NCBI RefSeq assembly: GCF_010731815.2
Contig: NZ_AP022593.1
Coordinates: 5,146,001-5,210,000, forward strand
Direction of reading: 5' to 3'
Source of the DNA: Mycolicibacterium arabiense
Lineage (GTDB): Bacteria; Actinomycetota; Actinomycetes; Mycobacteriales; Mycobacteriaceae
Length of the DNA: 64,000 bases
Below are positions 1-64,000 of the stretch, piece after piece. The notes below the pieces were generated by a model. It ran no database searches and was not told the DNA's origin. It saw only the letters and a program-made list of their open reading frames with translations. The translations under genes were made by a program, and so were the position numbers. The stretch's first letter is position 1. Every line of letters begins with the position of its first letter.

Positions 1-2
1 TC

Positions 3-257
3 GGCGGCGAGGTGCACATCGGCAGGCAGGCCATCCACGGCTTCTACGCGAACATCACGGGCGCGCAGTGCCACGCCGAGATGGTGACGTTGCGGGCGCT
101 CGGTCACGAGGCGGCGTTCTTCTGGCGGTTGACGGTGAAGTTCGGCGAGTCCGGCGGCATGCGCATCGAGATCATCAGCGTCATGACGTTCGACGACGAG
201 GCGAAGATCACGTCGATGAAGGCCTACTGGTCCCAGGACGACGTCACGCAGCTGTAG
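3..257 (+). CDS. NTF2-like / ketosteroid isomerase-like protein (5'-truncated)
   Basis: The reading frame is already open at the window edge, so the N-terminus is missing; about 84 residues are visible. The segment reads as the C-terminal half of a SnoaL / ketosteroid delta-isomerase type NTF2 fold: a helix around GRQAIHGFYANI, strands, then the closing MKAYWSQDDV, which resembles the (M/R)AYW ending of steroid delta-isomerases. Such enzymes shift a double bond in 3-ketosteroids, but many relatives are simply binding folds. The catalytic Asp/Tyr region lies outside the window, so activity cannot be judged. It converges on the hemolysin III gene with a 7-nt gap. Confidence 0.6.
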   Translation, partial: GGEVHIGRQAIHGFYANITGAQCHAEMVTLRALGHEAAFFWRLTVKFGESGGMRIEIISVMTFDDEAKITSMKAYWSQDDVTQL

Positions 258-264
258 CGGTCGG

Positions 265-1020
265 CTAGAAGACGGCAAACCACATCGCGATGTAGTGGCA
301 GATCGCCGCAACGGCAGTGCACGCGTGGAAGAACTCGTGGTGCCCGAACGTCGTCGGCCAGGGGTTCGGCCACTTCAGCCCGTAGAGCACGCCACCGATG
401 CTGTAGAGCGCGCCGCCCACGATCAGCAGCACAACGGCCGCGACACCGGCGCCGTCCATGATCGGGCCGATGAACCACGCCGCCACCCAGCCGAGCAGCA
501 GGTACAGCGGAACGCCGACCCAGGCGGGCGCCGACGGCCACAGCATCTTCAGCGCCACCCCGGCCAGTGCGCCGCCCCACACGATCCAGAACAGCACCAT
601 GCCCTTCTCGGCGGGCAGGGCCAGGAGGGCGAACGGCGTGTAGCTGCCCGCGATGAAGACGAAGATCATCGAGTGGTCGGCGCGCTTCATCCACTTGCGC
701 GCGGTCGGCGACGTCCACGTCACCCGGTGGTAGGTACCGCTGACGGCGAACATCGCGACGATCGTCAACGTGTAGATCAGGGTTGCGATGCCCGCGGTGG
801 TCGACTCCGCCGACCACGACACCGACACCAGCGCGGCGCCGGCGATGGTCGCGACGATCGCGGAGTAGACGTGGATCCAGCCGCGGGCGCGGGGTCGCCC
901 GATGAACTGGGCGACGCCGTCGGCGACGGCCTCGGGCAGATCCTCGGCGTACACCCGCGGTGGCGGTTGCTGAGCCTCGTCGGCGGCCTCGGCGGTGGCG
1001 TTGGTCCGTGCTGATTCCAT
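265..1020 (-). CDS. Hemolysin III family (PAQR/TrhA-like) membrane protein
   Basis: 251 aa with seven predicted membrane segments. Characteristic PAQR/hemolysin III blocks are visible: [28 protein letters not shown], and a C-terminal [17 protein letters not shown] with the metal-ligand-type histidines. Family members are putative metal-dependent membrane hydrolases or lipid-homeostasis proteins; the 'hemolysin' name is historical. GGAGGT lies 6 nt before the ATG and supports the start. It is divergent from the prenyl transferase gene, the arrangement seen for Rv1085c/Rv1086 in M. tuberculosis. Substrate unknown. Confidence 0.85.
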
Positions 1021-1076
1021 CTACGTCACCTCCGATCGACCCGCCCCAACCGGCGTGGGGATTCGATACGCCACAG

Positions 1077-1082
1077 TAGTCT
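1077..1082 (+). promoter_or_regulatory. -10 box TAGTCT of a probable leaderless promoter
   Basis: TAGTCT ends 8 nt before the GTG of the prenyl transferase gene. A TANNNT hexamer at this spacing puts the transcription start on or next to the start codon, as in mycobacterial leaderless mRNAs. No Shine-Dalgarno sequence lies in between. Confidence 0.5.
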
Positions 1083-1090
1083 TGATCCCC

Positions 1091-1885
1091 GTGGAGATCA
1101 TTCCCCCGCGTCTCAAGGAGCCGGCCTACCGGCTCTACGAGCTGCGGCTGCGCCAGGAGTTGGCCCGCGCCAGCGACGACCTGCCGCGACACATCGCCGT
1201 CCTGTGCGACGGGAACCGCCGCTGGGCCCGCGACGCCGGGCACGACGACGTCAGTTACGGCTACCGCGTGGGTGCCGCCAAGATCGCCGAGATGCTGCGG
1301 TGGTGCCAGGAGACCGGCGTCGAGATGGCCACGGTGTACCTGCTGTCGACCGAGAACCTGCAGCGCGATCCGGCCGAACTCACCGAGCTGATCGGCATCA
1401 TCACCGACGTCGTCGAGCAGATCTGTGCGCCGGTCAACAAGTGGAGCGTGCGCACGGTCGGCGACCTCGAGCTGCTCGGCGGTGAGCCCGCCAAGCGGCT
1501 ACGGGACGCCGTCGACTCCACCAGCAGCGCGGCCGAAGGCGTCTTCCACGTCAACGTCGCCGTCGGGTACGGCGGGCGCCAGGAGATCGTGAACGCCGTG
1601 CGCGCGCTGCTCGGCAAGGAACTGGCCAACGGCGTGACCGGCGAGGGCTTGGTCGACGCCGTCACCGTCGACGCCATCTCGGAGAACCTCTACACCTCGG
1701 GTCAGCCCGACCCCGATCTCGTCATCCGCACGTCTGGCGAGCAGCGGCTGTCCGGGTTCCTGCTGTGGCAGAGCGCGTATTCGGAGATGTGGTTCACCGA
1801 CGCGCACTGGCCCGCGTTCCGCCGCGTCGACTTCCTGCGCGCGCTGCGCGATTACACGATGCGTCATCGCCGCTACGGCCGCTAA
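1091..1885 (+). CDS. cis-prenyl (isoprenyl) transferase, Z-farnesyl/decaprenyl diphosphate synthase family
   Basis: 264 aa. Condenses isopentenyl diphosphate onto an allylic diphosphate with cis geometry. Conserved blocks: HIAVLCDGNRRWAR near the N-terminus (catalytic Asp in DGN), and IRTSGEQRLSGFLLWQ followed by YSEMWF near the C-terminus (pyrophosphate and Mg binding). The sequence is very close to what I recall of Rv1086, a short-chain (C15) Z-FPP synthase supplying the decaprenyl phosphate pathway, rather than the long-chain Rv2361c; chain length is inferred from that likeness. The GTG start gives the N-terminus (M)EIIPPRLKEP, matches Rv1086 and has a -10 box just upstream; the in-frame extension to 995 would run into the divergent hemolysin gene. 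Confidence 0.9.
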   Translation: MEIIPPRLKEPAYRLYELRLRQELARASDDLPRHIAVLCDGNRRWARDAGHDDVSYGYRVGAAKIAEMLRWCQETGVEMATVYLLSTENLQRDPAELTELIGIITDVVEQICAPVNKWSVRTVGDLELLGGEPAKRLRDAVDSTSSAAEGVFHVNVAVGYGGRQEIVNAVRALLGKELANGVTGEGLVDAVTVDAISENLYTSGQPDPDLVIRTSGEQRLSGFLLWQSAYSEMWFTDAHWPAFRRVDFLRALRDYTMRHRRYGR

Positions 1886-1906
1886 CGCGCGTGCGAGACT
1901 AGGCAC

Positions 1907-3262
1907 GTGGCTGCGATGTCCGCAGTGGTCTTCGCCTTGAGCTGGTGGCTCGGGCTGTACCTGCTGGCCCGTGGCCCGCGCAAACCCGTCCTGGCGCTCG
2001 CCGCCGTCGGCCTTACCAGCTTCGCCGCCGTGGTGGCCCTCGACGCCGTCCGGCTCGCGACCCCCGCGCACGCCGAACTGCTCGGCCGCATCGAGGGCTA
2101 CCTCGTCGTCGTGCCCGGCATCGCCTGGTTCGCCGTGCTGCTGGAGTTGTCCCGACCCGGTGACACCTGGCGCAGCCGGATCGGCGAGATCCTCACCGTC
2201 GCGATCGTCGCCGCGCTGGCGCTGACCGGCGCCGCACTCGCGGGCGGAGTCGGGGGACCGCTGCGCCTCGGGCACTGGGTGATGTTTGGCGTCATCTCGC
2301 TCGCCACGCTCGGCGCGCTGGTGCGTGCCCTCACCGGTGGGCGGCGGCCCCGCTCGGTCACCGGCGTCGTGGTGGTCGCGACGCTGTTCTTCGCGCTCGG
2401 CAACGCGATCCTGGTCATCCCGCTGGGGCTGGTCCCAAGCTGGCTGGCGCTGGCGTCCACCGGGTTCGACGTGCTGTTGCTCGGCGTCGCCGTCGCGGCG
2501 TGGGACGCCTTCGACGAGGGGCAGGCGCTGCGCGCCGACATGCGGCGGTCGTTCGTGGGCACGGCCGTCGTCGCCACGTTGTTCGGCGGGCAGGCCCTCG
2601 TCGGGCTCGCGGTGACCGGTCAGCACACCGCGCTGACGGTGCTGCTGTTCACCAGCCTCGGCGTCGCGATCACGATCAACGTGCTCGCCGACCCCTTGGC
2701 CGTCGTACTCGACCGGGTGGCGTTCTCCAGCTCGCCGGACCTGCGCGCGGACCGGGATGCCCTGCGTCGCACCGAGGCCGCGCTGCCGCGTCGCTCCGAC
2801 GATCCGCTCGACGACGTCGACGACGAGACGTTCGTGCGGCTGACCCGTCGCGCGCTCGGACACTACGGCGACCTGTCGAAGCTCGTCGCCAGCCCGTTGA
2901 CCGCCCTGCCCGAGATCGACCGGCGGCTGGACCTGCGCGGCGCCCCGGATCAACCGCTGGAACGGGCCAACGAACTGCGGGCGCTGCTCGCCGACCGGAT
3001 CGCCGCGCTCAAGCCCCGCGATGGCGGCGACTTCGGCACCACCGAACAGTGGCGGCACTACAACTCGCTGTACTTCCCCTACGTGGTCGGCGTGCGCGCC
3101 TATGCGCAGAACGCGACGGCCGCGGGCCTCGACCCGATCGCGCGGCAGGCGTGGCACTGGTTCGTCGCCGAGGTCCCGCAGCGGTCGCTGCACAACTGGC
3201 AGAACGCGGCAGCCCGCGTCATCGCCGCCGACCTCCGCGGCAAGCGCGTCACCGTCGGCTGA
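1907..3262 (+). CDS. Polytopic membrane protein with cytosolic C-terminal domain, function unknown
   Basis: 451 aa, family not recognised. Residues 1-265 form about eight hydrophobic segments reminiscent of 7TM sensor modules; residues 270-451 are soluble and charged, with no histidine-kinase, GGDEF or HTH motif. The soluble part contains many aromatic and histidine residues (for example EQWRHYNSLYFPYVVGVRAY, AWHWFVAEVPQRSLHNW), suggesting a folded ligand-binding or scaffold domain. GTG at 1907 is used; ATG at 1916 is an alternative. It starts 21 nt after the prenyl transferase gene and may be read through from it. Downstream (3281-3318) TGGCAG occurs three times, meaning unknown. Confidence 0.65.
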   Translation: MAAMSAVVFALSWWLGLYLLARGPRKPVLALAAVGLTSFAAVVALDAVRLATPAHAELLGRIEGYLVVVPGIAWFAVLLELSRPGDTWRSRIGEILTVAIVAALALTGAALAGGVGGPLRLGHWVMFGVISLATLGALVRALTGGRRPRSVTGVVVVATLFFALGNAILVIPLGLVPSWLALASTGFDVLLLGVAVAAWDAFDEGQALRADMRRSFVGTAVVATLFGGQALVGLAVTGQHTALTVLLFTSLGVAITINVLADPLAVVLDRVAFSSSPDLRADRDALRRTEAALPRRSDDPLDDVDDETFVRLTRRALGHYGDLSKLVASPLTALPEIDRRLDLRGAPDQPLERANELRALLADRIAALKPRDGGDFGTTEQWRHYNSLYFPYVVGVRAYAQNATAAGLDPIARQAWHWFVAEVPQRSLHNWQNAAARVIAADLRGKRVTVG

Positions 3263-3388
3263 AAGCGGCCTTGACCTGCAGTTGGCAGTGTTTGGCAGCA
3301 TCGCGCATCGATCTGGCAGCGGTCTTCGAGCAATGTTCGTGGTGTCGCTCGGACCACCGAACGGCGACCTCAACGACGAGGAGACGCC

Positions 3389-3796
3389 ATGACCGCCATA
3401 ACCACCCGACCCCTGTCCGACAGCTCGGATTCCCTGCTCCGGTTCGCGATGCGCGCCGACGCCACGCTCTGCGCAGGCGCCGGCCTGTTCGTCGCGATGG
3501 CCGCCGATCCGCTGTCCCGGTTGTCCGGTCTGACCGCGACGTCGGAGTGGATCGCCGGCGCGGCGCTGGTGCTCTACGGCGCCGCGCTCTACGTCCTCGC
3601 GGCCATGCCCAGCGTGCGTGGCGTCGGCATCGGAGTCGTGGCCGCCAACCTGGTGTTCGCGGTGGCTGCCGTGGCGGTGGTCGTCTCGGACGTCCTGCCG
3701 CTCACCGGCGCCGGCGTCGCGATGGTCGTGGCCACCGTCGCCGTCGGTCTCGGCTTCGCCTACTGCCAATACCTCGGAGTGCGCCGTCTGGCGTGA
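3389..3796 (+). CDS. Small four-TM membrane protein, copy 1 of a tandem paralog pair
   Basis: 135 aa with four hydrophobic helices. Opens with a short Ser/Thr-rich tail followed by SLLRFAMRADA. About half its residues match the next gene, including the (L/V)LYGAALYVL-type second helix, the ADVLPLTGAGV-like loop and the closing QYLGVRRL. GAGGAG about 7 nt before the ATG supports the start. Function unknown; small 4-TM proteins of this kind are common in actinobacteria. The pair does not resemble toxins or known transport subunits. Confidence 0.65.
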   Translation: MTAITTRPLSDSSDSLLRFAMRADATLCAGAGLFVAMAADPLSRLSGLTATSEWIAGAALVLYGAALYVLAAMPSVRGVGIGVVAANLVFAVAAVAVVVSDVLPLTGAGVAMVVATVAVGLGFAYCQYLGVRRLA

Positions 3797-3806
3797 CTCC
3801 TTCCGC

Positions 3807-3863
3807 ACCGGCGCGGGGCCCGTGCCGCCCCAAGAGGTTAGGGCTCGCGGACCCCGCGCCGGT
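3807..3863. terminator. Hairpin between the tandem paralogs
   Basis: Perfect 12-bp arms ACCGGCGCGGGG (3807-3818) and its complement (3852-3863) enclose a 33-nt loop, 10 nt after the first stop codon. No T-tract follows. It could be an intrinsic (I-shaped) terminator or an mRNA-stabilising hairpin. Confidence 0.5.
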
Positions 3864-3921
3864 TTCACCCGTCCACCCAACACCCATCACCCACCGCAGT
3901 ACCGACCGAAGGGATACGCAC

Positions 3922-4332
3922 ATGACCGCCACCACTTCTCACCCCGCCACCACCACCGCCAAGGACTCGCTGCTGCGGTTCGCACTGCGTCTGGACGCCA
4001 TCGCCTCCGGCGTGATCGGCGTCGCCGGACTGGCACTGGCACCCAGGATCGCCGAGTGGTCCGGCACCACCGCCGCATTCGAGTACTCGCTGAGCGCCTT
4101 CTTCGTCGTCTACGGCGTGGCCGTGTTCGCCCTGTCGCGGATGCGCACGGTTCGCACCTGGGGCGTCCTGATCGCCATCGGCAACGTCGTCTTCACCGTT
4201 GCGGCCGTGGCGCTGGTGCTTGCCGACGTCATGCCGCTCACCACGACCGGCGTCGTGCTGACCCTCGCCAGCGGCGTCTTCACCCTCGCGATGGCCGACC
4301 TGCAGTACTTGGGCCTGCGCCGGCTGCGCTAG
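3922..4332 (+). CDS. Small four-TM membrane protein, copy 2 of a tandem paralog pair
   Basis: 136 aa, four hydrophobic helices, a paralog of the preceding gene. Shared blocks include SLLRFALRLDA, the second-helix VVYGVAVFAL region, LADVMPLTTTGV and the final QYLGLRRL. A GAAGGGA ribosome-binding site precedes the ATG. The two genes are separated by 125 nt carrying a strong hairpin, so they may be expressed unequally. The stop codon is followed almost immediately by a bidirectional terminator-like palindrome. Function unknown. Confidence 0.65.
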   Translation: MTATTSHPATTTAKDSLLRFALRLDAIASGVIGVAGLALAPRIAEWSGTTAAFEYSLSAFFVVYGVAVFALSRMRTVRTWGVLIAIGNVVFTVAAVALVLADVMPLTTTGVVLTLASGVFTLAMADLQYLGLRRLR

Positions 4333-4333
4333 C

Positions 4334-4382
4334 GATTCGTGGAACATTTCCTGCGCTGGGCGCGGGAAATGTTCCACGAATC
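4334..4382. terminator. 18-bp perfect inverted repeat between convergent genes
   Basis: Arms 4334-4351 (GATTCGTGGAACATTTCC) and 4365-4382 are perfectly complementary around a 13-nt loop. The palindrome starts 2 nt after the 4-TM gene and overlaps the coaA stop codon by 2 nt, so it can serve both strands. The stem is AT-richer than the surroundings and has no U-tract. Confidence 0.65.
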
Positions 4383-5319
4383 ACAGCTTGCGCAGGCGCA
4401 GCCGGTTGATCGAGTGGTCGTGATCTTTGCGCAGCACCAACGTGGCCCGTGGCCTGGTCGGCAGGATGTTGTCGATCAGGTTGGGCCGGTTGATCGACTG
4501 CCAGATGTCGCGGGCCGCGAAGATCGCCTGCTCGTCGGTCAGCGTCGAGTAGTGATGGAAGTGCGACTGCGGGTCGGCGAACGCGCCGGCCCGCATCGCG
4601 AGAAAGCGCGACACGTACCAGTTCTCGATGTCCTCGATGCGGGCGTCGACGTAGACCGAGAAGTCGAACAGATCCGAGACCATGAGCGCAGGCCCGGTCT
4701 GCAACACGTTGAGACCCTCGAGGATGAGGATGTCCGGGTGCCGGGTCACCAGCTGCTCGCCGGGCACGATGTCGTAGAGCAGGTGCGAGTAGACCGGTGC
4801 GGACACCTGGTCGGCGCCGGACTTGACCGCCGTCACGAAGCGCATCAGCGCCCTGCGGTCGTAGCTCTCCGGGAACCCTTTGCGATGCATCAGGTTTCGG
4901 CGCAGTAGCTCGTCGTTCGGGTACAGGAATCCGTCGGTGGTGACGAGGTCGACGCGGGGGTGGTGCTCCCAGCGCGCCAGCAGGGCCTGCAGCACGCGCG
5001 CGGTGGTGGACTTGCCGACCGCGACGCTGCCTGCGACGCCGATCACGAACGGCACGGGGCGGTCCGGGTTCTGCTGCGGCTCGCCGAGGAACTCCGACGT
5101 CGAGGAGTACAGGCGCTGCCTCGCGGCGACCTGGAGGTGGATCAACCGCGCCAGCGGCAGATAGACCTCTTCGACCTCGAGCAGATCGACCTGCTCACCG
5201 AGACCGCGCAGGCCCACCAGTTCGTCCTCGGTGAGCTTCAAGGGGGTCGACATGCGTAGTGCGCGCCACTGGGTCCTGTCGAACTCGACATATGGACTCG
5301 GCTCGCTGGTCCGCGCCAT
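4381..5319 (-). CDS. coaA: Pantothenate kinase (type I)
   Basis: 312 aa, the same length I recall for Rv1092c. Catalyses ATP-dependent phosphorylation of pantothenate, the committed step of CoA synthesis, in the cytosol. P-loop [12 protein letters not shown] at residues 94-105; the following [11 protein letters not shown] and YDIVPG blocks are typical of the PanK-I/PRK fold. The start at [14 protein letters not shown] matches the known N-terminus; the frame stays open a further 38 codons upstream but that extension is low-complexity repeat sequence. It is divergent from the DUF885 gene, and its stop overlaps the terminator palindrome. Confidence 0.95.
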
Positions 5320-5327
5320 GCGCCCTC

Positions 5328-5386
5328 CACACTCCCCGTCGCTCAGCTCGCCCCCGGGACCACATTCCCCGTCGCTCCGCTCGCCC
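5328..5386. repeat. Two 26-bp direct repeats upstream of coaA
   Basis: 5328-5353 and 5361-5386 are direct copies with two mismatches, 7 nt apart, with core CCCCGTCGCTC(A/C)GCTCGCCC. They fill most of the 91-nt gap between the divergent coaA and DUF885 genes and therefore sit in or near both promoters. Confidence 0.7.
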
Positions 5387-5410
5387 AGTCTTGCACCTAC
5401 CGTTGACGGC

Positions 5411-6613
5411 ATGGACGCCACCACCGCCATCAACGACTACCTGAAGCTGGGCCTGAGGTTCGACCGGATCGAGGAGGGCTACGTCGACTCCTTCACCGGC
5501 GACCCGACACTGCGCGCCCAGGTGGCCGACGAACCCGCCCCCGACCCCGCCGCACTCGCCCGCGAGGCACGTCGACTGCTGACCGAGCTGCCGCACGTCG
5601 AGGGCCTCGAAGCCGAACGCCGCGACTACCTCTCGGCCCACCTGATCGCCCTGGAGTGCGCGGGCCGCAAGTTCGCGGGGGAGGAGGTCGGCTTCGTCGA
5701 CGAGGTGCGCGCCTACTTCGACGTCGACATCGCCAAGGGCGACACCGACCGCTACCGCGACGCGCACCGCAAGCTCGACGAGGCGATCGGCGGCACCGGC
5801 CCGCTGGCCGACCGCATGCAGGCCCACCGGACGTCGGAGGAGATCCCGCCCGCCCGGCTCGAGGAGTGCATTCACGCGTTCTCCAGCGCGCTGCGCGACC
5901 GCGTCCGCGCGCAGTTCCCGCTGCCGGAGCGCGAGACCATCAACTACGAGGTGGTCACCGACAAGCCGTGGTCGGGGTTCAACTACTACGAGGGCGACTA
6001 CCGGTCGACCGTCGCGGTGAACGCCGACCTCAAGCAGCAGATGTCGAACCTGCCGCGCCTCGTCGCCCACGAGTCCTACCCCGGGCACCACACCGAGCAC
6101 TGCCGCAAGGAAGCCGGCCTGGTCGCCCGCGACGGGCAGGTCGAGCAGACGATCTTCCTGGTGAACACGCCGCAGTGCCTGATGGCCGAGGGCCTGGCCG
6201 ACCTCGCGCTGCACGCCGCGGTCGGACCGGACTGGGGATCCTGGGCCACCGAGATATACGCCGACCTGGGGCTGCGCTTCGACGGCGCACGCGCCGAGGC
6301 GATCTCCGAGGCGTCCGCGGCCCTGGCCGACGTCCGGCAGGATGCGGCGCTGATGCTGCACGACGAACACCGCGACGTCGACGAGGTCGTGGCCTTCCTG
6401 CAGCGCTGGTTGCTCACCAGCGAGGAGCGGGCCAGGCAGTCGATCCGGTTCCTCGCATCGCCGCTGTGGCGCGCCTACACCAGCACCTACGTGGAGGGGT
6501 ATCGCCTGCTGCGCGGCTGGCTCGACGCGCGCCCGGAGGACGAGCCGCTCGCGGTGCGCTTCGGCCGATTGCTCGACGAGCCGCTGATCCCGTCGAGTCT
6601 GCGCGCGGCCTGA
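5411..6613 (+). CDS. DUF885 family putative metallo-carboxypeptidase
   Basis: 400 aa. The diagnostic motif is HESYPGHH at residues 220-227, a zinc-site signature of DUF885 proteins distantly related to M32/M2-type metallopeptidases; a downstream Glu-rich helix ([11 protein letters not shown]) probably supplies another ligand. Many family members are 550-600 aa, so this is a short version without an obvious signal peptide, suggesting a cytosolic enzyme. The ATG at 5411 was chosen because the open extension to 5231 overlaps the divergent coaA start and encodes repeat-derived sequence. Substrate unknown. Confidence 0.75.
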
Positions 6614-6626
6614 CGGCCGTCGTCGC

Positions 6627-6688
6627 CGCGAGATCTACACCAGCGTCGTCGCGAGTCGCCCCGCGGCGACCGTGGGGTAGATCTCGCG
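6627..6688. repeat. Hairpin repeat, family 1, copy 1
   Basis: 12-bp perfect outer arms CGCGAGATCTAC (6627-6638) and complement (6677-6688). The 22 nt at 6628-6649 match 16959-16980 with one mismatch, including CTACACCAGCGTCGT, so this is one of two related elements in the window. It lies between the DUF885 stop and the glyA promoter. Confidence 0.65.
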
Positions 6689-6758
6689 AACGCGGGGGCA
6701 GGTGTCAGTCGACCGCCCAGCGCGTCCAGGCTGATCTCTACGGCGCCCGGCTGGGGAT

Positions 6759-6764
6759 TAGGCT
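6759..6764 (+). promoter_or_regulatory. -10 box TAGGCT, probable leaderless glyA promoter
   Basis: TAGGCT ends 7 nt before the glyA ATG. No ribosome-binding site is present in between, consistent with leaderless transcription. Confidence 0.5.
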
Positions 6765-6771
6765 GGCAGGC

Positions 6772-8265
6772 ATGACCCTGGACTCTGGGACCTCCGTGAC
6801 CTCTGCAAGCGCGACCCAGTCCGGCCTTGGCGCCGAGTACGCCGTGACCGCGAGCGCCGCCTACCGATCGGCCCTGGAGGTCATCGAGCAGGTGGAGCCG
6901 CGGATCGCCGCCGCGACCCGTCAGGAACTGGCCGATCAGCGCGATTCGCTCAAGCTGATCGCCAGCGAGAACTACGCGTCGCCGGCCGTGCTGCTGACGA
7001 TGGGCACCTGGTTCTCGGACAAGTACGCCGAGGGCACCGTCGGCCACCGCTTCTACGCGGCATGCCAGAACGTCGACACCGTAGAGGCGCTGGCCGCCGA
7101 GCACGCCCGCGAATTGTTCGGCGCGCCATACGCCTACGCGCAGCCGCACTCCGGGATCGACGCCAACCTGGTGGCGTTCTGGGCCATTCTGCAGACCCGC
7201 ATCGAGGCGCCCGGTCTGGCCGAACTCGGTGCCAAGAACGTCAACGACCTCACCGAGGCCGACTGGGAGGCGCTGCGCGCCAAGCTGGGCAACCAGCGGC
7301 TGATGGGCATGTCCCTGGACGCGGGCGGCCACCTCACCCACGGTTTCCGGCCCAACATCTCCGGCAAGATGTTCTACCAGCGCAGCTACGGCACCGACCC
7401 GGAAACCGGTCTGCTCGACTACTCCGCGGTCGCCGCGGCCGTTCGCGAGTTCAAGCCGCTGGTCCTGGTGGCGGGTTACTCGGCCTACCCGCGCCGGGTG
7501 AACTTCGCGAAGATGCGCGAGATCGCCGACGAGGTGGGCGCCACCTTCATGGTCGACATGGCGCACTTCGCCGGGCTGGTGGCGGGCAAGGTCTTCACCG
7601 GCGACGAGGATCCGGTGCCGCACGCCCACGTCACGACGACCACGACGCACAAGTCGCTGCGCGGTCCGCGCGGCGGCCTGGTCCTGGCCACCGAGGAGTA
7701 CTCGGCGGCCGTCGACAAGGGCTGCCCGATGGTGCTCGGCGGCCCGATGGCGCACGTGATGGCGGCCAAGGCCGTGGCGCTGGCCGAGGCGCGTCAGCCC
7801 GCGTTCCGCGATTACGCCCAGAACGTCGCCGACAACGCCAAGTCCCTCGCCGATGGCTTCCTCAAGCGCGGCGCGCGGCTCGTGACCGGCGGCACCGACA
7901 ACCACATCGTGCTGCTCGACGTGACGTCGTTCGGGTTGACCGGCCGCCAGGCCGAGTCGGCGCTGCTCGACGCCGGCATCGTCACCAACCGCAACTCGAT
8001 CCCGAACGACCCCAACGGCGCCTGGTACTCCAGCGGCATCCGCTTCGGTACGCCTGCGCTGACGTCGCGCGGGTTCGGGGCCGACGACTTCGACCGGGTC
8101 GCCGACCTCGTCGTCGAGGTGTTGAAGAACACCGAGGTCGCCGCTGGCCCGAACGGTCCGTCGAAGGCGAAGTACGCGCTGGCCGACGGAACCGCCGCGC
8201 GGGTGCGTGCGGCGTCGGCCGAACTGCTGAACGCCAACCCCCTGTACCCGGGTCTGACGCTCTAG
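6772..8265 (+). CDS. glyA: Serine hydroxymethyltransferase, long insertion-bearing (Chlamydia-like) form
   Basis: 497 aa. PLP enzyme interconverting serine plus tetrahydrofolate with glycine plus methylene-tetrahydrofolate. PLP lysine K294 lies in [41 protein letters not shown] and [14 protein letters not shown] are all present. It is unlike the usual ~425-aa bacterial enzyme: 56 residues separate QPHSG from GGHLTHG, against about 25 normally, and there is an N-terminal extension. Length and wording match my memory of the chlamydial SHMT. It occupies the coaA-desA2 position held in M. tuberculosis by the ordinary-type glyA1, so it may have replaced it. The ATG was chosen for the -10 box and spacing; upstream frame is open but overlaps DUF885. 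Confidence 0.88.
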
Positions 8266-8333
8266 CCCTGCGCTGGTCAGGGGTGGCGGTGTGACACGCC
8301 GGACCCGATTTCAGAGAACGTGTGAATTCGGGT

Positions 8334-8339
8334 TACAGT
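8334..8339 (+). promoter_or_regulatory. -10 box TACAGT, probable leaderless desA2 promoter
   Basis: TACAGT ends 7 nt before the ATG of the desaturase gene, with no ribosome-binding site between them. Confidence 0.45.
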
Positions 8340-8346
8340 TACTTTC

Positions 8347-9174
8347 ATGGCACAGAAACCGGTTGCTAACGCGCTGACGCTGGAGCTCGAACCCGTCGTC
8401 GCCGAGAACATGAAGCGCCACCTCGCCACCGAGGAACTCTGGTTCGCCCACGACTTCGTCCCGTGGGACCAGGGCGAGAACTTCGCGTTCCTCGGCGGCC
8501 GGGACTGGGAGCCGTCGGACGTCACGCTGCCCAAGCACGTCACCGACGCACTCGAGATCCTGCTGATCACCAAGGACAACCTCGCCGGGTACCACCGCGA
8601 ACTCGTCGAGCACTTCATCCTCGACGAGCAGTGGGGACGCTTCCTCGGTCGGTGGACCGCCGAAGAGCACCTGCACGCCGTCGCGCTGCGCAACTACCTG
8701 GTGGTCACCCGCGAGATCGACCCGTCGGCCAACGAGGACGTGCGTGTCCAGCACGTGATGAAGGGCTACCGCGCCGACACCTACAGCCAGATCGAGACGC
8801 TGGTGTTCATGGCGTTCTTCGAGCGCGAGCACGCCGTGTTCTGCCGCAACCTCGAGGCGCAGATCTCCGAGCCGGTGCTCAAGGACCTGATGGGGCGCAT
8901 CGCCAAGGACGAGGAACGCCACGAGGAGTTCTTCTCGAACCTGGTGGCGCACTGCCTGACCACCAAGCGCGAGGAGACGGTGGCCGCGATCGCAGCGCGC
9001 GCAGCCGAGCTGCAGGCCGTCGGCGGCGACATCGACGCCTACCAGGACAAGGTCGCCCACGTCGCCGAGGTCGGGATCTTCGACGCCGACGCGCTGCGTG
9101 CGGCCAAGGCCGATCGCATCACCGCGTGGGGTCTCGCGGACGAGCCCGCACTTCGGGAATTCGTAACGCAGTAG
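8347..9174 (+). CDS. desA2: Acyl-[ACP] desaturase, DesA2 type
   Basis: 275 aa soluble di-iron fatty acyl-ACP desaturase-like protein. Two carboxylate-histidine iron motifs are visible: E107-H-L-H110 in WTAEEHLHA and E189-E-R-H192 in AKDEERHEEFF, with additional Glu-bearing helices typical of the ferritin-like four-helix bundle (VEHFILDEQW, IETLVFMAFFEREH). It fits DesA2 (Rv1094) in length and position after glyA and before phoH2. DesA proteins are linked to mycolic acid precursor desaturation; catalysis by DesA2 itself is less certain than its fold. Confidence 0.88.
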   Translation: MAQKPVANALTLELEPVVAENMKRHLATEELWFAHDFVPWDQGENFAFLGGRDWEPSDVTLPKHVTDALEILLITKDNLAGYHRELVEHFILDEQWGRFLGRWTAEEHLHAVALRNYLVVTREIDPSANEDVRVQHVMKGYRADTYSQIETLVFMAFFEREHAVFCRNLEAQISEPVLKDLMGRIAKDEERHEEFFSNLVAHCLTTKREETVAAIAARAAELQAVGGDIDAYQDKVAHVAEVGIFDADALRAAKADRITAWGLADEPALREFVTQ

Positions 9175-9223
9175 TCACGTTCCGGTCACGGCGTGCCGTA
9201 GAGCGGGGTCGCCACGGCGGGAG

Positions 9224-9229
9224 TAGCGT
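9224..9229 (+). promoter_or_regulatory. -10 box TAGCGT before the phoAT-like frame
   Basis: TAGCGT ends 8 nt before the ATG at 9238. It would drive a leaderless phoAT-phoH2 transcript. Confidence 0.4.
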
Positions 9230-9237
9230 CGCAAGGG

Positions 9238-9375
9238 ATGGCTAGCGACATGCTCTGCTGTCCGGGCGGTACCCGTCGTTTCGACGAGAACGGGACCGGC
9301 CCCGGTCCTAGTACCGCGGTGTCCACCGACATGGACGTGCGGGGCTGCACGGTCCTAGGAGCGCCACGTGACTGA
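9238..9375 (+). CDS. phoAT: phoAT-like small protein overlapping phoH2
   Basis: 45-codon frame, [11 protein letters not shown]...GAPRD, whose stop overlaps the phoH2 GTG start by 8 nt. In mycobacteria a small upstream gene, phoAT, overlaps phoH2 and is described as its antitoxin-like partner. The position, size, overlap and upstream -10 box fit that pair; I cannot confirm sequence homology from memory. Contains Cys7, Cys8 and Cys37 and no recognisable domain. If real, the overlap implies translational coupling with the toxin-helicase. Confidence 0.55.
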
Positions 9376-10693
9376 TTGCGTCGTCGGGACCTCGAAGAGG
9401 ACCTATGTGCTCGACACCTCCGTGCTGCTGTCCGATCCATGGGCATGCACGAGGTTCGCCGAGCACGAAGTCATCGTTCCCCTGGTGGTCATCAGCGAAC
9501 TGGAGGCCAAACGACACCACCACGAACTGGGGTGGTTCGCCCGCGAGGCATTGCGGATGTTCGACGACCTCCGGCTCGAGCATGGCCGGCTGGATCTGCC
9601 GATACCCGTTGGCACGCAAGGCGGGACACTGCAGGTCGAGTTGAACCACAGCGATCCCCGGGTCTTGCCCGCCGGCTTCCGCACCGACACCAACGATGCG
9701 CGGATCCTGACCTGCGCGGCCAACCTCGCCGCGGAGGGCAAGCAGGTCACGCTGATCAGCAAGGACATCCCGCTGCGGGTCAAGGCCGGCGCGGTGGGCC
9801 TGCCCGCCGACGAGTACCACGCCCAGGACGTCATCACGTCGGGCTGGACCGGGATGGCCGAGGTGGACGTCGCGGGCGAGGACGTCGCAACCCTGTTCGC
9901 CGAGGGGGAGATCGACCTCGAAGAGGCGCGAAACCTGCCCTGCCACACCGGTGTTCGGCTGCTCGGCGGAAACTCCCACGCGCTCGGCAGGGTCAACGCC
10001 GAAAAGCGCGTACAGCTGGTGCGAGGCGACAGGGAGGTGTTCGGCCTCCGGGGAAGGTCGGCCGAACAGCGCGTCGCCCTCGACTTGCTGCTCGACGAGT
10101 CGGTCGGCATCGTCTCACTCGGCGGCAAGGCGGGCACCGGCAAGTCGGCGCTGGCCCTGTGCGCCGGTCTGGAGGCCGTGCTCGAGCGTCGCACCCAGCG
10201 CAAGGTCGTCGTGTTCCGGCCGCTCTACGCCGTCGGCGGCCAGGAACTGGGCTACCTGCCCGGCAGCGAGAGCGAGAAGATGGGCCCCTGGGCCCAGGCC
10301 GTCTTCGACACCCTGGAAGGGCTCGCCAGCCCTGCGGTGCTCGAAGAGGTGCAGTCCCGCGGGATGCTCGAAGTCCTTCCGCTGACCCACATCCGGGGAC
10401 GGTCGCTGCACGACTCGTTCGTGATCGTCGACGAGGCACAGTCGCTGGAACGCAACGTCCTGCTGACCGTGCTCTCGCGCCTCGGCACCGGTTCGCGGGT
10501 GGTGCTCACCCACGACGTGGCCCAGCGCGACAACCTGCGCGTCGGCAGGCACGACGGCGTCGCAGCGGTGATCGAGAAGCTCAAGGGTCACCCGCTGTTC
10601 GCGCACATCACGCTCCTGCGCAGCGAGCGCTCGCCGATCGCGGCACTGGTCACCGAGATGCTGGAGGAGATCAGCCCCGGCGCCCTGCCGTGA
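9368..10693 (+). CDS. phoH2: PhoH2: PIN-domain ribonuclease fused to PhoH ATPase/helicase
   Basis: 441 aa. The N-terminal PIN domain begins YVLDTSVLL (Asp16 in the acidic active site; further acids in ISELEAKR and [10 protein letters not shown]). The C-terminal PhoH domain has Walker [10 protein letters not shown] at residues 252-260 and Walker B VIVDEAQS. PhoH2 proteins act as sequence-specific RNA helicase-RNases. The sequence is nearly continuous with what I recall of Rv1095. GTG at 9368 is used; the first residues differ from the M. tuberculosis protein but (R/T)(Y/F)[11 protein letters not shown] aligns. Translation is probably coupled to the small upstream frame. Confidence 0.93.
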
Positions 10694-10699
10694 CGACCG

Positions 10700-10762
10700 C
10701 GTTGAGATAGCGCTCACGGCGCGTGCAACTCGCACTTTCCCACCTTGGGCGCTATCTCAACG
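10700..10762. repeat. 14-bp inverted repeat (GTTGAGATAGCGC stem)
   Basis: Perfect arms at 10700-10713 and 10749-10762 around a 35-nt spacer, starting 6 nt after the phoH2 stop. It may terminate phoH2 or be a mobile-type hairpin; its right arm covers the -35 area of the next gene's promoter, so it could also influence that promoter. Confidence 0.6.
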
Positions 10763-10770
10763 ACGGCCGG

Positions 10771-10776
10771 TAGGCT
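10771..10776 (+). promoter_or_regulatory. -10 box TAGGCT, probable leaderless promoter
   Basis: TAGGCT ends 7 nt before the GTG of the polysaccharide deacetylase gene; identical hexamer and spacing to the glyA promoter. Confidence 0.5.
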
Positions 10777-10783
10777 GCCACCC

Positions 10784-11698
10784 GTGCGCACGCGGCCCGA
10801 CACTCCATTCGATGGTCGCTCGGACGAGCCTCGCTCCGACGCCTGGTCGTATCTGCGCATGGTGGCCGGGGTCTGCGCGGGCGTGGCGATCGTGGTCGTG
10901 GGCGGCTTCACCGGCCACGTCCGGGTGGCCAAGGCCGACGTCGTGGACTGCCGCCAGGTCAAGTGCGTGGCGCTGACGTTCGACGACGGACCGAGCCCGT
11001 ACACCGACCGCCTGCTCCAGGTGCTGAACGACGACAATGCCCACGCGACGTTCTTCCTGATCGGCAACAAGGTCGCGGCCAACCCGGCGGGGGCCAAGCG
11101 CATCGCCGACGCGGGCATGGAGATCGGCAGCCACACCTGGGAACACCCGAACATGACGACCATTCCGCCTGAAGAGATCCCGGCCCAGTTCTCGCGCGCC
11201 GACGACGCGATCGAGGCGGCGACCGGCCGACGCCCCACGCTGGTGCGCACTGCCGGCGGACTCGTCGACGACCGGGTGCTCGCCGAGGCAGGCAGGCAGG
11301 GTCTCGCCGACGTCAACTGGGACGTCATTCCGTTCGACTGGGCCAACGACGCCAACACCGACGCCACCCGCGCGCTGCTGATGAGCCAGATCAGGCCGAA
11401 CTCCGTCGTGCTGTTCCACGACACCTACTCCTCGACGGTCGACCTGGTCTACCAGTTTCTTCCGGTGCTGCGGGCCAACGGCTATCACGTCGTCACGGTC
11501 AGCCAGATGCTCGGCCCGCTGGCGCCGGGCACGTCGTATGGCAGCCGGGAGAACGGGCCACCGGTCAACGACCTGCGCGACTTGCCGCCGGCGGACGTGC
11601 CCGCCCTGCCGGACACGCCGTCGCCGCCGCCGATGCCCAACCTGCCCATCACCGACATTCCGAACCAGAACTCCGGCGGCCCCAACAACGGCGCCTGA
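10784..11698 (+). CDS. Polysaccharide (peptidoglycan-type) deacetylase, NodB domain
   Basis: 304 aa, homologous to Rv1096. An N-terminal signal anchor (around residues 23-45) is followed by the NodB catalytic domain and a Pro-rich C-terminus ending NSGGPNNGA. Motifs: TFDDG (D67/D68), SHTWEH metal histidines, VLFHDT. The third motif reads R155-T-A-G where the family normally has R-P-(A/G)-G. Family members remove acetyl groups from GlcNAc or MurNAc in the wall, altering lysozyme sensitivity. GTG at 10784 was chosen from the -10 box and alignment with Rv1096; an upstream TTG would lie inside the hairpin repeat. Confidence 0.88.
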   Translation: MRTRPDTPFDGRSDEPRSDAWSYLRMVAGVCAGVAIVVVGGFTGHVRVAKADVVDCRQVKCVALTFDDGPSPYTDRLLQVLNDDNAHATFFLIGNKVAANPAGAKRIADAGMEIGSHTWEHPNMTTIPPEEIPAQFSRADDAIEAATGRRPTLVRTAGGLVDDRVLAEAGRQGLADVNWDVIPFDWANDANTDATRALLMSQIRPNSVVLFHDTYSSTVDLVYQFLPVLRANGYHVVTVSQMLGPLAPGTSYGSRENGPPVNDLRDLPPADVPALPDTPSPPPMPNLPITDIPNQNSGGPNNGA

Positions 11699-11716
11699 CG
11701 GCCGCCTGCGATCGAC

Positions 11717-12934
11717 ATGGCCACCGAGACCGCGTTCGTCCTGACTCTGCTGGTCCTCTGCTACGCCGTCGTGTCGGGCGTGGTGAAGCGTTGGTACGTG
11801 GCGCCCGCCCTGATCTTCGTGCTCGTCGGAATGGCATTGGGCCCGTTCGGCTTCGACCTGATCGAAGGCGGCCCGGACACCTCGACGTTCACGGTGCTCG
11901 CACAGCTGGCGTTGACGCTGATCCTGTTCAATCAAGCGGCCGAACTGGACCTTTCGGCAGTGCTGCGCCGCCGCGAGGTGACGTTCCGGCTGCTGGCAGT
12001 CGGCATCCCGCTGGCCATCGCGCTCGGCGTGATCACCGCGGTGCTGGTGCTGCCCGTGATGCCGCTGTGGGAGGCCGTGTGCCTGGCCGCGATCGTCGCG
12101 CCCACCGAGGTCGCGCTGATCCACGCGTTGCTCGCCGACCGCCGCATCCCCGAGCGGATCCGCCAGGCGCTGTCGACCGAGAGCGGCTTCTACGACGGCT
12201 TCGCCCTGGCCGCACTGCTGGCCGCGCTGGCGCTGGCGTCCGAGCGCACCGCCCCCCAGGCCGAACACTGGGGGTGGTTCCTGATCCGCACCGAATTGGT
12301 CTCCGCGGGGGTCGGTGTCGCCGTCGGAGTCGCGGGTGGCTGGGTGATCGGCCAGTCGCGGCGGCGCGACTGGATGGGTGACACGTGGGCCCAGCTGGCC
12401 ACCGTCGCCATCGCGCTGGTCTGCTTCCAGGTGGGTGAGCACCTGCACGGCAGCGGCTTCGTCGCGGCGTTCGCGGGCGGACTGGCGTTCGCCTTCGCGA
12501 GCCGCCGGGTGGGGCACCACCCCGACATGCACGTCTCCGACGCCGCCGCACAACTGCTCGAACTCCTGGTGTTCGCGCTCTTCGGCGGATACGCCGTGAT
12601 CGTCGGCTGGCGCGAAGCCAGTTGGCACGTGGTCCTGTTCGCGGTCGTCGCGCTGCTGCTCGTCCGGGTGGCCGCGGTGTCGGTGGCGCTGCTGCGCAGT
12701 GACGTGCCCATGCGCGACCGCCTGTTCATCGGGTGGTTCGGACCGCGCGGCATCAGCACCCTGGTGCTGGGTCTACTGGTCGTGGAACGGGGTGACCTGG
12801 TGCAGCAGTCGCTGATCGTTCAGGTGGTCGTCGTGACCGTCACGCTGAGCCTGGTGCTGCACAGCCTCAGCGCATGGCCGGGAATCAGGTGGTTGTTCAC
12901 CACTGACAGCCCGGCCACGCGCGAGAACGTCTAG
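11717..12934 (+). CDS. Cation/proton antiporter (CPA/NhaP-like)
   Basis: 405 aa with about 12 membrane helices of the Na+/H+ exchanger fold. Two ion-site motifs are recognisable but altered: T130-E131-V where TDP is usual, and ES-GF-Y159-D160-G where ESLLND-G is usual, so the transport Asp is retained but the neighbouring Asn is Tyr. Either ion choice or stoichiometry may differ from NhaP. It follows the deacetylase by 18 nt, probably in one operon, and its TAG stop shares CTAG with the convergent fumarase gene. Confidence 0.8.
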
Positions 12935-14355
12935 TCGCCGTCCTTCACCTTCGCCATGGCCAGCACGTCGAGGCGCTTGTCGAGTTCCTCCTCGGAGAGC
13001 TTTTCGCCGATCAGGCCGCGGTCGATGACCGTCTGCCGAATCGTCTTGCGCTCCTTGAGTGCTTCCTTGGCGACCTTCGCGGCCTCCTCGTAGCCGATCG
13101 CCGAGTTCAGCGGCGTGACGATCGACGGTGACGACTCGGCCAGCTCGCGCAGCCGGTCCTCGTTGGCGATCAGCCCGTCGATGCACTTGGTCGCGAACAG
13201 GCGGGACACGTTGGCCAGCAGCGTGAACGACTCCAGTACGTTGCGGGCCATCATCGGGATGTAGACGTTCAGCTCGAACGCGCCCGAGAGGCCGCCGACG
13301 GTGACGGCTGCGTCGTTGCCGATGACCTGCGCGGCGACCTGCGTAACCGCCTCGGGCAGAACGGGATTGACCTTGCCCGGCATGATCGAGCTACCCGGCT
13401 GCAGGTCGGGGAGCTGCAGCTCGCCCAGACCGGTCAGCGGGCCGGAGCCCATCCAGCGCACGTCGTTGGCGATCTTGGTCAGCGACGCGGCGATGGTCTT
13501 GAGCGCACCGGATGCCTCGACCAGTCCGTCACGGGCGGCCTGCGCCTCGAACGAGTCCTTGGCCGTGCGCAGTTCGCCGATACCGGTCTGCTCCACCAGG
13601 ACCTCGACGACCTTGGCGCCGAACTCGTCGGGAGCGTTGAGGCCGGTGCCGACCGCGGTGCCGCCGATGGCGAGTTCACCGAGCCGCGGCAGGGTCGCCT
13701 TGACCCGCTCGATGCCCGCCTCGATCTGGCGGGCGTAGCCGCCGAACTCCTGGCCGAGAGTCACCGGGACGGCGTCCATCAGGTGGGTGCGGCCCGACTT
13801 CACGACGGTCCGCCACTGACGCGCCTTGCCCGCCAGCGACTCGTGCAGCACCTCGAGTGCGGGAATCAGATGGCGCACAGCGGCTTCGGTGGCCGCGATG
13901 TGCGTGGCGGTGGGGAAGGTGTCGTTCGACGACTGCGACATGTTGACGTGGTCGTTCGGGTGCACCGTCACGCCGTTGCGTGCCGCGATCGAGGCGATGA
14001 CCTCGTTGGCGTTCATGTTCGAGCTGGTGCCCGAGCCGGTCTGGAACACGTCGATCGGGAACTGGTCGTCGTGCAGCCCGTCGGCGATCTCAGCCGCTGC
14101 GGCGACGATGGCGTCGGCCTTCTCCGGATCGAGCAGGCCGAGGTCCTTGTTCACCTGCGCGCACGCACCCTTGAGCAGGCCGAGCGCACGGATCTGGGTG
14201 CGCTCGAGGCCGCGGAACGAGATCGGGAAGTTCTCGACCGCACGCTGGGTCTGCGCCCGCCAGAGCGCGTCCTTGGGCACGCGGACCTCGCCCATCGTGT
14301 CGTGCTCGATGCGGTACTCGGTGTCGTCTGCTTTGACAGCGCTGTCGGCAGTCAT
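12931..14355 (-). CDS. fum: Class II fumarate hydratase
   Basis: 474 aa, cytosolic homotetramer converting fumarate to malate in the TCA cycle. Signature [11 protein letters not shown] (the mobile SS loop) is present, as are [14 protein letters not shown] and [12 protein letters not shown], the usual substrate-binding blocks. The length fits FumC/Rv1098c. The start MTADSAVK is used because the 13-codon extension reaches the glpX stop region. It follows glpX by 35 nt on the same strand, forming a glpX-fum unit joining gluconeogenesis and the TCA cycle. Its TAG stop shares a CTAG with the convergent antiporter. Confidence 0.95.
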
Positions 14356-14390
14356 GTGTTCCCTGTTCTGTATCGGAAGTGAATGTCGGA

Positions 14391-15431
14391 TCAAGGCAAG
14401 GGGTATGCGGCGGACTTGTCGCCCGTGAAGTCGACCGCGGAGTACTCGTTGAGCTTGGCGAGGCGGTGGTAGGCCTCGATCATCCGCACGGTGCCGGACT
14501 TGGAACGCATGACGATCGACTGCGTGGTGCAGCCACCGCCGGAGTAGCGGACGCCCTGGAGCAGGTCGCCGTCGGTGACGCCGGTGGCGGAGAAGAAGAC
14601 GTTCTCACCCGACACCAGGTCCTCGGTGTGCAGCACGCGGTCCAGGTCGTGGCCGGCGTCGATGGCCTTCTGGCGTTCCGCGTCGTCGGTCGGCGCGAGG
14701 ACGGCCTGGATGGCGCCGCCCATGCAGCGGATCGCGGCCGCGGTGATGATGCCCTCGGGGGTGCCGCCGATGCCTGCGAGCAGGTCGGTGCCGGAGTTGG
14801 GCCGACAGGCCGAGATCGCGCCCGCGACGTCACCGTCGGAGATGAGCCGGATGCGGGCACCCGCGTCGCGGACGTCGGCGATCAGCTGCGCGTGGCGCGG
14901 GCGGTCCAGCACGCACACGGTGAGGTCGGCGACGCTGGAGTTCTTCGCCTTGGCCACCTTGCGGATGTTCTCGCCGATCGGCGCGGTGATGTCGATGACG
15001 TCGACGGCGTCCGGGCCGACGGCGATCTTGTTCATGTAGAACACCGCCGACGGGTCGAACATCGCTCCGCGCTCGGCCACCGCGAGAACCGAGATCGCGT
15101 TCGGCATGCCCTTGCTCATCAGAGTGGTGCCGTCGACCGGGTCGACCGCGAAGTCGCAGTCCGGCCCGTCGCCGTTGCCAACCTCTTCGCCGTTGTAGAG
15201 CATTGGGGCGTTGTCCTTCTCGCCCTCGCCGATGACCACGACGCCGCGCATCGACACCGAGTTCACCAACTCGCGCATCGCGTCGACGGCCGCGCCGTCG
15301 CCACCCTCCTTGTCGCCGCGCCCGACCCAGCGGCCGGCGGCCATGGCGCCCGCCTCCGTGACTCGGACCAGTTCGAGGGCGAGGTTGCGGTCGGGTGCTT
15401 CCCGGCGCGAGGCCGATGCCGAAGGCGTCAT
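14391..15431 (-). CDS. glpX: Class II fructose-1,6-bisphosphatase
   Basis: 346 aa. Hydrolyses fructose 1,6-bisphosphate to fructose 6-phosphate; essential for gluconeogenic growth in mycobacteria. The metal/phosphate sites [11 protein letters not shown] and [12 protein letters not shown] are intact, together with SDGDVAGA and GIGGTPEG. Close to Rv1099c, which has a slightly longer N-terminus. ATG at 15431 gives [23 protein letters not shown]; the open extension beyond it overlaps the divergent DUF4245 gene. First gene of the glpX-fum unit. Confidence 0.95.
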
Positions 15432-15486
15432 GCGCCAGATTGTCCCATTAGCCGTTCCCACTTTGGGAGCTGGGATACTGGTAAAT

Positions 15487-16137
15487 GTGACCGTCCCGCC
15501 GATCAGCCAGCCCGCGCAGCCACCCGGCCCGAAACCGGCCAAGTCGCGGCTGCGCCAGGACGGCCGGGACATGTTCTGGTCGATGATGCCGCTGATCGTC
15601 GGCTGCATCGTGCTGGCGGGTCTGCTCGGCATGTGTTCGTTCGCGCCCAACGGTCCCGGCGAGGGCGCTCCGCCGCCGTACGACGCCCCGGCCGCGCTGC
15701 AAGCCGACGCCGACGCGCTGCGCATCCCGATCCGGCTGCCCGATCTGCCGCAGGGGTGGCAGGCCAACTCGGGCGGGCGCGCGAGCATCGAAGGTGGCCG
15801 CACCGAACCCGACGGCAAGGTCGTCCGCGCGCTGACCTCGCGGGTGGGCTACCTGGCGCCGACCGGGATGTTCATCAGCCTGACGCAGAGCAACGCCGAC
15901 GAGGAGAAGCTGGTCCAGTCGATCGAGACCAGCGTGGTGCCGACCGGAACCCAGGACGTCGCAGGCGTGAACTGGATCGTCTACGAGGGCTCCGAGGACG
16001 TCCGCCCGGTGTGGACGACGACGCTTCCCGGCCCGACCGGTCCGGTTCGACTTGCGCTGACCGGCGCCGCGGGTACCGCCGAGTACCGTACGCTGGCCGA
16101 GGCGACGCAGACCCAGCCGCCACTGCCCTTCCGCTAG
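15487..16137 (+). CDS. DUF4245-type membrane-anchored protein
   Basis: 216 aa, homologous to Rv1100. A Pro-rich cytosolic start, [12 protein letters not shown], one membrane helix (about residues 30-50, [15 protein letters not shown]), then an extracytoplasmic domain ending [10 protein letters not shown]. No catalytic motif was recognised. GTG at 15487 was chosen because it gives the family N-terminus and clears the divergent glpX start. It is followed at 9 nt by the dienelactone hydrolase gene, probably co-transcribed. Confidence 0.75.
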
Positions 16138-16146
16138 GAGCATGCG

Positions 16147-16950
16147 ATGACGTCACCCGAATCGGATCTCACCGGATGGGTGGCAACCCCGTTCACCGCA
16201 GCGGGCCAGACCCACGACGTCTACCGCAAGGGTGAGGGACCGGGCGTCGTCCTGATCCCCGAGATGCCTGGGCTGCATCCCGGCGTGCTCGCGCTGGGCG
16301 ATCACCTCGTCGACAACGGGTTCACCGTCGCCGCGCCGTCGCTGTTCGGCACACCCGGCGCGCCCGCGCTCGGACCGGGTGCGGTGCCCGTGCTGCTCAA
16401 GGGCTGCATCACCAAGGAGTTCGCGGCCTTCGCGACCAATGCCGACCGGCCGGTCGCGCACTACCTGCGGGCGCTGGCCCGTGACCTGAACGCCTCGACG
16501 CCGGGCAAGGGCGTCGGCGTCATCGGCCAGTGCTTCACCGGCGGCTTCGCCCTCGCCGCCGCGGTCGACGACAGCGTGCTCGCCCCGGTGATGAGCCAGC
16601 CGTCGCTGCCGTTGCCACTCACGCCGCGGCAGCGTCGCGATCCCGGGCTCTCGGAGGCCGAGCTGAAGGTCATCGAGCGCCGCGCCGCCGACGAGGGTCT
16701 CTGCGCGCTTGGGCTTCGGTTCAGCGAGGACCCGTTGTCCCCGGGTGAGCGGTTCACGACACTCAAGGCGCGCCTCGGCGACGCATTCGAGGTCATCGAG
16801 ATCGATTCCGGCAAGGGCAATTCCGACGGCCTCGGCCGCATGGCCCACTCGGTGCTGACCGATCAGGTTCGCGAGGTCGATGGTCACCCGGCGTACGAGG
16901 CGCGCAAGCGGGTCGTCGCGTTCCTGACCGAGCGGCTCGCCGCGACCTAG
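16147..16950 (+). CDS. Dienelactone hydrolase family protein
   Basis: 267 aa alpha/beta hydrolase. The nucleophile elbow is GQC129FTGG, a cysteine as in dienelactone hydrolases rather than serine; the early PEMPGLHPGVLALGDHL block matches the family's glycine-rich region. DLHs open cyclic lactones in aromatic degradation, but many actinobacterial members have unknown substrates and no catechol pathway genes lie nearby. The expected Asp/His partners are not obvious to me from the sequence. An AGGAG site about 4 nt upstream supports the ATG. Confidence 0.75.
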   Translation: MTSPESDLTGWVATPFTAAGQTHDVYRKGEGPGVVLIPEMPGLHPGVLALGDHLVDNGFTVAAPSLFGTPGAPALGPGAVPVLLKGCITKEFAAFATNADRPVAHYLRALARDLNASTPGKGVGVIGQCFTGGFALAAAVDDSVLAPVMSQPSLPLPLTPRQRRDPGLSEAELKVIERRAADEGLCALGLRFSEDPLSPGERFTTLKARLGDAFEVIEIDSGKGNSDGLGRMAHSVLTDQVREVDGHPAYEARKRVVAFLTERLAAT

Positions 16951-16955
16951 GGCAA

Positions 16956-17021
16956 CTCGCGAGAACTACACCAGCGTCGTGGTGGGCACCCGATCCACGA
17001 CGCTGGTGTAGACGTCGCGAG
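16956..17021. repeat. Hairpin repeat, family 1, copy 2
   Basis: 27-nt arms 16956-16982 and 16995-17021 pair at 24 of 27 positions around a 12-nt loop. It shares 22 nt (one mismatch) with the element at 6628-6649, including CTACACCAGCGTCGT. It sits between convergent genes and may double as a terminator. Confidence 0.7.
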
Positions 17022-17030
17022 GTGTGCAGG

Positions 17031-17083
17031 CCGCGACCCCAGCGCCGCGACCCCAGCGCCGCGACCCGAGCGACGCGACCCTA
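17031..17083. repeat. 14-nt tandem repeat, about 3.8 copies
   Basis: CCGCGACCCCAGCG at 17031-17044 is repeated at 17045-17058, then with a single change at 17059-17072, then partially as ACGCGACCCTA. The last partial unit ends in the stop codon of the convergent AI-2E-type transporter gene, so expansion of the array could change that gene's 3' end. Confidence 0.7.
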
Positions 17084-18283
17084 GGGTTCCGACGCGACCG
17101 AGGCCTGCTTGGCCTTCAACCGCTCCGCGCTGCGATCGGCGCCCAGCCGCGCCCGCGCCCGCAGGATCAGCGCGCGCAGCCTGCTCGGCTTCTCGGGTTC
17201 GTCGTCGTCGTCTTCGAGGATCGGGACGCCCTTGAAGACGGCGAGGTAGACGCTGATGGTCGTGACGATGACGATCATCAGCACCGGGCCGATGACGATG
17301 CCCAGGAAGCCGAACATGCCGATGCCCGCGAACACCGCGAGCAGCATGAGCGCCGAGTCCAGCCGGGCCTGGCGGGGGACCAGGATGGGGCGCAGCACGT
17401 TGTCGATGTTGGTGACCACGATGACGTGCCAGACGATGACGAAGACGCCGCCCCAGACGTTGCCGAACAGCATCATGCCGATCCCGAAAGGGATGCTGAT
17501 GACGCCGCCGCCCAGCGGGATCACCGACATCGCCGTCAGCAGGATCGCGAAGATGAAGAACCCCTGGTGGAATCCGGCCAGATAGATCGACACGGCGCCG
17601 GCGAGGCCCTGTGCCAGCGCGATCACGAACTGGCCAAACACCGCGCCTCGCACCATGGCGCCCATCTTCTCCAGGTAGAGGTCGGTGACCTCCTCGCCGA
17701 GCGGGTTCAGCTTGCGGATCAACAGCTGAACGCGCTCGCGGTTGGTCAGCAGCGAGACGAACACGTAGATGAACAGGACGGCTGCGGTCAGTCCGCCCGC
17801 CAGCCCGCCCACCGCGCCCTGCAGGAAGGTCAGGGCGGACTCACCGGCATGCTGCGCGACGGTCGCGAGCCGCTCGCGGACCATGTCCGCTGTGATCTCG
17901 ACGTCGGCGAGGAACGGCACCCGGTGCACGGTGTCGTTGGCCAGTGCCAGGGCCTTCTCGCCGAGCGTGGTGGGATCCGTCCGCCCGACCCACTGCGAGA
18001 CGCTGCGGATCATGGTGCTGATCTGCACGACGGCGAGCAACACCAGCAGGCTGAGCGGGATGATGAGCGCGAACAGCGCCGACAGCACTGTCAGCGTCAC
18101 CGACAGCCCTCGGCCCATCCGCCGGCCGAACCAGTCGAACAGCGGGTTGAACAGGTAGGCCGCGACGGCAGCGACGACCACGACCATGGAGTACGAACTG
18201 AGGAAGTACGCGCCGAAACCGACGGCGAGGACGGTCGCGATGGCCAGCGCCCGCTTCTGCGTCGCGGTGAACTCGGTCGTCAT
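17081..18283 (-). CDS. AI-2E family (PerM/TqsA-like) membrane transporter
   Basis: 400 aa, homologous to Rv1101c. Eight or so membrane segments in the AI-2E exporter arrangement: two N-terminal helices, a soluble segment (about residues 85-165), then a C-terminal bundle containing IPLGGGVISIPFGIGMMLFG and NVLRPILVPRQARLDSALMLL, typical family motifs. A charged tail with an acidic run (EDDDDEPE) precedes the Arg-rich C-terminus. Members export small molecules or act as Na+/H+ antiporters; no function is assigned here. It follows the epimerase-like gene by 13 nt on the same strand. Confidence 0.82.
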   Translation of the reverse strand: MTTEFTATQKRALAIATVLAVGFGAYFLSSYSMVVVVAAVAAYLFNPLFDWFGRRMGRGLSVTLTVLSALFALIIPLSLLVLLAVVQISTMIRSVSQWVGRTDPTTLGEKALALANDTVHRVPFLADVEITADMVRERLATVAQHAGESALTFLQGAVGGLAGGLTAAVLFIYVFVSLLTNRERVQLLIRKLNPLGEEVTDLYLEKMGAMVRGAVFGQFVIALAQGLAGAVSIYLAGFHQGFFIFAILLTAMSVIPLGGGVISIPFGIGMMLFGNVWGGVFVIVWHVIVVTNIDNVLRPILVPRQARLDSALMLLAVFAGIGMFGFLGIVIGPVLMIVIVTTISVYLAVFKGVPILEDDDDEPEKPSRLRALILRARARLGADRSAERLKAKQASVASEP

Positions 18284-18296
18284 GGCCGTGCGCTGC

Positions 18297-19367
18297 TCAC
18301 TGGGTGACGCGGTCGGGCCCCGGGTCGCCCCACTTGGCGCGGATGGCGCCCCACGGGTCGGCCCACTGTCCCGGGTGGTCGCGGTACGCCGACTGCCGGC
18401 GCAGCATGAAGCCGACGGCCGGTGCGACCGTGCGCAGTGGGTAGCGCTTCCAGCCGGCCTTGTCCGCGGTCTCGGTGAGGATGTCCGGGAACGAAACGTG
18501 TTGGAAGCGAAGCACTTCCTGCGCCCGGTAGGTGTCCATCCAGTCGGTGGCGAACCAGTCGTCGTCGCTGTCGGGGTTGCCGCGCCGACCGATCGGCAGG
18601 GCGCCGACGAGTCCCATCGCCGCGGCGGTCGCGGGACCGATGTCACCCTGGGTGAGTCGGTGGGTGGCGTCGTCGCCGCCGATGAGGAGGATCTCGCCGA
18701 CGCAGTCCGCGATGGTCGCCGCGGCGAAGGCCCGTGCGACGTCACGGACGTCCACGGTCTGGATGCGGCCGTCGGTGGGCAGGGCGCTTTCGAAGAAGAG
18801 GAATTCCGGCTTCATGTCGAAGCTGATGTCGGTGGTCAGCACGCCACCGAGGCGCAGCACCACCCAGTCCAGCGCCGACGACCGGACGAGTTCCTCGGCC
18901 TCGGCCTTGTGCGTGCCGTAGAGATCCGTCGGGTGCATCGGGGTCTCGGCGGACAGCAGATCGGTGATGCGGTGCGGGTTGCGCGCGCCGTAGACCGCGA
19001 CGCTGGACGCCTGGACGAACCGCGGAGGGGTGTCCTGGGCCAGCGCGGCGTGGACGAGGTAGCCCGTGGCATCGACACTGACCTTGCGCGCCAACGCCGC
19101 TCGCGCATAGCAGAACGGGGCGATGATCGCCGCGAGGTGGATGATCGCGGCGGGCTGGACGGCGCCGAGCAATCCGGCGACCTCCGCCGGGTCGGTCAGA
19201 TCGGCCCACCGCACCTCGACACCCGGCGGCAGGTCGCCTGCGGCCTTGCGGTTCTCCGGCACGTCGAGGTCGGTCGCCACGACGTTGCGTCCATCGGCTG
19301 CGAGCCGCTTCACCGTGGCCGACCCGACGAGGCCGAAAGCCCCCGTCACCAGCACTGCGTCCGACAT
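18297..19367 (-). CDS. NAD(P)-dependent epimerase/dehydratase-like extended SDR
   Basis: 356 aa. Rossmann fold with TGAFGLVGSA at the N-terminus and the catalytic pair in YGTHK (Tyr and Lys), preceded by the VQASSVAVYG segment carrying the SDR serine. The C-terminal third (DDDWFATDWMDT onward) is family-specific and may bind the substrate. Such enzymes act on nucleotide sugars, steroids or other alcohols; there is no evidence here to choose. First gene of a two-gene unit with the AI-2E-type transporter, which hints that the product or substrate may be moved across the membrane. Confidence 0.78.
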   Translation of the reverse strand: MSDAVLVTGAFGLVGSATVKRLAADGRNVVATDLDVPENRKAAGDLPPGVEVRWADLTDPAEVAGLLGAVQPAAIIHLAAIIAPFCYARAALARKVSVDATGYLVHAALAQDTPPRFVQASSVAVYGARNPHRITDLLSAETPMHPTDLYGTHKAEAEELVRSSALDWVVLRLGGVLTTDISFDMKPEFLFFESALPTDGRIQTVDVRDVARAFAAATIADCVGEILLIGGDDATHRLTQGDIGPATAAAMGLVGALPIGRRGNPDSDDDWFATDWMDTYRAQEVLRFQHVSFPDILTETADKAGWKRYPLRTVAPAVGFMLRRQSAYRDHPGQWADPWGAIRAKWGDPGPDRVTQ

Positions 19368-19607
19368 GACCCTCCCTAGACCGGCTTACCACCTCGCACT
19401 CTAGAGGGATGTGCGGGCGCCTTTCGGCAACTCCCCGCCGTCGAGGCACTTCATTCTTCCGGCACCGAGTCGATATCTCGCCGCGACCGCGTCCGCCATG
19501 GTTCGGGCCATGCGTGGGTTACGCTCGGACGGTCGCGAGCTACTCGCGTGGTCAAGCAATCGGCCACCGTTTGCGACTGCTCGGCTACCTGGATGGGAGC
19601 ACCGTCC

Positions 19608-20060
19608 ATGGTGTCGACACGTCCCCCGGACAAGACTTCTTCTCGACTGGCGTTCTGCGAGCGGTCTACGACCCGCGGCGGCGTCGACGGCGTGTGGTGG
19701 CCCAATAGCGCCGACCTGCGAACCGAACTGCCCGATCTGATGTCGATCCTCGGATCGATGATCGGCGAGGTCAGACGCGTGGTGTACGACCCAAGAGCCT
19801 GGCGCACGGCGCCCTCCCGGGTGATCAGACGCGGTGTGGCGGTGTGCGTCGACCCGTACTCGCTGGTCTCCCCGGGCATGATCTACCTCGTCGGAAGCCA
19901 CTCGCGCGATGCGGTGTTGAGCATCGTTCCGGCCTCTTGCGCCACCAGCGTCGGCGACCGCGTGCTGGCCGCCGTGACCGCGTCGACGGTGCCGATGACG
20001 GCGTCGGTGGTCGTGCACCTCCTCGGCTCGTTCGCCGACGCCGAAGGCAAGACCGCGTGA
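19608..20060 (+). CDS. DUF5994 family protein
   Basis: 150 aa. The pattern RLAFCER...[21 protein letters not shown] near the N-terminus is the hallmark of the mycobacterial DUF5994 family; function unknown. ATG at 19608 was preferred over the open extension to 19548 because a GGGAG site lies 8 nt upstream and the family begins close to this motif. Its TGA overlaps the GTG of the acyl-activating enzyme gene by 4 nt, indicating translational coupling. The 240-nt gap upstream holds no gene I can support. Confidence 0.7.
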
Positions 20061-21691
20061 GCCGCTTCTGCGACGCGATGTACGCGAACGCCAAGACGAG
20101 TACGTGCGGTTTCGTCACCGGTGAGCCCCATGCACCGCTGCGGCAGAGCTGGGCCGAGGTGCACGAACGCGCCAGGCGCATCGCCGGCGGTCTCGCCGCC
20201 GCGGGTGTCGGTCCCGGAGACGCCGTCGCCGTGCTGGCGGGCGAACCGGTCGAGATCGCCCCGACCGCTCAGGCCACCTGGATGCGTGGCGCGAGCGTGA
20301 CGATGCTGCACCAGCCCACGCCGCGAACCAATCTGCTGGCCTGGGCCGAGGAGACCCGACGGGTGGTCGACACGCTCGGCTCCACGACGGTCGTGGTGTC
20401 GGAGCCGTTCATGGCCGCCGCGCCCGTGCTCGTCGAGAGTGGCGTCTCCGTTCTGGTGATCGCCGACCTGCTGACGGCCGAGCCCATCGACCCGCTCGAC
20501 GTCGACGAGGAGTCCGTCGGGCTGCTGCAGCTGACGTCCGGCTCGACGGGGCCCCCCAAGGCCGTGCGGATCACCCACCGCAACCTCGTCTCCAATGCCG
20601 AGGCGATGTTCGTCGGCGCGGAGTTCGACATCGACACCGACGTCATCGTGAGCTGGCTGCCCCTGTTCCACGACATGGGCATGACCGGATTCCTGGTCGT
20701 CCCAATGTACTTCGGCGCCGAGCTGGTCAAGATCACCCCAATGGACTTCCTGCGTGACGTACTGCTGTGGGCCAGGCTCATCGACCAGTACAAGGGCACG
20801 ATGACCGCGGCCCCCAACTTCGCGTACGCGCTGCTGGCCAAGCGGTTGCGGAACCAGGCGCAGCCCAACCAGTTCGACCTCAGTTCGCTGCGGTGGGCGC
20901 TCTCGGGCGCCGAGCAGGTGGAACCCGAGGTCGTCGAGGACCTGTGCGATGCCGGCAAGCCGTTCGGACTGCGGCCAGAGGCGATCGTGCCGGCGTACGG
21001 CATGGCCGAAACCACTGTGGCGGTGTCGTTCTCGATGAGCGGCTCGGGCTTGATGACCGATCGGGTCGACGCCGACATGCTCGCCGTCCTGCACCGTGCG
21101 GTGCCCGCGACCACGGGCAACGTCCGTCGGCTCGCGACGCTCGGACCCGCGCTGGCGGGGCTGCAGGTGCGCGTCATCGATCACGACGCCAACGTGCTAC
21201 CGGTGCGCGGCGTCGGTGTGATCCAGGTTCGCGGAGAACCGCTTTCGCCGGGGTACACCACCGTCGGCGGATTCGTCTCCACGCAGGACGACCAAGGTTG
21301 GTACGACACCGGCGATCTGGGCTACCTGACCGAGGAGTCGCACATCGTCGTGTGCGGACGCGTCAAGGACGTCATCATCATGGGCGGGCGCAACGTCTAC
21401 CCGACCGATGTCGAGCGAGCGTCGGGGCGGGTCGAGGGAGTGCGTTCGGGTTGCTCGGTAGCCGTCCGCCTGCACGGCGAGCGATCGCGGGAGACCTTCG
21501 CGGTGGCCGTCGAGTCGGCCGCGTTCGAGGATCGCGCCGAGGTCCGTCGCATCCAACGCGCCGTCGCCCACGAGGTGTTCGGTGAGGTCGACGTCCGGCC
21601 GTGCAAGGTCGTGGTGCTGGCACCCGGCAGCATCCCGAAGACGCCGTCGGGCAAGCTACGACGCGCGCACGCCCTGTCGCTGGTGCAGTAG
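20057..21691 (+). CDS. FadD-type acyl-AMP ligase / acyl-CoA synthetase (ANL superfamily)
   Basis: 544 aa. Adenylates a carboxylic (probably fatty) acid. ATP P-loop TSGSTGPPK at residues 160-168; YGMAETT, the YDTGDLGY signature and the terminal catalytic lysine in KTPSGKLRR are all present. Overall wording ([22 protein letters not shown]) resembles fatty acyl-AMP ligases such as FadD33 more than CoA ligases, so transfer to an acyl carrier protein is possible; no PKS or NRPS is nearby. GTG start with a 4-nt overlap to DUF5994. It converges on the 3-beta-HSD gene with a 6-nt gap. Confidence 0.85.
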
Positions 21692-21697
21692 CGGCGG

Positions 21698-22786
21698 TCA
21701 GGCGGTGGCGTGGGCCGCCTGCCCGGCGGCCTTCATCGACGCATACAGGTCGGTGTAGTACGGCAGGCAGTCGGCCATGGCCTGTTCGGTGGTGAACAGC
21801 GGTTCGTAGCCGAGGTCGCGCTTGGCCTTGTCGATCGAGAAGTAGTTGTCGAGCGTGATGCGCTCGATGGCAAGGGGTTCCAGCAGCGGCTTCGGCAGGC
21901 CGAAGCGGAAGTGCAGGAACTGCCACGCCGTCATCGCGAGCCAGACCAGGCGTCCCGGCACCCGGAACGTCGGGAACGGTTCACCGCAGGCCGCCACGAC
22001 GGGCCGGGAGAACTCGAACATGTTGATCGGCTCGCCGTCGTTGACGAAGTACGCCTGCCCAGGTGCGGTGCCGCCCGGCACGAGGTGTTCGGCGGCCAGG
22101 ATGAAACCGTGAATCAGGTTGTGCACGTAAGAGTTGTCGAGTTTGACGTCCTTGTTGCCGACCAGCACCTTGACATGGCCGGCGAGCACGCTCTCGAACA
22201 CCTTGCGGAACATGGTCTGGTCACCGCGGCCCCAGATGCCGCTGGGCCGAATCGAACACGTCAGCATGCCCTCCACGCCGTTGGCGGCGAGCACGAACTT
22301 CTCGGCGACGACCTTGGTCTCGGTGTAGAGGTCGTTGAATCGCTCGGTGTAGGGCAGCGTCTCGTCGCCACCCGAGATGGCCTGTCCACCCATGACCACG
22401 CTGTTGGACGCGGTGTAGACGAACCGCTTCACCCCGGCCGCCGCCGCGGCGCGCACCAGCTTCTCGGTGCCACCGACGTTGACCGCGAAGCTGCGGTTGC
22501 GGTACTCCTCGGTCACCGAGGCGCCGCCCATCAGGTCGATGATGGCTGCGGTATGGATGACGGTGTCGACGCCGGCGACCGCGCTGGCGACGTCGCCGGG
22601 ATCGGTGATGTCGCCGACGACCGTCTCGAGCGCGGGATGGTCGGCCAGCCGGGACGGTGCGCGGTCGAAGGAGCGCACGCGCAGGCCGCGGCTGAGGAGT
22701 TCGGTCACGAGGTTGGCTCCGACGAAGCCGGAACCCCCGGTGACGAGCACGTGGCCGAGATCGGTGGTCAGCGTTGGGTCACCCAT
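21698..22786 (-). CDS. 3-beta-hydroxysteroid (cholesterol) dehydrogenase
   Basis: 362 aa, homologous to Rv1106c, the mycobacterial cholesterol 3-beta-hydroxysteroid dehydrogenase that oxidises cholesterol to cholest-4-en-3-one. Extended SDR: NAD motif TGGSGFVG (residues 16-23), catalytic Y154-TET-K158, and SN(S) at 127-129. A hydrophobic stretch near VWLAMTAWQFLHF fits membrane association seen in this family. A KstR-like box lies 17-30 nt upstream, abutting the -10 box, so sterol-dependent derepression is likely. The leaderless ATG start is well supported. Confidence 0.88.
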   Translation of the reverse strand: MGDPTLTTDLGHVLVTGGSGFVGANLVTELLSRGLRVRSFDRAPSRLADHPALETVVGDITDPGDVASAVAGVDTVIHTAAIIDLMGGASVTEEYRNRSFAVNVGGTEKLVRAAAAAGVKRFVYTASNSVVMGGQAISGGDETLPYTERFNDLYTETKVVAEKFVLAANGVEGMLTCSIRPSGIWGRGDQTMFRKVFESVLAGHVKVLVGNKDVKLDNSYVHNLIHGFILAAEHLVPGGTAPGQAYFVNDGEPINMFEFSRPVVAACGEPFPTFRVPGRLVWLAMTAWQFLHFRFGLPKPLLEPLAIERITLDNYFSIDKAKRDLGYEPLFTTEQAMADCLPYYTDLYASMKAAGQAAHATA

Positions 22787-22794
22787 GGCCGGGA

Positions 22795-22800
22795 AGCATA
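22795..22800 (-). promoter_or_regulatory. -10 box TATGCT of the 3-beta-HSD gene
   Basis: On the minus strand TATGCT ends 8 nt before the ATG at 22786, consistent with a leaderless transcript starting beside the KstR-like box. Confidence 0.5.
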
Positions 22801-22802
22801 AC

Positions 22803-22816
22803 TGAAACGTGTTCCA
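22803..22816. promoter_or_regulatory. KstR-like operator TGAAACGTGTTCCA
   Basis: Fits TnnAACnnGTTnnA, the KstR consensus as I recall it, at every fixed position. It lies directly upstream of the -10 box of the cholesterol dehydrogenase gene, where a repressor would block transcription. Confidence 0.65.
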
Positions 22817-22850
22817 GTTTCGAGCCTACCGCTCGCCACTGGTTGCCATC

Positions 22851-23063
22851 TCAACCTTCGTCGTCGTCGTTCGCGGCGAGTGCCTTCTCGACCTTCTGAC
22901 GGGCGCCCTCCAGATGCTGTTCGCACCGTTTGGCCAGCTCCTCGCCCCTTTCCCAGAGCTGCAGCGACTCGTCGAGGCTGAGTCCGCCCTGCTCGAGGCG
23001 GCGCACCACCTCGGTCAGCTCGTCGCGGGCCTCTTCGTAGCCGAGTTGACTAATGGGCTTCAT
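22851..23063 (-). CDS. xseB: Exodeoxyribonuclease VII small subunit
   Basis: 70 aa. Two-helix XseB fold: [35 protein letters not shown] matches the conserved domain that packs several copies around the XseA tail. Acidic C-terminus (ANDDDEG). Overlaps the xseA 3' end by 14 nt, so the subunits are translationally linked. Rv1107c is about 15 residues longer at its N-terminus. Confidence 0.92.
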
Positions 23064-24309
23064 CTTCCCCCTCGCTCACGGCCCCGACGGCGCCGTCGGA
23101 CACTCGAATCCTCAACCGGCTCCCGGCCGGTGCGTCGGCCACCGTGCGCAACACCGTGGTCGTGCCGTCGCTCGCCACCGCCTGCACGACGGCGTAACCA
23201 CGCGCCAGGGTCGCGGCGGGGCCCAGCGTGGTCAGCCGCGCCGACATGTGGCCGATCCGGTCGGATTCCGCGGAGATCATCCGGGTCACGTCGCGGCGGG
23301 CGGCGGCCCGGGCGCGGTGCACCTCGTCGGCGCGGGCGTCGATCGCGGCCAGCGGACGTGCCAGCACCGGCCGGCTCCGCAGCTGGGTCAGGTGGTGGTG
23401 CTCGCGCCGGACCCAGTTCCGCAGCGCCTGCGCGCTGCGGCGGCGGCAGTCGTCGACCATCGCCTGCTCGGCCGCTGCGTCGGGAACGATGCGCTTGGCG
23501 GCGTCGGTGGGCGTCGCGGCGCGGACGTCGGCGACGAGGTCGCACAGCGGATTGTCGGGTTCGTGGCCGATGGCGGTGACCACCGGCGTGGTGCACCGGC
23601 CGATCTCCCGGCACAGCGTCTCGTCGGAGAACGGCAGCAGGTCCTCGAAGCTGCCGCCGCCGCGCGCGACGACGATGACGTCGACCTCGGGGTCCGCATC
23701 CAGTTCCCGCAGCGCCTGGACCACCTGGGGCACGGTGTTGGGTCCCTGCACGACGGGGTTGCGGATCGCGAAGCGCACCGCGGGCCAGCGCGCCGTCGCC
23801 ACCGAGACGACGTCGCTCTCGGCGTGGCTGGCGCGGCCGGTGATCAGCCCGATCGTGCCGGGCAGGAACGGAATGGGCCGCTTCAACCGCGGGTCGAACA
23901 GGCCCTCGGCGTCGAGCAGGCGGCGCAGCCGGTCGATGCGGGCCAGCAGCTCACCGATGCCAACCGCGCGAATCTGGTTGACGCGCAACGAGAACGAACC
24001 ACGGCCGACGAAGAAGCTGGGCCGCCCGTGCATCACGACGCGGGTGCCCTCGGCGAGCTTGACCGGGGCGTTGTGCACCAGATCGCGCGGACACGTGATC
24101 TGCAGCGACATGTCGGCCGACGGGTCGCGCAGCGTGATCCACGCCGTGCTGGAATTGGGCCGCACGGTCATCTGGGCGATCTGCCCTTCGACCCACACCG
24201 TGCCCAGCCGGTCGATCCAGTCCTTGACCATCATCGAGACCGAACGGACCGGGTACGGGTTCTCCGGGGACTTGCCCGGCTTGTCCGCGGGCTGGTCCTG
24301 TTCGGTCAT
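23050..24309 (-). CDS. xseA: Exodeoxyribonuclease VII large subunit
   Basis: 419 aa. An N-terminal OB fold (about residues 20-120) is followed by the catalytic domain with [29 protein letters not shown] and the acidic/histidine residues of [15 protein letters not shown], then a coiled-coil region that binds XseB and a closing LARGYAVVQ segment. Degrades single-stranded DNA from both ends in repair. Second gene of a three-gene unit: lipid-droplet protein homolog, xseA, xseB. Confidence 0.94.
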
Positions 24310-24337
24310 GCTCGGGCGAGCGCAGCGACGGGGAAGG

Positions 24338-24907
24338 TCATTTGGCGGTCGCGCGGGTGATCCTGTTGGCCAGCAGCGTCTGATAGGGAGCGCGCGCCTT
24401 CGTCGACTCCTCGTAGGCGAGCAGCGCCTCGAGGTCGTCGACCTTCAGCGAGGGCAGCCGCGCCCGCAGCTGGGCCAGCGTCAGGGTCTGGTAGTCCAAC
24501 TCGGCGACGATCTCGGGCGCCTCCGCCGGTGCGTCCTCGGTGGTGACGGGGTTCACCGTCTCGGGCTCGCCGGTGCTGTAGAGCGCAAAGCGTCCCTCGG
24601 TCAGCCGCTCGCCGTCGCCGGCGCGGGCACCGTCGTCGTCGGAGTCGTCCTCGTCGTCGCCGAGGTCCTCGTCGAACGTCGCCCACTCGGCCTGCTCGTC
24701 CTTCGGCGGGAACAGGTTCTCCAGGGTCTCGTCGCCCCTGTTCACGAGGTCGGCGACGTCCTGCTGGACCTTCATGACCATCTGAGCCACCTGGCTCACC
24801 ATCGTCATCGGGTAGGTGAGGATGGTCTGCGGTAGCCGACGGGTTTCCTCCAGCGCCGTCACCGCCGCGCCGACCAGCAGACGGACTCCATAGGGTGCAG
24901 TAGCCAT
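24338..24907 (-). CDS. Rv1109c-like lipid droplet-associated protein
   Basis: 189 aa. The N-terminal 60 residues are amphipathic and weakly hydrophobic ([41 protein letters not shown]), followed by an acidic low-complexity linker ([13 protein letters not shown]) and a C-terminal helical [24 protein letters not shown] motif. Homologs are annotated as lipid droplet-associated proteins; the N-terminal amphipathic helices would suit binding a lipid surface. It precedes xseA by 28 nt and is divergent from ispH. Confidence 0.75.
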
Positions 24908-24947
24908 GCGTGCAGCCTACGGCTGGCAGGTAGGGGGCGCGGGTAAG

Positions 24948-24953
24948 TACCCT
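24948..24953 (+). promoter_or_regulatory. -10 box TACCCT, probable leaderless ispH promoter
   Basis: TACCCT ends 6 nt before the ispH ATG. Confidence 0.4.
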
Positions 24954-24959
24954 GGTGGC

Positions 24960-25961
24960 ATGCCACCGACGATCAACATGGGCATCCCGGGTGCCGCCAG
25001 CACGGTCGTCGAACGGACGACTGGAAAGCGCGTCCTGCTTGCCGAGCCACGCGGGTACTGCGCGGGCGTCGACCGAGCCGTCGAAACCGTGGAACGCGCC
25101 CTCGAGAAGCACGGTGCCCCGGTGTACGTCCGGCACGAGATCGTGCACAACCGGTACGTCGTCGAGACCCTGGCCAAGGCCGGTGCGGTGTTCGTCGAGC
25201 GGACCGACGAGGTGCCCGAGGGTGCCATCGTCGTCTTCTCCGCCCACGGGGTCGCCCCGACCGTCCACGTCGAGGCCGCCGAGCGCAATCTGAAGACCAT
25301 CGACGCGACCTGCCCGCTGGTCACCAAGGTGCACAACGAGGCCAAACGGTTCGCCCGCGACGACTTCGACATCCTGCTCGTCGGCCACGAAGGGCACGAA
25401 GAGGTCGTCGGCACCGCAGGCGAGGCACCCGACCACGTGCAGGTCGTCGACAACCCCGACGCGGTCGACAAGGTCGTCGTGCGCGACCCGAACAAGGTGA
25501 TCTGGTTGTCGCAGACCACGCTGAGCGTCGACGAGACGATGGAGACGGTCCGCCGGCTGCGGGAGAAGTTCCCGACGCTGCAGGACCCGCCCAGCGACGA
25601 CATCTGCTACGCCACGCAGAACCGCCAGGTGGCGGTCAAGGCGATGGCGCCCGAGTGCGACCTGGTGATAGTGGTCGGCTCCCGCAACTCGTCGAACTCG
25701 GTGCGGCTGGTGGAGGTGGCGTTGGGCGCCGGTTCCACGGCCGCCTACCTGGTCGACTACGCCGAGGACGTCGACCCCGCCTGGCTCGAGGGCGTGACGA
25801 CCGTCGGCGTGACGTCGGGCGCCTCGGTCCCCGAGGTGCTGGTGCGTGGCGTGCTGGACCGGCTGGCCGAATACGGCTACGACACGGTGCAGCCCGTCAC
25901 CACGGCCAACGAGACTTTGGTCTTCGCCCTGCCCAGGGAGATCCGGGCGGCGCGCTCCTGA
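24960..25961 (+). CDS. ispH: 4-hydroxy-3-methylbut-2-enyl diphosphate reductase
   Basis: 333 aa. Last enzyme of the MEP isoprenoid pathway, making IPP and DMAPP with a [4Fe-4S] cluster. Cluster cysteines C34 (RGYCAGV), C118 (ATCPLV) and C216 (DICYATQ) are present, with AHGVAP and TTHxx-type motifs nearby ([17 protein letters not shown]). Near-identical in plan to LytB2/Rv1110. It supplies precursors for the prenyl transferase encoded at the other end of this region. Converges on the DUF6542 gene with a 12-nt gap. Confidence 0.95.
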
Positions 25962-25973
25962 CGGACCCTCGGG

Positions 25974-27158
25974 TCAGTCCTCGTAGTCCCAGGCGTCGCG
26001 ACTGCGTCGCGGCCGGGTGCGGTGCTCGACGCGCGGATCGTCGTCGTCGGAGCCGCGGTAGCGAACCCGTGACACCGGGTGGTGCGTGCTGTCAGCGTGG
26101 CTGCGGCCATTGCTCGACGGCGTGCCGTTGACCGGTCCCTCGAAGGGGTCGTAGGAGTCGCGGGACTCGTAGGAATCGCGGTAGGACCGACGTTCGGAAC
26201 GACCCTCGGGCCGCTCGTAGCGCTCCGACCGATCCCGCCGCACGGGCCGTTCGCTGCGCGCCGCCCGTTCGCTGCGATCACCGGTGCTGCGACGCGCGAC
26301 CGGCGGCGCATCGCGTCGCTCCCTCGCGTCATCGCTGCGGGGCCGACGACGCGGCTCCGACTCGGGGTCGACCGGCGGACGGGTACGGCGCGGACGCGGC
26401 GGCACCGCGTCGATGATCTCGGTCTCCGGCGGGCGGGTATGGCGGGACCGCGACGCACTGCCCGCCGGGCGGGCCTTGCGGGGCCGTGGCGAGTCGTCGT
26501 CGGCTGGGCCGTCACGGTCGATTGAGTGCCTGCGGCTGCGCCGGCCGTCAGACGTCCTGTCGGGCCTGTCGCCCCGTTCGGCCCTGGGTGCTCTGGCGGG
26601 CTTGGGCGACTTGACGGGCGGGTCCTCGTCGGCGTCGTCCACCACGGTGGTTCGCCTGCTGCGGCGCTTGCTGGGGGCCTCGTCCGCAACGTCGTCGGCG
26701 ACGTCCTGGGGGGCATGTCGCTGCGCCGTGCGGTGCAGGTACCAGCGCGCAACACCGATCGCGAGCACCGTCACCGCCGTGAAGAACATCAGCGGGAACC
26801 GCTCGATCAACGGGTAGCCGCAGTTGATCAGGATGTCCTTCATGCCCTTGATCTCGCTGCTGTGCATGAGGAAGTACGCACTCGGCACGGCGACGAAGAG
26901 CAGGAGCGGCGGCTGGATCACCGTGGTGAAGAGGCTCGACTGACGCACCGCGAGCACTGCGAGGACGCAGCCAGTGACGTAGCACACGACGAAGGTGCCG
27001 CTGAGCGACTTGGTGCCCGAACCGGCGTCGATGGCGAAGCCGATCGCGGAGGCGATCACCGCCAGCAGCACCGCCCCCCACCAGGGCAGACCGGGGACGA
27101 GGGGCAGCACCGATCGCTGGTCGGCGGGGACCGCCGAGCGCGCACGCTGTCCTGACAC
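25974..27158 (-). CDS. DUF6542 membrane protein with long Arg-rich disordered tail
   Basis: 394 aa, homologous to Rv1111c. Four membrane helices in residues 25-145 (WWGAVLLAVIASAIGFAI, GTFVVCYVTGCVLAVLAV, QPPLLLFVAVPSAYFLM, LMFFTAVTVLAIGVARW) constitute the conserved part. Residues 150-394 are predicted disordered and dominated by Arg, Asp, Ser and Pro, including many RSER/RYERP/RSDD repeats, ending RRSRDAWDYED. Such a charged cytosolic tail could bind nucleic acid or membrane-surface partners; that is inference. Divergent from ychF. Confidence 0.7.
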   Translation of the reverse strand: MSGQRARSAVPADQRSVLPLVPGLPWWGAVLLAVIASAIGFAIDAGSGTKSLSGTFVVCYVTGCVLAVLAVRQSSLFTTVIQPPLLLFVAVPSAYFLMHSSEIKGMKDILINCGYPLIERFPLMFFTAVTVLAIGVARWYLHRTAQRHAPQDVADDVADEAPSKRRSRRTTVVDDADEDPPVKSPKPARAPRAERGDRPDRTSDGRRSRRHSIDRDGPADDDSPRPRKARPAGSASRSRHTRPPETEIIDAVPPRPRRTRPPVDPESEPRRRPRSDDARERRDAPPVARRSTGDRSERAARSERPVRRDRSERYERPEGRSERRSYRDSYESRDSYDPFEGPVNGTPSSNGRSHADSTHHPVSRVRYRGSDDDDPRVEHRTRPRRSRDAWDYED

Positions 27159-27227
27159 ACGTCGACCGTACCGGCTGCGACGCAGGAAGCGCTGCCAGCG
27201 GACACCGGCGTGCCAAGGCGCGTCTCA

Positions 27228-27233
27228 TAGACT
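27228..27233 (+). promoter_or_regulatory. -10 box TAGACT, probable leaderless ychF promoter
   Basis: TAGACT ends 8 nt before the GTG start of ychF. Confidence 0.5.
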
Positions 27234-27241
27234 TCGCACCC

Positions 27242-28315
27242 GTGAGCCTCAACCTCGGAATCGTCGGGCTGCCGAACGTGGGCAAGTCGACGTTGTTCAA
27301 CGCGCTGACGCGTAACGACGTCCTCGCCGCCAACTACCCCTTCGCGACGATCGAGCCCAACGAGGGTGTGGTCGCCCTGCCGGACCCGCGTCTGGACAAG
27401 CTGGCCGAGATGTTCTCGTCGGAGAAGACCGTGCCCGCGCCGGTCACGTTCGTCGACATCGCCGGAATCGTGAAGGGGGCGTCGGAGGGCGCCGGGCTGG
27501 GCAACAAGTTCCTGGCGAACATCCGCGAGTGCGATGCCATCTGTCAGGTGGTGCGCGTCTTCGCCGACGACGACGTCGTGCACGTCGACGGCAAGGTCGA
27601 TCCGAAGTCGGACATCGAGGTGATCGAGACCGAGCTGATCCTCGCCGACATGCAGACGTTGGAGAAGGCGATCCCGCGGCTGGAGAAGGAAGCCCGCAAC
27701 AACAAGGACCGCAAGCCCGTGCACGAGGCCGCGGTCGCCGCGCAGGACGTCCTCAACGGCGGTACCACCCTCTTCGCTGCCGGGACCGACGTCACGGTGC
27801 TGCGCGAGCTGAACCTGATGACCACCAAGCCGTTCCTCTACGTGTTCAACGCCGACGAGACGATCCTCACCGACGACGCGCGCAAGGCCGAACTGCGCGA
27901 GATGGTCGCGCCCGCCGATGCCGTCTTCCTCGACGCGAAGATCGAGTCGGAGCTGATCGAACTCGACGAGGAATCGGCCGCCGAACTGCTCGAGTCGATC
28001 GGCCAGTCCGAGCGCGGCCTGGATGCGTTGGCTAGGGCCGGCTTTCACACCCTGAACCTGCAGACCTACCTGACCGCCGGACCGAAGGAGTCCCGCGCGT
28101 GGACGATCCACCGCGGCGACACCGCACCAAAGGCCGCAGGCGTCATCCACACCGACTTCGAGAAGGGCTTCATCAAGGCCGAGATCGTGTCGTTCGACGA
28201 CCTCGTCGCCGCCGGATCGATGGCCGCCGCGAAGGCCGCGGGCAAGGTGCGCATGGAGGGCAAGGACTACGTGATGGCCGACGGGGACGTCGTGGAGTTC
28301 CGGTTCAACGTGTAG
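27242..28315 (+). CDS. ychF: Redox-regulated ATPase YchF (Obg-family)
   Basis: 357 aa. Walker A GLPNVGKST (residues 9-17), switch region DIAGIVKGASEGAGLGNKFL, and NADE in place of NKxD near residue 200, the substitution that makes YchF an ATPase rather than a GTPase. The C-terminal TGS domain includes GVIHTDFEKGFIKAE. It associates with ribosomes and is linked to stress and translation control. GTG start with a leaderless -10 box. Homolog of Rv1112. Confidence 0.95.
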   Translation: MSLNLGIVGLPNVGKSTLFNALTRNDVLAANYPFATIEPNEGVVALPDPRLDKLAEMFSSEKTVPAPVTFVDIAGIVKGASEGAGLGNKFLANIRECDAICQVVRVFADDDVVHVDGKVDPKSDIEVIETELILADMQTLEKAIPRLEKEARNNKDRKPVHEAAVAAQDVLNGGTTLFAAGTDVTVLRELNLMTTKPFLYVFNADETILTDDARKAELREMVAPADAVFLDAKIESELIELDEESAAELLESIGQSERGLDALARAGFHTLNLQTYLTAGPKESRAWTIHRGDTAPKAAGVIHTDFEKGFIKAEIVSFDDLVAAGSMAAAKAAGKVRMEGKDYVMADGDVVEFRFNV

Positions 28316-28400
28316 ATCGACACACGACGGGGTGTGTCACTTCCTTAACAGCAGTACCGTGGTGCTCAGCAGTTCACACCGTCACAACAGGAGACTCATC

Positions 28401-28760
28401 GTGATCACTCGGCGGTTGGTTCAAGTCGTCTCGTCCGCGTTGGTCGCCGGGGCGGCCGCCCTCGGGGCCGGCCTGACGGCCGCCGCGCCCGCATGGGCTG
28501 ACGTGACGCCCCAGGATCAGCAGTTCCTGGACGTCGTGAAGCAACTCGAAGTTCCGGTGAACTCCGACGAGGACGCGATCAAGATCGGGCGTGAGGTCTG
28601 CCAGTCGATGGACGCCGGGCGGGTCGAACCCGTCCGCACCGTTCGCGGGCTGGTGACCGGGCTGCAGAATCAGGGCCTCGACAAGGGGAAGGCAGCGAAC
28701 CTCGTCCGGGGCGCCGTCGCCACCTACTGCCCGCAGTACGGCTCGCTGGTCGGCCGCTGA
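28401..28760 (+). CDS. DUF732 secreted protein
   Basis: 119 aa. Signal peptide with cleavage at the AWA-D junction (about residue 32). The mature part has the DUF732 pattern: DQQFLDVVKQL, then a Cys in REVCQSMD and a second in ATYCPQYG that probably form a disulphide. Mycobacteria encode many of these small exported proteins; function unknown. AGGAG about 8 nt before the GTG supports the start over the upstream in-frame extension. Downstream of ychF by 85 nt, probably separately transcribed. Confidence 0.75.
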   Translation: MITRRLVQVVSSALVAGAAALGAGLTAAAPAWADVTPQDQQFLDVVKQLEVPVNSDEDAIKIGREVCQSMDAGRVEPVRTVRGLVTGLQNQGLDKGKAANLVRGAVATYCPQYGSLVGR

Positions 28761-28802
28761 GCCGTCGCGGCGGGGCGTAGCGTTCCAGTCGGAGGTGATC
28801 CG

Positions 28803-29153
28803 ATGTCCGCTCCGGACGGGAACTCTGGCTCGGCCGACCGACATCGGCTGGAGGCCGAACTCGACGACTGCCGGCGGGATCTGGAGAAGGCGCGCGCCAA
28901 CCGCCACGACCAAGAGTATCTAGCCGACGAACGCGACCGCGTAGCCGACCAACGCGATCACATCGCCGACGAACGCGAAGCAGTCGCCGACGAGCGGGAG
29001 CGGCTCGCCGACGTCCGCGAGGGGTCGCCCGAGGAGCGCGAACGCAAGCGCGTGCAGCGCGCCGAGGCGTCCGAGCAGCGCCGCCAAGCCGAAGCGCGCC
29101 GCGAACAGGCCGAGATCTCGCGCCAGTCGACCGACACCGAACGCCGACATTGA
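28803..29153 (+). CDS. Heptad-repeat coiled-coil protein
   Basis: 116 aa, highly charged, no signal peptide. Five successive 7-residue units lie at residues 41-75: ADERDRV, ADQRDHI, ADEREAV, ADERERL, ADVREGS. The rest is also Arg/Glu/Gln-rich helix, so the protein should be one long coiled coil or an amphipathic helix. Similar A-D-x-R-(D/E) heptads occur in other mycobacterial proteins, function unknown. A GGAGGTGATC sequence just before the ATG gives a good ribosome-binding site. Convergent with the secreted protein at 29208. Confidence 0.7.
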   Translation: MSAPDGNSGSADRHRLEAELDDCRRDLEKARANRHDQEYLADERDRVADQRDHIADEREAVADERERLADVREGSPEERERKRVQRAEASEQRRQAEARREQAEISRQSTDTERRH

Positions 29154-29165
29154 CCCAGGCACGAC

Positions 29166-29197
29166 GATGGCCGCCCTGCTGATGCAGAGCGGCCATC
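29166..29197. terminator. Hairpin between convergent genes
   Basis: 9-bp perfect stem GATGGCCGC (29166-29174) with 29189-29197, 14-nt loop, lying midway between two convergent stop codons; no long T-run. Confidence 0.55.
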
Positions 29198-29207
29198 CTC
29201 GAGTGCG

Positions 29208-29612
29208 TCAGGCCACGAACGGGATGAACCGGTCGACCCACCAGATGCCCCACGCCAAGGCGTCGGGGTTGTAGACCACTGGCTGCGGCTCGAAGATGCC
29301 GAGGTCGAACCAGTTGACCGGGCGCCAGGTCGGGGGCAGTCCGGCGTAGCCGGGGTCGCCCCAGTGGCCGGGCGGCACGCCCGTCAGGCCGGGAACGTAC
29401 GGATTGCCGTTCTTGACCTGCCCCGGCGGGCCGATCGGATTCTGGCCCGGCGCATCGCCCGGCAGCCAGTACGGGCCGGGGCCGCTGGGTCCCGGCGGAC
29501 CGGGTGCGGGGTCGTTCGGCTTGGCGAGTGTTACGCCGCTACCGGCGCCGAGCACTCCGAAGCCGAGGGCCGCCGTGGCCACTGCACCTGCTGCGATCTT
29601 CTTGATACGCAT
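29208..29612 (-). CDS. Secreted Pro/Gly-rich small protein
   Basis: 134 aa. Basic MRIKKI start, hydrophobic core and a likely signal-peptidase site after GVTLA (about residue 31). The mature region is Pro/Gly-rich (PAPGPPGPSGPGPYWLPGDAPG) and ends with an aromatic segment (WGIWWVDRFIPFVA). No domain recognised; it resembles other small exported mycobacterial proteins. GAGGAG about 6 nt upstream supports the ATG at 29612 over the extension to 29654. The 210-nt divergent gap to the lipoprotein gene contains nothing I can name. Confidence 0.65.
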   Translation of the reverse strand: MRIKKIAAGAVATAALGFGVLGAGSGVTLAKPNDPAPGPPGPSGPGPYWLPGDAPGQNPIGPPGQVKNGNPYVPGLTGVPPGHWGDPGYAGLPPTWRPVNWFDLGIFEPQPVVYNPDALAWGIWWVDRFIPFVA

Positions 29613-29822
29613 CGTGAACTCCTCGTCCGCCACTGCCGTGTCCGGCAGCGGCACATCGACCGTTGTTCACGACCCATGCCGCAAAGCGGCGGGGGTCGCA
29701 CGCGACCCCCCGACGCAACGCCTGTACCCGCCGTCGTCGCCCTACGAAACGTGTCTGGTCGTTCGAGGCGCCGAACCCGCAGGTAGCGGGTGGATGGCGG
29801 ACGCGGCAGTCATACTCGAGAC

Positions 29823-30272
29823 ATGCGCGTCGCCGCGGTGAGGCCCGGTCGGGCAGTGGCGTGCGCCGCAGTCTTGATGGCCGTCGGTGGGTGCAGTCGC
29901 GGACCAGAGGTGGAGACGACGTTGGTCTTCGACGGCGAGCGTGGAGCCATCAGGACCGACGACGTGTCGTGTACGCGCGGCGACGGCGTCGTCGTGATCT
30001 TCGTCAACGGGCCCGGCAAGCAGATGTTCCGTGCGGTCGTGATCGAACGTGGCCGGCTGATCGCCGAACGGGTGGCATTGCGCTACGACGACGTCGCGGG
30101 ATTCATCGCCGACCCGGCGGAGGTCGAGGTGAGCAGGGTCGACGAGACGTACCGGTTTCGCGGACGGATGCCGCCCGATGTCGGGGAGGCGACGTGGCAC
30201 ACGTTCCAGATCGAGACGAAGTGTCCGACGGCCGATGATGGAGAACCGGCGAGCCGTGCTCGGGGAGAGTGA
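29823..30272 (+). CDS. Lipoprotein, LpqH (19-kDa antigen)-like
   Basis: 149 aa. Signal peptide with a lipobox ending VGGC (Cys about residue 24), so probably diacylated and membrane-anchored. The mature domain has the LpqH arrangement: a first Cys in DDVSC, a GDGVVVIFVNG strand, Y-x-F-R-G-R-M, and a closing F-Q-I-E-T-K-C, suggesting the same disulphide-linked beta fold; I rate this assignment moderate. It ends inside the left arm of a terminator hairpin. Divergent from the secreted Pro-rich protein. Confidence 0.65.
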   Translation: MRVAAVRPGRAVACAAVLMAVGGCSRGPEVETTLVFDGERGAIRTDDVSCTRGDGVVVIFVNGPGKQMFRAVVIERGRLIAERVALRYDDVAGFIADPAEVEVSRVDETYRFRGRMPPDVGEATWHTFQIETKCPTADDGEPASRARGE

Positions 30273-30316
30273 TTCGGTCCGTCGACCTCGGGGATGAACA
30301 TCGACGGACCGAATCA
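30270..30316. terminator. 16-bp perfect inverted repeat between convergent genes
   Basis: Arms 30270-30285 (TGATTCGGTCCGTCGA) and 30301-30316, 15-nt loop. The lipoprotein's TGA stop is the first three bases of the left arm. Confidence 0.65.
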
Positions 30317-30392
30317 TGCGTGATAACGCATATGTCGTCGGTTTTATTCGGTGAGTCTCCTGGGTCACACCCGCAGCGGTGTCGCACCGCGG

Positions 30393-31085
30393 TCAGAGCA
30401 CGACGGGAATCTCGTCGCCGAGCCGATATCCCTCCGTCAGCGGCAGCTCGTCACCGCTCCAGAACTTGCCCGGATCGAACCAGTTGTGGTGCTTCTCAGT
30501 CGTGAGCAGACCCATCTCCTCGTAGGTGATGGCGACCGTCTCCGCGCAGTAGGCCGTCTGCAATCCGACCTTGAGCCGTTCCCGCTTCTTCCGCTCGGCC
30601 GACTCCCGGACCAGACGGTGCACGAACGGGAGGCCTCGGGTGAAGTCGCTGACGATCGGCAGCCTGCCGCGGATCCACCGTCCGGTCAGACGCGCGGTCG
30701 TCGGGAACGCGGTGCCATCCATCCGCGCGATCACGCGCAGCATCGCGTCCTCCTGCGCGCGGTCGGCGTACGGCGTGAGCTGTCGCAACCAGCACTGCTG
30801 GCCGTACTCGTTCTGCCACTGCTCGACGGCCTGTCGCGCGTCGTTGAGCTGGACGCCGCGGTGGTGGGTGCCGGTCCACACGTCGAGCAGCTTCGCGCCC
30901 AGTTCGGCATGCCACATCAGCGGCGGCAGATCGTCGATCGCCACCGTCATCCCGACGTGGTTGACCGGCGCGTTGGTCATCGTCTGAATGGCCCGGTCGG
31001 GGCCGGAATCGCCGCGAAACAGCCACACGTCACCCGTCCGCGTCTCGGCCAGCGCCCGCTCCAACGTCACGGTGTTCGCATTCAC
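30393..31085 (-). CDS. YiiX-like permuted NlpC/P60 papain-fold protein
   Basis: 230 aa, no signal peptide seen. The layout is circularly permuted: TGDVWLFRG and N-H43-VGM come first, and the catalytic-type cysteine C180 in TAYCAETV comes last, as in the YaeF/YiiX branch. These are thiol hydrolases acting on amide or ester bonds of lipids or peptides; substrate unknown. The segment between holds a long helical insertion (SAERKKRERLKVG). Convergent with the lipoprotein and divergent from the 56-aa membrane peptide gene. Confidence 0.65.
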   Translation of the reverse strand: MNANTVTLERALAETRTGDVWLFRGDSGPDRAIQTMTNAPVNHVGMTVAIDDLPPLMWHAELGAKLLDVWTGTHHRGVQLNDARQAVEQWQNEYGQQCWLRQLTPYADRAQEDAMLRVIARMDGTAFPTTARLTGRWIRGRLPIVSDFTRGLPFVHRLVRESAERKKRERLKVGLQTAYCAETVAITYEEMGLLTTEKHHNWFDPGKFWSGDELPLTEGYRLGDEIPVVL

Positions 31086-31112
31086 CAGCGCAGCTTAGGC
31101 AGAATCCCTGTG

Positions 31113-31283
31113 ATGCGAGGGATCTGGAAGTGGGTCGGGTTGGCGGGCGTCGCCGGCGTGGTGGCAGGTGGCGCGCTGGTCGCCCGCGACCAACGCAAGC
31201 GCAACGCCTACACACCGGACGACGTCCGCGCGCGGCTGCAGCAGCGCCTGGCCGAGGTGTCACCGCCGCCGGAGGACGCCTAG
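31113..31283 (+). CDS. 56-aa single-span membrane peptide
   Basis: Residues 7-24 ([18 protein letters not shown]) form one membrane helix with small-residue (GxxxG-like) packing, followed by [25 protein letters not shown], a basic then amphipathic cytosolic helix. Type and topology resemble small mycobacterial DUF-type membrane peptides; function unknown. Its TAG stop shares a CTAG with the convergent cyclase gene. Confidence 0.6.
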
Positions 31284-32065
31284 GACTCGACGGCGTAGAG
31301 CCGGTGGGTGCCGCTGAAGCCCTTGAGTTCCACCTCGCGGCCAGCGTCGAATTCGATGTCGTCGAGGGCGCTCACCGCGTCCCGGACGGGTTCGCTCACC
31401 AGGATCTCGCCGCCGTCGGCTGCCGCGGCCACCCGGGCCGCCATCGCGACGTTGCGGCCGAACAGGTCGTCGCCGCGGCGCACCGACTTGCCGACGTGGA
31501 TGCCGATGCGGACCCGAATCCCGTTCGGCCGCTTGCTGAGTGCGTGTTGCATGCCGATGCTGCACCGCACCGCGTCCTCTGACTCGGCGAAGGCGATCAT
31601 GAAGCCGTCGCCCTGGCTCTTGACGACGTGACCGTTGTGGCGCTTGACGTGGCGGCTAACCATCTTGTCGTGGCGGCCGATCAGGCGGACCCACGCCCGG
31701 TCGCCGATCCGCTCGTTGAGCGCCGTCGACTCCTCGATGTCGGAGAACAGGATCGCGATGCGGCCGTTCGGTGCGAGCCGCGCGAGGTCCGGCCGTTCCA
31801 CCTCCGCCCAGTCGGCGAGGTCCTCGATGGAGGTACGCACCGCGGCGCCGAGGCCCTCCTTGCGGATGATGTTGGCCGTCTGCCAGACCTGCTTGACCGC
31901 TTCGCGCCCGCCGGACAGGAGGTTCGCACGGGTGTTCAGTCGACGGGTCAGCGCGTCGATCTCCTCGTCGCGCGCCCGCAGTCGCAGGGACAGCACGACG
32001 AGCGCGACGCCCTCGGCGACCGCCAGGGCGGCGAGGACGTAGACCACGATCATGGCTCCCGACAC
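31280..32065 (-). CDS. Class III adenylate/guanylate cyclase, single-TM anchored
   Basis: 261 aa. One N-terminal membrane helix (about residues 5-28), a short coiled linker, then a cyclase homology domain. Metal aspartates D109 (LFSDIEES) and D153 (QGDGFMIAF), substrate-type K149, D199, and the transition-state N204 and R210 in [11 protein letters not shown] are all visible, so the domain should be active as a homodimer. The pattern suits an adenylate cyclase. No HAMP or other sensor domain is present. GTG at 32065 is used; ATG at 32053 is equally possible. Convergent with the 56-aa membrane peptide through a shared CTAG. Confidence 0.85.
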
Positions 32066-32128
32066 GGGGTCAAGTATTCAATGCCGCGTCCACACCCGGT
32101 GGGCTAGGTCGGTTCGCGGGGTACCTCC

Positions 32129-32191
32129 TCCGGCGAGCGTGCGTGTCTGCGGGCGACATGCCGGGTGGAAACCCGAGTTCGCGCACGCTCG
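32129..32191 (+). repeat. 63-bp hairpin repeat, family 2, copy A
   Basis: 63 nt with terminal 10-bp arms CGAGCGTGCG and CGCACGCTCG. Its first 30 nt are identical to the inverted copy at 32744-32682 and its last 17 nt differ by one base; the interior is divergent (about 51 of 63 identical overall). It lies downstream of the 4-TM gene between the two copies. Confidence 0.7.
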
Positions 32192-32200
32192 CGCAGGACG

Positions 32201-32608
32201 TCAGACGCCGGTCGAGGAACCCGGCCGCACGATCATCAGCACCGTGACCGTCACCCACAGCAGATTGAAGACGCCGGTCGTCATCGCCAGCCTGCCGAAG
32301 CCCGCACCGGCCAGGGCAGTGCGCTGCGCCGGGAGGATGCTCGCCACCAGCACGATCGCCGCCGCGACCGTCAGCCCGATCGACACCAATACCCACGCGT
32401 CGGTGAGCACGCCCATCGACGCCGCGGTTGCAATTCCGAACAGCGGCACCGCGATGCCGACGGCCGCGTACGTCACGCAGATCCGGTGCAGCACCGATGC
32501 GACGGCGGGGTTGTCGGCGTAGCGAGGAAAGACGCTGGCCGCCACGGTGATCGGGCCGATGGCGAGGATCGCGAGGATCACGTGGGCGCTGAGCAGTATC
32601 GCGGACAT
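32201..32608 (-). CDS. Four-TM membrane protein (DUF2269-like)
   Basis: 135 aa with four hydrophobic helices; the N-terminus MSAILLSAHVILAILAIGP and following VFPRYADN resemble DUF2269-type proteins, but this is a weak resemblance. No catalytic motif. ATG at 32608 was preferred because the open frame further upstream runs through the repeat element. The gene is bracketed by two 63-bp repeats in opposite orientation, so it looks like a separable cassette. Confidence 0.6.
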   Translation of the reverse strand: MSAILLSAHVILAILAIGPITVAASVFPRYADNPAVASVLHRICVTYAAVGIAVPLFGIATAASMGVLTDAWVLVSIGLTVAAAIVLVASILPAQRTALAGAGFGRLAMTTGVFNLLWVTVTVLMIVRPGSSTGV

Positions 32609-32681
32609 CGCCACCGACGGTAGGGCACCCGTCGTCGCGCCACCGCTGCCAATCAGGCCACGCTGCGCCGGAATTCGGACA

Positions 32682-32744
32682 CGAGCGTGCGTGAACTCGC
32701 TCCGGAGAGCGGCGTGTCGCCCGCAGACACGCACGCTCGCCGGA
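32682..32744 (-). repeat. 63-bp hairpin repeat, family 2, copy B (inverted)
   Basis: Same length and ends as copy A but on the opposite strand; arms CGAGCGTGCG (32682-32691) and complement (32730-32739). It lies 14 nt downstream of the aminotransferase fusion gene and 74 nt upstream of the 4-TM gene, so it may affect the latter's promoter or terminate the former. Confidence 0.7.
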
Positions 32745-32758
32745 TGAACTTGACGGCC

Positions 32759-35677
32759 CTACCAGCCTTCGGTGAGGACGCGGTCGAGGGTGTCGACGTA
32801 GAAGTCCGCGCCGGCGAGGTCGATGCACAACGGGGGCTTGGTCTTCAGGATGTTCTGGTGGTCGCCGGTCGGCTGGATCACGACGCCGAGGTCGAGCATC
32901 CGGTTGCAGATCGCCGTCGTCTCCTCGGGGGCGGGCTCGAGCGTCTCGGGGTCGCGGACCATCTCCACGCCCAGGTACAGGCCCATGCCGTGCACCGTGC
33001 CGATGATGGGGTGCCGGTCGCGCAACCCGAGCAGGCGCTCCTTGAGGTGGGTGCCGACGCGCTTGGCGTTGCCCTGCAGGGCCTCGTCGGCGAGCACGTC
33101 GAGCACGGTCAGCCCGATCACGCACGACAGCGGGCTGCCACCCGTGGACGAGAAGAAGTAGCCCTGCGAGGAAAAGGCATCGGCCACCGCGCGGCTGGTG
33201 ATGACGGCGCCCAGCGGGTAGCCGTTGCCCGTCGACTTCGCCACCGACACGATGTCGGGCACCACCTGCTGCTGGTGGAAGCCCCAGAACCATTCGCCCA
33301 GACGGCCGTAACCGACCTGGACCTCGTCGGCGATCGCGTACCCGCCGGCGGCGCGGACCGCCGCGTAGACGTCGGCGAGGTAGCCGTCGGGAAGCGTCAT
33401 GCCACCGGCGTTGCCGTACACCGTCTCGCAGATGAACCCGGCCGCCGGCCTGCCCTCGGCGGCCAGGTCGGTGATGCAGCGCACGGCATCTTCGGCGTAC
33501 CGGGGAACGTCCGCGCCGCGGTACTTGCCGCGGAAGCTGTTCGGCGACTCGACGGTGTGCACCCAATCCGGCCGGGTGGACAGCGCGTTCGGGTTGTCGG
33601 CCGTCGACGTCGACACCGCGTCGGTGCCGTAGGTCCAGCCGTGGTAGGCCTCGCGCACCGCCACCACGTCGCGCCTGCCCGTTGCCGCGGTGGCCAGCCG
33701 GATCGCGAGATCGCTTGCCTCCGAACCGGAATTGACCAGGAACACCGTGTCCAACTGCTCGGGCAGGGTGGCCGCCAGGCGCTCGCTGTACTCCACCACC
33801 GCCTCGTAGTTGAAGCGCGAGTTCGTGTTCAGGCGCCGCAGCTGCCGCGCCGCCGCGTCGGCCACCCGCGGATGGGCGTGGCCCAGCACCGCCACGTTGT
33901 TGACCATGTCGAGGTATACCCGGCCCGACGTCGACATCAGGTGGTGCCGCCAGCCCCGCTCGATCTGCGGGGGATCGGCGTAGTAGTGCTCCTGCACCTT
34001 GGCGAAGCTGTCGTCCCTGCGCGCCAACAGGTCTCGGTCCGCCGAGTAGGACGCGGCGGGCAGGCCCAGCAGCGGCGCAGGATCGCGGGCCAGCGCCAGC
34101 CAGCCCGGCGCGAGTTCGGCAGTGGTGAAGGCGGGCGCCGGCGGCGCGCCGACGGGCTTGGCGGCGACGGCGAACCACTGTCCTGGTGCCGCGGTCGCCA
34201 GCGGTGTCCCGGCGTCGACGGGACCCGTCGCGGCCAACTCGACGCCCGCGACGGAGATCTCGAGATCGGTCGAATGCAGGACGAAACCGTTGTCGACGCG
34301 CTCGACCTCGCCCGACCACGGTGCGGTGATCGTGACTTCACGGCCGGGCCACAGCGCGATGCCGGTGGGCACGACGGCGGGACTGCTCTGGCTCAACGCA
34401 GGCGCGCGGGTCAGACGTGGGCGGCCGAACCCCGTGGCGACCAAGGCGGCACCGGCGCGCACGGCCTCGTCGGCGAAGCGGTTCTCGACGCCGGCCGGCA
34501 GCCAGCCGCCCGGCTCGAACGCGTCGTCGAACAGGTCGGAGGTGGAGGAGAGGTCGAGTACGGCGATGGTGTCGGCGGACACGTCGGCCACCAGGGGGAG
34601 CCCGGCCAGCGCCGCGGGCGGGTCGACCAGACCCAGGGCGTGCCGGATGACGCCGGGCATCACGTCGATCGGCAGCGAGGTCGCCAGCTCGAACATCCGC
34701 GCCTCGGCGTCGGACTGCTCGGTGAGGTAGGCGTTGTCGGGATCGAGCGTGGCCTGCTGCGCACCACTGGCGATCAGCACCGTGGCGCGCAGCACCACCA
34801 GCGGCCACACCGCGTCCGCCTCGGCGCGGGACAGCGGCCGGATCGCGTGAAAGGCCCTGACGCCGGGCAGGATCGAGGTCGGCGACGCGCCGGGATGTCC
34901 GAGCACCGACGACAGCCCGACGGCGAGTTCGGACACCGCCCAGGTGTCGGAGAGATCACCGAAGTCGATGATGCCGTCGGGCAATCCCGTCTCTGCGGAC
35001 GCGATCACGTTGGCGTCGGTGAGGTCCAGGTGCACCGCTTGGCGCGGCAGGTGGTCGGCCAGTGCCGCGACCCGTTCCCCGGCCAGCGTCGCCGCGACGG
35101 TCAGGCGGTCGCGCACGTCCGGATCGGCGACGTGACCGGCCAGCGCGTGCACCACGTCGGCCCCGAACCGCAGATCCCACTGCAGCGCCCGGTCGAGCCC
35201 CGGATGGGTGAAGTCCCGCAGCGCCCGGCTCACCCGGCCCGTGAGAGTGCCCATCGCCGAGACGATCTCAGGGGAGAGGTACCCGGTGTCGACGTACGTC
35301 CCGCCGTCGACGAACGGCAGCAGACGCACGTGCGCCGGGCCGTCGAGCAGACCGTGGACCGTCGTCGACCGCGCACCCGCGAGGTTGGGCCGGGGTACCG
35401 CGACGCGCAGCGTCGGCTCGGCGTTGGCGATGAGCCCGGCGGCCTCGTCCTGAGCGTCGAGTTCGGTCGCGGTGAAGGCCGGGTTCGCCACCTTCAGCAC
35501 CCCGAGCGTGACACCGTCGGCCCCGCGCAGCAGGAAGTTCTTGTCCTGTTGACTGCCAAGCGATTCCGCGCGCGCCGCGATGCCGTAGTGCTCGGCGAGC
35601 AGCTGTTCGGCCTGAGCCTCGCTGACCTGGGGTGCGGGGAGTTCGGGCTGCTCGAGAAACGTGAAGCCGGCGCTCAC
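32759..35677 (-). CDS. APH/hydroxylysine-kinase-like domain fused to class III aminotransferase (phospholyase-like)
   Basis: 972 aa in three parts. Residues about 1-340: aminoglycoside phosphotransferase/kinase fold with H216-L-D218-LTDAN and the metal motif I-D238-F-G-D. Residues about 345-530: a beta-rich linker (TITAPWSGEVERV) like an M23/biotinyl-type domain. Residues about 545-972: class III PLP aminotransferase with YHGWTYGT, DEVQVGYGR and PLP lysine K814 in VAKSTGNGYPLGAV. The C-terminal part resembles ethanolamine-phosphate and phosphohydroxylysine phospholyases, and the kinase resembles hydroxylysine kinase, so one protein could phosphorylate an amino alcohol and then eliminate phosphate. 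Overlaps the hydrolase gene by 4 nt. Confidence 0.8.
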   Translation of the reverse strand: MSAGFTFLEQPELPAPQVSEAQAEQLLAEHYGIAARAESLGSQQDKNFLLRGADGVTLGVLKVANPAFTATELDAQDEAAGLIANAEPTLRVAVPRPNLAGARSTTVHGLLDGPAHVRLLPFVDGGTYVDTGYLSPEIVSAMGTLTGRVSRALRDFTHPGLDRALQWDLRFGADVVHALAGHVADPDVRDRLTVAATLAGERVAALADHLPRQAVHLDLTDANVIASAETGLPDGIIDFGDLSDTWAVSELAVGLSSVLGHPGASPTSILPGVRAFHAIRPLSRAEADAVWPLVVLRATVLIASGAQQATLDPDNAYLTEQSDAEARMFELATSLPIDVMPGVIRHALGLVDPPAALAGLPLVADVSADTIAVLDLSSTSDLFDDAFEPGGWLPAGVENRFADEAVRAGAALVATGFGRPRLTRAPALSQSSPAVVPTGIALWPGREVTITAPWSGEVERVDNGFVLHSTDLEISVAGVELAATGPVDAGTPLATAAPGQWFAVAAKPVGAPPAPAFTTAELAPGWLALARDPAPLLGLPAASYSADRDLLARRDDSFAKVQEHYYADPPQIERGWRHHLMSTSGRVYLDMVNNVAVLGHAHPRVADAAARQLRRLNTNSRFNYEAVVEYSERLAATLPEQLDTVFLVNSGSEASDLAIRLATAATGRRDVVAVREAYHGWTYGTDAVSTSTADNPNALSTRPDWVHTVESPNSFRGKYRGADVPRYAEDAVRCITDLAAEGRPAAGFICETVYGNAGGMTLPDGYLADVYAAVRAAGGYAIADEVQVGYGRLGEWFWGFHQQQVVPDIVSVAKSTGNGYPLGAVITSRAVADAFSSQGYFFSSTGGSPLSCVIGLTVLDVLADEALQGNAKRVGTHLKERLLGLRDRHPIIGTVHGMGLYLGVEMVRDPETLEPAPEETTAICNRMLDLGVVIQPTGDHQNILKTKPPLCIDLAGADFYVDTLDRVLTEGW

Positions 35678-36540
35678 GGGTTGACGAACCGAACCACGAC
35701 GTCGGTGAAGGCGTCGTTGTCGTCACCCGCTGCGGTGTGCCCGGCGTCGGACAGTTCGACGAACTCGGCCGCGGGCACCTTGGCCAGGAAGTCCTCGACG
35801 CCCTCGGTGCTGACGACGTCGGACAGCTTGCCGCGGATCAGCAGCAGCGGGATCTCGAGGTTCATCGCCGCCTGCTCGAGTTTCTCGACCCGCACGAAGG
35901 GATCGTCCTCGGGCTTGGTGAGGAACGCCGGGTCCCAGTGCCAATACCACCGGCCGTCGCGTAGCCGCAGATTCTTCTTCAACCCCTCGACGTTGCGCGG
36001 CTTGTCGCGGTGCGGAAGGTAGGCGGCCACGGCGTCGGCGGCGTCGTCCAGCGAGTCGAAGCCATGGACGTGGCTGAACATGAAGTCGCGGATGCGGGCG
36101 CTGCCGTCCTTCTCGAAGCGCGGCACCACGTCGACGAGGACCAGCTTGGTGACCAACTCGGGCCCCGCCTCGTGCGCGGCGGCGATGCCGGTCAGCCCGC
36201 CCATGCTGGCGCCGATCAGGACGACGGGCCTGCCGATCTGATAGAGCACCGCGAGCGTGTCGCTGCACAGTGCCTCGACCGTGTACGTGGCCGTCGGCGA
36301 GCGGTCGCTGTCGCCGTGTCCGCGGCTGTCCAGGGCGACGACGTGGAAGCCGGCGTCGGCCAGGATCTGCCCGGTGTTCTTCCAGGAGTACCGGTTCTGG
36401 CCACCGCCGTGCAGCATGACGATGGTCGGCCGATCGGCTGCCGAGGGGGCGTCGCGGTTCCACTCGTCGGCGACCAGGTTCAAGTCGTCGACGCCGCGAA
36501 ACGACACGGTCTGTACTGCGCCCACGTTGGTCACGGCCAT
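35674..36540 (-). CDS. Alpha/beta hydrolase
   Basis: 288 aa. Oxyanion HGGG, nucleophile S112 in GASMGG, and the catalytic histidine in DAGHTAAGD near residue 270; an acid in the LIRGKLSDVVS loop completes the triad. First gene of a two-gene unit: its stop overlaps the aminotransferase-fusion start by 4 nt, so the two products probably act in one pathway. Substrate unknown; typical small ester or amide hydrolase. Confidence 0.82.
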   Translation of the reverse strand: MAVTNVGAVQTVSFRGVDDLNLVADEWNRDAPSAADRPTIVMLHGGGQNRYSWKNTGQILADAGFHVVALDSRGHGDSDRSPTATYTVEALCSDTLAVLYQIGRPVVLIGASMGGLTGIAAAHEAGPELVTKLVLVDVVPRFEKDGSARIRDFMFSHVHGFDSLDDAADAVAAYLPHRDKPRNVEGLKKNLRLRDGRWYWHWDPAFLTKPEDDPFVRVEKLEQAAMNLEIPLLLIRGKLSDVVSTEGVEDFLAKVPAAEFVELSDAGHTAAGDDNDAFTDVVVRFVNP

Positions 36541-36667
36541 GTACTCCGTCTTCTGTCCTCGCCAGCGCTCATCGCCGGCGACCTCACGTTACTAATGCGG
36601 CTGCCCCGACCGGAGCCGACCCGGGAAGTCCGCGATGAGTTTCGCAGCCCGCGCCGGTCGGTACGGC

Positions 36668-37141
36668 ATGCCCAACATCACTCCTTCACTCTGGTTCGAC
36701 GGCGACCTCGAGGCCGCTGCCGCGTTCTACACCTCGGTGTTCCCCAACTCGTCGATCGAGGGATTCGTCCGTGCCACCGAGGCCTGGCCGAACGACGCGG
36801 GCGCCGTCGTCTACGGAACGTTCGTCCTCGACGGTCAGCGCTTCCTCGGCATCAACGGCGGCCCGCAGTTCCCCTTCACCGAGGCCGTGTCCTTCGAAGT
36901 GCTCTGCGCCGACCAGGACGAGGTCGACTACTACTGGTCGGCGCTGGTCGACGGCGGCGAGGAATCGCAGTGCGGCTGGCTCAAGGACCGGTTCGGACTG
37001 AGCTGGCAGATCGTGCCCAAGCGGCTCTACGAGCTGACCGAGGACCCCGACACGGCGCGGTCCGACGCAGCGGTCACGGCCATGATGGGCATGCGCAAGA
37101 TCGTGATCGCCGACCTGGAGGCCGCCGCGGACGGAGTCTGA
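36668..37141 (+). CDS. PhnB/3-demethylubiquinone methyltransferase-like VOC protein
   Basis: 157 aa of the VOC (glyoxalase/bleomycin resistance) superfamily. The N-terminal MPNITPSLWFDGDLEAAAAFYTSVFPNS, FLGINGGPQFPFTEAVSF and GWLKDRFGLSWQIVPKRL blocks are those of the PhnB-type group. No function is reliably known for such proteins. ATG at 36668 gives the family N-terminus; ATG at 36635 would add 11 residues. Divergent from the hydrolase gene. Confidence 0.75.
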   Translation: MPNITPSLWFDGDLEAAAAFYTSVFPNSSIEGFVRATEAWPNDAGAVVYGTFVLDGQRFLGINGGPQFPFTEAVSFEVLCADQDEVDYYWSALVDGGEESQCGWLKDRFGLSWQIVPKRLYELTEDPDTARSDAAVTAMMGMRKIVIADLEAAADGV

Positions 37142-37248
37142 TCCCCGCGAGTCGCCGCACCAGACGCTCCGACGGGCACGTACTTTGGACCGGACCCACA
37201 CGCGTACACGCGGGCCGCCCCGGTTCGCAGCGCCACGGAGGAGCACAC

Positions 37249-37872
37249 ATGGCAGACGACGATGCTGCCCCGACGGCCGAGGTGACCGGCGCCGATCAGC
37301 CGACCGCGGACGGCGAACCGACCGAGGCCGCCGAGGCCACCGAAGCGTCCGACACCGCAACCGCGTCGGAGCCGGCTCCGGCGGCACCGACGTCGCACGT
37401 GCAGCTGGCCCTCATCGCCGGGCTGGTGCTCATGCTGGCACTGAGTGGGCTCACCGGGTGGCTTGCGTTCCGCGCCCATCAGTCGAGCGAACTCGCCGAC
37501 CAGCGGGAAGTGTTCCTGCAGGTGGGCAAGCAGGGTGCCATCAACCTGACCACCATCGACTACACCCGGGTCGACGCGGACGTGCAACGCATCCTCGACT
37601 CGGCCACCGGTGCGTTCTACGACGACTTCCAGCGGCGCGCCCAACCGTTCGCGGAGGTGGTCAAGCAGGTGAAGTCGAAGTCCGTCGGCTCGGTGACCGA
37701 GGCCGGCATCAAGGACCAGACCGCCGACGGTGCCAAGGTCGTCCTCGCGGTCACCGTCGACACCGCGGTCGAGGGTCAGCCCCCGCAGACGCCGCGATCC
37801 TGGCGCATGCTCATCTCGGTGCAGCAGGTCGGGGCCGATGCAAAGGTGTCCAACGTGGAGTTCGTGGCATGA
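37249..37872 (+). CDS. Orphan Mce-associated membrane protein (Mas), gene 1
   Basis: 207 aa. A disordered Ala/Thr/Glu-rich N-terminus (about 45 residues), one membrane helix (LALIAGLVLMLALSGLTGWLAF), then an extracytoplasmic alpha/beta domain with the typical Mas wording (REVFLQVGKQGAINLTTIDYTRVDADVQRILDSATGAFYDDF). Mas proteins stabilise Mce lipid-import complexes; no yrbE or mce gene lies nearby, so this is an orphan pair. A GGAGGA site precedes the ATG. Its TGA overlaps the next gene's ATG. Confidence 0.8.
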   Translation: MADDDAAPTAEVTGADQPTADGEPTEAAEATEASDTATASEPAPAAPTSHVQLALIAGLVLMLALSGLTGWLAFRAHQSSELADQREVFLQVGKQGAINLTTIDYTRVDADVQRILDSATGAFYDDFQRRAQPFAEVVKQVKSKSVGSVTEAGIKDQTADGAKVVLAVTVDTAVEGQPPQTPRSWRMLISVQQVGADAKVSNVEFVA

Positions 37873-38492
37873 CGGATCGCACGGTTCCAGGCGACGACGA
37901 GACCGCCGCCGTGGAGCCCGAGAGCACGGCGATCGAGGCCGACACCACGCCGGAGACGGCACACACCCCACCCGCCGTCGGGACGGCCACCACCCACGCG
38001 ACCCCAGGGACCGACTGGACCCGCGTGCTCGCCTACGGAATCCTGCCGGGACTGGTGCTGCTGCTCGCGCTCGCCGCGGCGTACCTGAAGTTCGTCGACG
38101 ACTCGGTGCGCACCGACGACGAAGTGCGCACCGAGACGGTCCAGGCCGCCAGCGACAGCACCGTCAAGCTGCTGTCCTACACGCCCGATCAGGTGGAGCA
38201 GCAGCTCGGCGACGCCCGCAACCTGATCACCGGCCCGTTCCTGGACACCTACACCGCGCTGATCAACGACGTCGTGATCCCCGGCGCCAAGGAGAAGCAG
38301 ATCGCGGCGACCGCGAGCGTGCCGCAGGCCGCGGCGGTCTCGGCCGGCCCGGATCGGGCCGTCGTGCTGGTGTTCGTCAACCAGAGCGTGGTCGTGGGTA
38401 ATGCCGCTCCGGCGAACACCGCATCGAGCGTCCGGGTGACCATGGACAAGGTGGACGACCGGTGGCTGATCTCGGGCTTCGATCCGGTGTGA
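37869..38492 (+). CDS. Orphan Mce-associated membrane protein (Mas), gene 2
   Basis: 207 aa, the same length and plan as its partner: disordered acidic N-terminus, membrane helix (VLAYGILPGLVLLLALAAAYL), and a VQAASDSTVKLLSYTPDQVEQQLGDARNLITGPFLDTY domain ending RWLISGFDPV. The ATGA overlap indicates translational coupling, probably to give a heterodimer. Comparable orphan pairs are known in mycobacteria (for example OmamA/OmamB), which serve Mce systems encoded elsewhere. Role here is inferred. Confidence 0.8.
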   Translation: MTDRTVPGDDETAAVEPESTAIEADTTPETAHTPPAVGTATTHATPGTDWTRVLAYGILPGLVLLLALAAAYLKFVDDSVRTDDEVRTETVQAASDSTVKLLSYTPDQVEQQLGDARNLITGPFLDTYTALINDVVIPGAKEKQIAATASVPQAAAVSAGPDRAVVLVFVNQSVVVGNAAPANTASSVRVTMDKVDDRWLISGFDPV

Positions 38493-38496
38493 TGGC

Positions 38497-39390
38497 ATGA
38501 CCGATCCGCGAATCCTCGACGTATCGACGCCCGCCGTCGACGTGAAGGCGCTGGTGTGGGGACCCGAAGACGGCCCGATTGCCCTGTGCCTGCACGGTTT
38601 TCCCGATACCGCGCACGGGTGGCGCAAGGTGGCCCCTGCGCTGGTGGCGGCCGGCTACCGCGTCGTCGCCCCGTTCCTGCGCGGCTACGCGCCGTCGTCG
38701 CTGGCATCGGACGGCAGCTACCACGTCGGCGCCCTGATGGACGACGCGCTGCGCGTGCGCGACGCCGCGGGCGGCACCGACCGGGACGTCCTCATCGGGC
38801 ACGACTGGGGTGCGATCGCCGCCACCGGGCTCGCAGCCATGCCCGGCAGCCCGTTCACCAAGGCCGTCATCATGTCGGTGCCTCCCTCGGCGTCGTTCCG
38901 GGGCAAGGTGCCCGACGTCGGCAGGTTGCTCGCGGGGATCCCGCGCCAGCTGATGCGCAGCTGGTACATCGCCTATCACCAATTGCCCTATCTGCCGGAC
39001 CGTTCCGCGTCGTGGCTGATCCCGCGGCTGTGGCGGCAATGGTCGCCGGGCTACGACGCCACCGAGGACGTCGCCCTGGTCAAGGCGGCCATCGGGTCGC
39101 CGGACAACTGGCGCGCCGCGCTGGCGTACTACCGGCAGACCGTCCGCGCGAGCAAGCCGCCCGCGAGTTATGCCGAGCTGCACCGGCATTGGCTGTCGCA
39201 GCCTGCGCTGCCGACGCTGTACCTGCACGGGACCGACGACGGCTGCGCGTCGGCGGACTACACCCGTTGGGTGACGCGTGCACTGCCCGACGGCAGTCGG
39301 ACCGCACTGGTCGACGACGCCGGGCACTTCCTGCAGCTCGAACAGCCCGACGTGGTCGCCCGGCTGATAGTCGAGTTCGTCGAACGCTAG
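38497..39390 (+). CDS. Epoxide hydrolase/haloalkane dehalogenase-like alpha/beta hydrolase
   Basis: 297 aa. HGFPDT oxyanion block and nucleophile D103 in GHDWGA, an aspartate as in epoxide hydrolases and dehalogenases; D in LHGTDDGC and H in DDAGHFLQLE complete the triad. Cap domain between about residues 130 and 220. It starts 4 nt after the Mas pair and may be transcribed with it. Its TAG shares a CTAG with the convergent SDR gene. Substrate unknown. Confidence 0.82.
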   Translation: MTDPRILDVSTPAVDVKALVWGPEDGPIALCLHGFPDTAHGWRKVAPALVAAGYRVVAPFLRGYAPSSLASDGSYHVGALMDDALRVRDAAGGTDRDVLIGHDWGAIAATGLAAMPGSPFTKAVIMSVPPSASFRGKVPDVGRLLAGIPRQLMRSWYIAYHQLPYLPDRSASWLIPRLWRQWSPGYDATEDVALVKAAIGSPDNWRAALAYYRQTVRASKPPASYAELHRHWLSQPALPTLYLHGTDDGCASADYTRWVTRALPDGSRTALVDDAGHFLQLEQPDVVARLIVEFVER

Positions 39391-40190
39391 CGCTTCTTCA
39401 GCGACGGATGGCTGCGCGCCAGGATCGGCAGCAGCAGCTTGCGTGGGAGCGCCTGGTACGCAGCAGCGCCGATGCGGTTGAACACGCCGGGCACGATGAC
39501 GGTGCGGCCGGCGTCCAGGCCGTCGATCGCGGTCCTGGCGACTTCGGCCGCGTCGACCCACATGACCTTCGGCAGCGATGCCTCGGCGTCGGCGTCCGAA
39601 ATGCCTGCCGCCGCACCGAAACCGGTCTTTACCGGTCCCGGACACAGCGTGGCCGACGTGACGCCGGTACCGTGCAGCTCCTGACCGAGCGCCTGGGTGT
39701 AGGACAGCACGAAGGCCTTGGCGGCGCCGTAGGCCGCCTGCCCGGGCAGCGGGCCGAACGCGCCGACCGAGGCCACGTTGAGCACCGCGCCGCGTCCCCT
39801 CGCCACCATGCCGGGGACGAACCTGCTGCACAGGTCGACCACAGCGCAGACGTCGACCTCGACGAGGTTCAGTTCGGCTGCGGGATCGGATTCGGCCACC
39901 GGACCCGACGTGCTGAGCCCGGCGTTGTTGACCAGGACGTCGACCACCAGGCCGAGGTCGGCGACGCGCCGGGGGAGTGCCGCGCGGTCCTCGGCGCTGG
40001 ACAGGTCGGCAGGCAGCACATGCGCCGACGAGCCGAGCGCGTCGGCGAGGGCCTGCAGCTTCTCGGCGCGCCGCGCTACCAGGATCACCGTGCGTCCGCG
40101 CCTGACGAAGTCGCGCGCCAGTTCGTCGCCGATGCCCGACGACGCGCCGGTCACGAGCACCGCGCCGTCGTCACTTGCCGCTGGAAGCAT
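39387..40190 (-). CDS. Short-chain dehydrogenase/reductase (classical)
   Basis: 267 aa. TGASSGIG cofactor motif near residue 15, NNAG, catalytic Tyr-Lys in YGAAK, and PGPVKTGF. Dinucleotide use is not clear. The C-terminus (ALPRKLLLPILARSHPSLKKR) is basic and hydrophobic, as in membrane-associated SDRs acting on lipids. It diverges from the WS/DGAT-like gene with only 22 nt between starts, so their promoters overlap; a link to neutral-lipid metabolism is plausible. Confidence 0.82.
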   Translation of the reverse strand: MLPAASDDGAVLVTGASSGIGDELARDFVRRGRTVILVARRAEKLQALADALGSSAHVLPADLSSAEDRAALPRRVADLGLVVDVLVNNAGLSTSGPVAESDPAAELNLVEVDVCAVVDLCSRFVPGMVARGRGAVLNVASVGAFGPLPGQAAYGAAKAFVLSYTQALGQELHGTGVTSATLCPGPVKTGFGAAAGISDADAEASLPKVMWVDAAEVARTAIDGLDAGRTVIVPGVFNRIGAAAYQALPRKLLLPILARSHPSLKKR

Positions 40191-40200
40191 CGCTGCAGCC

Positions 40201-40206
40201 TAGCCT
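40201..40206 (+). promoter_or_regulatory. -10 box TAGCCT, probable leaderless promoter
   Basis: TAGCCT ends 6 nt before the ATG of the WS/DGAT-like gene, inside the 22-nt divergent gap. Confidence 0.4.
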
Positions 40207-40212
40207 TGGTCC

Positions 40213-41490
40213 ATGACCGCCCGGCCACTCGCGCCCGCCGATGCGCAGACGCTGTGGCTGGCGGAGAAGATCCCGAGCGATCAGGTGCTGATCTACGGGT
40301 TCGACGGGGTGCCCGGCGACCTGCCGGACGCTCTCGCGACCGTCGCCCGACGCGCGCGGGCGTGTGGCGACCTCGCGGTGCGGGTCGAGAACCGAAGTCG
40401 CGGAGGGTATCCCGCGTGGATCGGCTCGGGCGTCGACGACCGGTTGGTCGTGCACGAGCCATCGGACGCGCGCTGGGCCGGCTGCCTCGCAGCGGCCGTC
40501 GCGCTCAGCGAGGCGCCGTTGAACCCATACGTCGCGCCGTGGCGACTGCACGTGTTTCCCGGCGTCGACGGGATACCCGGGTCGACCGGGCCGGGCACCG
40601 TGGCCGCATTCCACGCCGTCCACGCGCTCGGCGACGGCACCCGGTTGGCTGCGCTGGCGGCCACGCTGTTCGGGCGCCGGGGTCCGATACCCCAGGCCCG
40701 CCCACCCCGAGGCGGACCCGCCGCGATGCCCTGGCGCGGTGTGCGCGCCGCCCTCGCGCACCGAGAGATGGTCCGCGACGAGCGGTCGGGCGTCGTGCCG
40801 CCGCCCGCCCAGCAGTACCCGCTGCGGCGGACCAACGAGTGGTCGGCGGGCACGACGCTGTTGCGCACGGTCGTCCGCAGGCGCGACGAGTGGCGCGAGG
40901 GTCCGGTGACCGTGACCGCGCTGGCAGCGGTGTCAGAGGCGCTCGCCTGGCTGCTGCGCGAGTTCGGCGACGACCCCGTTCCGCTCGGCGCCGAGGTACC
41001 GATGGCCCACCGCGGCCCGCGCCTGGCCCACAACCACTACGGCAACGTCGCGGTCGACCTGCATCCAGACGTGCCGCTCGCAACCCGGGCAGCCCGCATC
41101 GCCGCCGACCTCGATGCCCGCAGGCGCCGTGCCGAGCATCCCGCGAACCGCGCGGGCGACCTGGCCTTCGCGGCGATGCCGGCGCCACTGTTGCGCTGGG
41201 GGGTGGGGAAGTTCGACCCGGCCGCGCGGTCGTCGAGCGTCACCGGCAACACCGTGGTGACCAGCGTCGACCGCGGCGCCGCGGACCTCGAGTTCGGCGG
41301 CGCACCCGTCGTCGTCACCTCGGACGTACCGGCGCTGTCGCCGATGATGGGGCTCGTCCACGGCGTGCACGGCATCGGCGACGCGATCTCGGTGAGCGTG
41401 CACGCCCGCGAGTCCGCGATCGGCGGCGAGGCAGGTCTGGACGGCTACTTCGAGCGGCTGGCGGCGGCACTCGGACCGTCGGGGGCTTGA
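40213..41490 (+). CDS. WS/DGAT-like acyltransferase (degenerate motif)
   Basis: 425 aa of the condensation-domain/WS-DGAT type. The active-site motif reads H134-AV-H137-ALG-D141-G142: the HxxxDG part is kept, but the canonical HHxxxDG doublet is altered. C-terminal features VTGNTVVTSVDRG, DVPALSPMMGLVHGVHGIGDAISVSVH match the acyltransferase fold (usual GDxxSVSVH-like region). Family members make wax esters or triacylglycerols; several mycobacterial relatives have weak or unknown activity. Divergent with the SDR gene. Confidence 0.7.
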   Translation: MTARPLAPADAQTLWLAEKIPSDQVLIYGFDGVPGDLPDALATVARRARACGDLAVRVENRSRGGYPAWIGSGVDDRLVVHEPSDARWAGCLAAAVALSEAPLNPYVAPWRLHVFPGVDGIPGSTGPGTVAAFHAVHALGDGTRLAALAATLFGRRGPIPQARPPRGGPAAMPWRGVRAALAHREMVRDERSGVVPPPAQQYPLRRTNEWSAGTTLLRTVVRRRDEWREGPVTVTALAAVSEALAWLLREFGDDPVPLGAEVPMAHRGPRLAHNHYGNVAVDLHPDVPLATRAARIAADLDARRRRAEHPANRAGDLAFAAMPAPLLRWGVGKFDPAARSSSVTGNTVVTSVDRGAADLEFGGAPVVVTSDVPALSPMMGLVHGVHGIGDAISVSVHARESAIGGEAGLDGYFERLAAALGPSGA

Positions 41491-41497
41491 CCGCCCG

Positions 41498-41525
41498 CGT
41501 AACAGATGCCCTAGATTCTGTTACG
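41498..41525. promoter_or_regulatory. Inverted repeat around a leaderless -10 box
   Basis: CGTAACAGA (41498-41506) and TCTGTTACG (41517-41525) are complementary. TAGATT (41512-41517) lies between them and ends 7 nt before the GTG of the DoxX gene, so a dimeric regulator bound here would cover the promoter. Confidence 0.5.
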
Positions 41526-42046
41526 TGGAAGCCTACGATTTCGCACTTCTGGTGCTGCGCGTCGTGCTCGGTCTGACGATGGCCGCGCACGGTTACAACA
41601 AGTTCTTCGGGGGCGGCCGGATCCCCGGCACCGCCGGATGGTTCGACAGCATCGGCATGAAGCCCGGCATGTTCCACGCCCGGGTGGCGGCCACCACCGA
41701 GGTCGCCGCAGGCCTGGGCCTGGCGGTCGGCCTGCTGACGCCGATCCCCGCGGCGGGCTTCGTGGCGCTGATGCTCGTCGCGGCGTGGACGGTGCACCGC
41801 AACAACGGCTTCTTCATCGTCAAGGAGGGCTGGGAGTACAACCTCATCCTGGCCGTCGCCGCGGTGGCGATCGCAGGCCTCGGCGCGGGCAAGCTCAGCC
41901 TGGACTACCTGCTGTTCCGCGATACCGGCCTGTGGGACTTCGTCCAGGGTTGGGGTGGCCTGGCGATCGCGCTGGTGCTCGGCCTCGCCGGCGGCATCGG
42001 GCAGTTGGCAATCTTCTTCCGGCCGCCCGCGCAGAAGGACGCCTAG
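41525..42046 (+). CDS. DoxX family membrane protein
   Basis: 173 aa with four membrane helices. DoxX motifs: LLVLRVVLGLTMAAHGYNKFFGGGRIPGTAGWFDSIGMKPG at the N-terminus and VAATTEVAAGLGLAVGLLTPIPA. DoxX proteins in mycobacteria are implicated in redox/thiol homeostasis with superoxide dismutase partners; not testable here. GTG start, leaderless promoter with a flanking inverted repeat. It ends 2 nt before a strong terminator. Confidence 0.85.
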   Translation: MEAYDFALLVLRVVLGLTMAAHGYNKFFGGGRIPGTAGWFDSIGMKPGMFHARVAATTEVAAGLGLAVGLLTPIPAAGFVALMLVAAWTVHRNNGFFIVKEGWEYNLILAVAAVAIAGLGAGKLSLDYLLFRDTGLWDFVQGWGGLAIALVLGLAGGIGQLAIFFRPPAQKDA

Positions 42047-42048
42047 CC

Positions 42049-42109
42049 CGCGAGCAGACGCAAAAGCCCCTCATCCGCCGGGAATGAGGGGCTTTCGTGT
42101 CTGCTCGCG
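42049..42109. terminator. Strong terminator downstream of the DoxX gene
   Basis: Nested stem: outer CGCGAGCAGAC (42049-42059) with 42099-42109 and inner AAAGCCCCTCAT (42063-42074) with ATGAGGGGCTTT (42084-42095), 9-nt loop. Confidence 0.75.
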
Positions 42110-42131
42110 AGGGAAAGTGGTTCTGCAAAAC

Positions 42132-42145
42132 GAGAACACGTTCTA
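42132..42145. promoter_or_regulatory. KstR-like operator GAGAACACGTTCTA
   Basis: Matches TnnAACnnGTTnnA except for the first base (G for T) and is palindromic at its core (AGAACACGTTCT). It overlaps the -10 box of the DUF3556 gene by two bases. Confidence 0.6.
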
Positions 42146-42149
42146 GTCT
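42144..42149 (+). promoter_or_regulatory. -10 box TAGTCT, probable leaderless promoter
   Basis: TAGTCT ends 7 nt before the ATG at 42157 and overlaps the end of the KstR-like box, so repressor binding would occlude it. Confidence 0.5.
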
Positions 42150-42156
42150 TGCCCGC

Positions 42157-43893
42157 ATGGGTTTTCTCAAGCAGACCACCCCCGAGATCGACTTCGAGGA
42201 ATGGAGCAAGGGCAGCCGCTCCGAGAAGATCGTGCCCATGGCCCGGCACTGGGCCGAGGTCGGCTTCGGCACCCCCGTCGCGCTGCACCTGTTCTACGTC
42301 GTCAAGATCCTGCTCTACGTCCTGTTCGCGTGGCTGGTGGTCCTGACGACCACCGGCGTCGACGGGTTCACCAACGTCGGGCAGTGGTACGACGAACCCA
42401 TCGTGTTCCAGAAGGTCGTGCTGTACACGATGCTGTTCGAGGTCGTGGGGCTCGGCTGCGGGTTCGGCCCGCTGAACAACCGGTTCTCCCCGCCGATGGG
42501 CTCGATCCTCTACTGGCTGCGTCCCGGCACCATCCGGCTGCCCCCATGGCCCAACCGCATCCCGCTCACCCGCGGTGACGCCCGCACGCCGTTCGACGCG
42601 CTCGTCTACGGCGCGCTGCTGGTGGCGCTGCTCGTCGCGATCTTCTCCGACGGCTCCGGCCCGATTCCCGCGCTGGGCACCGAGGTCGGCGTCCTGCCGG
42701 TGTGGCAGACGGCGACGATCCTCGGCCTGCTCGCCGTGATCGGGCTGCGCGACAAGGTGATCTTCCTGGCCGCCCGCGGCGAGGTCTACGCGTCGCTGGC
42801 GCTGTGCTTCCTCTTCAGCGGCCCCGACATGATCATCGCGGCGAAGCTCATCTGCCTGACCATCTGGATCGGGGCGGCGACGTCCAAGCTGAACAAGCAC
42901 TTCCCGTTCGTCATCTCCACGATGATGAGCAACAATCCCGTGTTCCGACCGAAGTGGATCAAGCGGGCGTTCTTCGAGCACTTCCCCGACGACCTGCGGC
43001 CGGGCAGGCCATCCCGGGTGCTCGCGCACATCAGTACCGCGATCGAGATGCTGGTGCCGCTGGTGCTGTTTTTCAGCCACGGCGGGTGGCCGACGGCGAT
43101 CGCCGCATTCGTGATGCTGTGCTTCCACTTCGGCATCCTGTCGTCGATCCCGATGGGCGTGCCGCTGGAGTGGAACGTCTTCATGATGTTCAGCGTGCTG
43201 GCGCTGTTCGTCGGCCACGCGGACATCGGCCTGAGCGACCTGCAGAGCCCGTGGCCGATCGTGCTGCTCGCCGTGTCCGCCGGAATCGTGGTGCTGGGCA
43301 ATCTCTTTCCGCGCAAGGTCTCGTTCCTGCCCGGCATGCGGTACTACGCAGGCAACTGGGACACCTCGCTGTGGTGCGTCAAGCCCTCGGCGTCGGCGAA
43401 GATCGAGGCGAACGTCGTCTCCATCGCGAGCATGCCCCAGGCCCAGATGGAGAAGTTCTACGGCAGCCCGGAGACGGCGCAGATGTACCTCTACATGGGA
43501 TATGCGTTCCGCTCGTTCAACACCCACGGCCGCGCGATGTTCACCCTCGCCCATCGGGCGATGGCCGGCCACGACGAGGACGACTACGTGCTGACCGACG
43601 GCGAGCGCATCGTGTCCACCGCGATCGGCTGGAACTTCGGCGACGGCCACATGAGCAACGAACAGCTCGTCGCGGCGCTACAGCAGCGCTGTCACTTCGA
43701 ACCCGGCGAGGTGCGCATCGTGATGCTCGACGCGCAGCCCATCCATCGGCAGCGCCAGGAGTACCGCCTCGTCGATGCGGCGACCGGTGAGTTCGAGCGG
43801 GGCGTCGTCGAGGTCGCCGACATGGTGACCCGGCAGCCGTGGGACGACACGGTGCCGGTTCAGGTCACCTGGTCGAAGTCGGTCACTGCTTGA
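42157..43893 (+). CDS. DUF3556 multi-spanning membrane protein
   Basis: 578 aa. About eight to ten membrane helices in residues 40-380, a conserved GWNFGDGHMSNEQLV segment and a soluble C-terminal domain (about residues 400-578). This plan fits the DUF3556 family common in mycobacteria; molecular function unknown, though hydrophobic pockets with conserved His residues (FHFGILSSIPMG) suggest lipid handling. A KstR-like box at the promoter points to sterol or lipid catabolism. Convergent with the GntR gene at a 19-nt gap. Confidence 0.75.
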   Translation: MGFLKQTTPEIDFEEWSKGSRSEKIVPMARHWAEVGFGTPVALHLFYVVKILLYVLFAWLVVLTTTGVDGFTNVGQWYDEPIVFQKVVLYTMLFEVVGLGCGFGPLNNRFSPPMGSILYWLRPGTIRLPPWPNRIPLTRGDARTPFDALVYGALLVALLVAIFSDGSGPIPALGTEVGVLPVWQTATILGLLAVIGLRDKVIFLAARGEVYASLALCFLFSGPDMIIAAKLICLTIWIGAATSKLNKHFPFVISTMMSNNPVFRPKWIKRAFFEHFPDDLRPGRPSRVLAHISTAIEMLVPLVLFFSHGGWPTAIAAFVMLCFHFGILSSIPMGVPLEWNVFMMFSVLALFVGHADIGLSDLQSPWPIVLLAVSAGIVVLGNLFPRKVSFLPGMRYYAGNWDTSLWCVKPSASAKIEANVVSIASMPQAQMEKFYGSPETAQMYLYMGYAFRSFNTHGRAMFTLAHRAMAGHDEDDYVLTDGERIVSTAIGWNFGDGHMSNEQLVAALQQRCHFEPGEVRIVMLDAQPIHRQRQEYRLVDAATGEFERGVVEVADMVTRQPWDDTVPVQVTWSKSVTA

Positions 43894-43912
43894 GACGTCA
43901 CAGCTCGAGACG

Positions 43913-44710
43913 TCACTGCATGACGTCGCGGACCTTGATGTTCTCGAATCCCTCGAGCAGCAGCTCGCGTGCTGTGTCGAGGTGCTTGCGCCAGTGCGCC
44001 TCCGCGGCGGCGCCGTCGCCGGCCCGCAGCAGCGTGAGCAGACGGCGGTAGGACCGCAGGAGCTTGTCGTACTCCGCCTTGGACACCTCGCGGTGCTCCT
44101 TGATGGCGAAGGCGGTGTGCCGCACGGTGATCTCCTGCAGCATGCCCGCGATGATGGTCAGGGTGGAGTTGCCCGACATCTCGACCATGCGGAGGTGGAA
44201 GTCGCCGGTGGCCTCGGCCAATCGGCCCGACTGCCAGCCCGCCGGGATGTGCTCCGCGAGCATCGACTCGAGTTCTTCGAGCGCCTCCGGGGTGGCGTTC
44301 TCGGCGAGCAGTCGGGCCGCCATCGGCTCGATGCCCGACCGGGCGACGAGGACGTCGGCGATGGTGGCGCCGGACAGTTCGAGCAGCAGACCCGCGGGGC
44401 GGGCGACGATCTCGGGGCCCGGCACCCGTACCCGGGCGCCGGTGCGCGATCCGCGTCGCACCTCGACCAGCCGCTCGGACTCGAGGACGCGGACCGCCTC
44501 GCGCAGCGTGGGCCTGCTGACGCCGAAGTGGGTCATCAGCTCGGCCTCGTTGGGCAGGAAGTCGCCTTCCTTGAGCTGACCGTCGACGACCATGCGGCGT
44601 AGCGTCCCTGCGACGAGTTCGGCGGTCTTGGGGGAGCGCACGGGTGCACCGCTGAGCGACGCCACCGACTCCGGCCCGATCATGGGCGCGAGTGGGGTGT
44701 TGCGGGCCAA
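43913..44710 (-). CDS. GntR-family regulator, FadR (FCD) subfamily
   Basis: 265 aa. A winged-helix DNA-binding N-terminus (PNEAELMTHFGVSRPTLREAVRVLESERLVEVRRG) and an all-helical FCD effector domain. Divergent from the thiolase-ECH-ACAD operon, whose control is its likely job; acyl-CoA is the expected effector. Start TTG at 44710 is favoured by AGGAGG 4 nt upstream; ATG at 44683 is the alternative (238... residues shorter start at MIGPESVAS). The frame remains open further upstream but there is no start signal. Confidence 0.82.
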   Translation of the reverse strand: MARNTPLAPMIGPESVASLSGAPVRSPKTAELVAGTLRRMVVDGQLKEGDFLPNEAELMTHFGVSRPTLREAVRVLESERLVEVRRGSRTGARVRVPGPEIVARPAGLLLELSGATIADVLVARSGIEPMAARLLAENATPEALEELESMLAEHIPAGWQSGRLAEATGDFHLRMVEMSGNSTLTIIAGMLQEITVRHTAFAIKEHREVSKAEYDKLLRSYRRLLTLLRAGDGAAAEAHWRKHLDTARELLLEGFENIKVRDVMQ

Positions 44711-44809
44711 CGCGCCTCCTCGAATACGACCGTGGCCGGGTTGCCAGCAGGTCAACTCAGTAAAACATGTGAGCGACGACCGGGCAGCCAACGGCCGCCG
44801 CCAAGGTCT

Positions 44810-44823
44810 ACCAACCAGTAGGT
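44810..44823. promoter_or_regulatory. Operator-like ACCAACCAGTAGGT in the gntR-thiolase gap
   Basis: The core CAACC-AGTA-GGTTG is palindromic. The identical 14-mer recurs at 58857-58870 before the SDR gene of the mcr locus. Candidate binding site of the divergent GntR regulator or another acyl-CoA-responsive repressor. Confidence 0.5.
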
Positions 44824-44909
44824 TGACCTAGTAAACCTACTCCTTTACCGTCGATGAGGATCATTCTGGCGCGCCCGAGCGTCGTCACCCCACGTCGAAG
44901 GAGAATTCC

Positions 44910-46064
44910 ATGGCCGAAGCCGTCATCGTCGAGGCGGTTCGCTCGCCTGTCGGAAAGCGCAACGGCGGACTGTCCGGCGTACACCCGGGCGAACTCTCCG
45001 CGCAGGTCCTCAATGGCCTCGTCCAGCGCGCGGGCATCGACCCCGCCCTCGTCGACGACGTCATCTGGGGCTGCGTCATGCAGGCCGGCGAGCAGGCGCT
45101 CGACATCGCGCGCACCGCGGTGCTCGCAGCTGGATGGCCCGAGAGCGTGCCCGGCGTGACCGTCGACCGGCAGTGCGGATCGAGCCAGCAGTCGGTGCAC
45201 TTCGCCGCCGCAGGCGTGGTCGCAGGACACTACGACGTCGTCGTCGCCGGTGGCGTCGAGTCCATGTCGCGCACCCCGATGGGCTCGTCACTGGCCAACG
45301 GCGGCCACCCGTACCCGGAGGCCTTCCGCAGCCGCTACAGCCAGACCCCGAACCAGGGCACCGGCGCCGAGATGATCGCCGAACAGTGGGGCTTCGACCG
45401 CACCGCGCTCGACCAGTTCTCCCTCAGCTCGCACGAGAAGGCCGCGGCCGCGCAGGACGCGGGTGCGTTCGACGACCAGATCGTCGGCATCAAGGTCACC
45501 GGTGAGGACGGCGAGTCCGTCGTGCTCAAGGACGAGGGCATCCGTCGCGGCGGAACCATCGAGAAGATGGCAGGAATCAAGCCGGCCTTCAAGGAGGACG
45601 GTGTCATCCACGCGGGCAACGCCTCTCAGATCTCCGACGGCTCCGCCGCACTGCTGTTCATGTCCGCCGAGAAGGCGAAGAGCCTCGGCCTCAAGCCGCT
45701 GGCCAAGGTGCACACCGCGGTGCTGGCCGGTGCCGACCCGGTGATCATGCTGACCGCGCCGATCCCGGCAACGCAGAAGGCACTCAAGCGCTCCGGACTC
45801 TCGCTCGACGAGATCGGCGTGTTCGAGGTCAACGAGGCGTTCGCGCCGGTTCCGCTGGCCTGGCTCTCCGACATCGGCGCCGACGAGAAGCGGCTCAACC
45901 CCAACGGCGGGGCCATCGCGCTGGGTCACCCGCTCGGCGGCTCCGGCGCCCGCATCATGACCACGATGCTGTACCACATGCGCGACAACGGAATTCAGTA
46001 CGGCCTGCAGACCATGTGCGAAGGCGGCGGGCAGGCCAACGCCACCATCCTCGAGCTGCTGTGA
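44910..46064 (+). CDS. Acetyl-CoA acetyltransferase / 3-ketoacyl-CoA thiolase
   Basis: 384 aa. Thiolase fold with nucleophile C89 in DRQCGSSQQ, H340 in GHPLGGSGA and C370 in MCEGGGQAN, so fully active in appearance. It resembles steroid-type thiolases such as FadA6 in several blocks and corresponds by position to Rv1135A, which I recall as truncated in M. tuberculosis; here it is complete. GAAGGAGAATTCC gives a good ribosome-binding site. First gene of a beta-oxidation operon; TGA overlaps the ECH GTG by 4 nt. Confidence 0.9.
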   Translation: MAEAVIVEAVRSPVGKRNGGLSGVHPGELSAQVLNGLVQRAGIDPALVDDVIWGCVMQAGEQALDIARTAVLAAGWPESVPGVTVDRQCGSSQQSVHFAAAGVVAGHYDVVVAGGVESMSRTPMGSSLANGGHPYPEAFRSRYSQTPNQGTGAEMIAEQWGFDRTALDQFSLSSHEKAAAAQDAGAFDDQIVGIKVTGEDGESVVLKDEGIRRGGTIEKMAGIKPAFKEDGVIHAGNASQISDGSAALLFMSAEKAKSLGLKPLAKVHTAVLAGADPVIMLTAPIPATQKALKRSGLSLDEIGVFEVNEAFAPVPLAWLSDIGADEKRLNPNGGAIALGHPLGGSGARIMTTMLYHMRDNGIQYGLQTMCEGGGQANATILELL

Positions 46065-46864
46065 CGGCGGAGACCGAGACGGCTGCACCCGGCGCTCTCA
46101 CCGAGCGCCGGGGCAACGTCCTGCTGATCACGCTCAACCGGCCCGAGGCGCGCAATGCGATCAACGCATCGGTGAGCATCGCCGTCGGCGACGCGCTGGA
46201 CGAGGCGCAGCACGACCCCGAGGTGCGGGCCGTCGTCATCACCGGCGCCGGTCAGACCTTCTGTGCCGGTGCGGATCTCAAGGCCATCGCACGGCGGGAG
46301 AACCTGTACCACCCCGAACACGGCGAGTGGGGTTTCGCAGGCTACGTCCAGCACCTGATCGACAAGCCGACCATCGCCGCGGTCAACGGCACCGCGCTCG
46401 GCGGCGGCACCGAGCTGGCGCTCGCCAGTGACCTGGTGGTGGCCGAGGAGCGGACGACGTTCGGTCTGCCCGAGGTGAAGCGGGGTCTGATCGCCGCGGC
46501 GGGCGGAGTGTTCCGCATCGTCGACCATCTGCCCCGCAAGGTTGCGATGGAGATGATCTTCACCGGCGAGCCGATGACGTCGGCCGATGCCCTCAAGTGG
46601 GGTCTGATCAACCAGGTGGTGCCCGACGGCACCGTGGTCGACGCCGCTCTGGCGCTGGCCGAGCGGATCACCGTCAACGCACCGCTGGCGGTGTGGGCGA
46701 GCAAGCGCGTAGCCCTTGGCGTCGACGAGGGCGCCATCACCGGCGAGCAGGCGGGCTGGACCAGGACGATGCGCGAAATGGGCGCCGTCCTGCGCTCGGC
46801 GGACGCCAAGGAAGGGCCGATGGCCTTCGCCGAAAAGCGCCCACCGGTCTGGCAAGCGAAGTAG
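46061..46864 (+). CDS. Enoyl-CoA hydratase (crotonase family)
   Basis: 267 aa. Crotonase motifs: FCAGADLKAIAR (CoA-binding loop), NGTALGGGTELALASDLVVA (oxyanion hole), and E in LPEVKRGLIAAAGG, a catalytic glutamate position; the second Glu region is FGLPEVKRGL. Positional homolog of Rv1136. GTG start overlapping the thiolase stop by 4 nt shows coupling. Acts between the dehydrogenase and thiolase steps. Confidence 0.88.
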   Translation: MTAETETAAPGALTERRGNVLLITLNRPEARNAINASVSIAVGDALDEAQHDPEVRAVVITGAGQTFCAGADLKAIARRENLYHPEHGEWGFAGYVQHLIDKPTIAAVNGTALGGGTELALASDLVVAEERTTFGLPEVKRGLIAAAGGVFRIVDHLPRKVAMEMIFTGEPMTSADALKWGLINQVVPDGTVVDAALALAERITVNAPLAVWASKRVALGVDEGAITGEQAGWTRTMREMGAVLRSADAKEGPMAFAEKRPPVWQAK

Positions 46865-46877
46865 GAAGGGCACACCC

Positions 46878-48020
<1,143 letters not shown>

Positions 48021-48041
48021 TACGGCCTCTGGTACGGCCCC

Positions 48042-48091
48042 CACGAACGAGAACGGCCCGGGACAACGTGGTCCCGGGCCGTTCTTTCGTG
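48042..48091. terminator. Bidirectional terminator
   Basis: 15-bp perfect stem AGAACGGCCCGGGAC (48050-48064) with 48071-48085, 6-nt loop, extended by CACGAA/TTCGTG outer arms. It lies between the convergent acyl-CoA dehydrogenase and fasciclin genes. Confidence 0.8.
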
Positions 48092-48096
48092 GTGTG

Positions 48097-48822
48097 TCAG
48101 CCGACGGCGGGCGCCACGCTGGAGGTCGTGGTGGCCGACGACGTCGGGGTGAGCGGCTTGCCGGTGTTGTCGAAGGACGTCTTCGGCGTCAGCGGCGCGG
48201 GCGGCGCGGCCGGATCGAGCACCGTGTCGATGATGTAGATCCGTGCGTTGGCTGCCTGGATGCCGCCGCAGATCACCTTGGCGGTGTCGTTGACCTTGAT
48301 GTCGCCGTCCTTGCCGGTGACCAGCACCTCTTCACCCTGCTGGGTGGGCCGCTGGCCCGCCACGTCGCCGGGGTTCAGCAGGCCGAGGAAGACGTGGTAG
48401 TAGTCCAGCTTGCTCAGCGCGGCCGGATCGGTCCGCAGCGCCTCGAGCTGCGCCGGATCGAGCTTGGCGAAGGCGTCGTTGGTCGGGGCGAAGACGACGT
48501 AGGGGCCGTTCTCCAGCACCGGGACGATGTTCACCTCGGGGTTCAGTCCGCCCGAGATGGCCGACGAGAACGTGCTCAGCGACGGGATGCCCGCGATGAC
48601 CTGGCCGACGGGCTTGGTCGCCAGGTTGGCGAGGCTGGTGCCCGCGGTGGACAGCTCGCTGCGCACCGGGTCGCAGTTGCCCTGCGGATCGGCGGGCGGC
48701 TTGACGGTGGTGGTCTCGGTGGGCGTCGGCTCGGCCTGAGCGGTGATCGCCATCGGCAGCGACACTGCGAGAGCGGCGATCGCCGCCGTCATTCCCAGGG
48801 CCTTGCTGGTTTGAGTCTTCAC
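48097..48822 (-). CDS. Fasciclin-domain secreted protein (MPT70-like)
   Basis: 241 aa. Signal peptide (cleavage near AQA, about residue 28), a Thr/Pro-rich linker, one FAS1 domain (LATKPVGQVIAGIPSLSTFSSAI, VVFAPTNDAFAKLDP, YYHVFLG, VICGGIQAANARIYIIDTVL) and a Thr/Ser-rich tail. FAS1 proteins of this type (MPT70/MPB83) are cell-surface or exported. GTG at 48822 has GAGGAG upstream and gives a normal signal peptide; the longer frame does not. Preceded by a 135-nt gap with its promoter. Confidence 0.85.
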   Translation of the reverse strand: MKTQTSKALGMTAAIAALAVSLPMAITAQAEPTPTETTTVKPPADPQGNCDPVRSELSTAGTSLANLATKPVGQVIAGIPSLSTFSSAISGGLNPEVNIVPVLENGPYVVFAPTNDAFAKLDPAQLEALRTDPAALSKLDYYHVFLGLLNPGDVAGQRPTQQGEEVLVTGKDGDIKVNDTAKVICGGIQAANARIYIIDTVLDPAAPPAPLTPKTSFDNTGKPLTPTSSATTTSSVAPAVG

Positions 48823-48957
48823 GTTCGGCTCCTCAGCTCGTGCGACGTGTCGGTCGTTGAATGGGGCGAAGAAACTGCATCCCCCGACGCATCGCCCCAC
48901 GAATGGTATGTGGACGGTCACGCCATCCGCCAAATCGGAGTGACCTGGGCCACGAGG

Positions 48958-50250
48958 TCACACCGGGGTGCGCGACGCCGGTGCGCGCACGCCCAGGCAC
49001 AGCAGCACGGCGACGGCACACAGTCCGGCGGCCAGATAGAAGGCGAGGTCGTAGTCGCCCTGGAGGTCCCGCAGCCAGCCCGCGCCCGCGGCGGCGACGG
49101 CGGCGCCGATCTGGTGGGAGGCGAACACCCAGCCGAAGACCACGGGGGTGCGCGCACCGAAGTAGGTGCGGCACAGGGCGATCGTCGGTGGCACGGTGGC
49201 CACCCAGTCCAGCCCGTAGAAGATGATGAAGACCCAGGTGCCCGGGTTGGCGTGCGGTGAGAGCAGGGCGGGCAGGCACAGCAGCGAGAGGCCGCGGCCC
49301 GCGTAGTAGACGACGAGCAGCAGTCGGGGGTCGACGCGGTCGGTCAGCCAGCCGGAGAACACGGTGCCCGCGACGTCGAGGATCCCGACGGTCGCCAATA
49401 GTCCCGCCGCGACGGTGGTCGGCATGCCGTGGTCGTTGGCCGCGGGGATGAAGTGGGTGCCGATCAGCCCGTTGGTGGTCATGCCGCAGATCGCGAAGCT
49501 CGACGCCAGCAGCCAGAAGGCGGGAACGCGGGCGCCGATGCGCAGACCGTCGAAGGCCGCGCGGAAGCTGCCCGTGGGAACGACGGCAGGCGGGGAGGCC
49601 TCGGTGGCGCCGTAGGCCGTGAGGCCGCGGTCGGAGGGATGGTTGCGCATGAACACCAGGACCAGGGGGACGACCGCCAGCGCCGCGGCGGCCACAATCA
49701 ACGACGCCCAGCGCCAGCCGTGTCGGGTGGTCACCTCGGCGACGACCGGCAGGAACACCAGCTGTCCCGTCGCGCCTGCCGCGGTGAGCACGCCCGTCAC
49801 CAGCCCGCGCCGTTCCTCGAACCACCGCGTGGCGATGGTCGCCACGAAACCCATCGAGATCGACCCCGTGCCCATGCCGACCAGCACGCCCCAGAACAGC
49901 ACCAGCTGCCAGCTCGCCGTCATCGTCACCGACAGCGCCGATCCGGCCGTGATGAGCAGCAGCGCCGCGCACAGCACGGGCCGGACGCCGAAGCGGTCCA
50001 TCAGCGCCGCCGCGAAGGGCGCGGTGAGCCCGAACAACGTCATGTTGACCGACATCGCCAGGCCGACGGTGCCGTGCGACCACCCGAATTCGTCGTGCAG
50101 CGGCATCATCATCACGCCGGGCACCGAGCGGAAGCCCGCCGCGCCGAGGATCGCGACGAAGCCGACCGCCGCCACCACCCACGCCCAGTGCACGCGCGGA
50201 CCCGGCCGCCGCGTCTCCGCCTCGAGGTCGGCCGTCTCAGGACCAGTCAT
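48958..50250 (-). CDS. MFS transporter
   Basis: 430 aa, 12 membrane helices. MFS landmark: ALMDRFGVRPVLCAALLL between helices 2 and 3. The family branch resembles monocarboxylate/oxalate-type or drug-type MFS proteins (FRSVPGVMMMPLHDEFGWSHGTVGLAMSV). Substrate unknown. Start ATG at 50250 chosen; upstream in-frame codons overlap the divergent promoter area. Divergent from a GlxA-type regulator, which probably controls it. Confidence 0.8.
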   Translation of the reverse strand: MTGPETADLEAETRRPGPRVHWAWVVAAVGFVAILGAAGFRSVPGVMMMPLHDEFGWSHGTVGLAMSVNMTLFGLTAPFAAALMDRFGVRPVLCAALLLITAGSALSVTMTASWQLVLFWGVLVGMGTGSISMGFVATIATRWFEERRGLVTGVLTAAGATGQLVFLPVVAEVTTRHGWRWASLIVAAAALAVVPLVLVFMRNHPSDRGLTAYGATEASPPAVVPTGSFRAAFDGLRIGARVPAFWLLASSFAICGMTTNGLIGTHFIPAANDHGMPTTVAAGLLATVGILDVAGTVFSGWLTDRVDPRLLLVVYYAGRGLSLLCLPALLSPHANPGTWVFIIFYGLDWVATVPPTIALCRTYFGARTPVVFGWVFASHQIGAAVAAAGAGWLRDLQGDYDLAFYLAAGLCAVAVLLCLGVRAPASRTPV

Positions 50251-50292
50251 AGCCACCCGAACACTCTGATCGGTGATCGAGTCACCCGCTAG

Positions 50293-50338
50293 TGGCATGA
50301 ATGCCAGCAGTCGTCAAGAACGTGCCAAGATGGTGGCA
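50293..50338. promoter_or_regulatory. TGGCA/TGCCA half-sites in the MFS-glxA gap
   Basis: Palindrome TGGCATGAATGCCA (50293-50306) and inverted pair TGCCA-N6-TGGCA (50323-50338), the second reaching the regulator's ATG. Candidate autoregulatory operator. Confidence 0.5.
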
Positions 50339-51297
50339 TGCCGCATCGCGTCGTGGTCCTCCTGCTCGCGCCGGTCGTCGGTTTCGACGCCGCGATCGCG
50401 CCGATGCTGTTCGGGTCCGCCGAGGACGACGCGGGCGAAGGCCTCTACGACGTCATCACCTGTGGGCTGGACCGTCAGCCGGTGCCCGGCACGTCGGGCT
50501 TCGACGTCGTCCCGGCGGCAGGCCCGGAAGCGCTCGCGACCGCCGACACCGTGGTGATACCGGGCACGCGCTACCCCGAGGCGCGCACCCAGGGCGTGCT
50601 CCCGGACCGGCTGCGGGAGGCGCTGGCCTCGGTGCGGCCCGGGACCCGGATGGTGTCGATCTGCACGGGGGCGTTCGTGCTGGCCGCCGCAGGCCTGCTC
50701 GACGGTCGGCGCGCGACCACCCACTGGAAGTTCGCCGCCGATCTGCAACGCATGCACCCGCTCGTCGACGTCGACGAGAACGTTTTGTTCGTCGACGAGG
50801 GTGACGTGCTGACGTCCGCCGGTCTGGCCGCGGGAATCGACCTGTGCCTGCACCTGATTCGCGCCGATCACGGCGTGCAGGTGGCCAACCGCGTGGCGCG
50901 GCACTGCGTGGTGCCGCCGTGGCGCGAGGGCGGTCAGGCGCAGTTCATCGACCATCAGATCCCGGTGGCCGACGATGCGTCGACGGCTGCCATCCGACAG
51001 TGGGCGCTGCGGCACCTCGACGGCGAACTGACCGTGGAGCTGCTCGCCCGGCGCGCACACATGAGCCCACGCACGTTCAACCGGCGCTTCCGGGAGGAGA
51101 CCGGCCAGGCTCCCGGCGTGTGGATCCGCCAGCGCCGCCTCGACCTGGCCCGCGAACTCCTCGAGACGCGCGACCTCGGAATCGACGAGGTGGCACGGCT
51201 GTCGGGGCTGGGGACCGCGGGCAACCTGCGCCACCATCTCCGGCGCGGCGTGGGCATGTCGCCGGCGAGGTACCGCAGGGTCTACCAGGGCGCGTGA
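50338..51297 (+). CDS. GlxA-type transcriptional regulator (DJ-1/PfpI + AraC HTH)
   Basis: 319 aa. The N-terminal class I glutamine-amidotransferase-like domain has the nucleophile-elbow type SICTGAFVLAAAG, followed by a C-terminal AraC double HTH (LARRAHMSPRTFNRRFREETGQAPGVWIRQRRLDLARELL and DEVARLSGLGTAGNLRHHLRRGVGMSPARYRRV). Members sense small metabolites and activate neighbouring genes. Divergent from the MFS exporter; the gap contains TGGCA half-sites. Confidence 0.85.
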   Translation: MPHRVVVLLLAPVVGFDAAIAPMLFGSAEDDAGEGLYDVITCGLDRQPVPGTSGFDVVPAAGPEALATADTVVIPGTRYPEARTQGVLPDRLREALASVRPGTRMVSICTGAFVLAAAGLLDGRRATTHWKFAADLQRMHPLVDVDENVLFVDEGDVLTSAGLAAGIDLCLHLIRADHGVQVANRVARHCVVPPWREGGQAQFIDHQIPVADDASTAAIRQWALRHLDGELTVELLARRAHMSPRTFNRRFREETGQAPGVWIRQRRLDLARELLETRDLGIDEVARLSGLGTAGNLRHHLRRGVGMSPARYRRVYQGA

Positions 51298-51331
51298 CCG
51301 GCGCCACGCCGGCGGTGCCTACGATCGCGGC

Positions 51332-51856
51332 ATGCCAGAGCCTCTGATCCTGACCGTCAACGGCCACTCGCCCCAGCTGCACGCCGACGCGTGGGTGGCG
51401 CCGAACGCCGCCCTCGTCGGACGAATCTCGTTGGGGGCCAAGGCCAGCATCTGGTACGGCGCCACGCTGCGCGCGGAGATCGAGCCGATCGAGATCGGGG
51501 ACGGCTCCAACGTCCAGGACAACGTGACCATCCACGTCGACCCCGGCTTCCCCGCGACGATCGGCGCGGACGTCAGCGTCGGCCACAACGCCGTGCTGCA
51601 CGGGTGCACCATCGAGGACGGCTGCCTGATCGGCATGGGCGCAGTGGTGCTCAACGGCGCGCGCATCGGCCGCGGCTCGCTGGTCGCGGCGGGTGCGGTC
51701 GTGGCCCAGGGCGTCGAGATCCCGCCCGGCTCGCTGGTCGCGGGCGTTCCCGGCAAGGTCCGCCGCGAACTCGGTGAGGACGAGGTCACCAACAATCGCA
51801 ACAACGCGCTGCTCTACACGCACCTGATCGACATGCACCGGGGCGCGGGCGGCTAG
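51332..51856 (+). CDS. Gamma-carbonic anhydrase-like hexapeptide-repeat protein
   Basis: 174 aa left-handed beta-helix. Zinc ligands of the gamma-CA family are present: H68 (NVTIHVD), H85 and H90 (SVGHNAVLHGC). Such proteins are CO2 hydratases or CoA-linked acyl-binding homologs; the CA catalytic Glu loop is not obvious. Starts 34 nt after the GlxA-type gene. Its TAG shares a CTAG with the convergent aldo/keto reductase gene. Confidence 0.85.
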   Translation: MPEPLILTVNGHSPQLHADAWVAPNAALVGRISLGAKASIWYGATLRAEIEPIEIGDGSNVQDNVTIHVDPGFPATIGADVSVGHNAVLHGCTIEDGCLIGMGAVVLNGARIGRGSLVAAGAVVAQGVEIPPGSLVAGVPGKVRRELGEDEVTNNRNNALLYTHLIDMHRGAGG

Positions 51857-52884
51857 CCCGCAGGCGGCGGATTGAGCCGCGCGAAGCCCTCCTGCCGGTA
51901 ATACGGGAAGTACGGGTAGGGCGCCTCGGTCCGGCTCACCGCGTGCAGCCGATCCAACTGGTCGCCGGTCAACCGCCAGCCGACCGCGCCCAGGTTCTCG
52001 GCCAGCTGCCGCTCGTCGCGTGCGCCGACGATCACCGACGCCACCGTCGGTCGGGTCAGCAGCCAGTTCAAGGCGATCTGCGGCACGGATTTGCCCGTCT
52101 CCGAAGCGATCTCGTCGAGCACGTCAACGATCGCGAACAGCCGCTCGTCGTCGATCGGCGGACCGGCGTCCGCGGTGGCGTGCAGGCGGCTGCGCTCGGG
52201 TAGCGGCGTGCCGCGACGGATCTTCCCGGTCAGCCGCCCCCAGCCCAGCGGGCTCCACGCGATCGCGCCGACGCCCTCGGCCGCGGCCAGCGGCATGAGT
52301 TCCCACTCGTAGTCCCGCCCGGCCAGCGAGTAGTAGACCTGATGCGCGACGTAGCGGGGGCGATGGGTGGCGTCGGCGAGCGCGAGGGACTTCATCAGCT
52401 GCCAGCCGGAGAAGTTCGACGCCCCGACGTAGCGGATCTTGCCCGCAGTGACGAGGACGTCGAGTGTCTGCAGCACTTCGTCGATGGGGGTGCGGGCGTC
52501 GTAGCCGTGCAGTTGGAACAGGTCGATCCGATCGGTCTGCAACCGGCGCAGCGCGTCGTCGACGGAGCGCAAGAGCCTGGTGCGCGAGGTTCCCCAGTCA
52601 TCGGGTCCCATCGGCAGCCCGGCCTTGGTCGAGACGACCACCTCGTCGCGCCTGCCCCGCAGGGCAGCGCCCAGAACCTCCTCGGAGGCGCCCGCGGAGT
52701 ACACGTCGGCGGTGTCGAACAGGGTGACGCCGGCCTCGAGGCACGCCTCGACGATCCGGCGGGCGGCTTCGACGTCGGTGTCACCCCAGGCGCCGAAGAA
52801 GTCGCCGACGCCGCCGAAGGTTGCGGCGCCGAAACCCAGTTCCGACACCACGAGCCCGGAGTCGCCCACTCGTCGTTGGTCCAC
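51853..52884 (-). CDS. Aldo/keto reductase
   Basis: 343 aa TIM barrel using NADPH. D/Y of FDTADVYSAGASEE, catalytic K in VVSTKAG and H in FQLHGYD form the AKR tetrad; VIVGARDERQLAENL binds cofactor. The GTG at 52884 is preceded by AAGGAG at 5 nt spacing and gives MDQRRVG...; GTG at 52888-52890 would overlap that site. Divergent from a TetR gene, and probably regulated by it through the GTTAAC repeats. Confidence 0.86.
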   Translation of the reverse strand: MDQRRVGDSGLVVSELGFGAATFGGVGDFFGAWGDTDVEAARRIVEACLEAGVTLFDTADVYSAGASEEVLGAALRGRRDEVVVSTKAGLPMGPDDWGTSRTRLLRSVDDALRRLQTDRIDLFQLHGYDARTPIDEVLQTLDVLVTAGKIRYVGASNFSGWQLMKSLALADATHRPRYVAHQVYYSLAGRDYEWELMPLAAAEGVGAIAWSPLGWGRLTGKIRRGTPLPERSRLHATADAGPPIDDERLFAIVDVLDEIASETGKSVPQIALNWLLTRPTVASVIVGARDERQLAENLGAVGWRLTGDQLDRLHAVSRTEAPYPYFPYYRQEGFARLNPPPAG

Positions 52885-52906
52885 GTTCACTCCTTATAGA
52901 GAATTG

Positions 52907-52966
52907 ATTCCCGTTAACGGTCATGGGGTGCAACTCCGGCGCAATGGGAATCCATTCCCGTTAACG
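52907..52966. promoter_or_regulatory. Repeated ATTCCCGTTAACG operator in the AKR-tetR gap
   Basis: ATTCCCGTTAACG occurs at 52907-52919 and 52954-52966 in the same orientation, each with the palindrome GTTAAC; GGGAATCCATTCCC (52946-52959) is a further palindrome. Spacing and position suit binding of the divergent TetR. Confidence 0.6.
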
Positions 52967-52974
52967 TGGAACCC

Positions 52975-53628
52975 GTGACGACCACGCCCGCCCGTCGGCC
53001 CGGCGGCCGCACCGCCGCCGTCCGCACGGCCGTGCTCGACGCGGTGGCCGACCTGCTGGTCGAGTCCGGCCTCGCCGGTGTCGAACTCACCGCCGTCGCC
53101 GATCGCGCCGGGGTCGGCAAGAGCACCGTCTACCGGCGGTGGGGGACCATCGGCGCCCTGGTGGCCGACCTCCTGCACGACATGGCCGAGACCTCGGTCC
53201 CGCGGGCGGACACCGGCTCGCTCCGAAGCGACCTACGCGCCAACGCCGACCTGGTCCGTCGCACGCTCTCCGACCCGCGCAGCGGCGGACTGTTCTCGTC
53301 GATCATCGCCGCAGCCACCTTCGACGCGGACACCGCCGACGCGCTGGCGATGTTCTACGGTCGCCGCATCGCGCAGTGGGCCGCCTGCGTCGACGACGGC
53401 GTCGAACGGGGTGAGGCTCCCGCGGGCACCGATGGCGCCGCGGTCATCCGCGCCGTTTCCGCCCCGCTGTACTACCAGTGGCTGATCCTGCGGACGCCGC
53501 TGACCAGGCGCGACGCCGTACGCGCCGCCGACGCGGCGCTCGCCGCCGTCGACGCCGGGGTGTTCACGGTGCGAAGCCGACCACACCACGGTTCCCCGCG
53601 AGCCGGCCCGGGTACATCGGTATCGTGA
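52975..53628 (+). CDS. TetR-family regulator
   Basis: 217 aa. N-terminal HTH: AVLDAVADLLVESGLAGVELTAVADRAGVGKSTVYRRWGTIGALVADL, typical TetR. The C-terminal ligand domain is not characterised. GTG at 52975 (MTTTPARR) was chosen over 52966 since the latter lies in the second operator. It most likely represses itself and the divergent aldo/keto reductase gene. The NmrA-like gene follows closely; its promoter lies in this gene's 3' end. Confidence 0.83.
   Translation: MTTTPARRPGGRTAAVRTAVLDAVADLLVESGLAGVELTAVADRAGVGKSTVYRRWGTIGALVADLLHDMAETSVPRADTGSLRSDLRANADLVRRTLSDPRSGGLFSSIIAAATFDADTADALAMFYGRRIAQWAACVDDGVERGEAPAGTDGAAVIRAVSAPLYYQWLILRTPLTRRDAVRAADAALAAVDAGVFTVRSRPHHGSPRAGPGTSVS
53621..53626 (+). 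promoter_or_regulatory. -10 box TATCGT, probable leaderless promoter
   Basis: TATCGT ends 7 nt before the ATG at 53634, overlapping the last codons of the tetR gene. Confidence 0.45.
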
Positions 53629-53633
53629 AACCC

Positions 53634-54773
53634 ATGCGAGCGCTTGTCACGGGCGCTACCGGCTACGTCGGTTCCAGGCTCGTCACCGCACTGCTCGCCG
53701 AAGGCCACGACGTCATCGTCGGATCCCGCAATCTCGCGAAACTCGGAATGTTCGGATGGATCGACGACGTCAAGGCGGCCTACCTCGACGCCGACGACCC
53801 CGACTCCGCGACCAGCGCGTTCAAGCTCGCCGGTGACGTCGACGTCGTCTACTACCTGCTGCACGGCATCGGCCAACCCGGCTTCCGCGAGGCGGACAAC
53901 CTCGCCGCGGCCAACGTCGCGAGGGCCGCGAAGGCCGCGGGCGTCAAGCGAATCGTCTACCTCGGCGGGTTCGTACCCACCGACGGCGAACTGTCCGAGC
54001 ACCTCGCCAGCCGGGCCGAGGTGGCCGAAGCGCTCACCATCGAGGGTGGGCCCGAGGTGGTCTGGCTGGGCGCCGCCATCATCATCGGCGCGGGCTCGAC
54101 GTCGTTCGAGATGCTGCGCTACGTGGCCGACCGCTTCCTGGTCATCCCGCTGCCGTCGTGGGCGAGCAATCCGCTGGACCCGATCTCGATCAGCGACGCG
54201 CTCTACTACCTGGTCGCCGCCGCCGATCCCGACCGCGTGCCACCGGGCTCCTACGACATTCACGGCCCGGAGACCACGACCTACGGCGAACTGCTGCTGA
54301 GCTACGCGCGGGTGGCGGGCCTGTGGCGCCCGGGCCTCCCGCTGTTCGGCATCGACACCTCACTCGTGTCCGCGGTGACCGGGCTGATCCTGCCGGTACC
54401 CGGCGGCCTGTCCGGCGACCTCGTCGAATCGCTCGACCACCCGATGAAGGCGTCGTCGAGAGGGCTGACCCACCTCGTGCCCGACCCGCCCGGCGGGCTC
54501 GTCGACACCGACGACGCAATAGCCCGGTCGCTGGAACGGCAGCGGCCACTGCCCGTGAACGAACTCAGCGACCCGCACCACCTCGCCGACACCGACCCGC
54601 GGTGGGCGGGCGGTGACACGTTCCGGATTCGCGGCCTGGCGTCGCGCGTCACGCCATCGGCGGCCAAGCCTGCGCTGTGCCTCATCGACAACGTGCCCGG
54701 CCCGGTGGCGGCCTGGGTGCGCACCGGATTGGATGTCATGATCGGACTCGTGCCCCGGGGAGCTAGCTCTTGA
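53634..54773 (+). CDS. NmrA-like NAD(P)-binding protein
   Basis: 379 aa atypical extended SDR. MRALVTGATGYVGSRLV is the Rossmann motif; the SDR Tyr-Lys pair is not evident, as usual for NmrA/HSCARG-type proteins. The C-terminal 100 residues are a family-specific domain (DDAIARSLERQRPLPVNELSDPHHLADTDPRWAGGD). Role may be NAD(P)-sensing or reductase activity on unknown substrates. Followed by the CPBP gene with a 4-nt overlap. Confidence 0.78.
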   Translation: MRALVTGATGYVGSRLVTALLAEGHDVIVGSRNLAKLGMFGWIDDVKAAYLDADDPDSATSAFKLAGDVDVVYYLLHGIGQPGFREADNLAAANVARAAKAAGVKRIVYLGGFVPTDGELSEHLASRAEVAEALTIEGGPEVVWLGAAIIIGAGSTSFEMLRYVADRFLVIPLPSWASNPLDPISISDALYYLVAAADPDRVPPGSYDIHGPETTTYGELLLSYARVAGLWRPGLPLFGIDTSLVSAVTGLILPVPGGLSGDLVESLDHPMKASSRGLTHLVPDPPGGLVDTDDAIARSLERQRPLPVNELSDPHHLADTDPRWAGGDTFRIRGLASRVTPSAAKPALCLIDNVPGPVAAWVRTGLDVMIGLVPRGASS

Positions 54774-55465
54774 ACCTCTTCAGCGAATTCGGCGACATCG
54801 TCGGCTCGCGGGCCGCTCCCTACCAGGAAACCGAGAAGCTGGTTCGTCGCAGACGGATCATCGTCGGCGTCGTCCTCGTCATCGGCGCAGTGCTGCTCGG
54901 CTTCTCCCTGACCCGCGAACCCGGCGATGCGTCGTTCTACGGCCTGACCCTGGCGCTGGCCGGCGTGTGGGCGGCGGGCGCGCGGCTGTCTGGGCCCGTG
55001 CACTTCGGCCACGTGGAGTTCCGGTCGAAGAACCGTCGACCGATCCTCACCGGAACGATCATCGGGCTGTCGCTCGGTGCGGCGTTCATCGTCGGTGGGT
55101 TGGTGGCACGCGAGATCCCGCCGGTGCGCGACTACATCGTGCGGGTCCTCGAGTACACCAACTACGGACCGATCTTCCTCGTCACCTTCATCACCCTGAT
55201 CAACGGCCTCGCCGAGGAGATGTTCTTCCGCGGCGCGCTCTACAGCGCGCTCGGCAAGTTCCGGCCCGTGCTGATCTCGACGATCGTCTACGCGATCGCG
55301 GTGTCGGCCGCAGGCAACCCGATGCTGGGCTTCGCCGGCCTGATCCTCGGCTACGTCTGCGCCTACGAGCGCCGCATGACCGGAGGAGTGCTCGCACCGA
55401 TGCTCACCCACTTCTTCTGGGGGCTGGTCATGGTGCTCGCACTACCTCCGATCTTCGGCGTATAG
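54770..55465 (+). CDS. CPBP-family intramembrane protease (CAAX-like)
   Basis: 231 aa, about six membrane helices. The diagnostic motif is E149-E150-MFF-R154-G at the third helix, with a second Arg/Asn region and H in APMLTHFFWG, the three conserved ABI/CPBP elements. The TTG start overlaps the previous stop as TTGA. Members process or protect membrane peptides. It forms one unit with the NmrA-like gene and converges on the MFS gene at 4 nt. Confidence 0.83.
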   Translation: MNLFSEFGDIVGSRAAPYQETEKLVRRRRIIVGVVLVIGAVLLGFSLTREPGDASFYGLTLALAGVWAAGARLSGPVHFGHVEFRSKNRRPILTGTIIGLSLGAAFIVGGLVAREIPPVRDYIVRVLEYTNYGPIFLVTFITLINGLAEEMFFRGALYSALGKFRPVLISTIVYAIAVSAAGNPMLGFAGLILGYVCAYERRMTGGVLAPMLTHFFWGLVMVLALPPIFGV

Positions 55466-55469
55466 ACCC

Positions 55470-56744
55470 TCACCGCAGCGGGTTGGCGATCTCGTCGCGC
55501 GGCATCCGTGCGGCCGTGACCGCCACCGCCGCGAGCATCACCGGGACGATGCCCGCGGCGGCGAAGATCGTCTCCATCGAGACCACCTTCGACAGCGGGC
55601 CGACGATCGCGAACGACACCGGCATGAACGCCAGCGACACGAAGAAGTCCAGGCTCGACACCCGGCCCAGCATCGACCGGGGCACGCGCCGCTGCAGCAG
55701 CGTTCCCCAGATCACCATCCCCGCACCGTCGGTGACCCCGACGACGAACGTGGCCGCCGCCATCAACGGGAACGACGACGTCACGCCCACCACGATCAGC
55801 GGTAGGGAGCCCAGGCCCCACATCGTCATCATCACCGAGAGGTAGCGCCGCGGCAGTCGCACCGACGACACCGCCAGCGCGCCGATCGCACTGCCCACGC
55901 CGAAGAACGCCAGGATGAACCCGTAGGCGCGGGCGCCGTCGGCGAACCGGTCCGCGGCGATGAACGGCAGCAGCACCTCGATCGGGCCGAGCACCACCAG
56001 CACGAACATGCTCGCGAACAGCAGCGTCCACAGCAGCCATGGGGTACGCACCATGAACGCGAAACCCTCACGCAGATCACGCATCACGTGCGGACGCTCC
56101 GCCTCCGGCGACGGGTCGTCACGCACCGGTCGTGTGGTGACCAGCAGGACCAGGCCCAGCGCGAACAGCCCGGCGACCACGTACGCGCCCACGGCCGGGA
56201 ACGTCGCGCCGACCAGCACGCCCGCCACCGCGGGCCCCACCGCGCGCTGGAACACCGGCCGCACGACGCCCTCGACGCCGTTGGCCGCCAGCAACTGCTC
56301 AGCGGGCAGGATCCGGGGCAGCAGTGCGCTGTAGGCGGGGAAGAAGAACGCCGCGGCGATGCCCAGCACGCCCGCTGCCACCGCCATGTGCCAAATGCGC
56401 AGTGCGCCAACCGTTCCGAGCACGGCGATGAAGACTACCGCGACGACGTTGACGCACTCGACGACGATGATGATCGCGCGCTGGTCGACGCGGTCGGCGA
56501 CGATGCCGCCGACGAGCACGAAGGCCACCAGTCCCGCCCCGAGGCAGGTCGCCACCAGTGACAGCGACGTGGGATCGTCGTCGAGTTCGATCACCTGCAG
56601 TGCCATCACCACGGCCCACATGCCCTCGGCGAAGATCGACAGGGACACCGCCGCGATCAGCAGGCGGAACTCGCGGATCCGAAACGGTGCGAGCACGCGC
56701 CAACCGCCGGGGGACACCGGCTCGGTCTCGACGTGCGTACTCAT
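55470..56744 (-). CDS. MFS efflux protein (MFS_3/Tap-like)
   Basis: 424 aa, 12 membrane helices. The layout FRIREFRLLIAAVSLSIFAEGMWAVVMALQV and GGIVADRVDQRAIIIVVECVNVVAVVFIAV, plus VVRPVFQRAVGPAVAGVLVG, suit the MFS_3 group that includes enterobactin and Tap-type exporters. Substrate unknown. Convergent with the CPBP gene. A 71-nt gap separates its start from the ECH gene stop. Confidence 0.8.
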   Translation of the reverse strand: MSTHVETEPVSPGGWRVLAPFRIREFRLLIAAVSLSIFAEGMWAVVMALQVIELDDDPTSLSLVATCLGAGLVAFVLVGGIVADRVDQRAIIIVVECVNVVAVVFIAVLGTVGALRIWHMAVAAGVLGIAAAFFFPAYSALLPRILPAEQLLAANGVEGVVRPVFQRAVGPAVAGVLVGATFPAVGAYVVAGLFALGLVLLVTTRPVRDDPSPEAERPHVMRDLREGFAFMVRTPWLLWTLLFASMFVLVVLGPIEVLLPFIAADRFADGARAYGFILAFFGVGSAIGALAVSSVRLPRRYLSVMMTMWGLGSLPLIVVGVTSSFPLMAAATFVVGVTDGAGMVIWGTLLQRRVPRSMLGRVSSLDFFVSLAFMPVSFAIVGPLSKVVSMETIFAAAGIVPVMLAAVAVTAARMPRDEIANPLR

Positions 56745-56815
56745 GCAGACGATGGTCGTCTACGAGCAGCCCTGCCGTCGAATGGTTTTCGCCGGGGCCG
56801 GCATGGGGTGCGACG

Positions 56816-57637
56816 CTAGTGATCGCCGAAGTTCGGAGCCCGACGCTCCTGGAACGCCCTGGTGCCCTCGCGGAAGTCGTGGCGATCGAGCAGGTCCAGC
56901 TGACCCTCGGTCTCGCGCCCGAAGGCGCCGTCGAGTTCGGTCAGCGTCGCTTCGTTGATGGCCTGCTTGGTCTTTCGCAGTGCCACGGCAGGGCCGGACT
57001 TCAGCGTCGTGAGCACCGTATCGACCTGCCCGTCGAGTTCGTCTGCGGGGTAGACCCCGCTGACCAGGCCTGCGGCCAGCGCGTCGGCCGCCGTCAGTCG
57101 CTCGGCCAGCAGCGCCATCCGCATCGCCCGCGTACGGCCGATGGAGGCGGCCACCAGCGCCGAGGCGCCACCGTCGGGCATCAGCCCAATCTTGGTAAAG
57201 GCCAACAGGAAGTAGGCCTTCTCCGAGGCGAGGATCACGTCTGCGGCGATGGCCAGCGAGACGCCGACGCCTGCGGCGGGCCCGTGTACGACCGATACCA
57301 CCGGTTTCGGCAGGCCGACGATGGCCGCGATGGCCCGGTTGGCTGCGGCCAGCACGTCGGCGGGCGTGCCGCTCGCGCCCGGGTTGGCGTGGTCCTCTGC
57401 GCTGATGCCGGCCCCGCTGCTGAACCCGCGGCCCGCGCCGCCGAGGCGGACCACCTTGACCTCCGGGTCGGTCGCCGCGCGGTCCAGCGAGTCGCCGATG
57501 GTGTGCAACATCGCGGCGGTCAGGGAGTTCAGGCTGTCGGGGCGATTGAGCGTCAGTGCGAGCACGCCGTCGTCGAGCGACACCGTGAGCTCGTCGATTG
57601 CGGCATAGGGCGTCGGATCGGATGCAGTGGTGGTCAT
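56816..57637 (-). CDS. Enoyl-CoA hydratase/isomerase (echA10-like)
   Basis: 273 aa crotonase-family protein. The CoA loop reads [11 protein letters not shown] (Ala-Gly position changed from the usual AGAD), and the oxyanion part [20 protein letters not shown]; the acidic residue in [14 protein letters not shown] is a D where many have E, suggesting an isomerase-like variant. Positional equivalent of Rv1142c (EchA10). Divergent from mcr with a palindrome in the gap. Likely serves branched-chain or sterol side-chain acyl-CoAs. Confidence 0.82.
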
Positions 57638-57685
57638 GTGCCTCGCCTCGCGTCGGGGCGAGCTCGGAAGGCCCGCAGCGGATCG

Positions 57686-57701
57686 ACTTGGTTATACAAG
57701 T
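57686..57701. promoter_or_regulatory. Palindrome ACTTGGTTATACAAGT in the ech-mcr gap
   Basis: Perfect 5-bp arms ACTTG and CAAGT around GTTATA, in the 110-nt divergent gap. It also holds an AT-rich stretch usable as -10. Probable operator for a shared regulator. Confidence 0.5.
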
Positions 57702-57747
57702 AAGCTTTGTCGGCGGTCAACCTAGGTCTATTGGTGGAGGCATTGCG

Positions 57748-58851
57748 ATGGCGGGACCACTGCAGGGATTGCGAGTCGTTGAACTGGCCGGCATCGGCCC
57801 CGGACCCCACGCGGCGATGATCCTCGGTGATCTCGGCGCGGACGTCGTCCGGATCGAGCGACCGAAGAAGGGCGCGGGCGTCCAAATGCCCAGCCGCGAT
57901 TCGATGTTGCGCAACAGGCGGTCGGTGGCGGCCGACCTCAAGAGCGACGAGGGCCGGGAGCTGGTGCTCAAGCTGATCGCCAAGGCCGACGTGCTGATCG
58001 AGGGCTACCGCCCCGGCGTCACCGAGCGCCTGGGACTCGGTCCGCAGGACTGCGCGAAGGTCAACGAACGGCTGATCTACGGCCGGATGACCGGCTGGGG
58101 ACAGGACGGGCCGCGCGCGCTGCAGGCTGGCCACGACATCAACTACATCTCCCTCAACGGTCTGCTGCACGCCGTCGGCCGCAAGGACGAGCGGCCGGTC
58201 CCGCCGTTGAACCTCGCCGGTGACTTCGGTGGCGGCTCGATGTTCCTGCTCGTCGGCATCCTCGCCGCGCTGTGGGAGCGACAGACCTCCGGCAAAGGCC
58301 AGGTCGTCGACGCCGCGATGGTCGACGGGTCCAGCGTGCTGATGCAGATGATGTGGAGCTTCCGCGCCACGGGCATGTGGAGTGACGTCCGCGGCACCAA
58401 CATGCTCGACACCGGTGCGCCGTACTACGACACCTACGAGACGGCCGACGGGCGCTACGTCGCGGTCGGCGCCATCGAGCCGCAGTTCTACGCGCTGCTC
58501 CTGCACGGGCTGGGACTCGACACCGCGGACCTGCCGGACCAGAACGACATGGCCCGCTGGCCCGAACTGCGCGAGGCCTTCACCAAGGCGTTCGCCGAGC
58601 ACGACCGCGACCACTGGGCCGGGGTGTTCAACGGCACCGACGCGTGCGTGACGCCGGTGCTGAGCTTCGCCGAGGTCGAGACCGAAGCCCACATCACCGA
58701 CCGCGGCACGTTCTACCGGGACGTCTCCGACGCCGGGGAGCACCTGCAGCCCATGCCGGCCCCGCGGTTCTCCCGGAGCGCACCCGAACAGCCGCGGCCA
58801 CCCGTCGTGCCGGGTGCCGACACCGAAACCGTCCTCAACGAGTGGGTATAG
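57748..58851 (+). CDS. mcr: Alpha-methylacyl-CoA racemase
   Basis: 367 aa family III CoA-transferase fold. Catalytic H129 (GHDINYIS) and D159 ([10 protein letters not shown]) correspond to the His126/Asp156 pair of M. tuberculosis MCR (Rv1143), offset by 3 residues because of a small insertion after IERPKKG. It interconverts R/S 2-methylacyl-CoAs so that branched sterol side chains can enter beta-oxidation. GGAGG 7 nt upstream supports the ATG. The TAG stop overlaps the -10 box of the downstream SDR. Confidence 0.93.
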
Positions 58852-58870
58852 TCCCAACCAACCAGTAGGT
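58847..58870 (+). promoter_or_regulatory. SDR promoter: TATAGT with ACCAACCAGTAGGT
   Basis: TATAGT (58847-58852, containing the mcr stop) is a good -10 box. The 14-mer at 58857-58870, identical to that at 44810-44823, sits at the expected transcription start, where a repressor would act. Confidence 0.5.
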
Positions 58871-58905
58871 CGGCCCTGGGTCGACATCACGAAAGGAATG
58901 CATCT

Positions 58906-59658
58906 GTGCTGATCAAGGACGCCGTTGCCGTCGTCACCGGTGGCGCATCCGGCCTGGGCCTCGCCACGACCAAGCGGCTGCTCGACGCCGGCGCCAGCGT
59001 GGTCGTCATCGACCTGCGTGAAGGCGACGAGCTGGCGAAGCTGGGGGACCGGGTGCGGTTCGCCTCCGCCGACGTGACCGACGAGGCCGCCGTCACCCAG
59101 GCCCTCGACCTCGCCGAGTCGCTCGGCCCTCTGCGCATCAACGTCAACTGTGCGGGCATCGGCAGCGCGATGAAGACGCTGAGCAAGAACGGTCCGTTCC
59201 CGCTCGACGTGTTCAGCAAGACCATCCAGGTGAACCTGATCGGCACCTTCAACGTGCTGCGGCTGTCAGCCGAGCGCATCGCCAAGACCGAGCCGGTCGG
59301 CGAGGAGCGCGGCGTCATCATCAACACCGCATCGGTCGCGGCGTTCGAGGGTCAGATCGGCCAGGCTGCGTACTCGGCGTCCAAGGGCGGCGTCGTCGGC
59401 ATGACCCTGCCGATCGCGCGCGACCTCTCGCGTGAGCTGATCCGCGTCTGCACGATCGCCCCCGGCCTGTTCAAGACGCCGCTGCTGGGGTCATTGCCCG
59501 AAGAGGCGCAGCGCTCGCTCGGTCAGCAGGTGCCGCACCCCGCCCGCCTCGGCGATCCCGACGAGTACGGCGCGCTGGCCGTGCACATCGTGGAGAACCC
59601 GATGCTCAACGGCGAGGTCATTCGCCTCGACGGCGCGATCCGCATGGCTCCGCGGTAG
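58906..59658 (+). CDS. SDR, HSD10-type 3-hydroxyacyl-CoA dehydrogenase (Rv1144-like)
   Basis: 250 aa classical [22 protein letters not shown] in [22 protein letters not shown], and PGLFKTPLL. Resembles 3-hydroxyacyl-CoA dehydrogenase type II (HSD10), which oxidises branched 2-methyl-3-hydroxyacyl-CoAs and some steroids, and sits beside mcr as Rv1144 does. It may supply the dehydrogenase step missing from the 44.9-48 kb operon. GTG start with GAAAGGA upstream. Confidence 0.87.
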
Positions 59659-60669
<1,011 letters not shown>

Positions 60670-60698
60670 CCCGGATCAGCACCGGACTTCGAGACGGA

Positions 60699-60729
60699 GA
60701 AAGCCGCCGACCATGGGTCGGCGGCTTTC
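60699..60729. terminator. Terminator between NMO and small gene 1
   Basis: 14-bp perfect stem GAAAGCCGCCGACC (60699-60712) with GGTCGGCGGCTTTC (60716-60729), 3-nt loop, followed by TT. Serves the NMO operon and possibly the convergent small gene. Confidence 0.8.
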
Positions 60730-60800
60730 TTCACGTTCAACTCGATCGGGCGTCGAGGATCCCGGCGCACAGGTGTCGGACCTGGGTGCCGACTACTGGA

Positions 60801-60941
60801 TCAGACTGCGGCGGCGAGATCCGGGAACTGCTCCGCGGTGTCACCCTCGAAGAGGATGTCGCCGTGGTAGAGCGCTTCGAAATCAACCTTGATGACGTTG
60901 TCACTGCTGTCGTCGATCCACATGTACTGAACAGTAACCAC
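60801..60941 (-). CDS. Duplicated 46-aa acidic small protein, copy 1
   Basis: 46 codons from GTG to TGA: MVTVQYMWIDDSSDNVIKV... ending EQFPDLAAAV. Ten or so acidic residues and one Lys; no signal peptide or membrane segment. Copy 2 at 61197-61337 is 40/46 identical, with 12 synonymous and 6 amino-acid-changing codon differences, the pattern expected of a translated gene under constraint. Its 5' flank is also shared. No family recognised; the WIDD and LYHGD parts suggest a small folded domain. No clear ribosome-binding site. Confidence 0.7.
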   Translation of the reverse strand: MVTVQYMWIDDSSDNVIKVDFEALYHGDILFEGDTAEQFPDLAAAV

Positions 60942-61010
60942 GGGGATTGAGAGAACTCTGAGCCCATCTTCTGAAATTGGTGGCAGTTCTTACCGCTGAG
61001 TAGGTTGGCG
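60942..61010 (-). promoter_or_regulatory. Conserved upstream block of small gene 1
   Basis: About 70 nt before the GTG aligns without gaps longer than a base or two to the block before copy 2: shared strings include TTCTGAAA, GGCA-TTCTTACC and GTAGGTT (plus-strand reading). Probably the promoter and an operator. Confidence 0.5.
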
Positions 61011-61055
61011 CTCCGGCAAAGCGCCCGGGACCCCGGGAACACCCTGAAACGCGAG

Positions 61056-61084
61056 GAGCCGCCGACGTCACACGTCGGCGGCTC
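61056..61084 (-). terminator. Terminator after small gene 2
   Basis: 13-bp stem GAGCCGCCGACGT (61056-61068) with ACGTCGGCGGCTC (61072-61084). Lies downstream of copy 2 on its strand and upstream of copy 1, so the copies look like separate transcription units. Confidence 0.65.
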
Positions 61085-61196
61085 GCGTCGTTCTCCAAAC
61101 GGCACTCGTGGCGCCTCAGGGCACCCGATCGTCGTCGCGCAACGCACACTCGCGCTGCAACGGAACGGTCAGACCGAGCGGGCAGGCCCGCTTCGG

Positions 61197-61337
61197 TCAG
61201 ACGGCGGCAGCGAGGTCGGGGAACTGCTCGGAGGTGTCACCCTCGACCAGGACGTCCCCGTGATAGAGGGCCTCGAAGTCGACCTTGATGACATCGGCAC
61301 TGGTGTCGTCGATCCACATGTACTGGACAGTAACCAT
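61197..61337 (-). CDS. Duplicated 46-aa acidic small protein, copy 2
   Basis: 46 codons from ATG to TGA: MVTVQYMWIDDTSADVIKV... ending EQFPDLAAAV. Same properties as copy 1. It lies 166 nt from the mmpL13-like gene, divergently oriented, so its upstream block may also carry that gene's promoter or operator. Function unknown. Too short for most gene callers, which may explain why such genes are missed. Confidence 0.72.
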   Translation of the reverse strand: MVTVQYMWIDDTSADVIKVDFEALYHGDVLVEGDTSEQFPDLAAAV

Positions 61338-61407
61338 CACCATTAAGAGGACTTTGAGTCACGATTCTGAAAACCATGGCAATTCTTACCCGCGGGTAGG
61401 TTCGACC
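61338..61407 (-). promoter_or_regulatory. Conserved upstream block of small gene 2
   Basis: Counterpart of 60942-61010. Contains the perfect palindrome TACCCGCGGGTA (61387-61398) followed by GGTTCG. The divergent mmpL13-like gene starts about 100 nt further on. Confidence 0.5.
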
Positions 61408-61503
61408 GGCGGGCAAAGGTGCGACAGCGCGGGACGAAGCCATTGACCGCCCTTGGTTACCGCTGTTAAGTTAACGCGGATTTCTCAGGGGGAAGGGACC
61501 ACC

Positions 61504-63807
61504 GTGCTGCGCCGAATCGCCCTACTTGCCATCCGTGCGCCCAGACGGGTGCTGGCCGCCGCCGCGGTCGCGATGGTGGCCGCGGCGGTGTTCGGCATCC
61601 CCGTCGCCAAGAGCCTGTCCGCAGGGGGCTTCGCCGACCCCGCCTCGGAGTCATCTCAGGCGACGCAGCTGCTCACCGACAAGTTCGACCAGGGTGACAT
61701 GCAGATGCTCGTCGCCATCACCGCACCCGACGGCGTCGACAGCCCGGCGGCCAAGGCGGCGGCCGCCGACATCGTCGGAGCGATCGAGCAGTCGCCACAC
61801 ACGTCCACCGTCACGTCGGCCTGGACCGCGCCGCCCGAGGTCGCCGCCGGGCTGACGAGCCGCGACGGCAAGTCGGGTCTCATCGTCGCCGGCATGACCG
61901 GTGGCGAGAACATGGCCCAGAAGTACGCCAAGGCACTCGCCGACGAGGTCGTCCACGACCGGGACGGCGTCACCGTGCGCGCTGGTGGTGTCGCGATGGT
62001 CTACGCGCAGATCAGCGCGCAATCCGAGCGCGATCTGCTGCTGATGGAGGCGATCGCGATCCCGCTCAGCTTCCTGGTGCTGGTCTGGGTGTTCGGCGGA
62101 CTGATCGCCGCCGCGCTACCCATGATGATCGGCGCGTTCGCGATCGTCGGCACCATGTCGGTGCTGCGGTTGATCACATTCGGCACCGACGTGTCCATCT
62201 TCGCGCTCAACCTCTCGACGGCCATGGGCCTGGCGCTCGCGATCGACTACACGCTGCTGATCATCAGTCGCTACCGCGACGAACTCGCCGACGGCGTGCC
62301 GCGCGAACGGGCGCTGATCCGCACCATGTCGACCGCGGGACGCACGGTGCTGTTCTCCGCCGTGACCGTCGCCCTGTCGATGGCGGCGATGCTGCTGTTC
62401 CCGATGTACTTCCTCAAGTCGTTCGCCTACGCGGGCGTCGCCACGGTGGCGTTCGCGGCGTTCGCGGCGGTGGTCATCACCCCCGCCGCCATCTGGATAC
62501 TCGGCGAGCGGCTGGATTCGCTGGACGTGCGAAAGCCGTTGCGGCGCCTATTCGGTCGCGGAGAACCGGCGCCGAAGCCCGTGGAGCGGCTGTTCTGGTA
62601 CCGGTCGACCAAGATGGTCACGCGGCGTGCCCTGCCGATCGGTCTGGCCGTGGTGGTGTTGCTGCTCGCCCTCGGCGCGCCGTTCCTGTCGGTGAAGTGG
62701 GGGTTCCCCGACGATCGCGTGCTGCCGAAGTCGGCGTCCGCGCACGTGGTCGGCGACGAGCTGCGCAACGACTACGCCGAGGACTCGGCCACCGCGGTCT
62801 CCGTGGTCATCCCCAACGCGGACGGATTGACGCCCAACGTCATCGAGCGCTACGCCGCGGACCTGTCGCGCGTCGCGGACGTGGCGGCGGTCTCGGCGCC
62901 GACCGGCACGTTCGTGGGAGGGAACCGGGTCGGCCCGCCGAGTGCTGCGACCGGCGTCGCCGAGGGCAGCGCATTCCTCACGATCAGCAGCAAGGCACCG
63001 CTGTTCTCCGACGGCTCCGACGCTCAACTCGACGCGTTGCACGCGGTCGCGGGCCCGGACGGGCGGGCCGTGCAGTTCGCCGGCGTGGCCCAGATCAACA
63101 GGGACAGCGTCGATGCCATCACCGAGCGCCTGCCGCTGGTGCTCGGTCTGATCGCGGTCATCACCTTCGGGCTGCTGTTCCTCCTGACCGGCAGCGTGGT
63201 GCTGCCGTTGAAGGCGATCGTGCTCAACGTCCTGTCACTGGCGGCGGCGTTCGGTGCGCTGGTGTGGATCTTCCAGGAGGGACATCTGAGCGCATTCGGC
63301 ACGACGCCCACGGGAACCCTGGTGGCGAACATGCCGGTGCTGCTGTTCTGCATCGCGTTCGGGCTGTCGATGGACTACGAAGTGTTCCTCGTCGCGCGGA
63401 TCCGGGAGTACTGGCTGAAGATGCGCGCCGACGGGCCCGCGACGCTGACGCGCGCCGAGGCCCGCGCGGTCAACGACGAAGCCGTCGCGATGGGTCTGGC
63501 CCGGACCGGCCGCGTCATCACCGCAGCCGCACTCGTCATGTCGATTTCGTTCGCCGCGCTCATCGCCGCGCAGGTGTCGTTCATGCGGATGTTCGGCGTC
63601 GGCCTGACCCTCGCCATCCTCGTCGACGCGACGCTGGTGCGCATGCTGCTGGTGCCGTCGTTCATGCACCTCATGGGTGGCTGGAACTGGTGGGCGCCGA
63701 AGCCGCTGACCCGGCTACACCAGCGCATCGGGATCAGCGAATCCGGACCCGAGGTCGTCGCGGGGCGCCATCGGCTGGTCGATGCCACCGAAGGTCGCGG
63801 GACGTGA
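61504..63807 (+). CDS. MmpL-family RND lipid transporter (mmpL13-like), intact
   Basis: 767 aa. RND/MMPL plan: helix 1, a porter domain (about residues 50-180), five helices, a second domain (about 395-535) and a final helix bundle. The two proton-relay Asp-Tyr pairs are visible, AIDYTLLI and SMDYEVFL. Locus matches Rv1145/Rv1146, where mmpL13 is split into two ORFs in M. tuberculosis; here one frame is open throughout. GTG at 61504 was chosen for the GGGGAAGGG upstream. Substrate unknown. Its stop overlaps the TetR start by 4 nt. Confidence 0.88.
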   Translation: MLRRIALLAIRAPRRVLAAAAVAMVAAAVFGIPVAKSLSAGGFADPASESSQATQLLTDKFDQGDMQMLVAITAPDGVDSPAAKAAAADIVGAIEQSPHTSTVTSAWTAPPEVAAGLTSRDGKSGLIVAGMTGGENMAQKYAKALADEVVHDRDGVTVRAGGVAMVYAQISAQSERDLLLMEAIAIPLSFLVLVWVFGGLIAAALPMMIGAFAIVGTMSVLRLITFGTDVSIFALNLSTAMGLALAIDYTLLIISRYRDELADGVPRERALIRTMSTAGRTVLFSAVTVALSMAAMLLFPMYFLKSFAYAGVATVAFAAFAAVVITPAAIWILGERLDSLDVRKPLRRLFGRGEPAPKPVERLFWYRSTKMVTRRALPIGLAVVVLLLALGAPFLSVKWGFPDDRVLPKSASAHVVGDELRNDYAEDSATAVSVVIPNADGLTPNVIERYAADLSRVADVAAVSAPTGTFVGGNRVGPPSAATGVAEGSAFLTISSKAPLFSDGSDAQLDALHAVAGPDGRAVQFAGVAQINRDSVDAITERLPLVLGLIAVITFGLLFLLTGSVVLPLKAIVLNVLSLAAAFGALVWIFQEGHLSAFGTTPTGTLVANMPVLLFCIAFGLSMDYEVFLVARIREYWLKMRADGPATLTRAEARAVNDEAVAMGLARTGRVITAAALVMSISFAALIAAQVSFMRMFGVGLTLAILVDATLVRMLLVPSFMHLMGGWNWWAPKPLTRLHQRIGISESGPEVVAGRHRLVDATEGRGT

Positions 63808-64000
63808 CCGTCGAACACCTCAGGCGACGGCGCGCGCCACGCGGGTCGGGAGACCAACTGCGCGAGGAGATCCTCGACGCGACCACCGACCTCCTGCTGG
63901 AGACCGGGCACGCCAAGGCCGTCTCGATCCGCGCGGTCGCCCACCGGGTGGGCGTCACGCCGCCGTCGATCTACCTGCACTTCGCCGACAAGGACGCCCT
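63804..64000 (+). CDS. TetR-family regulator (3'-truncated by the window)
   Basis: At least 65 aa visible. GTG start overlaps the mmpL13-like stop as GTGA. The N-terminal HTH is complete: EEILDATTDLLLETGHAKAVSIRAVAHRVGVTPPSIYLHFADKDAL. Translational coupling indicates that it regulates the transporter gene, and perhaps the small genes upstream. Confidence 0.85.
   Translation, partial: MTVEHLRRRRAPRGSGDQLREEILDATTDLLLETGHAKAVSIRAVAHRVGVTPPSIYLHFADKDA

What the first reader, a model, noticed from the sequence alone, without database searches (positions are those of the whole stretch)
60795..61410. Tandem duplicated 46-aa genes beside an MmpL transporter
Two minus-strand frames (60801-60941 and 61197-61337) encode 46-residue acidic proteins 40/46 identical, with 12 synonymous against 6 non-synonymous codon changes: strong direct evidence that both are translated. 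About 70 nt of upstream sequence is also duplicated, and each copy has its own downstream hairpin. They lie between the mcr operon and an mmpL13-like/tetR operon. I recognise no family. They could be small regulatory or accessory proteins for lipid transport or the mcr pathway.
Basis: partly seen in the sequence, partly recalled or inferred. Interest (0 to 1): 0.72.

Follow-up and report, generated by a model that had tools for sequence, protein, structure and literature searches.

The report
Conserved leaderless mycobacterial small-protein gene pair
Two side-by-side copies of a tiny gene encode a 40-residue acidic protein that is carried by nearly all mycobacteria sampled; earlier studies of related species suggest it is really made, but its function is not known.

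Summary
In detail: two minus-strand ORFs, tandemly duplicated with promoter and hairpin, under strong coding selection. The start is wrong. In 124 distinct copies the conserved start is the internal ATG (124/124), with a TANNNT -10 box at a fixed 7-nt distance (124/124) and a Shine-Dalgarno-like site in 1, so each gene is predicted to be a leaderless 40-codon mRNA. The gene is near-universal in the genus Mycobacterium (388 of 396 genomes) and not credibly found outside it in the genomes sampled. It is normally single-copy; 8 of 396 genomes have a tandem pair, whose second copies share one origin. A few loci lack one or both usual neighbours yet keep gene and promoter. By synteny it is the orthologue of RVBD_1144Ac, inside MTS0900, an M. 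tuberculosis transcript listed as an sRNA; a leaderless ORF at probably the same place was confirmed by mass spectrometry (coordinate match recalled). Most likely an abundant growth-phase small protein that binds a partner. A link to lipid transport or mcr is not supported. Function unknown.

The parts
61197..61319 (-). copy A coding sequence, 40 codons plus stop, MWIDDTSADVIKVDFEALYHGDVLVEGDTSEQFPDLAAAV; the copy that groups with the single gene of near relatives
   Evidence: start ATG in 124 of 124 distinct copies; pN/pS 0.11; tree
60801..60923 (-). copy B coding sequence, 40 codons plus stop, MWIDDSSDNVIKVDFEALYHGDILFEGDTAEQFPDLAAAV; derived paralogue
   Evidence: 34/40 identical to copy A; B copies of 8 loci form one side of a branch, support 100/99; pN/pS 0.20 among B copies
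61327..61332 (-). copy A -10 hexamer TACTGT, 7 nt before the ATG (predicted +1 = A of ATG, leaderless)
   Evidence: TANNNT at this offset in 124 of 124; 48 of 11,284 position-copies elsewhere between -110 and -20
60931..60936 (-). copy B -10 hexamer TACTGT, 7 nt before the ATG
   Evidence: as for copy A
61341..61384 (-). copy A conserved promoter block -65 to -22: ATTGCCA...TTTTC.GAATCGTGACTCAAAG....CTTAATG; candidate activator site with an 11-bp direct repeat CTCA/CTTA over the -35 region
   Evidence: CTCA at -39 in 124/124, CTTA or CTCA at -28 in 123/124, TTGCCA at -63 in 121/124; TTG at each of -37, -36, -35, -34 in 0/124; about 1.1-1.5 bits per base against 0.13 at -150..-111
60945..60988 (-). 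copy B conserved promoter block (same element, diverged)
   Evidence: (3 mismatches to the copy A pattern)
61056..61084 (-). hairpin after copy A (13 pairs), possible terminator; a weaker hairpin lies nearer the stop
60698..60730 (-). hairpin after copy B (15 pairs), between copy B and the convergent nmo gene; possible terminator
   Evidence: (z -4.3 for the 101-nt stretch)

Best explanation
Each copy is an autonomous, monocistronic, leaderless gene for a 40-residue acidic protein (about 4.4 kDa, pI about 4.05). By synteny it is the orthologue of M. tuberculosis RVBD_1144Ac (inside transcript MTS0900), and so of M. abscessus MAB_4988c. How it works, step by step. (1) Shown by sequence: the protein is under strong purifying selection and has one conserved start. 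(2) Strongly implied: transcription starts at the A of that ATG, so the mRNA has no 5' leader and is read by leaderless initiation; if it ends at the hairpin it is about 226-264 nt long, which would explain why it looked like an sRNA. (3) Inferred: with no -35 hexamer but a rigid 11-bp direct repeat over that region, the promoter is switched on by a DNA-binding activator, possibly of the OmpR/PhoB response-regulator kind, giving high expression in growing cells. (4) Inferred, least certain (about 0.4): the protein is very short and shows no membrane segment by eye (no predictor was run), so it most likely acts by binding a conserved partner, as a small regulator or adaptor. Copy B arose once, with promoter and hairpin, and its copies stay under selection; it may add dose or a divergent binding specificity.
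For: Genus-wide: 388 of 396 genomes, 359 of 361 good ones. Coding: pN/pS 0.11 against 2.86/3.39 in the other plus frames; codon positions 1 and 2 carry 1.85 and 1.91 bits, position 3 1.21, the 60 nt after the stop 0.19. Leaderless: ATG 124/124, TANNNT at -13..-8 124/124, SD-like 1/124. Promoter block. Autonomy: loci without the usual neighbours keep the promoter. One origin of copy B. pI and mass. Literature: MTS0900, strand R between Rv1144 and Rv1145, RPKM 312 exponential and 49 stationary, second in a table of intergenic sRNA candidates, without a Northern mark (PMC3207917, passages); RVBD_1144Ac/MAB_4988c, ribosome protection (PMC4974804, passages); leaderless ORF 1272167(-) matched at residues 2-24 to a synthetic peptide (PMC9094748, passages and figure legend), with undigested samples among those analysed.
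Against: No transcription start, ribosome footprint or peptide was measured for this organism. That ORF 1272167(-) lies between Rv1144 and Rv1145 rests on recalled H37Rv coordinates; a search for such coordinates in print gave nothing useful, and no sequence of RVBD_1144Ac or MAB_4988c was read here. The fold could not be predicted (pLDDT 62 and 65, pTM 0.18 and 0.20), so the partner step has no structural support. Beyond this locus, two pattern searches of the genome gave only two weak sites, so the activator is unknown. PMC4974804 speaks of conflicting indications of translation for this ORF. One complete genome (G031) gave no match, so the gene is not indispensable to the genus. Constraint between the copies is uneven: in L053 they differ by 3.75 synonymous and 10.25 non-synonymous changes (pS 0.14, pN 0.11).
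Confidence: 0.8

Rival explanations
1. Dual-function RNA: the MTS0900-type transcript also acts as a base-pairing regulatory RNA, with the peptide as one of two outputs.
For: Short abundant transcript listed as an sRNA candidate in M. tuberculosis; stable hairpins follow each copy.
Against: Conservation inside the gene follows codon positions; the 60 nt after the stop are hardly conserved (0.19 bits, ungapped, so perhaps an underestimate); no Rfam match near its threshold.
Confidence: 0.12
2. Accessory protein of the mcr operon or of the MmpL13-like exporter.
For: 78 of 89 loci have a divergent mmpL within 2 kb and a convergent nmo/sdr within 2.5 kb.
Against: 2 of the 89 have neither, 3 only mmpL, 6 only nmo/sdr, though some of these are mild: L037 has mcr next door, L050 has nmo 3.4 kb away and L094 has mmpL about 4 kb away. 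L152 has none of the five queried neighbours within 8 kb. The gene lies on the opposite strand with its own promoter.
Confidence: 0.1
3. Leader peptide or attenuator of a downstream gene.
For: Small ORF followed by a hairpin.
Against: In the window the next gene downstream (nmo) is convergent, and the best-scoring neighbour frames of L032 and L077 are convergent too.
Confidence: 0.02
4. Longer protein of 46-64 residues starting upstream, as database predictions and the first reader have it.
For: The upstream frame is often open; of the 120 database proteins shown most start upstream (lengths 40-78); ATG stands eight codons upstream in 58 of 124 copies.
Confidence: 0.05

Closest known systems
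RVBD_1144Ac / sRNA candidate MTS0900 of M. tuberculosis (and, probably, leaderless ORF 1272167(-))
   Same: Place between the SDR gene and mmpL13, reverse strand, short ORF, short abundant transcript.
   Different: No duplicate is mentioned there; duplicated here. H37Rv sequence not compared directly; coordinate match recalled.
MAB_4988c of M. abscessus
   Same: Ribosome-protected sORF, named in print as a homologue of RVBD_1144Ac.
   Different: Not compared directly. That these are M. abscessus relatives is a guess.
Leaderless small proteins of mycobacteria in general (PMC4633059, PMC9094748; passages)
   Same: A -10 box next to an ATG start, no Shine-Dalgarno site.
   Different: The 2022 paper says most of its novel ORFs do not look selected; this one clearly is.
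ATP-grasp strand-turn-strand of carbamoyl-phosphate synthase large chain (CarB; protein named by eye)
   Same: 30 aligned residues, 37% identical, hhalign probability 90%, pairwise P 1.9e-6.
   Different: Picked as the best of a wide search; CarB of the window's own genome gave no match to the small-protein profile (its segment read). Probably chance.

Membership tests
Leaderless mycobacterial protein gene | -10 TANNNT box at the right distance for +1 to be the start codon | tested here: met
   124 of 124 copies
Leaderless mycobacterial protein gene | No Shine-Dalgarno sequence before the start | tested here: met
   SD-like in 1 of 124
Leaderless mycobacterial protein gene | Mapped transcript 5' end at the start codon | not testable with these tools
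   needs TSS mapping; reported as leaderless for ORF 1272167(-)
Orthologue of RVBD_1144Ac/MTS0900 | Opposite strand between the Rv1144-type SDR gene and the mmpL13-type gene | tested here: met
   78 of 89 loci have mmpL and nmo/sdr on either side; in L095-L101 the gene sits directly between sdr and mmpL. That Rv1144 is this SDR and Rv1145 mmpL13a is recalled.
Orthologue of RVBD_1144Ac/MTS0900 | Sequence similarity to the H37Rv ORF | not tested
   no named H37Rv record or sequence at hand
Non-coding sRNA | Conservation that does not follow codons | tested here: not met
   pN/pS 0.11; codon-position pattern
Leader peptide | Co-directional regulated gene downstream | tested here: not met
   downstream gene convergent in the window and, by frame picking, in L032 and L077
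CarB ATP-grasp segment mimic | Recognisable match to CarB of the same genome | tested here: not met
   own genome gave only the two small genes; the CarB segment was then found and read
Known Pfam or NCBIfam family | Match to a model | tested here: not met
   0 families up to E 1 for either copy

The most novel reading that the evidence does not exclude
A genus-specific small-protein regulator: a near-universal Mycobacterium protein of 40 residues, driven by a dedicated activator-dependent promoter in growing cells, that controls a central enzyme by copying a strand-turn-strand of that enzyme (for instance the ATP-grasp hairpin of carbamoyl-phosphate synthase).
Probability: 0.06. Interest if true: 0.8.

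Novelty: new member of a known kind. Interest (0 to 1): 0.48.

Why it matters
A transcript ranked second among the intergenic sRNA candidates of one M. tuberculosis RNA-seq study appears, from its relatives across the genus, to be a protein-coding leaderless mRNA. A near-universal, strongly conserved protein of unknown function with its own unusual conserved promoter, not found outside the genus in the genomes sampled, is a direct target for study in M. smegmatis, and the corrected start matters for any tagging or knock-out. The tandem pair offers a natural test of whether dose or divergence of the protein matters.

Tried and rejected
Phage, plasmid and viral collections: no relatives. Rfam: two chance matches below the gathering score. 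PDB by profile: one chance match, E 0.9. Two AlphaFold2 runs: low confidence, so no fold search was made. Promoter element elsewhere in the genome: a first pattern missed even the known copies; two better ones found this locus (both copies, copy A alone) plus two 2-mismatch sites, so no regulon. Matches outside the genus (18 of 298 order genomes at E up to 0.01): the six I fetched are CarB segments (5) and a solute-binding protein (1), named by eye; the other 12 were not read. CarB mimicry: kept only as a lead. Another ORF in the conserved block: not supported, since pN/pS is 0.61-1.05 over its six frames.

Counting limits: the 124 copies are the distinct ones among 131 found in 121 of 122 sources (loci L032-L152 and the window). 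The divergent copies L190-L200 were read but not counted. The 80 named loci are the best of 292, so they and the 89-locus context count lean towards close relatives; the 89 include repeats of one genome (L051 and L067, for example). In the homology searches the best 120 of 313, 483 and 313 proteins were shown. G429's two hits lie on different contigs and were not counted as tandem. G425's missing gene may be a contig end. L055 and L056 end too soon after the gene to exclude a second copy. Copy B rows of the tree were picked by sequence motif; by position they are the copies nearer nmo.

Full report
Observation. The two minus-strand frames are present at the stated places. About 88 nt upstream are alike, and each copy is followed by a strong hairpin with a related core. 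The whole unit, promoter to hairpin, therefore seems to have been duplicated (inference).

Distribution. A protein search of 148 relatives gave matches in 85, all among the 88 genomes of the same genus. With a profile of 13 sequences the gene is found in 388 of 396 genus genomes, and in 359 of the 361 that are at least 90% complete and at most 5% contaminated. Of the two good genomes without a match, G425 may have lost it at a contig end; G031 (one contig) gave only a 48% SDR match, so its whole neighbourhood seems absent. In 298 genomes drawn from the order, 53 matched at E up to 0.01: 35 of the same genus, and 18 of other genera with E from 1.4e-4 to 0.009. The six of these 18 that I fetched are segments of large unrelated proteins. 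All 80 named loci shown, of 292 found among 84,980 species genomes, are mycobacterial. No relative was found in the phage, plasmid or viral collections. Pfam and NCBIfam have no model.

Start and promoter. In 124 distinct copies (131 found in 121 sources) the ATG of MWIDD or its equivalent is present in 124, TANNNT stands at -13 to -8 in 124, and a Shine-Dalgarno-like sequence in 1. TANNNT occurs in 48 of 11,284 other position-copies between -110 and -20. The upstream part read in frame has pN/pS of about 1.1. This is the layout of a leaderless mycobacterial gene, as described in general in PMC4633059 and PMC9094748 (passages seen). Further upstream, the stretch -65 to -22 is conserved about as well as third codon positions or better (1.1-1.5 bits per base against 1.21; positions 1 and 2 have 1.85 and 1.91): CTCA at -39 in 124 of 124, CTTA or CTCA at -28 in 123, TTGCCA at -63 in 121; TTG stands at none of -37 to -34 (0 of 124 each). 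The two CTCA/CTTA elements are 11 bp apart. From general knowledge, OmpR/PhoB-type regulators bind 11-bp direct repeats; which regulator binds here is unknown. No other clear copy of the element was found in this genome.

Coding selection. Mean pN/pS over 7,626 pairs (codons 1-32) is 0.11 in the frame and 2.86 and 3.39 in the two other plus frames; it is 0.61-1.05 over the six frames of the upstream block. One antisense frame over the gene also shows a low ratio (0.15), but it mirrors the codon positions and has stops in 100 of 124 copies.

Neighbourhood. Of 89 loci (L032-L131) with at least 3.5 kb on both sides, 78 have a divergent mmpL within 2 kb upstream and a convergent nmo or sdr within 2.5 kb downstream, 3 only mmpL, 6 only nmo/sdr, 2 neither. 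Some exceptions are mild: L037 has mcr next door, L050 has nmo 3.4 kb away, L094 has mmpL about 4 kb away, and L045 has part of nmo about 7 kb away. L152, outside this count, has none of the five queried neighbours within 8 kb. In L044, L045, L047 and L152 a methyltransferase-like frame replaces mmpL on the upstream side (named by eye). These loci keep the promoter and start. The gene is therefore an autonomous unit, and its usual neighbours say little about its function.

Duplication. Nine of 396 genomes give two matches. In G429 the two lie on different contigs; the other eight have tandem pairs. In a tree of 46 rows the B copies of eight loci form one side of a branch with support 100/99; rows without a pair lie among the A copies. 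One duplication followed by losses would explain this. B copies are constrained (mean pN/pS 0.20 among B, 0.16 among A, 0.24 between the copies of one locus), but unevenly: the L053 pair has 3.75 synonymous and 10.25 non-synonymous changes.

Literature. PMC3207917 (passages) lists MTS0900, strand R, between Rv1144 and Rv1145, 312 RPKM in exponential and 49 in stationary phase, second in its table of intergenic sRNA candidates and without a Northern mark. PMC4974804 (passages) names RVBD_1144Ac as a homologue of MAB_4988c, says that RVBD_1144Ac lies between Rv1144 and Rv1145 in the MTS0900 region and was deleted from later annotation, notes conflicting indications of translation, and holds that ribosome protection and amino-acid conservation suggest translation. 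PMC9094748 (passages and legend) reports leaderless ORF 1272167(-) matched by mass spectrometry at residues 2-24. That this coordinate lies between Rv1144 and Rv1145 is recalled, not shown by a call. A search for six names of the gene found only the first two papers, so I found no functional study of it in this library.

Mechanism. Shown by sequence: a conserved protein with one conserved start and a rigid promoter. Implied: leaderless mRNA. Inferred: activator-dependent expression in growing cells, and action by binding a partner. The models of the protein alone are of low confidence, which fits folding on a partner but proves nothing. A profile match to the CarB ATP-grasp hairpin is a weak lead that the window's own CarB does not support.

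Verdict. A real, conserved, most probably translated gene family, already glimpsed in M. tuberculosis and M. abscessus, duplicated here; start corrected, function open.

Noticed in passing
window 59674-60669: The nitronate monooxygenase/FabK-like gene between the SDR gene and the small gene is present in many loci but missing in the M. colombiense/scrofulaceum-type loci (L095-L101), where the SDR gene abuts the small gene directly.
   Followed up: partly
L044, L045, L047, L152: Here the small gene is divergent from a methyltransferase-like frame (named by eye) instead of mmpL, with the small gene's promoter intact.
   Followed up: partly
window 61386-61399 and copies in other loci: Just upstream of the conserved promoter block there is a loosely conserved, partly palindromic CTAC-N6-GTA(A) element, which could be an operator.
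   Followed up: no
G031: A complete 6.2-Mb genome of the genus gave no match to the gene, and its best match to the neighbouring SDR protein is only 48% identical.
   Followed up: partly
L153-L155, L157, L158: Profile resemblance between the 40-aa protein and the ATP-grasp strand-turn-strand of CarB in other genera of the order.
   Followed up: partly
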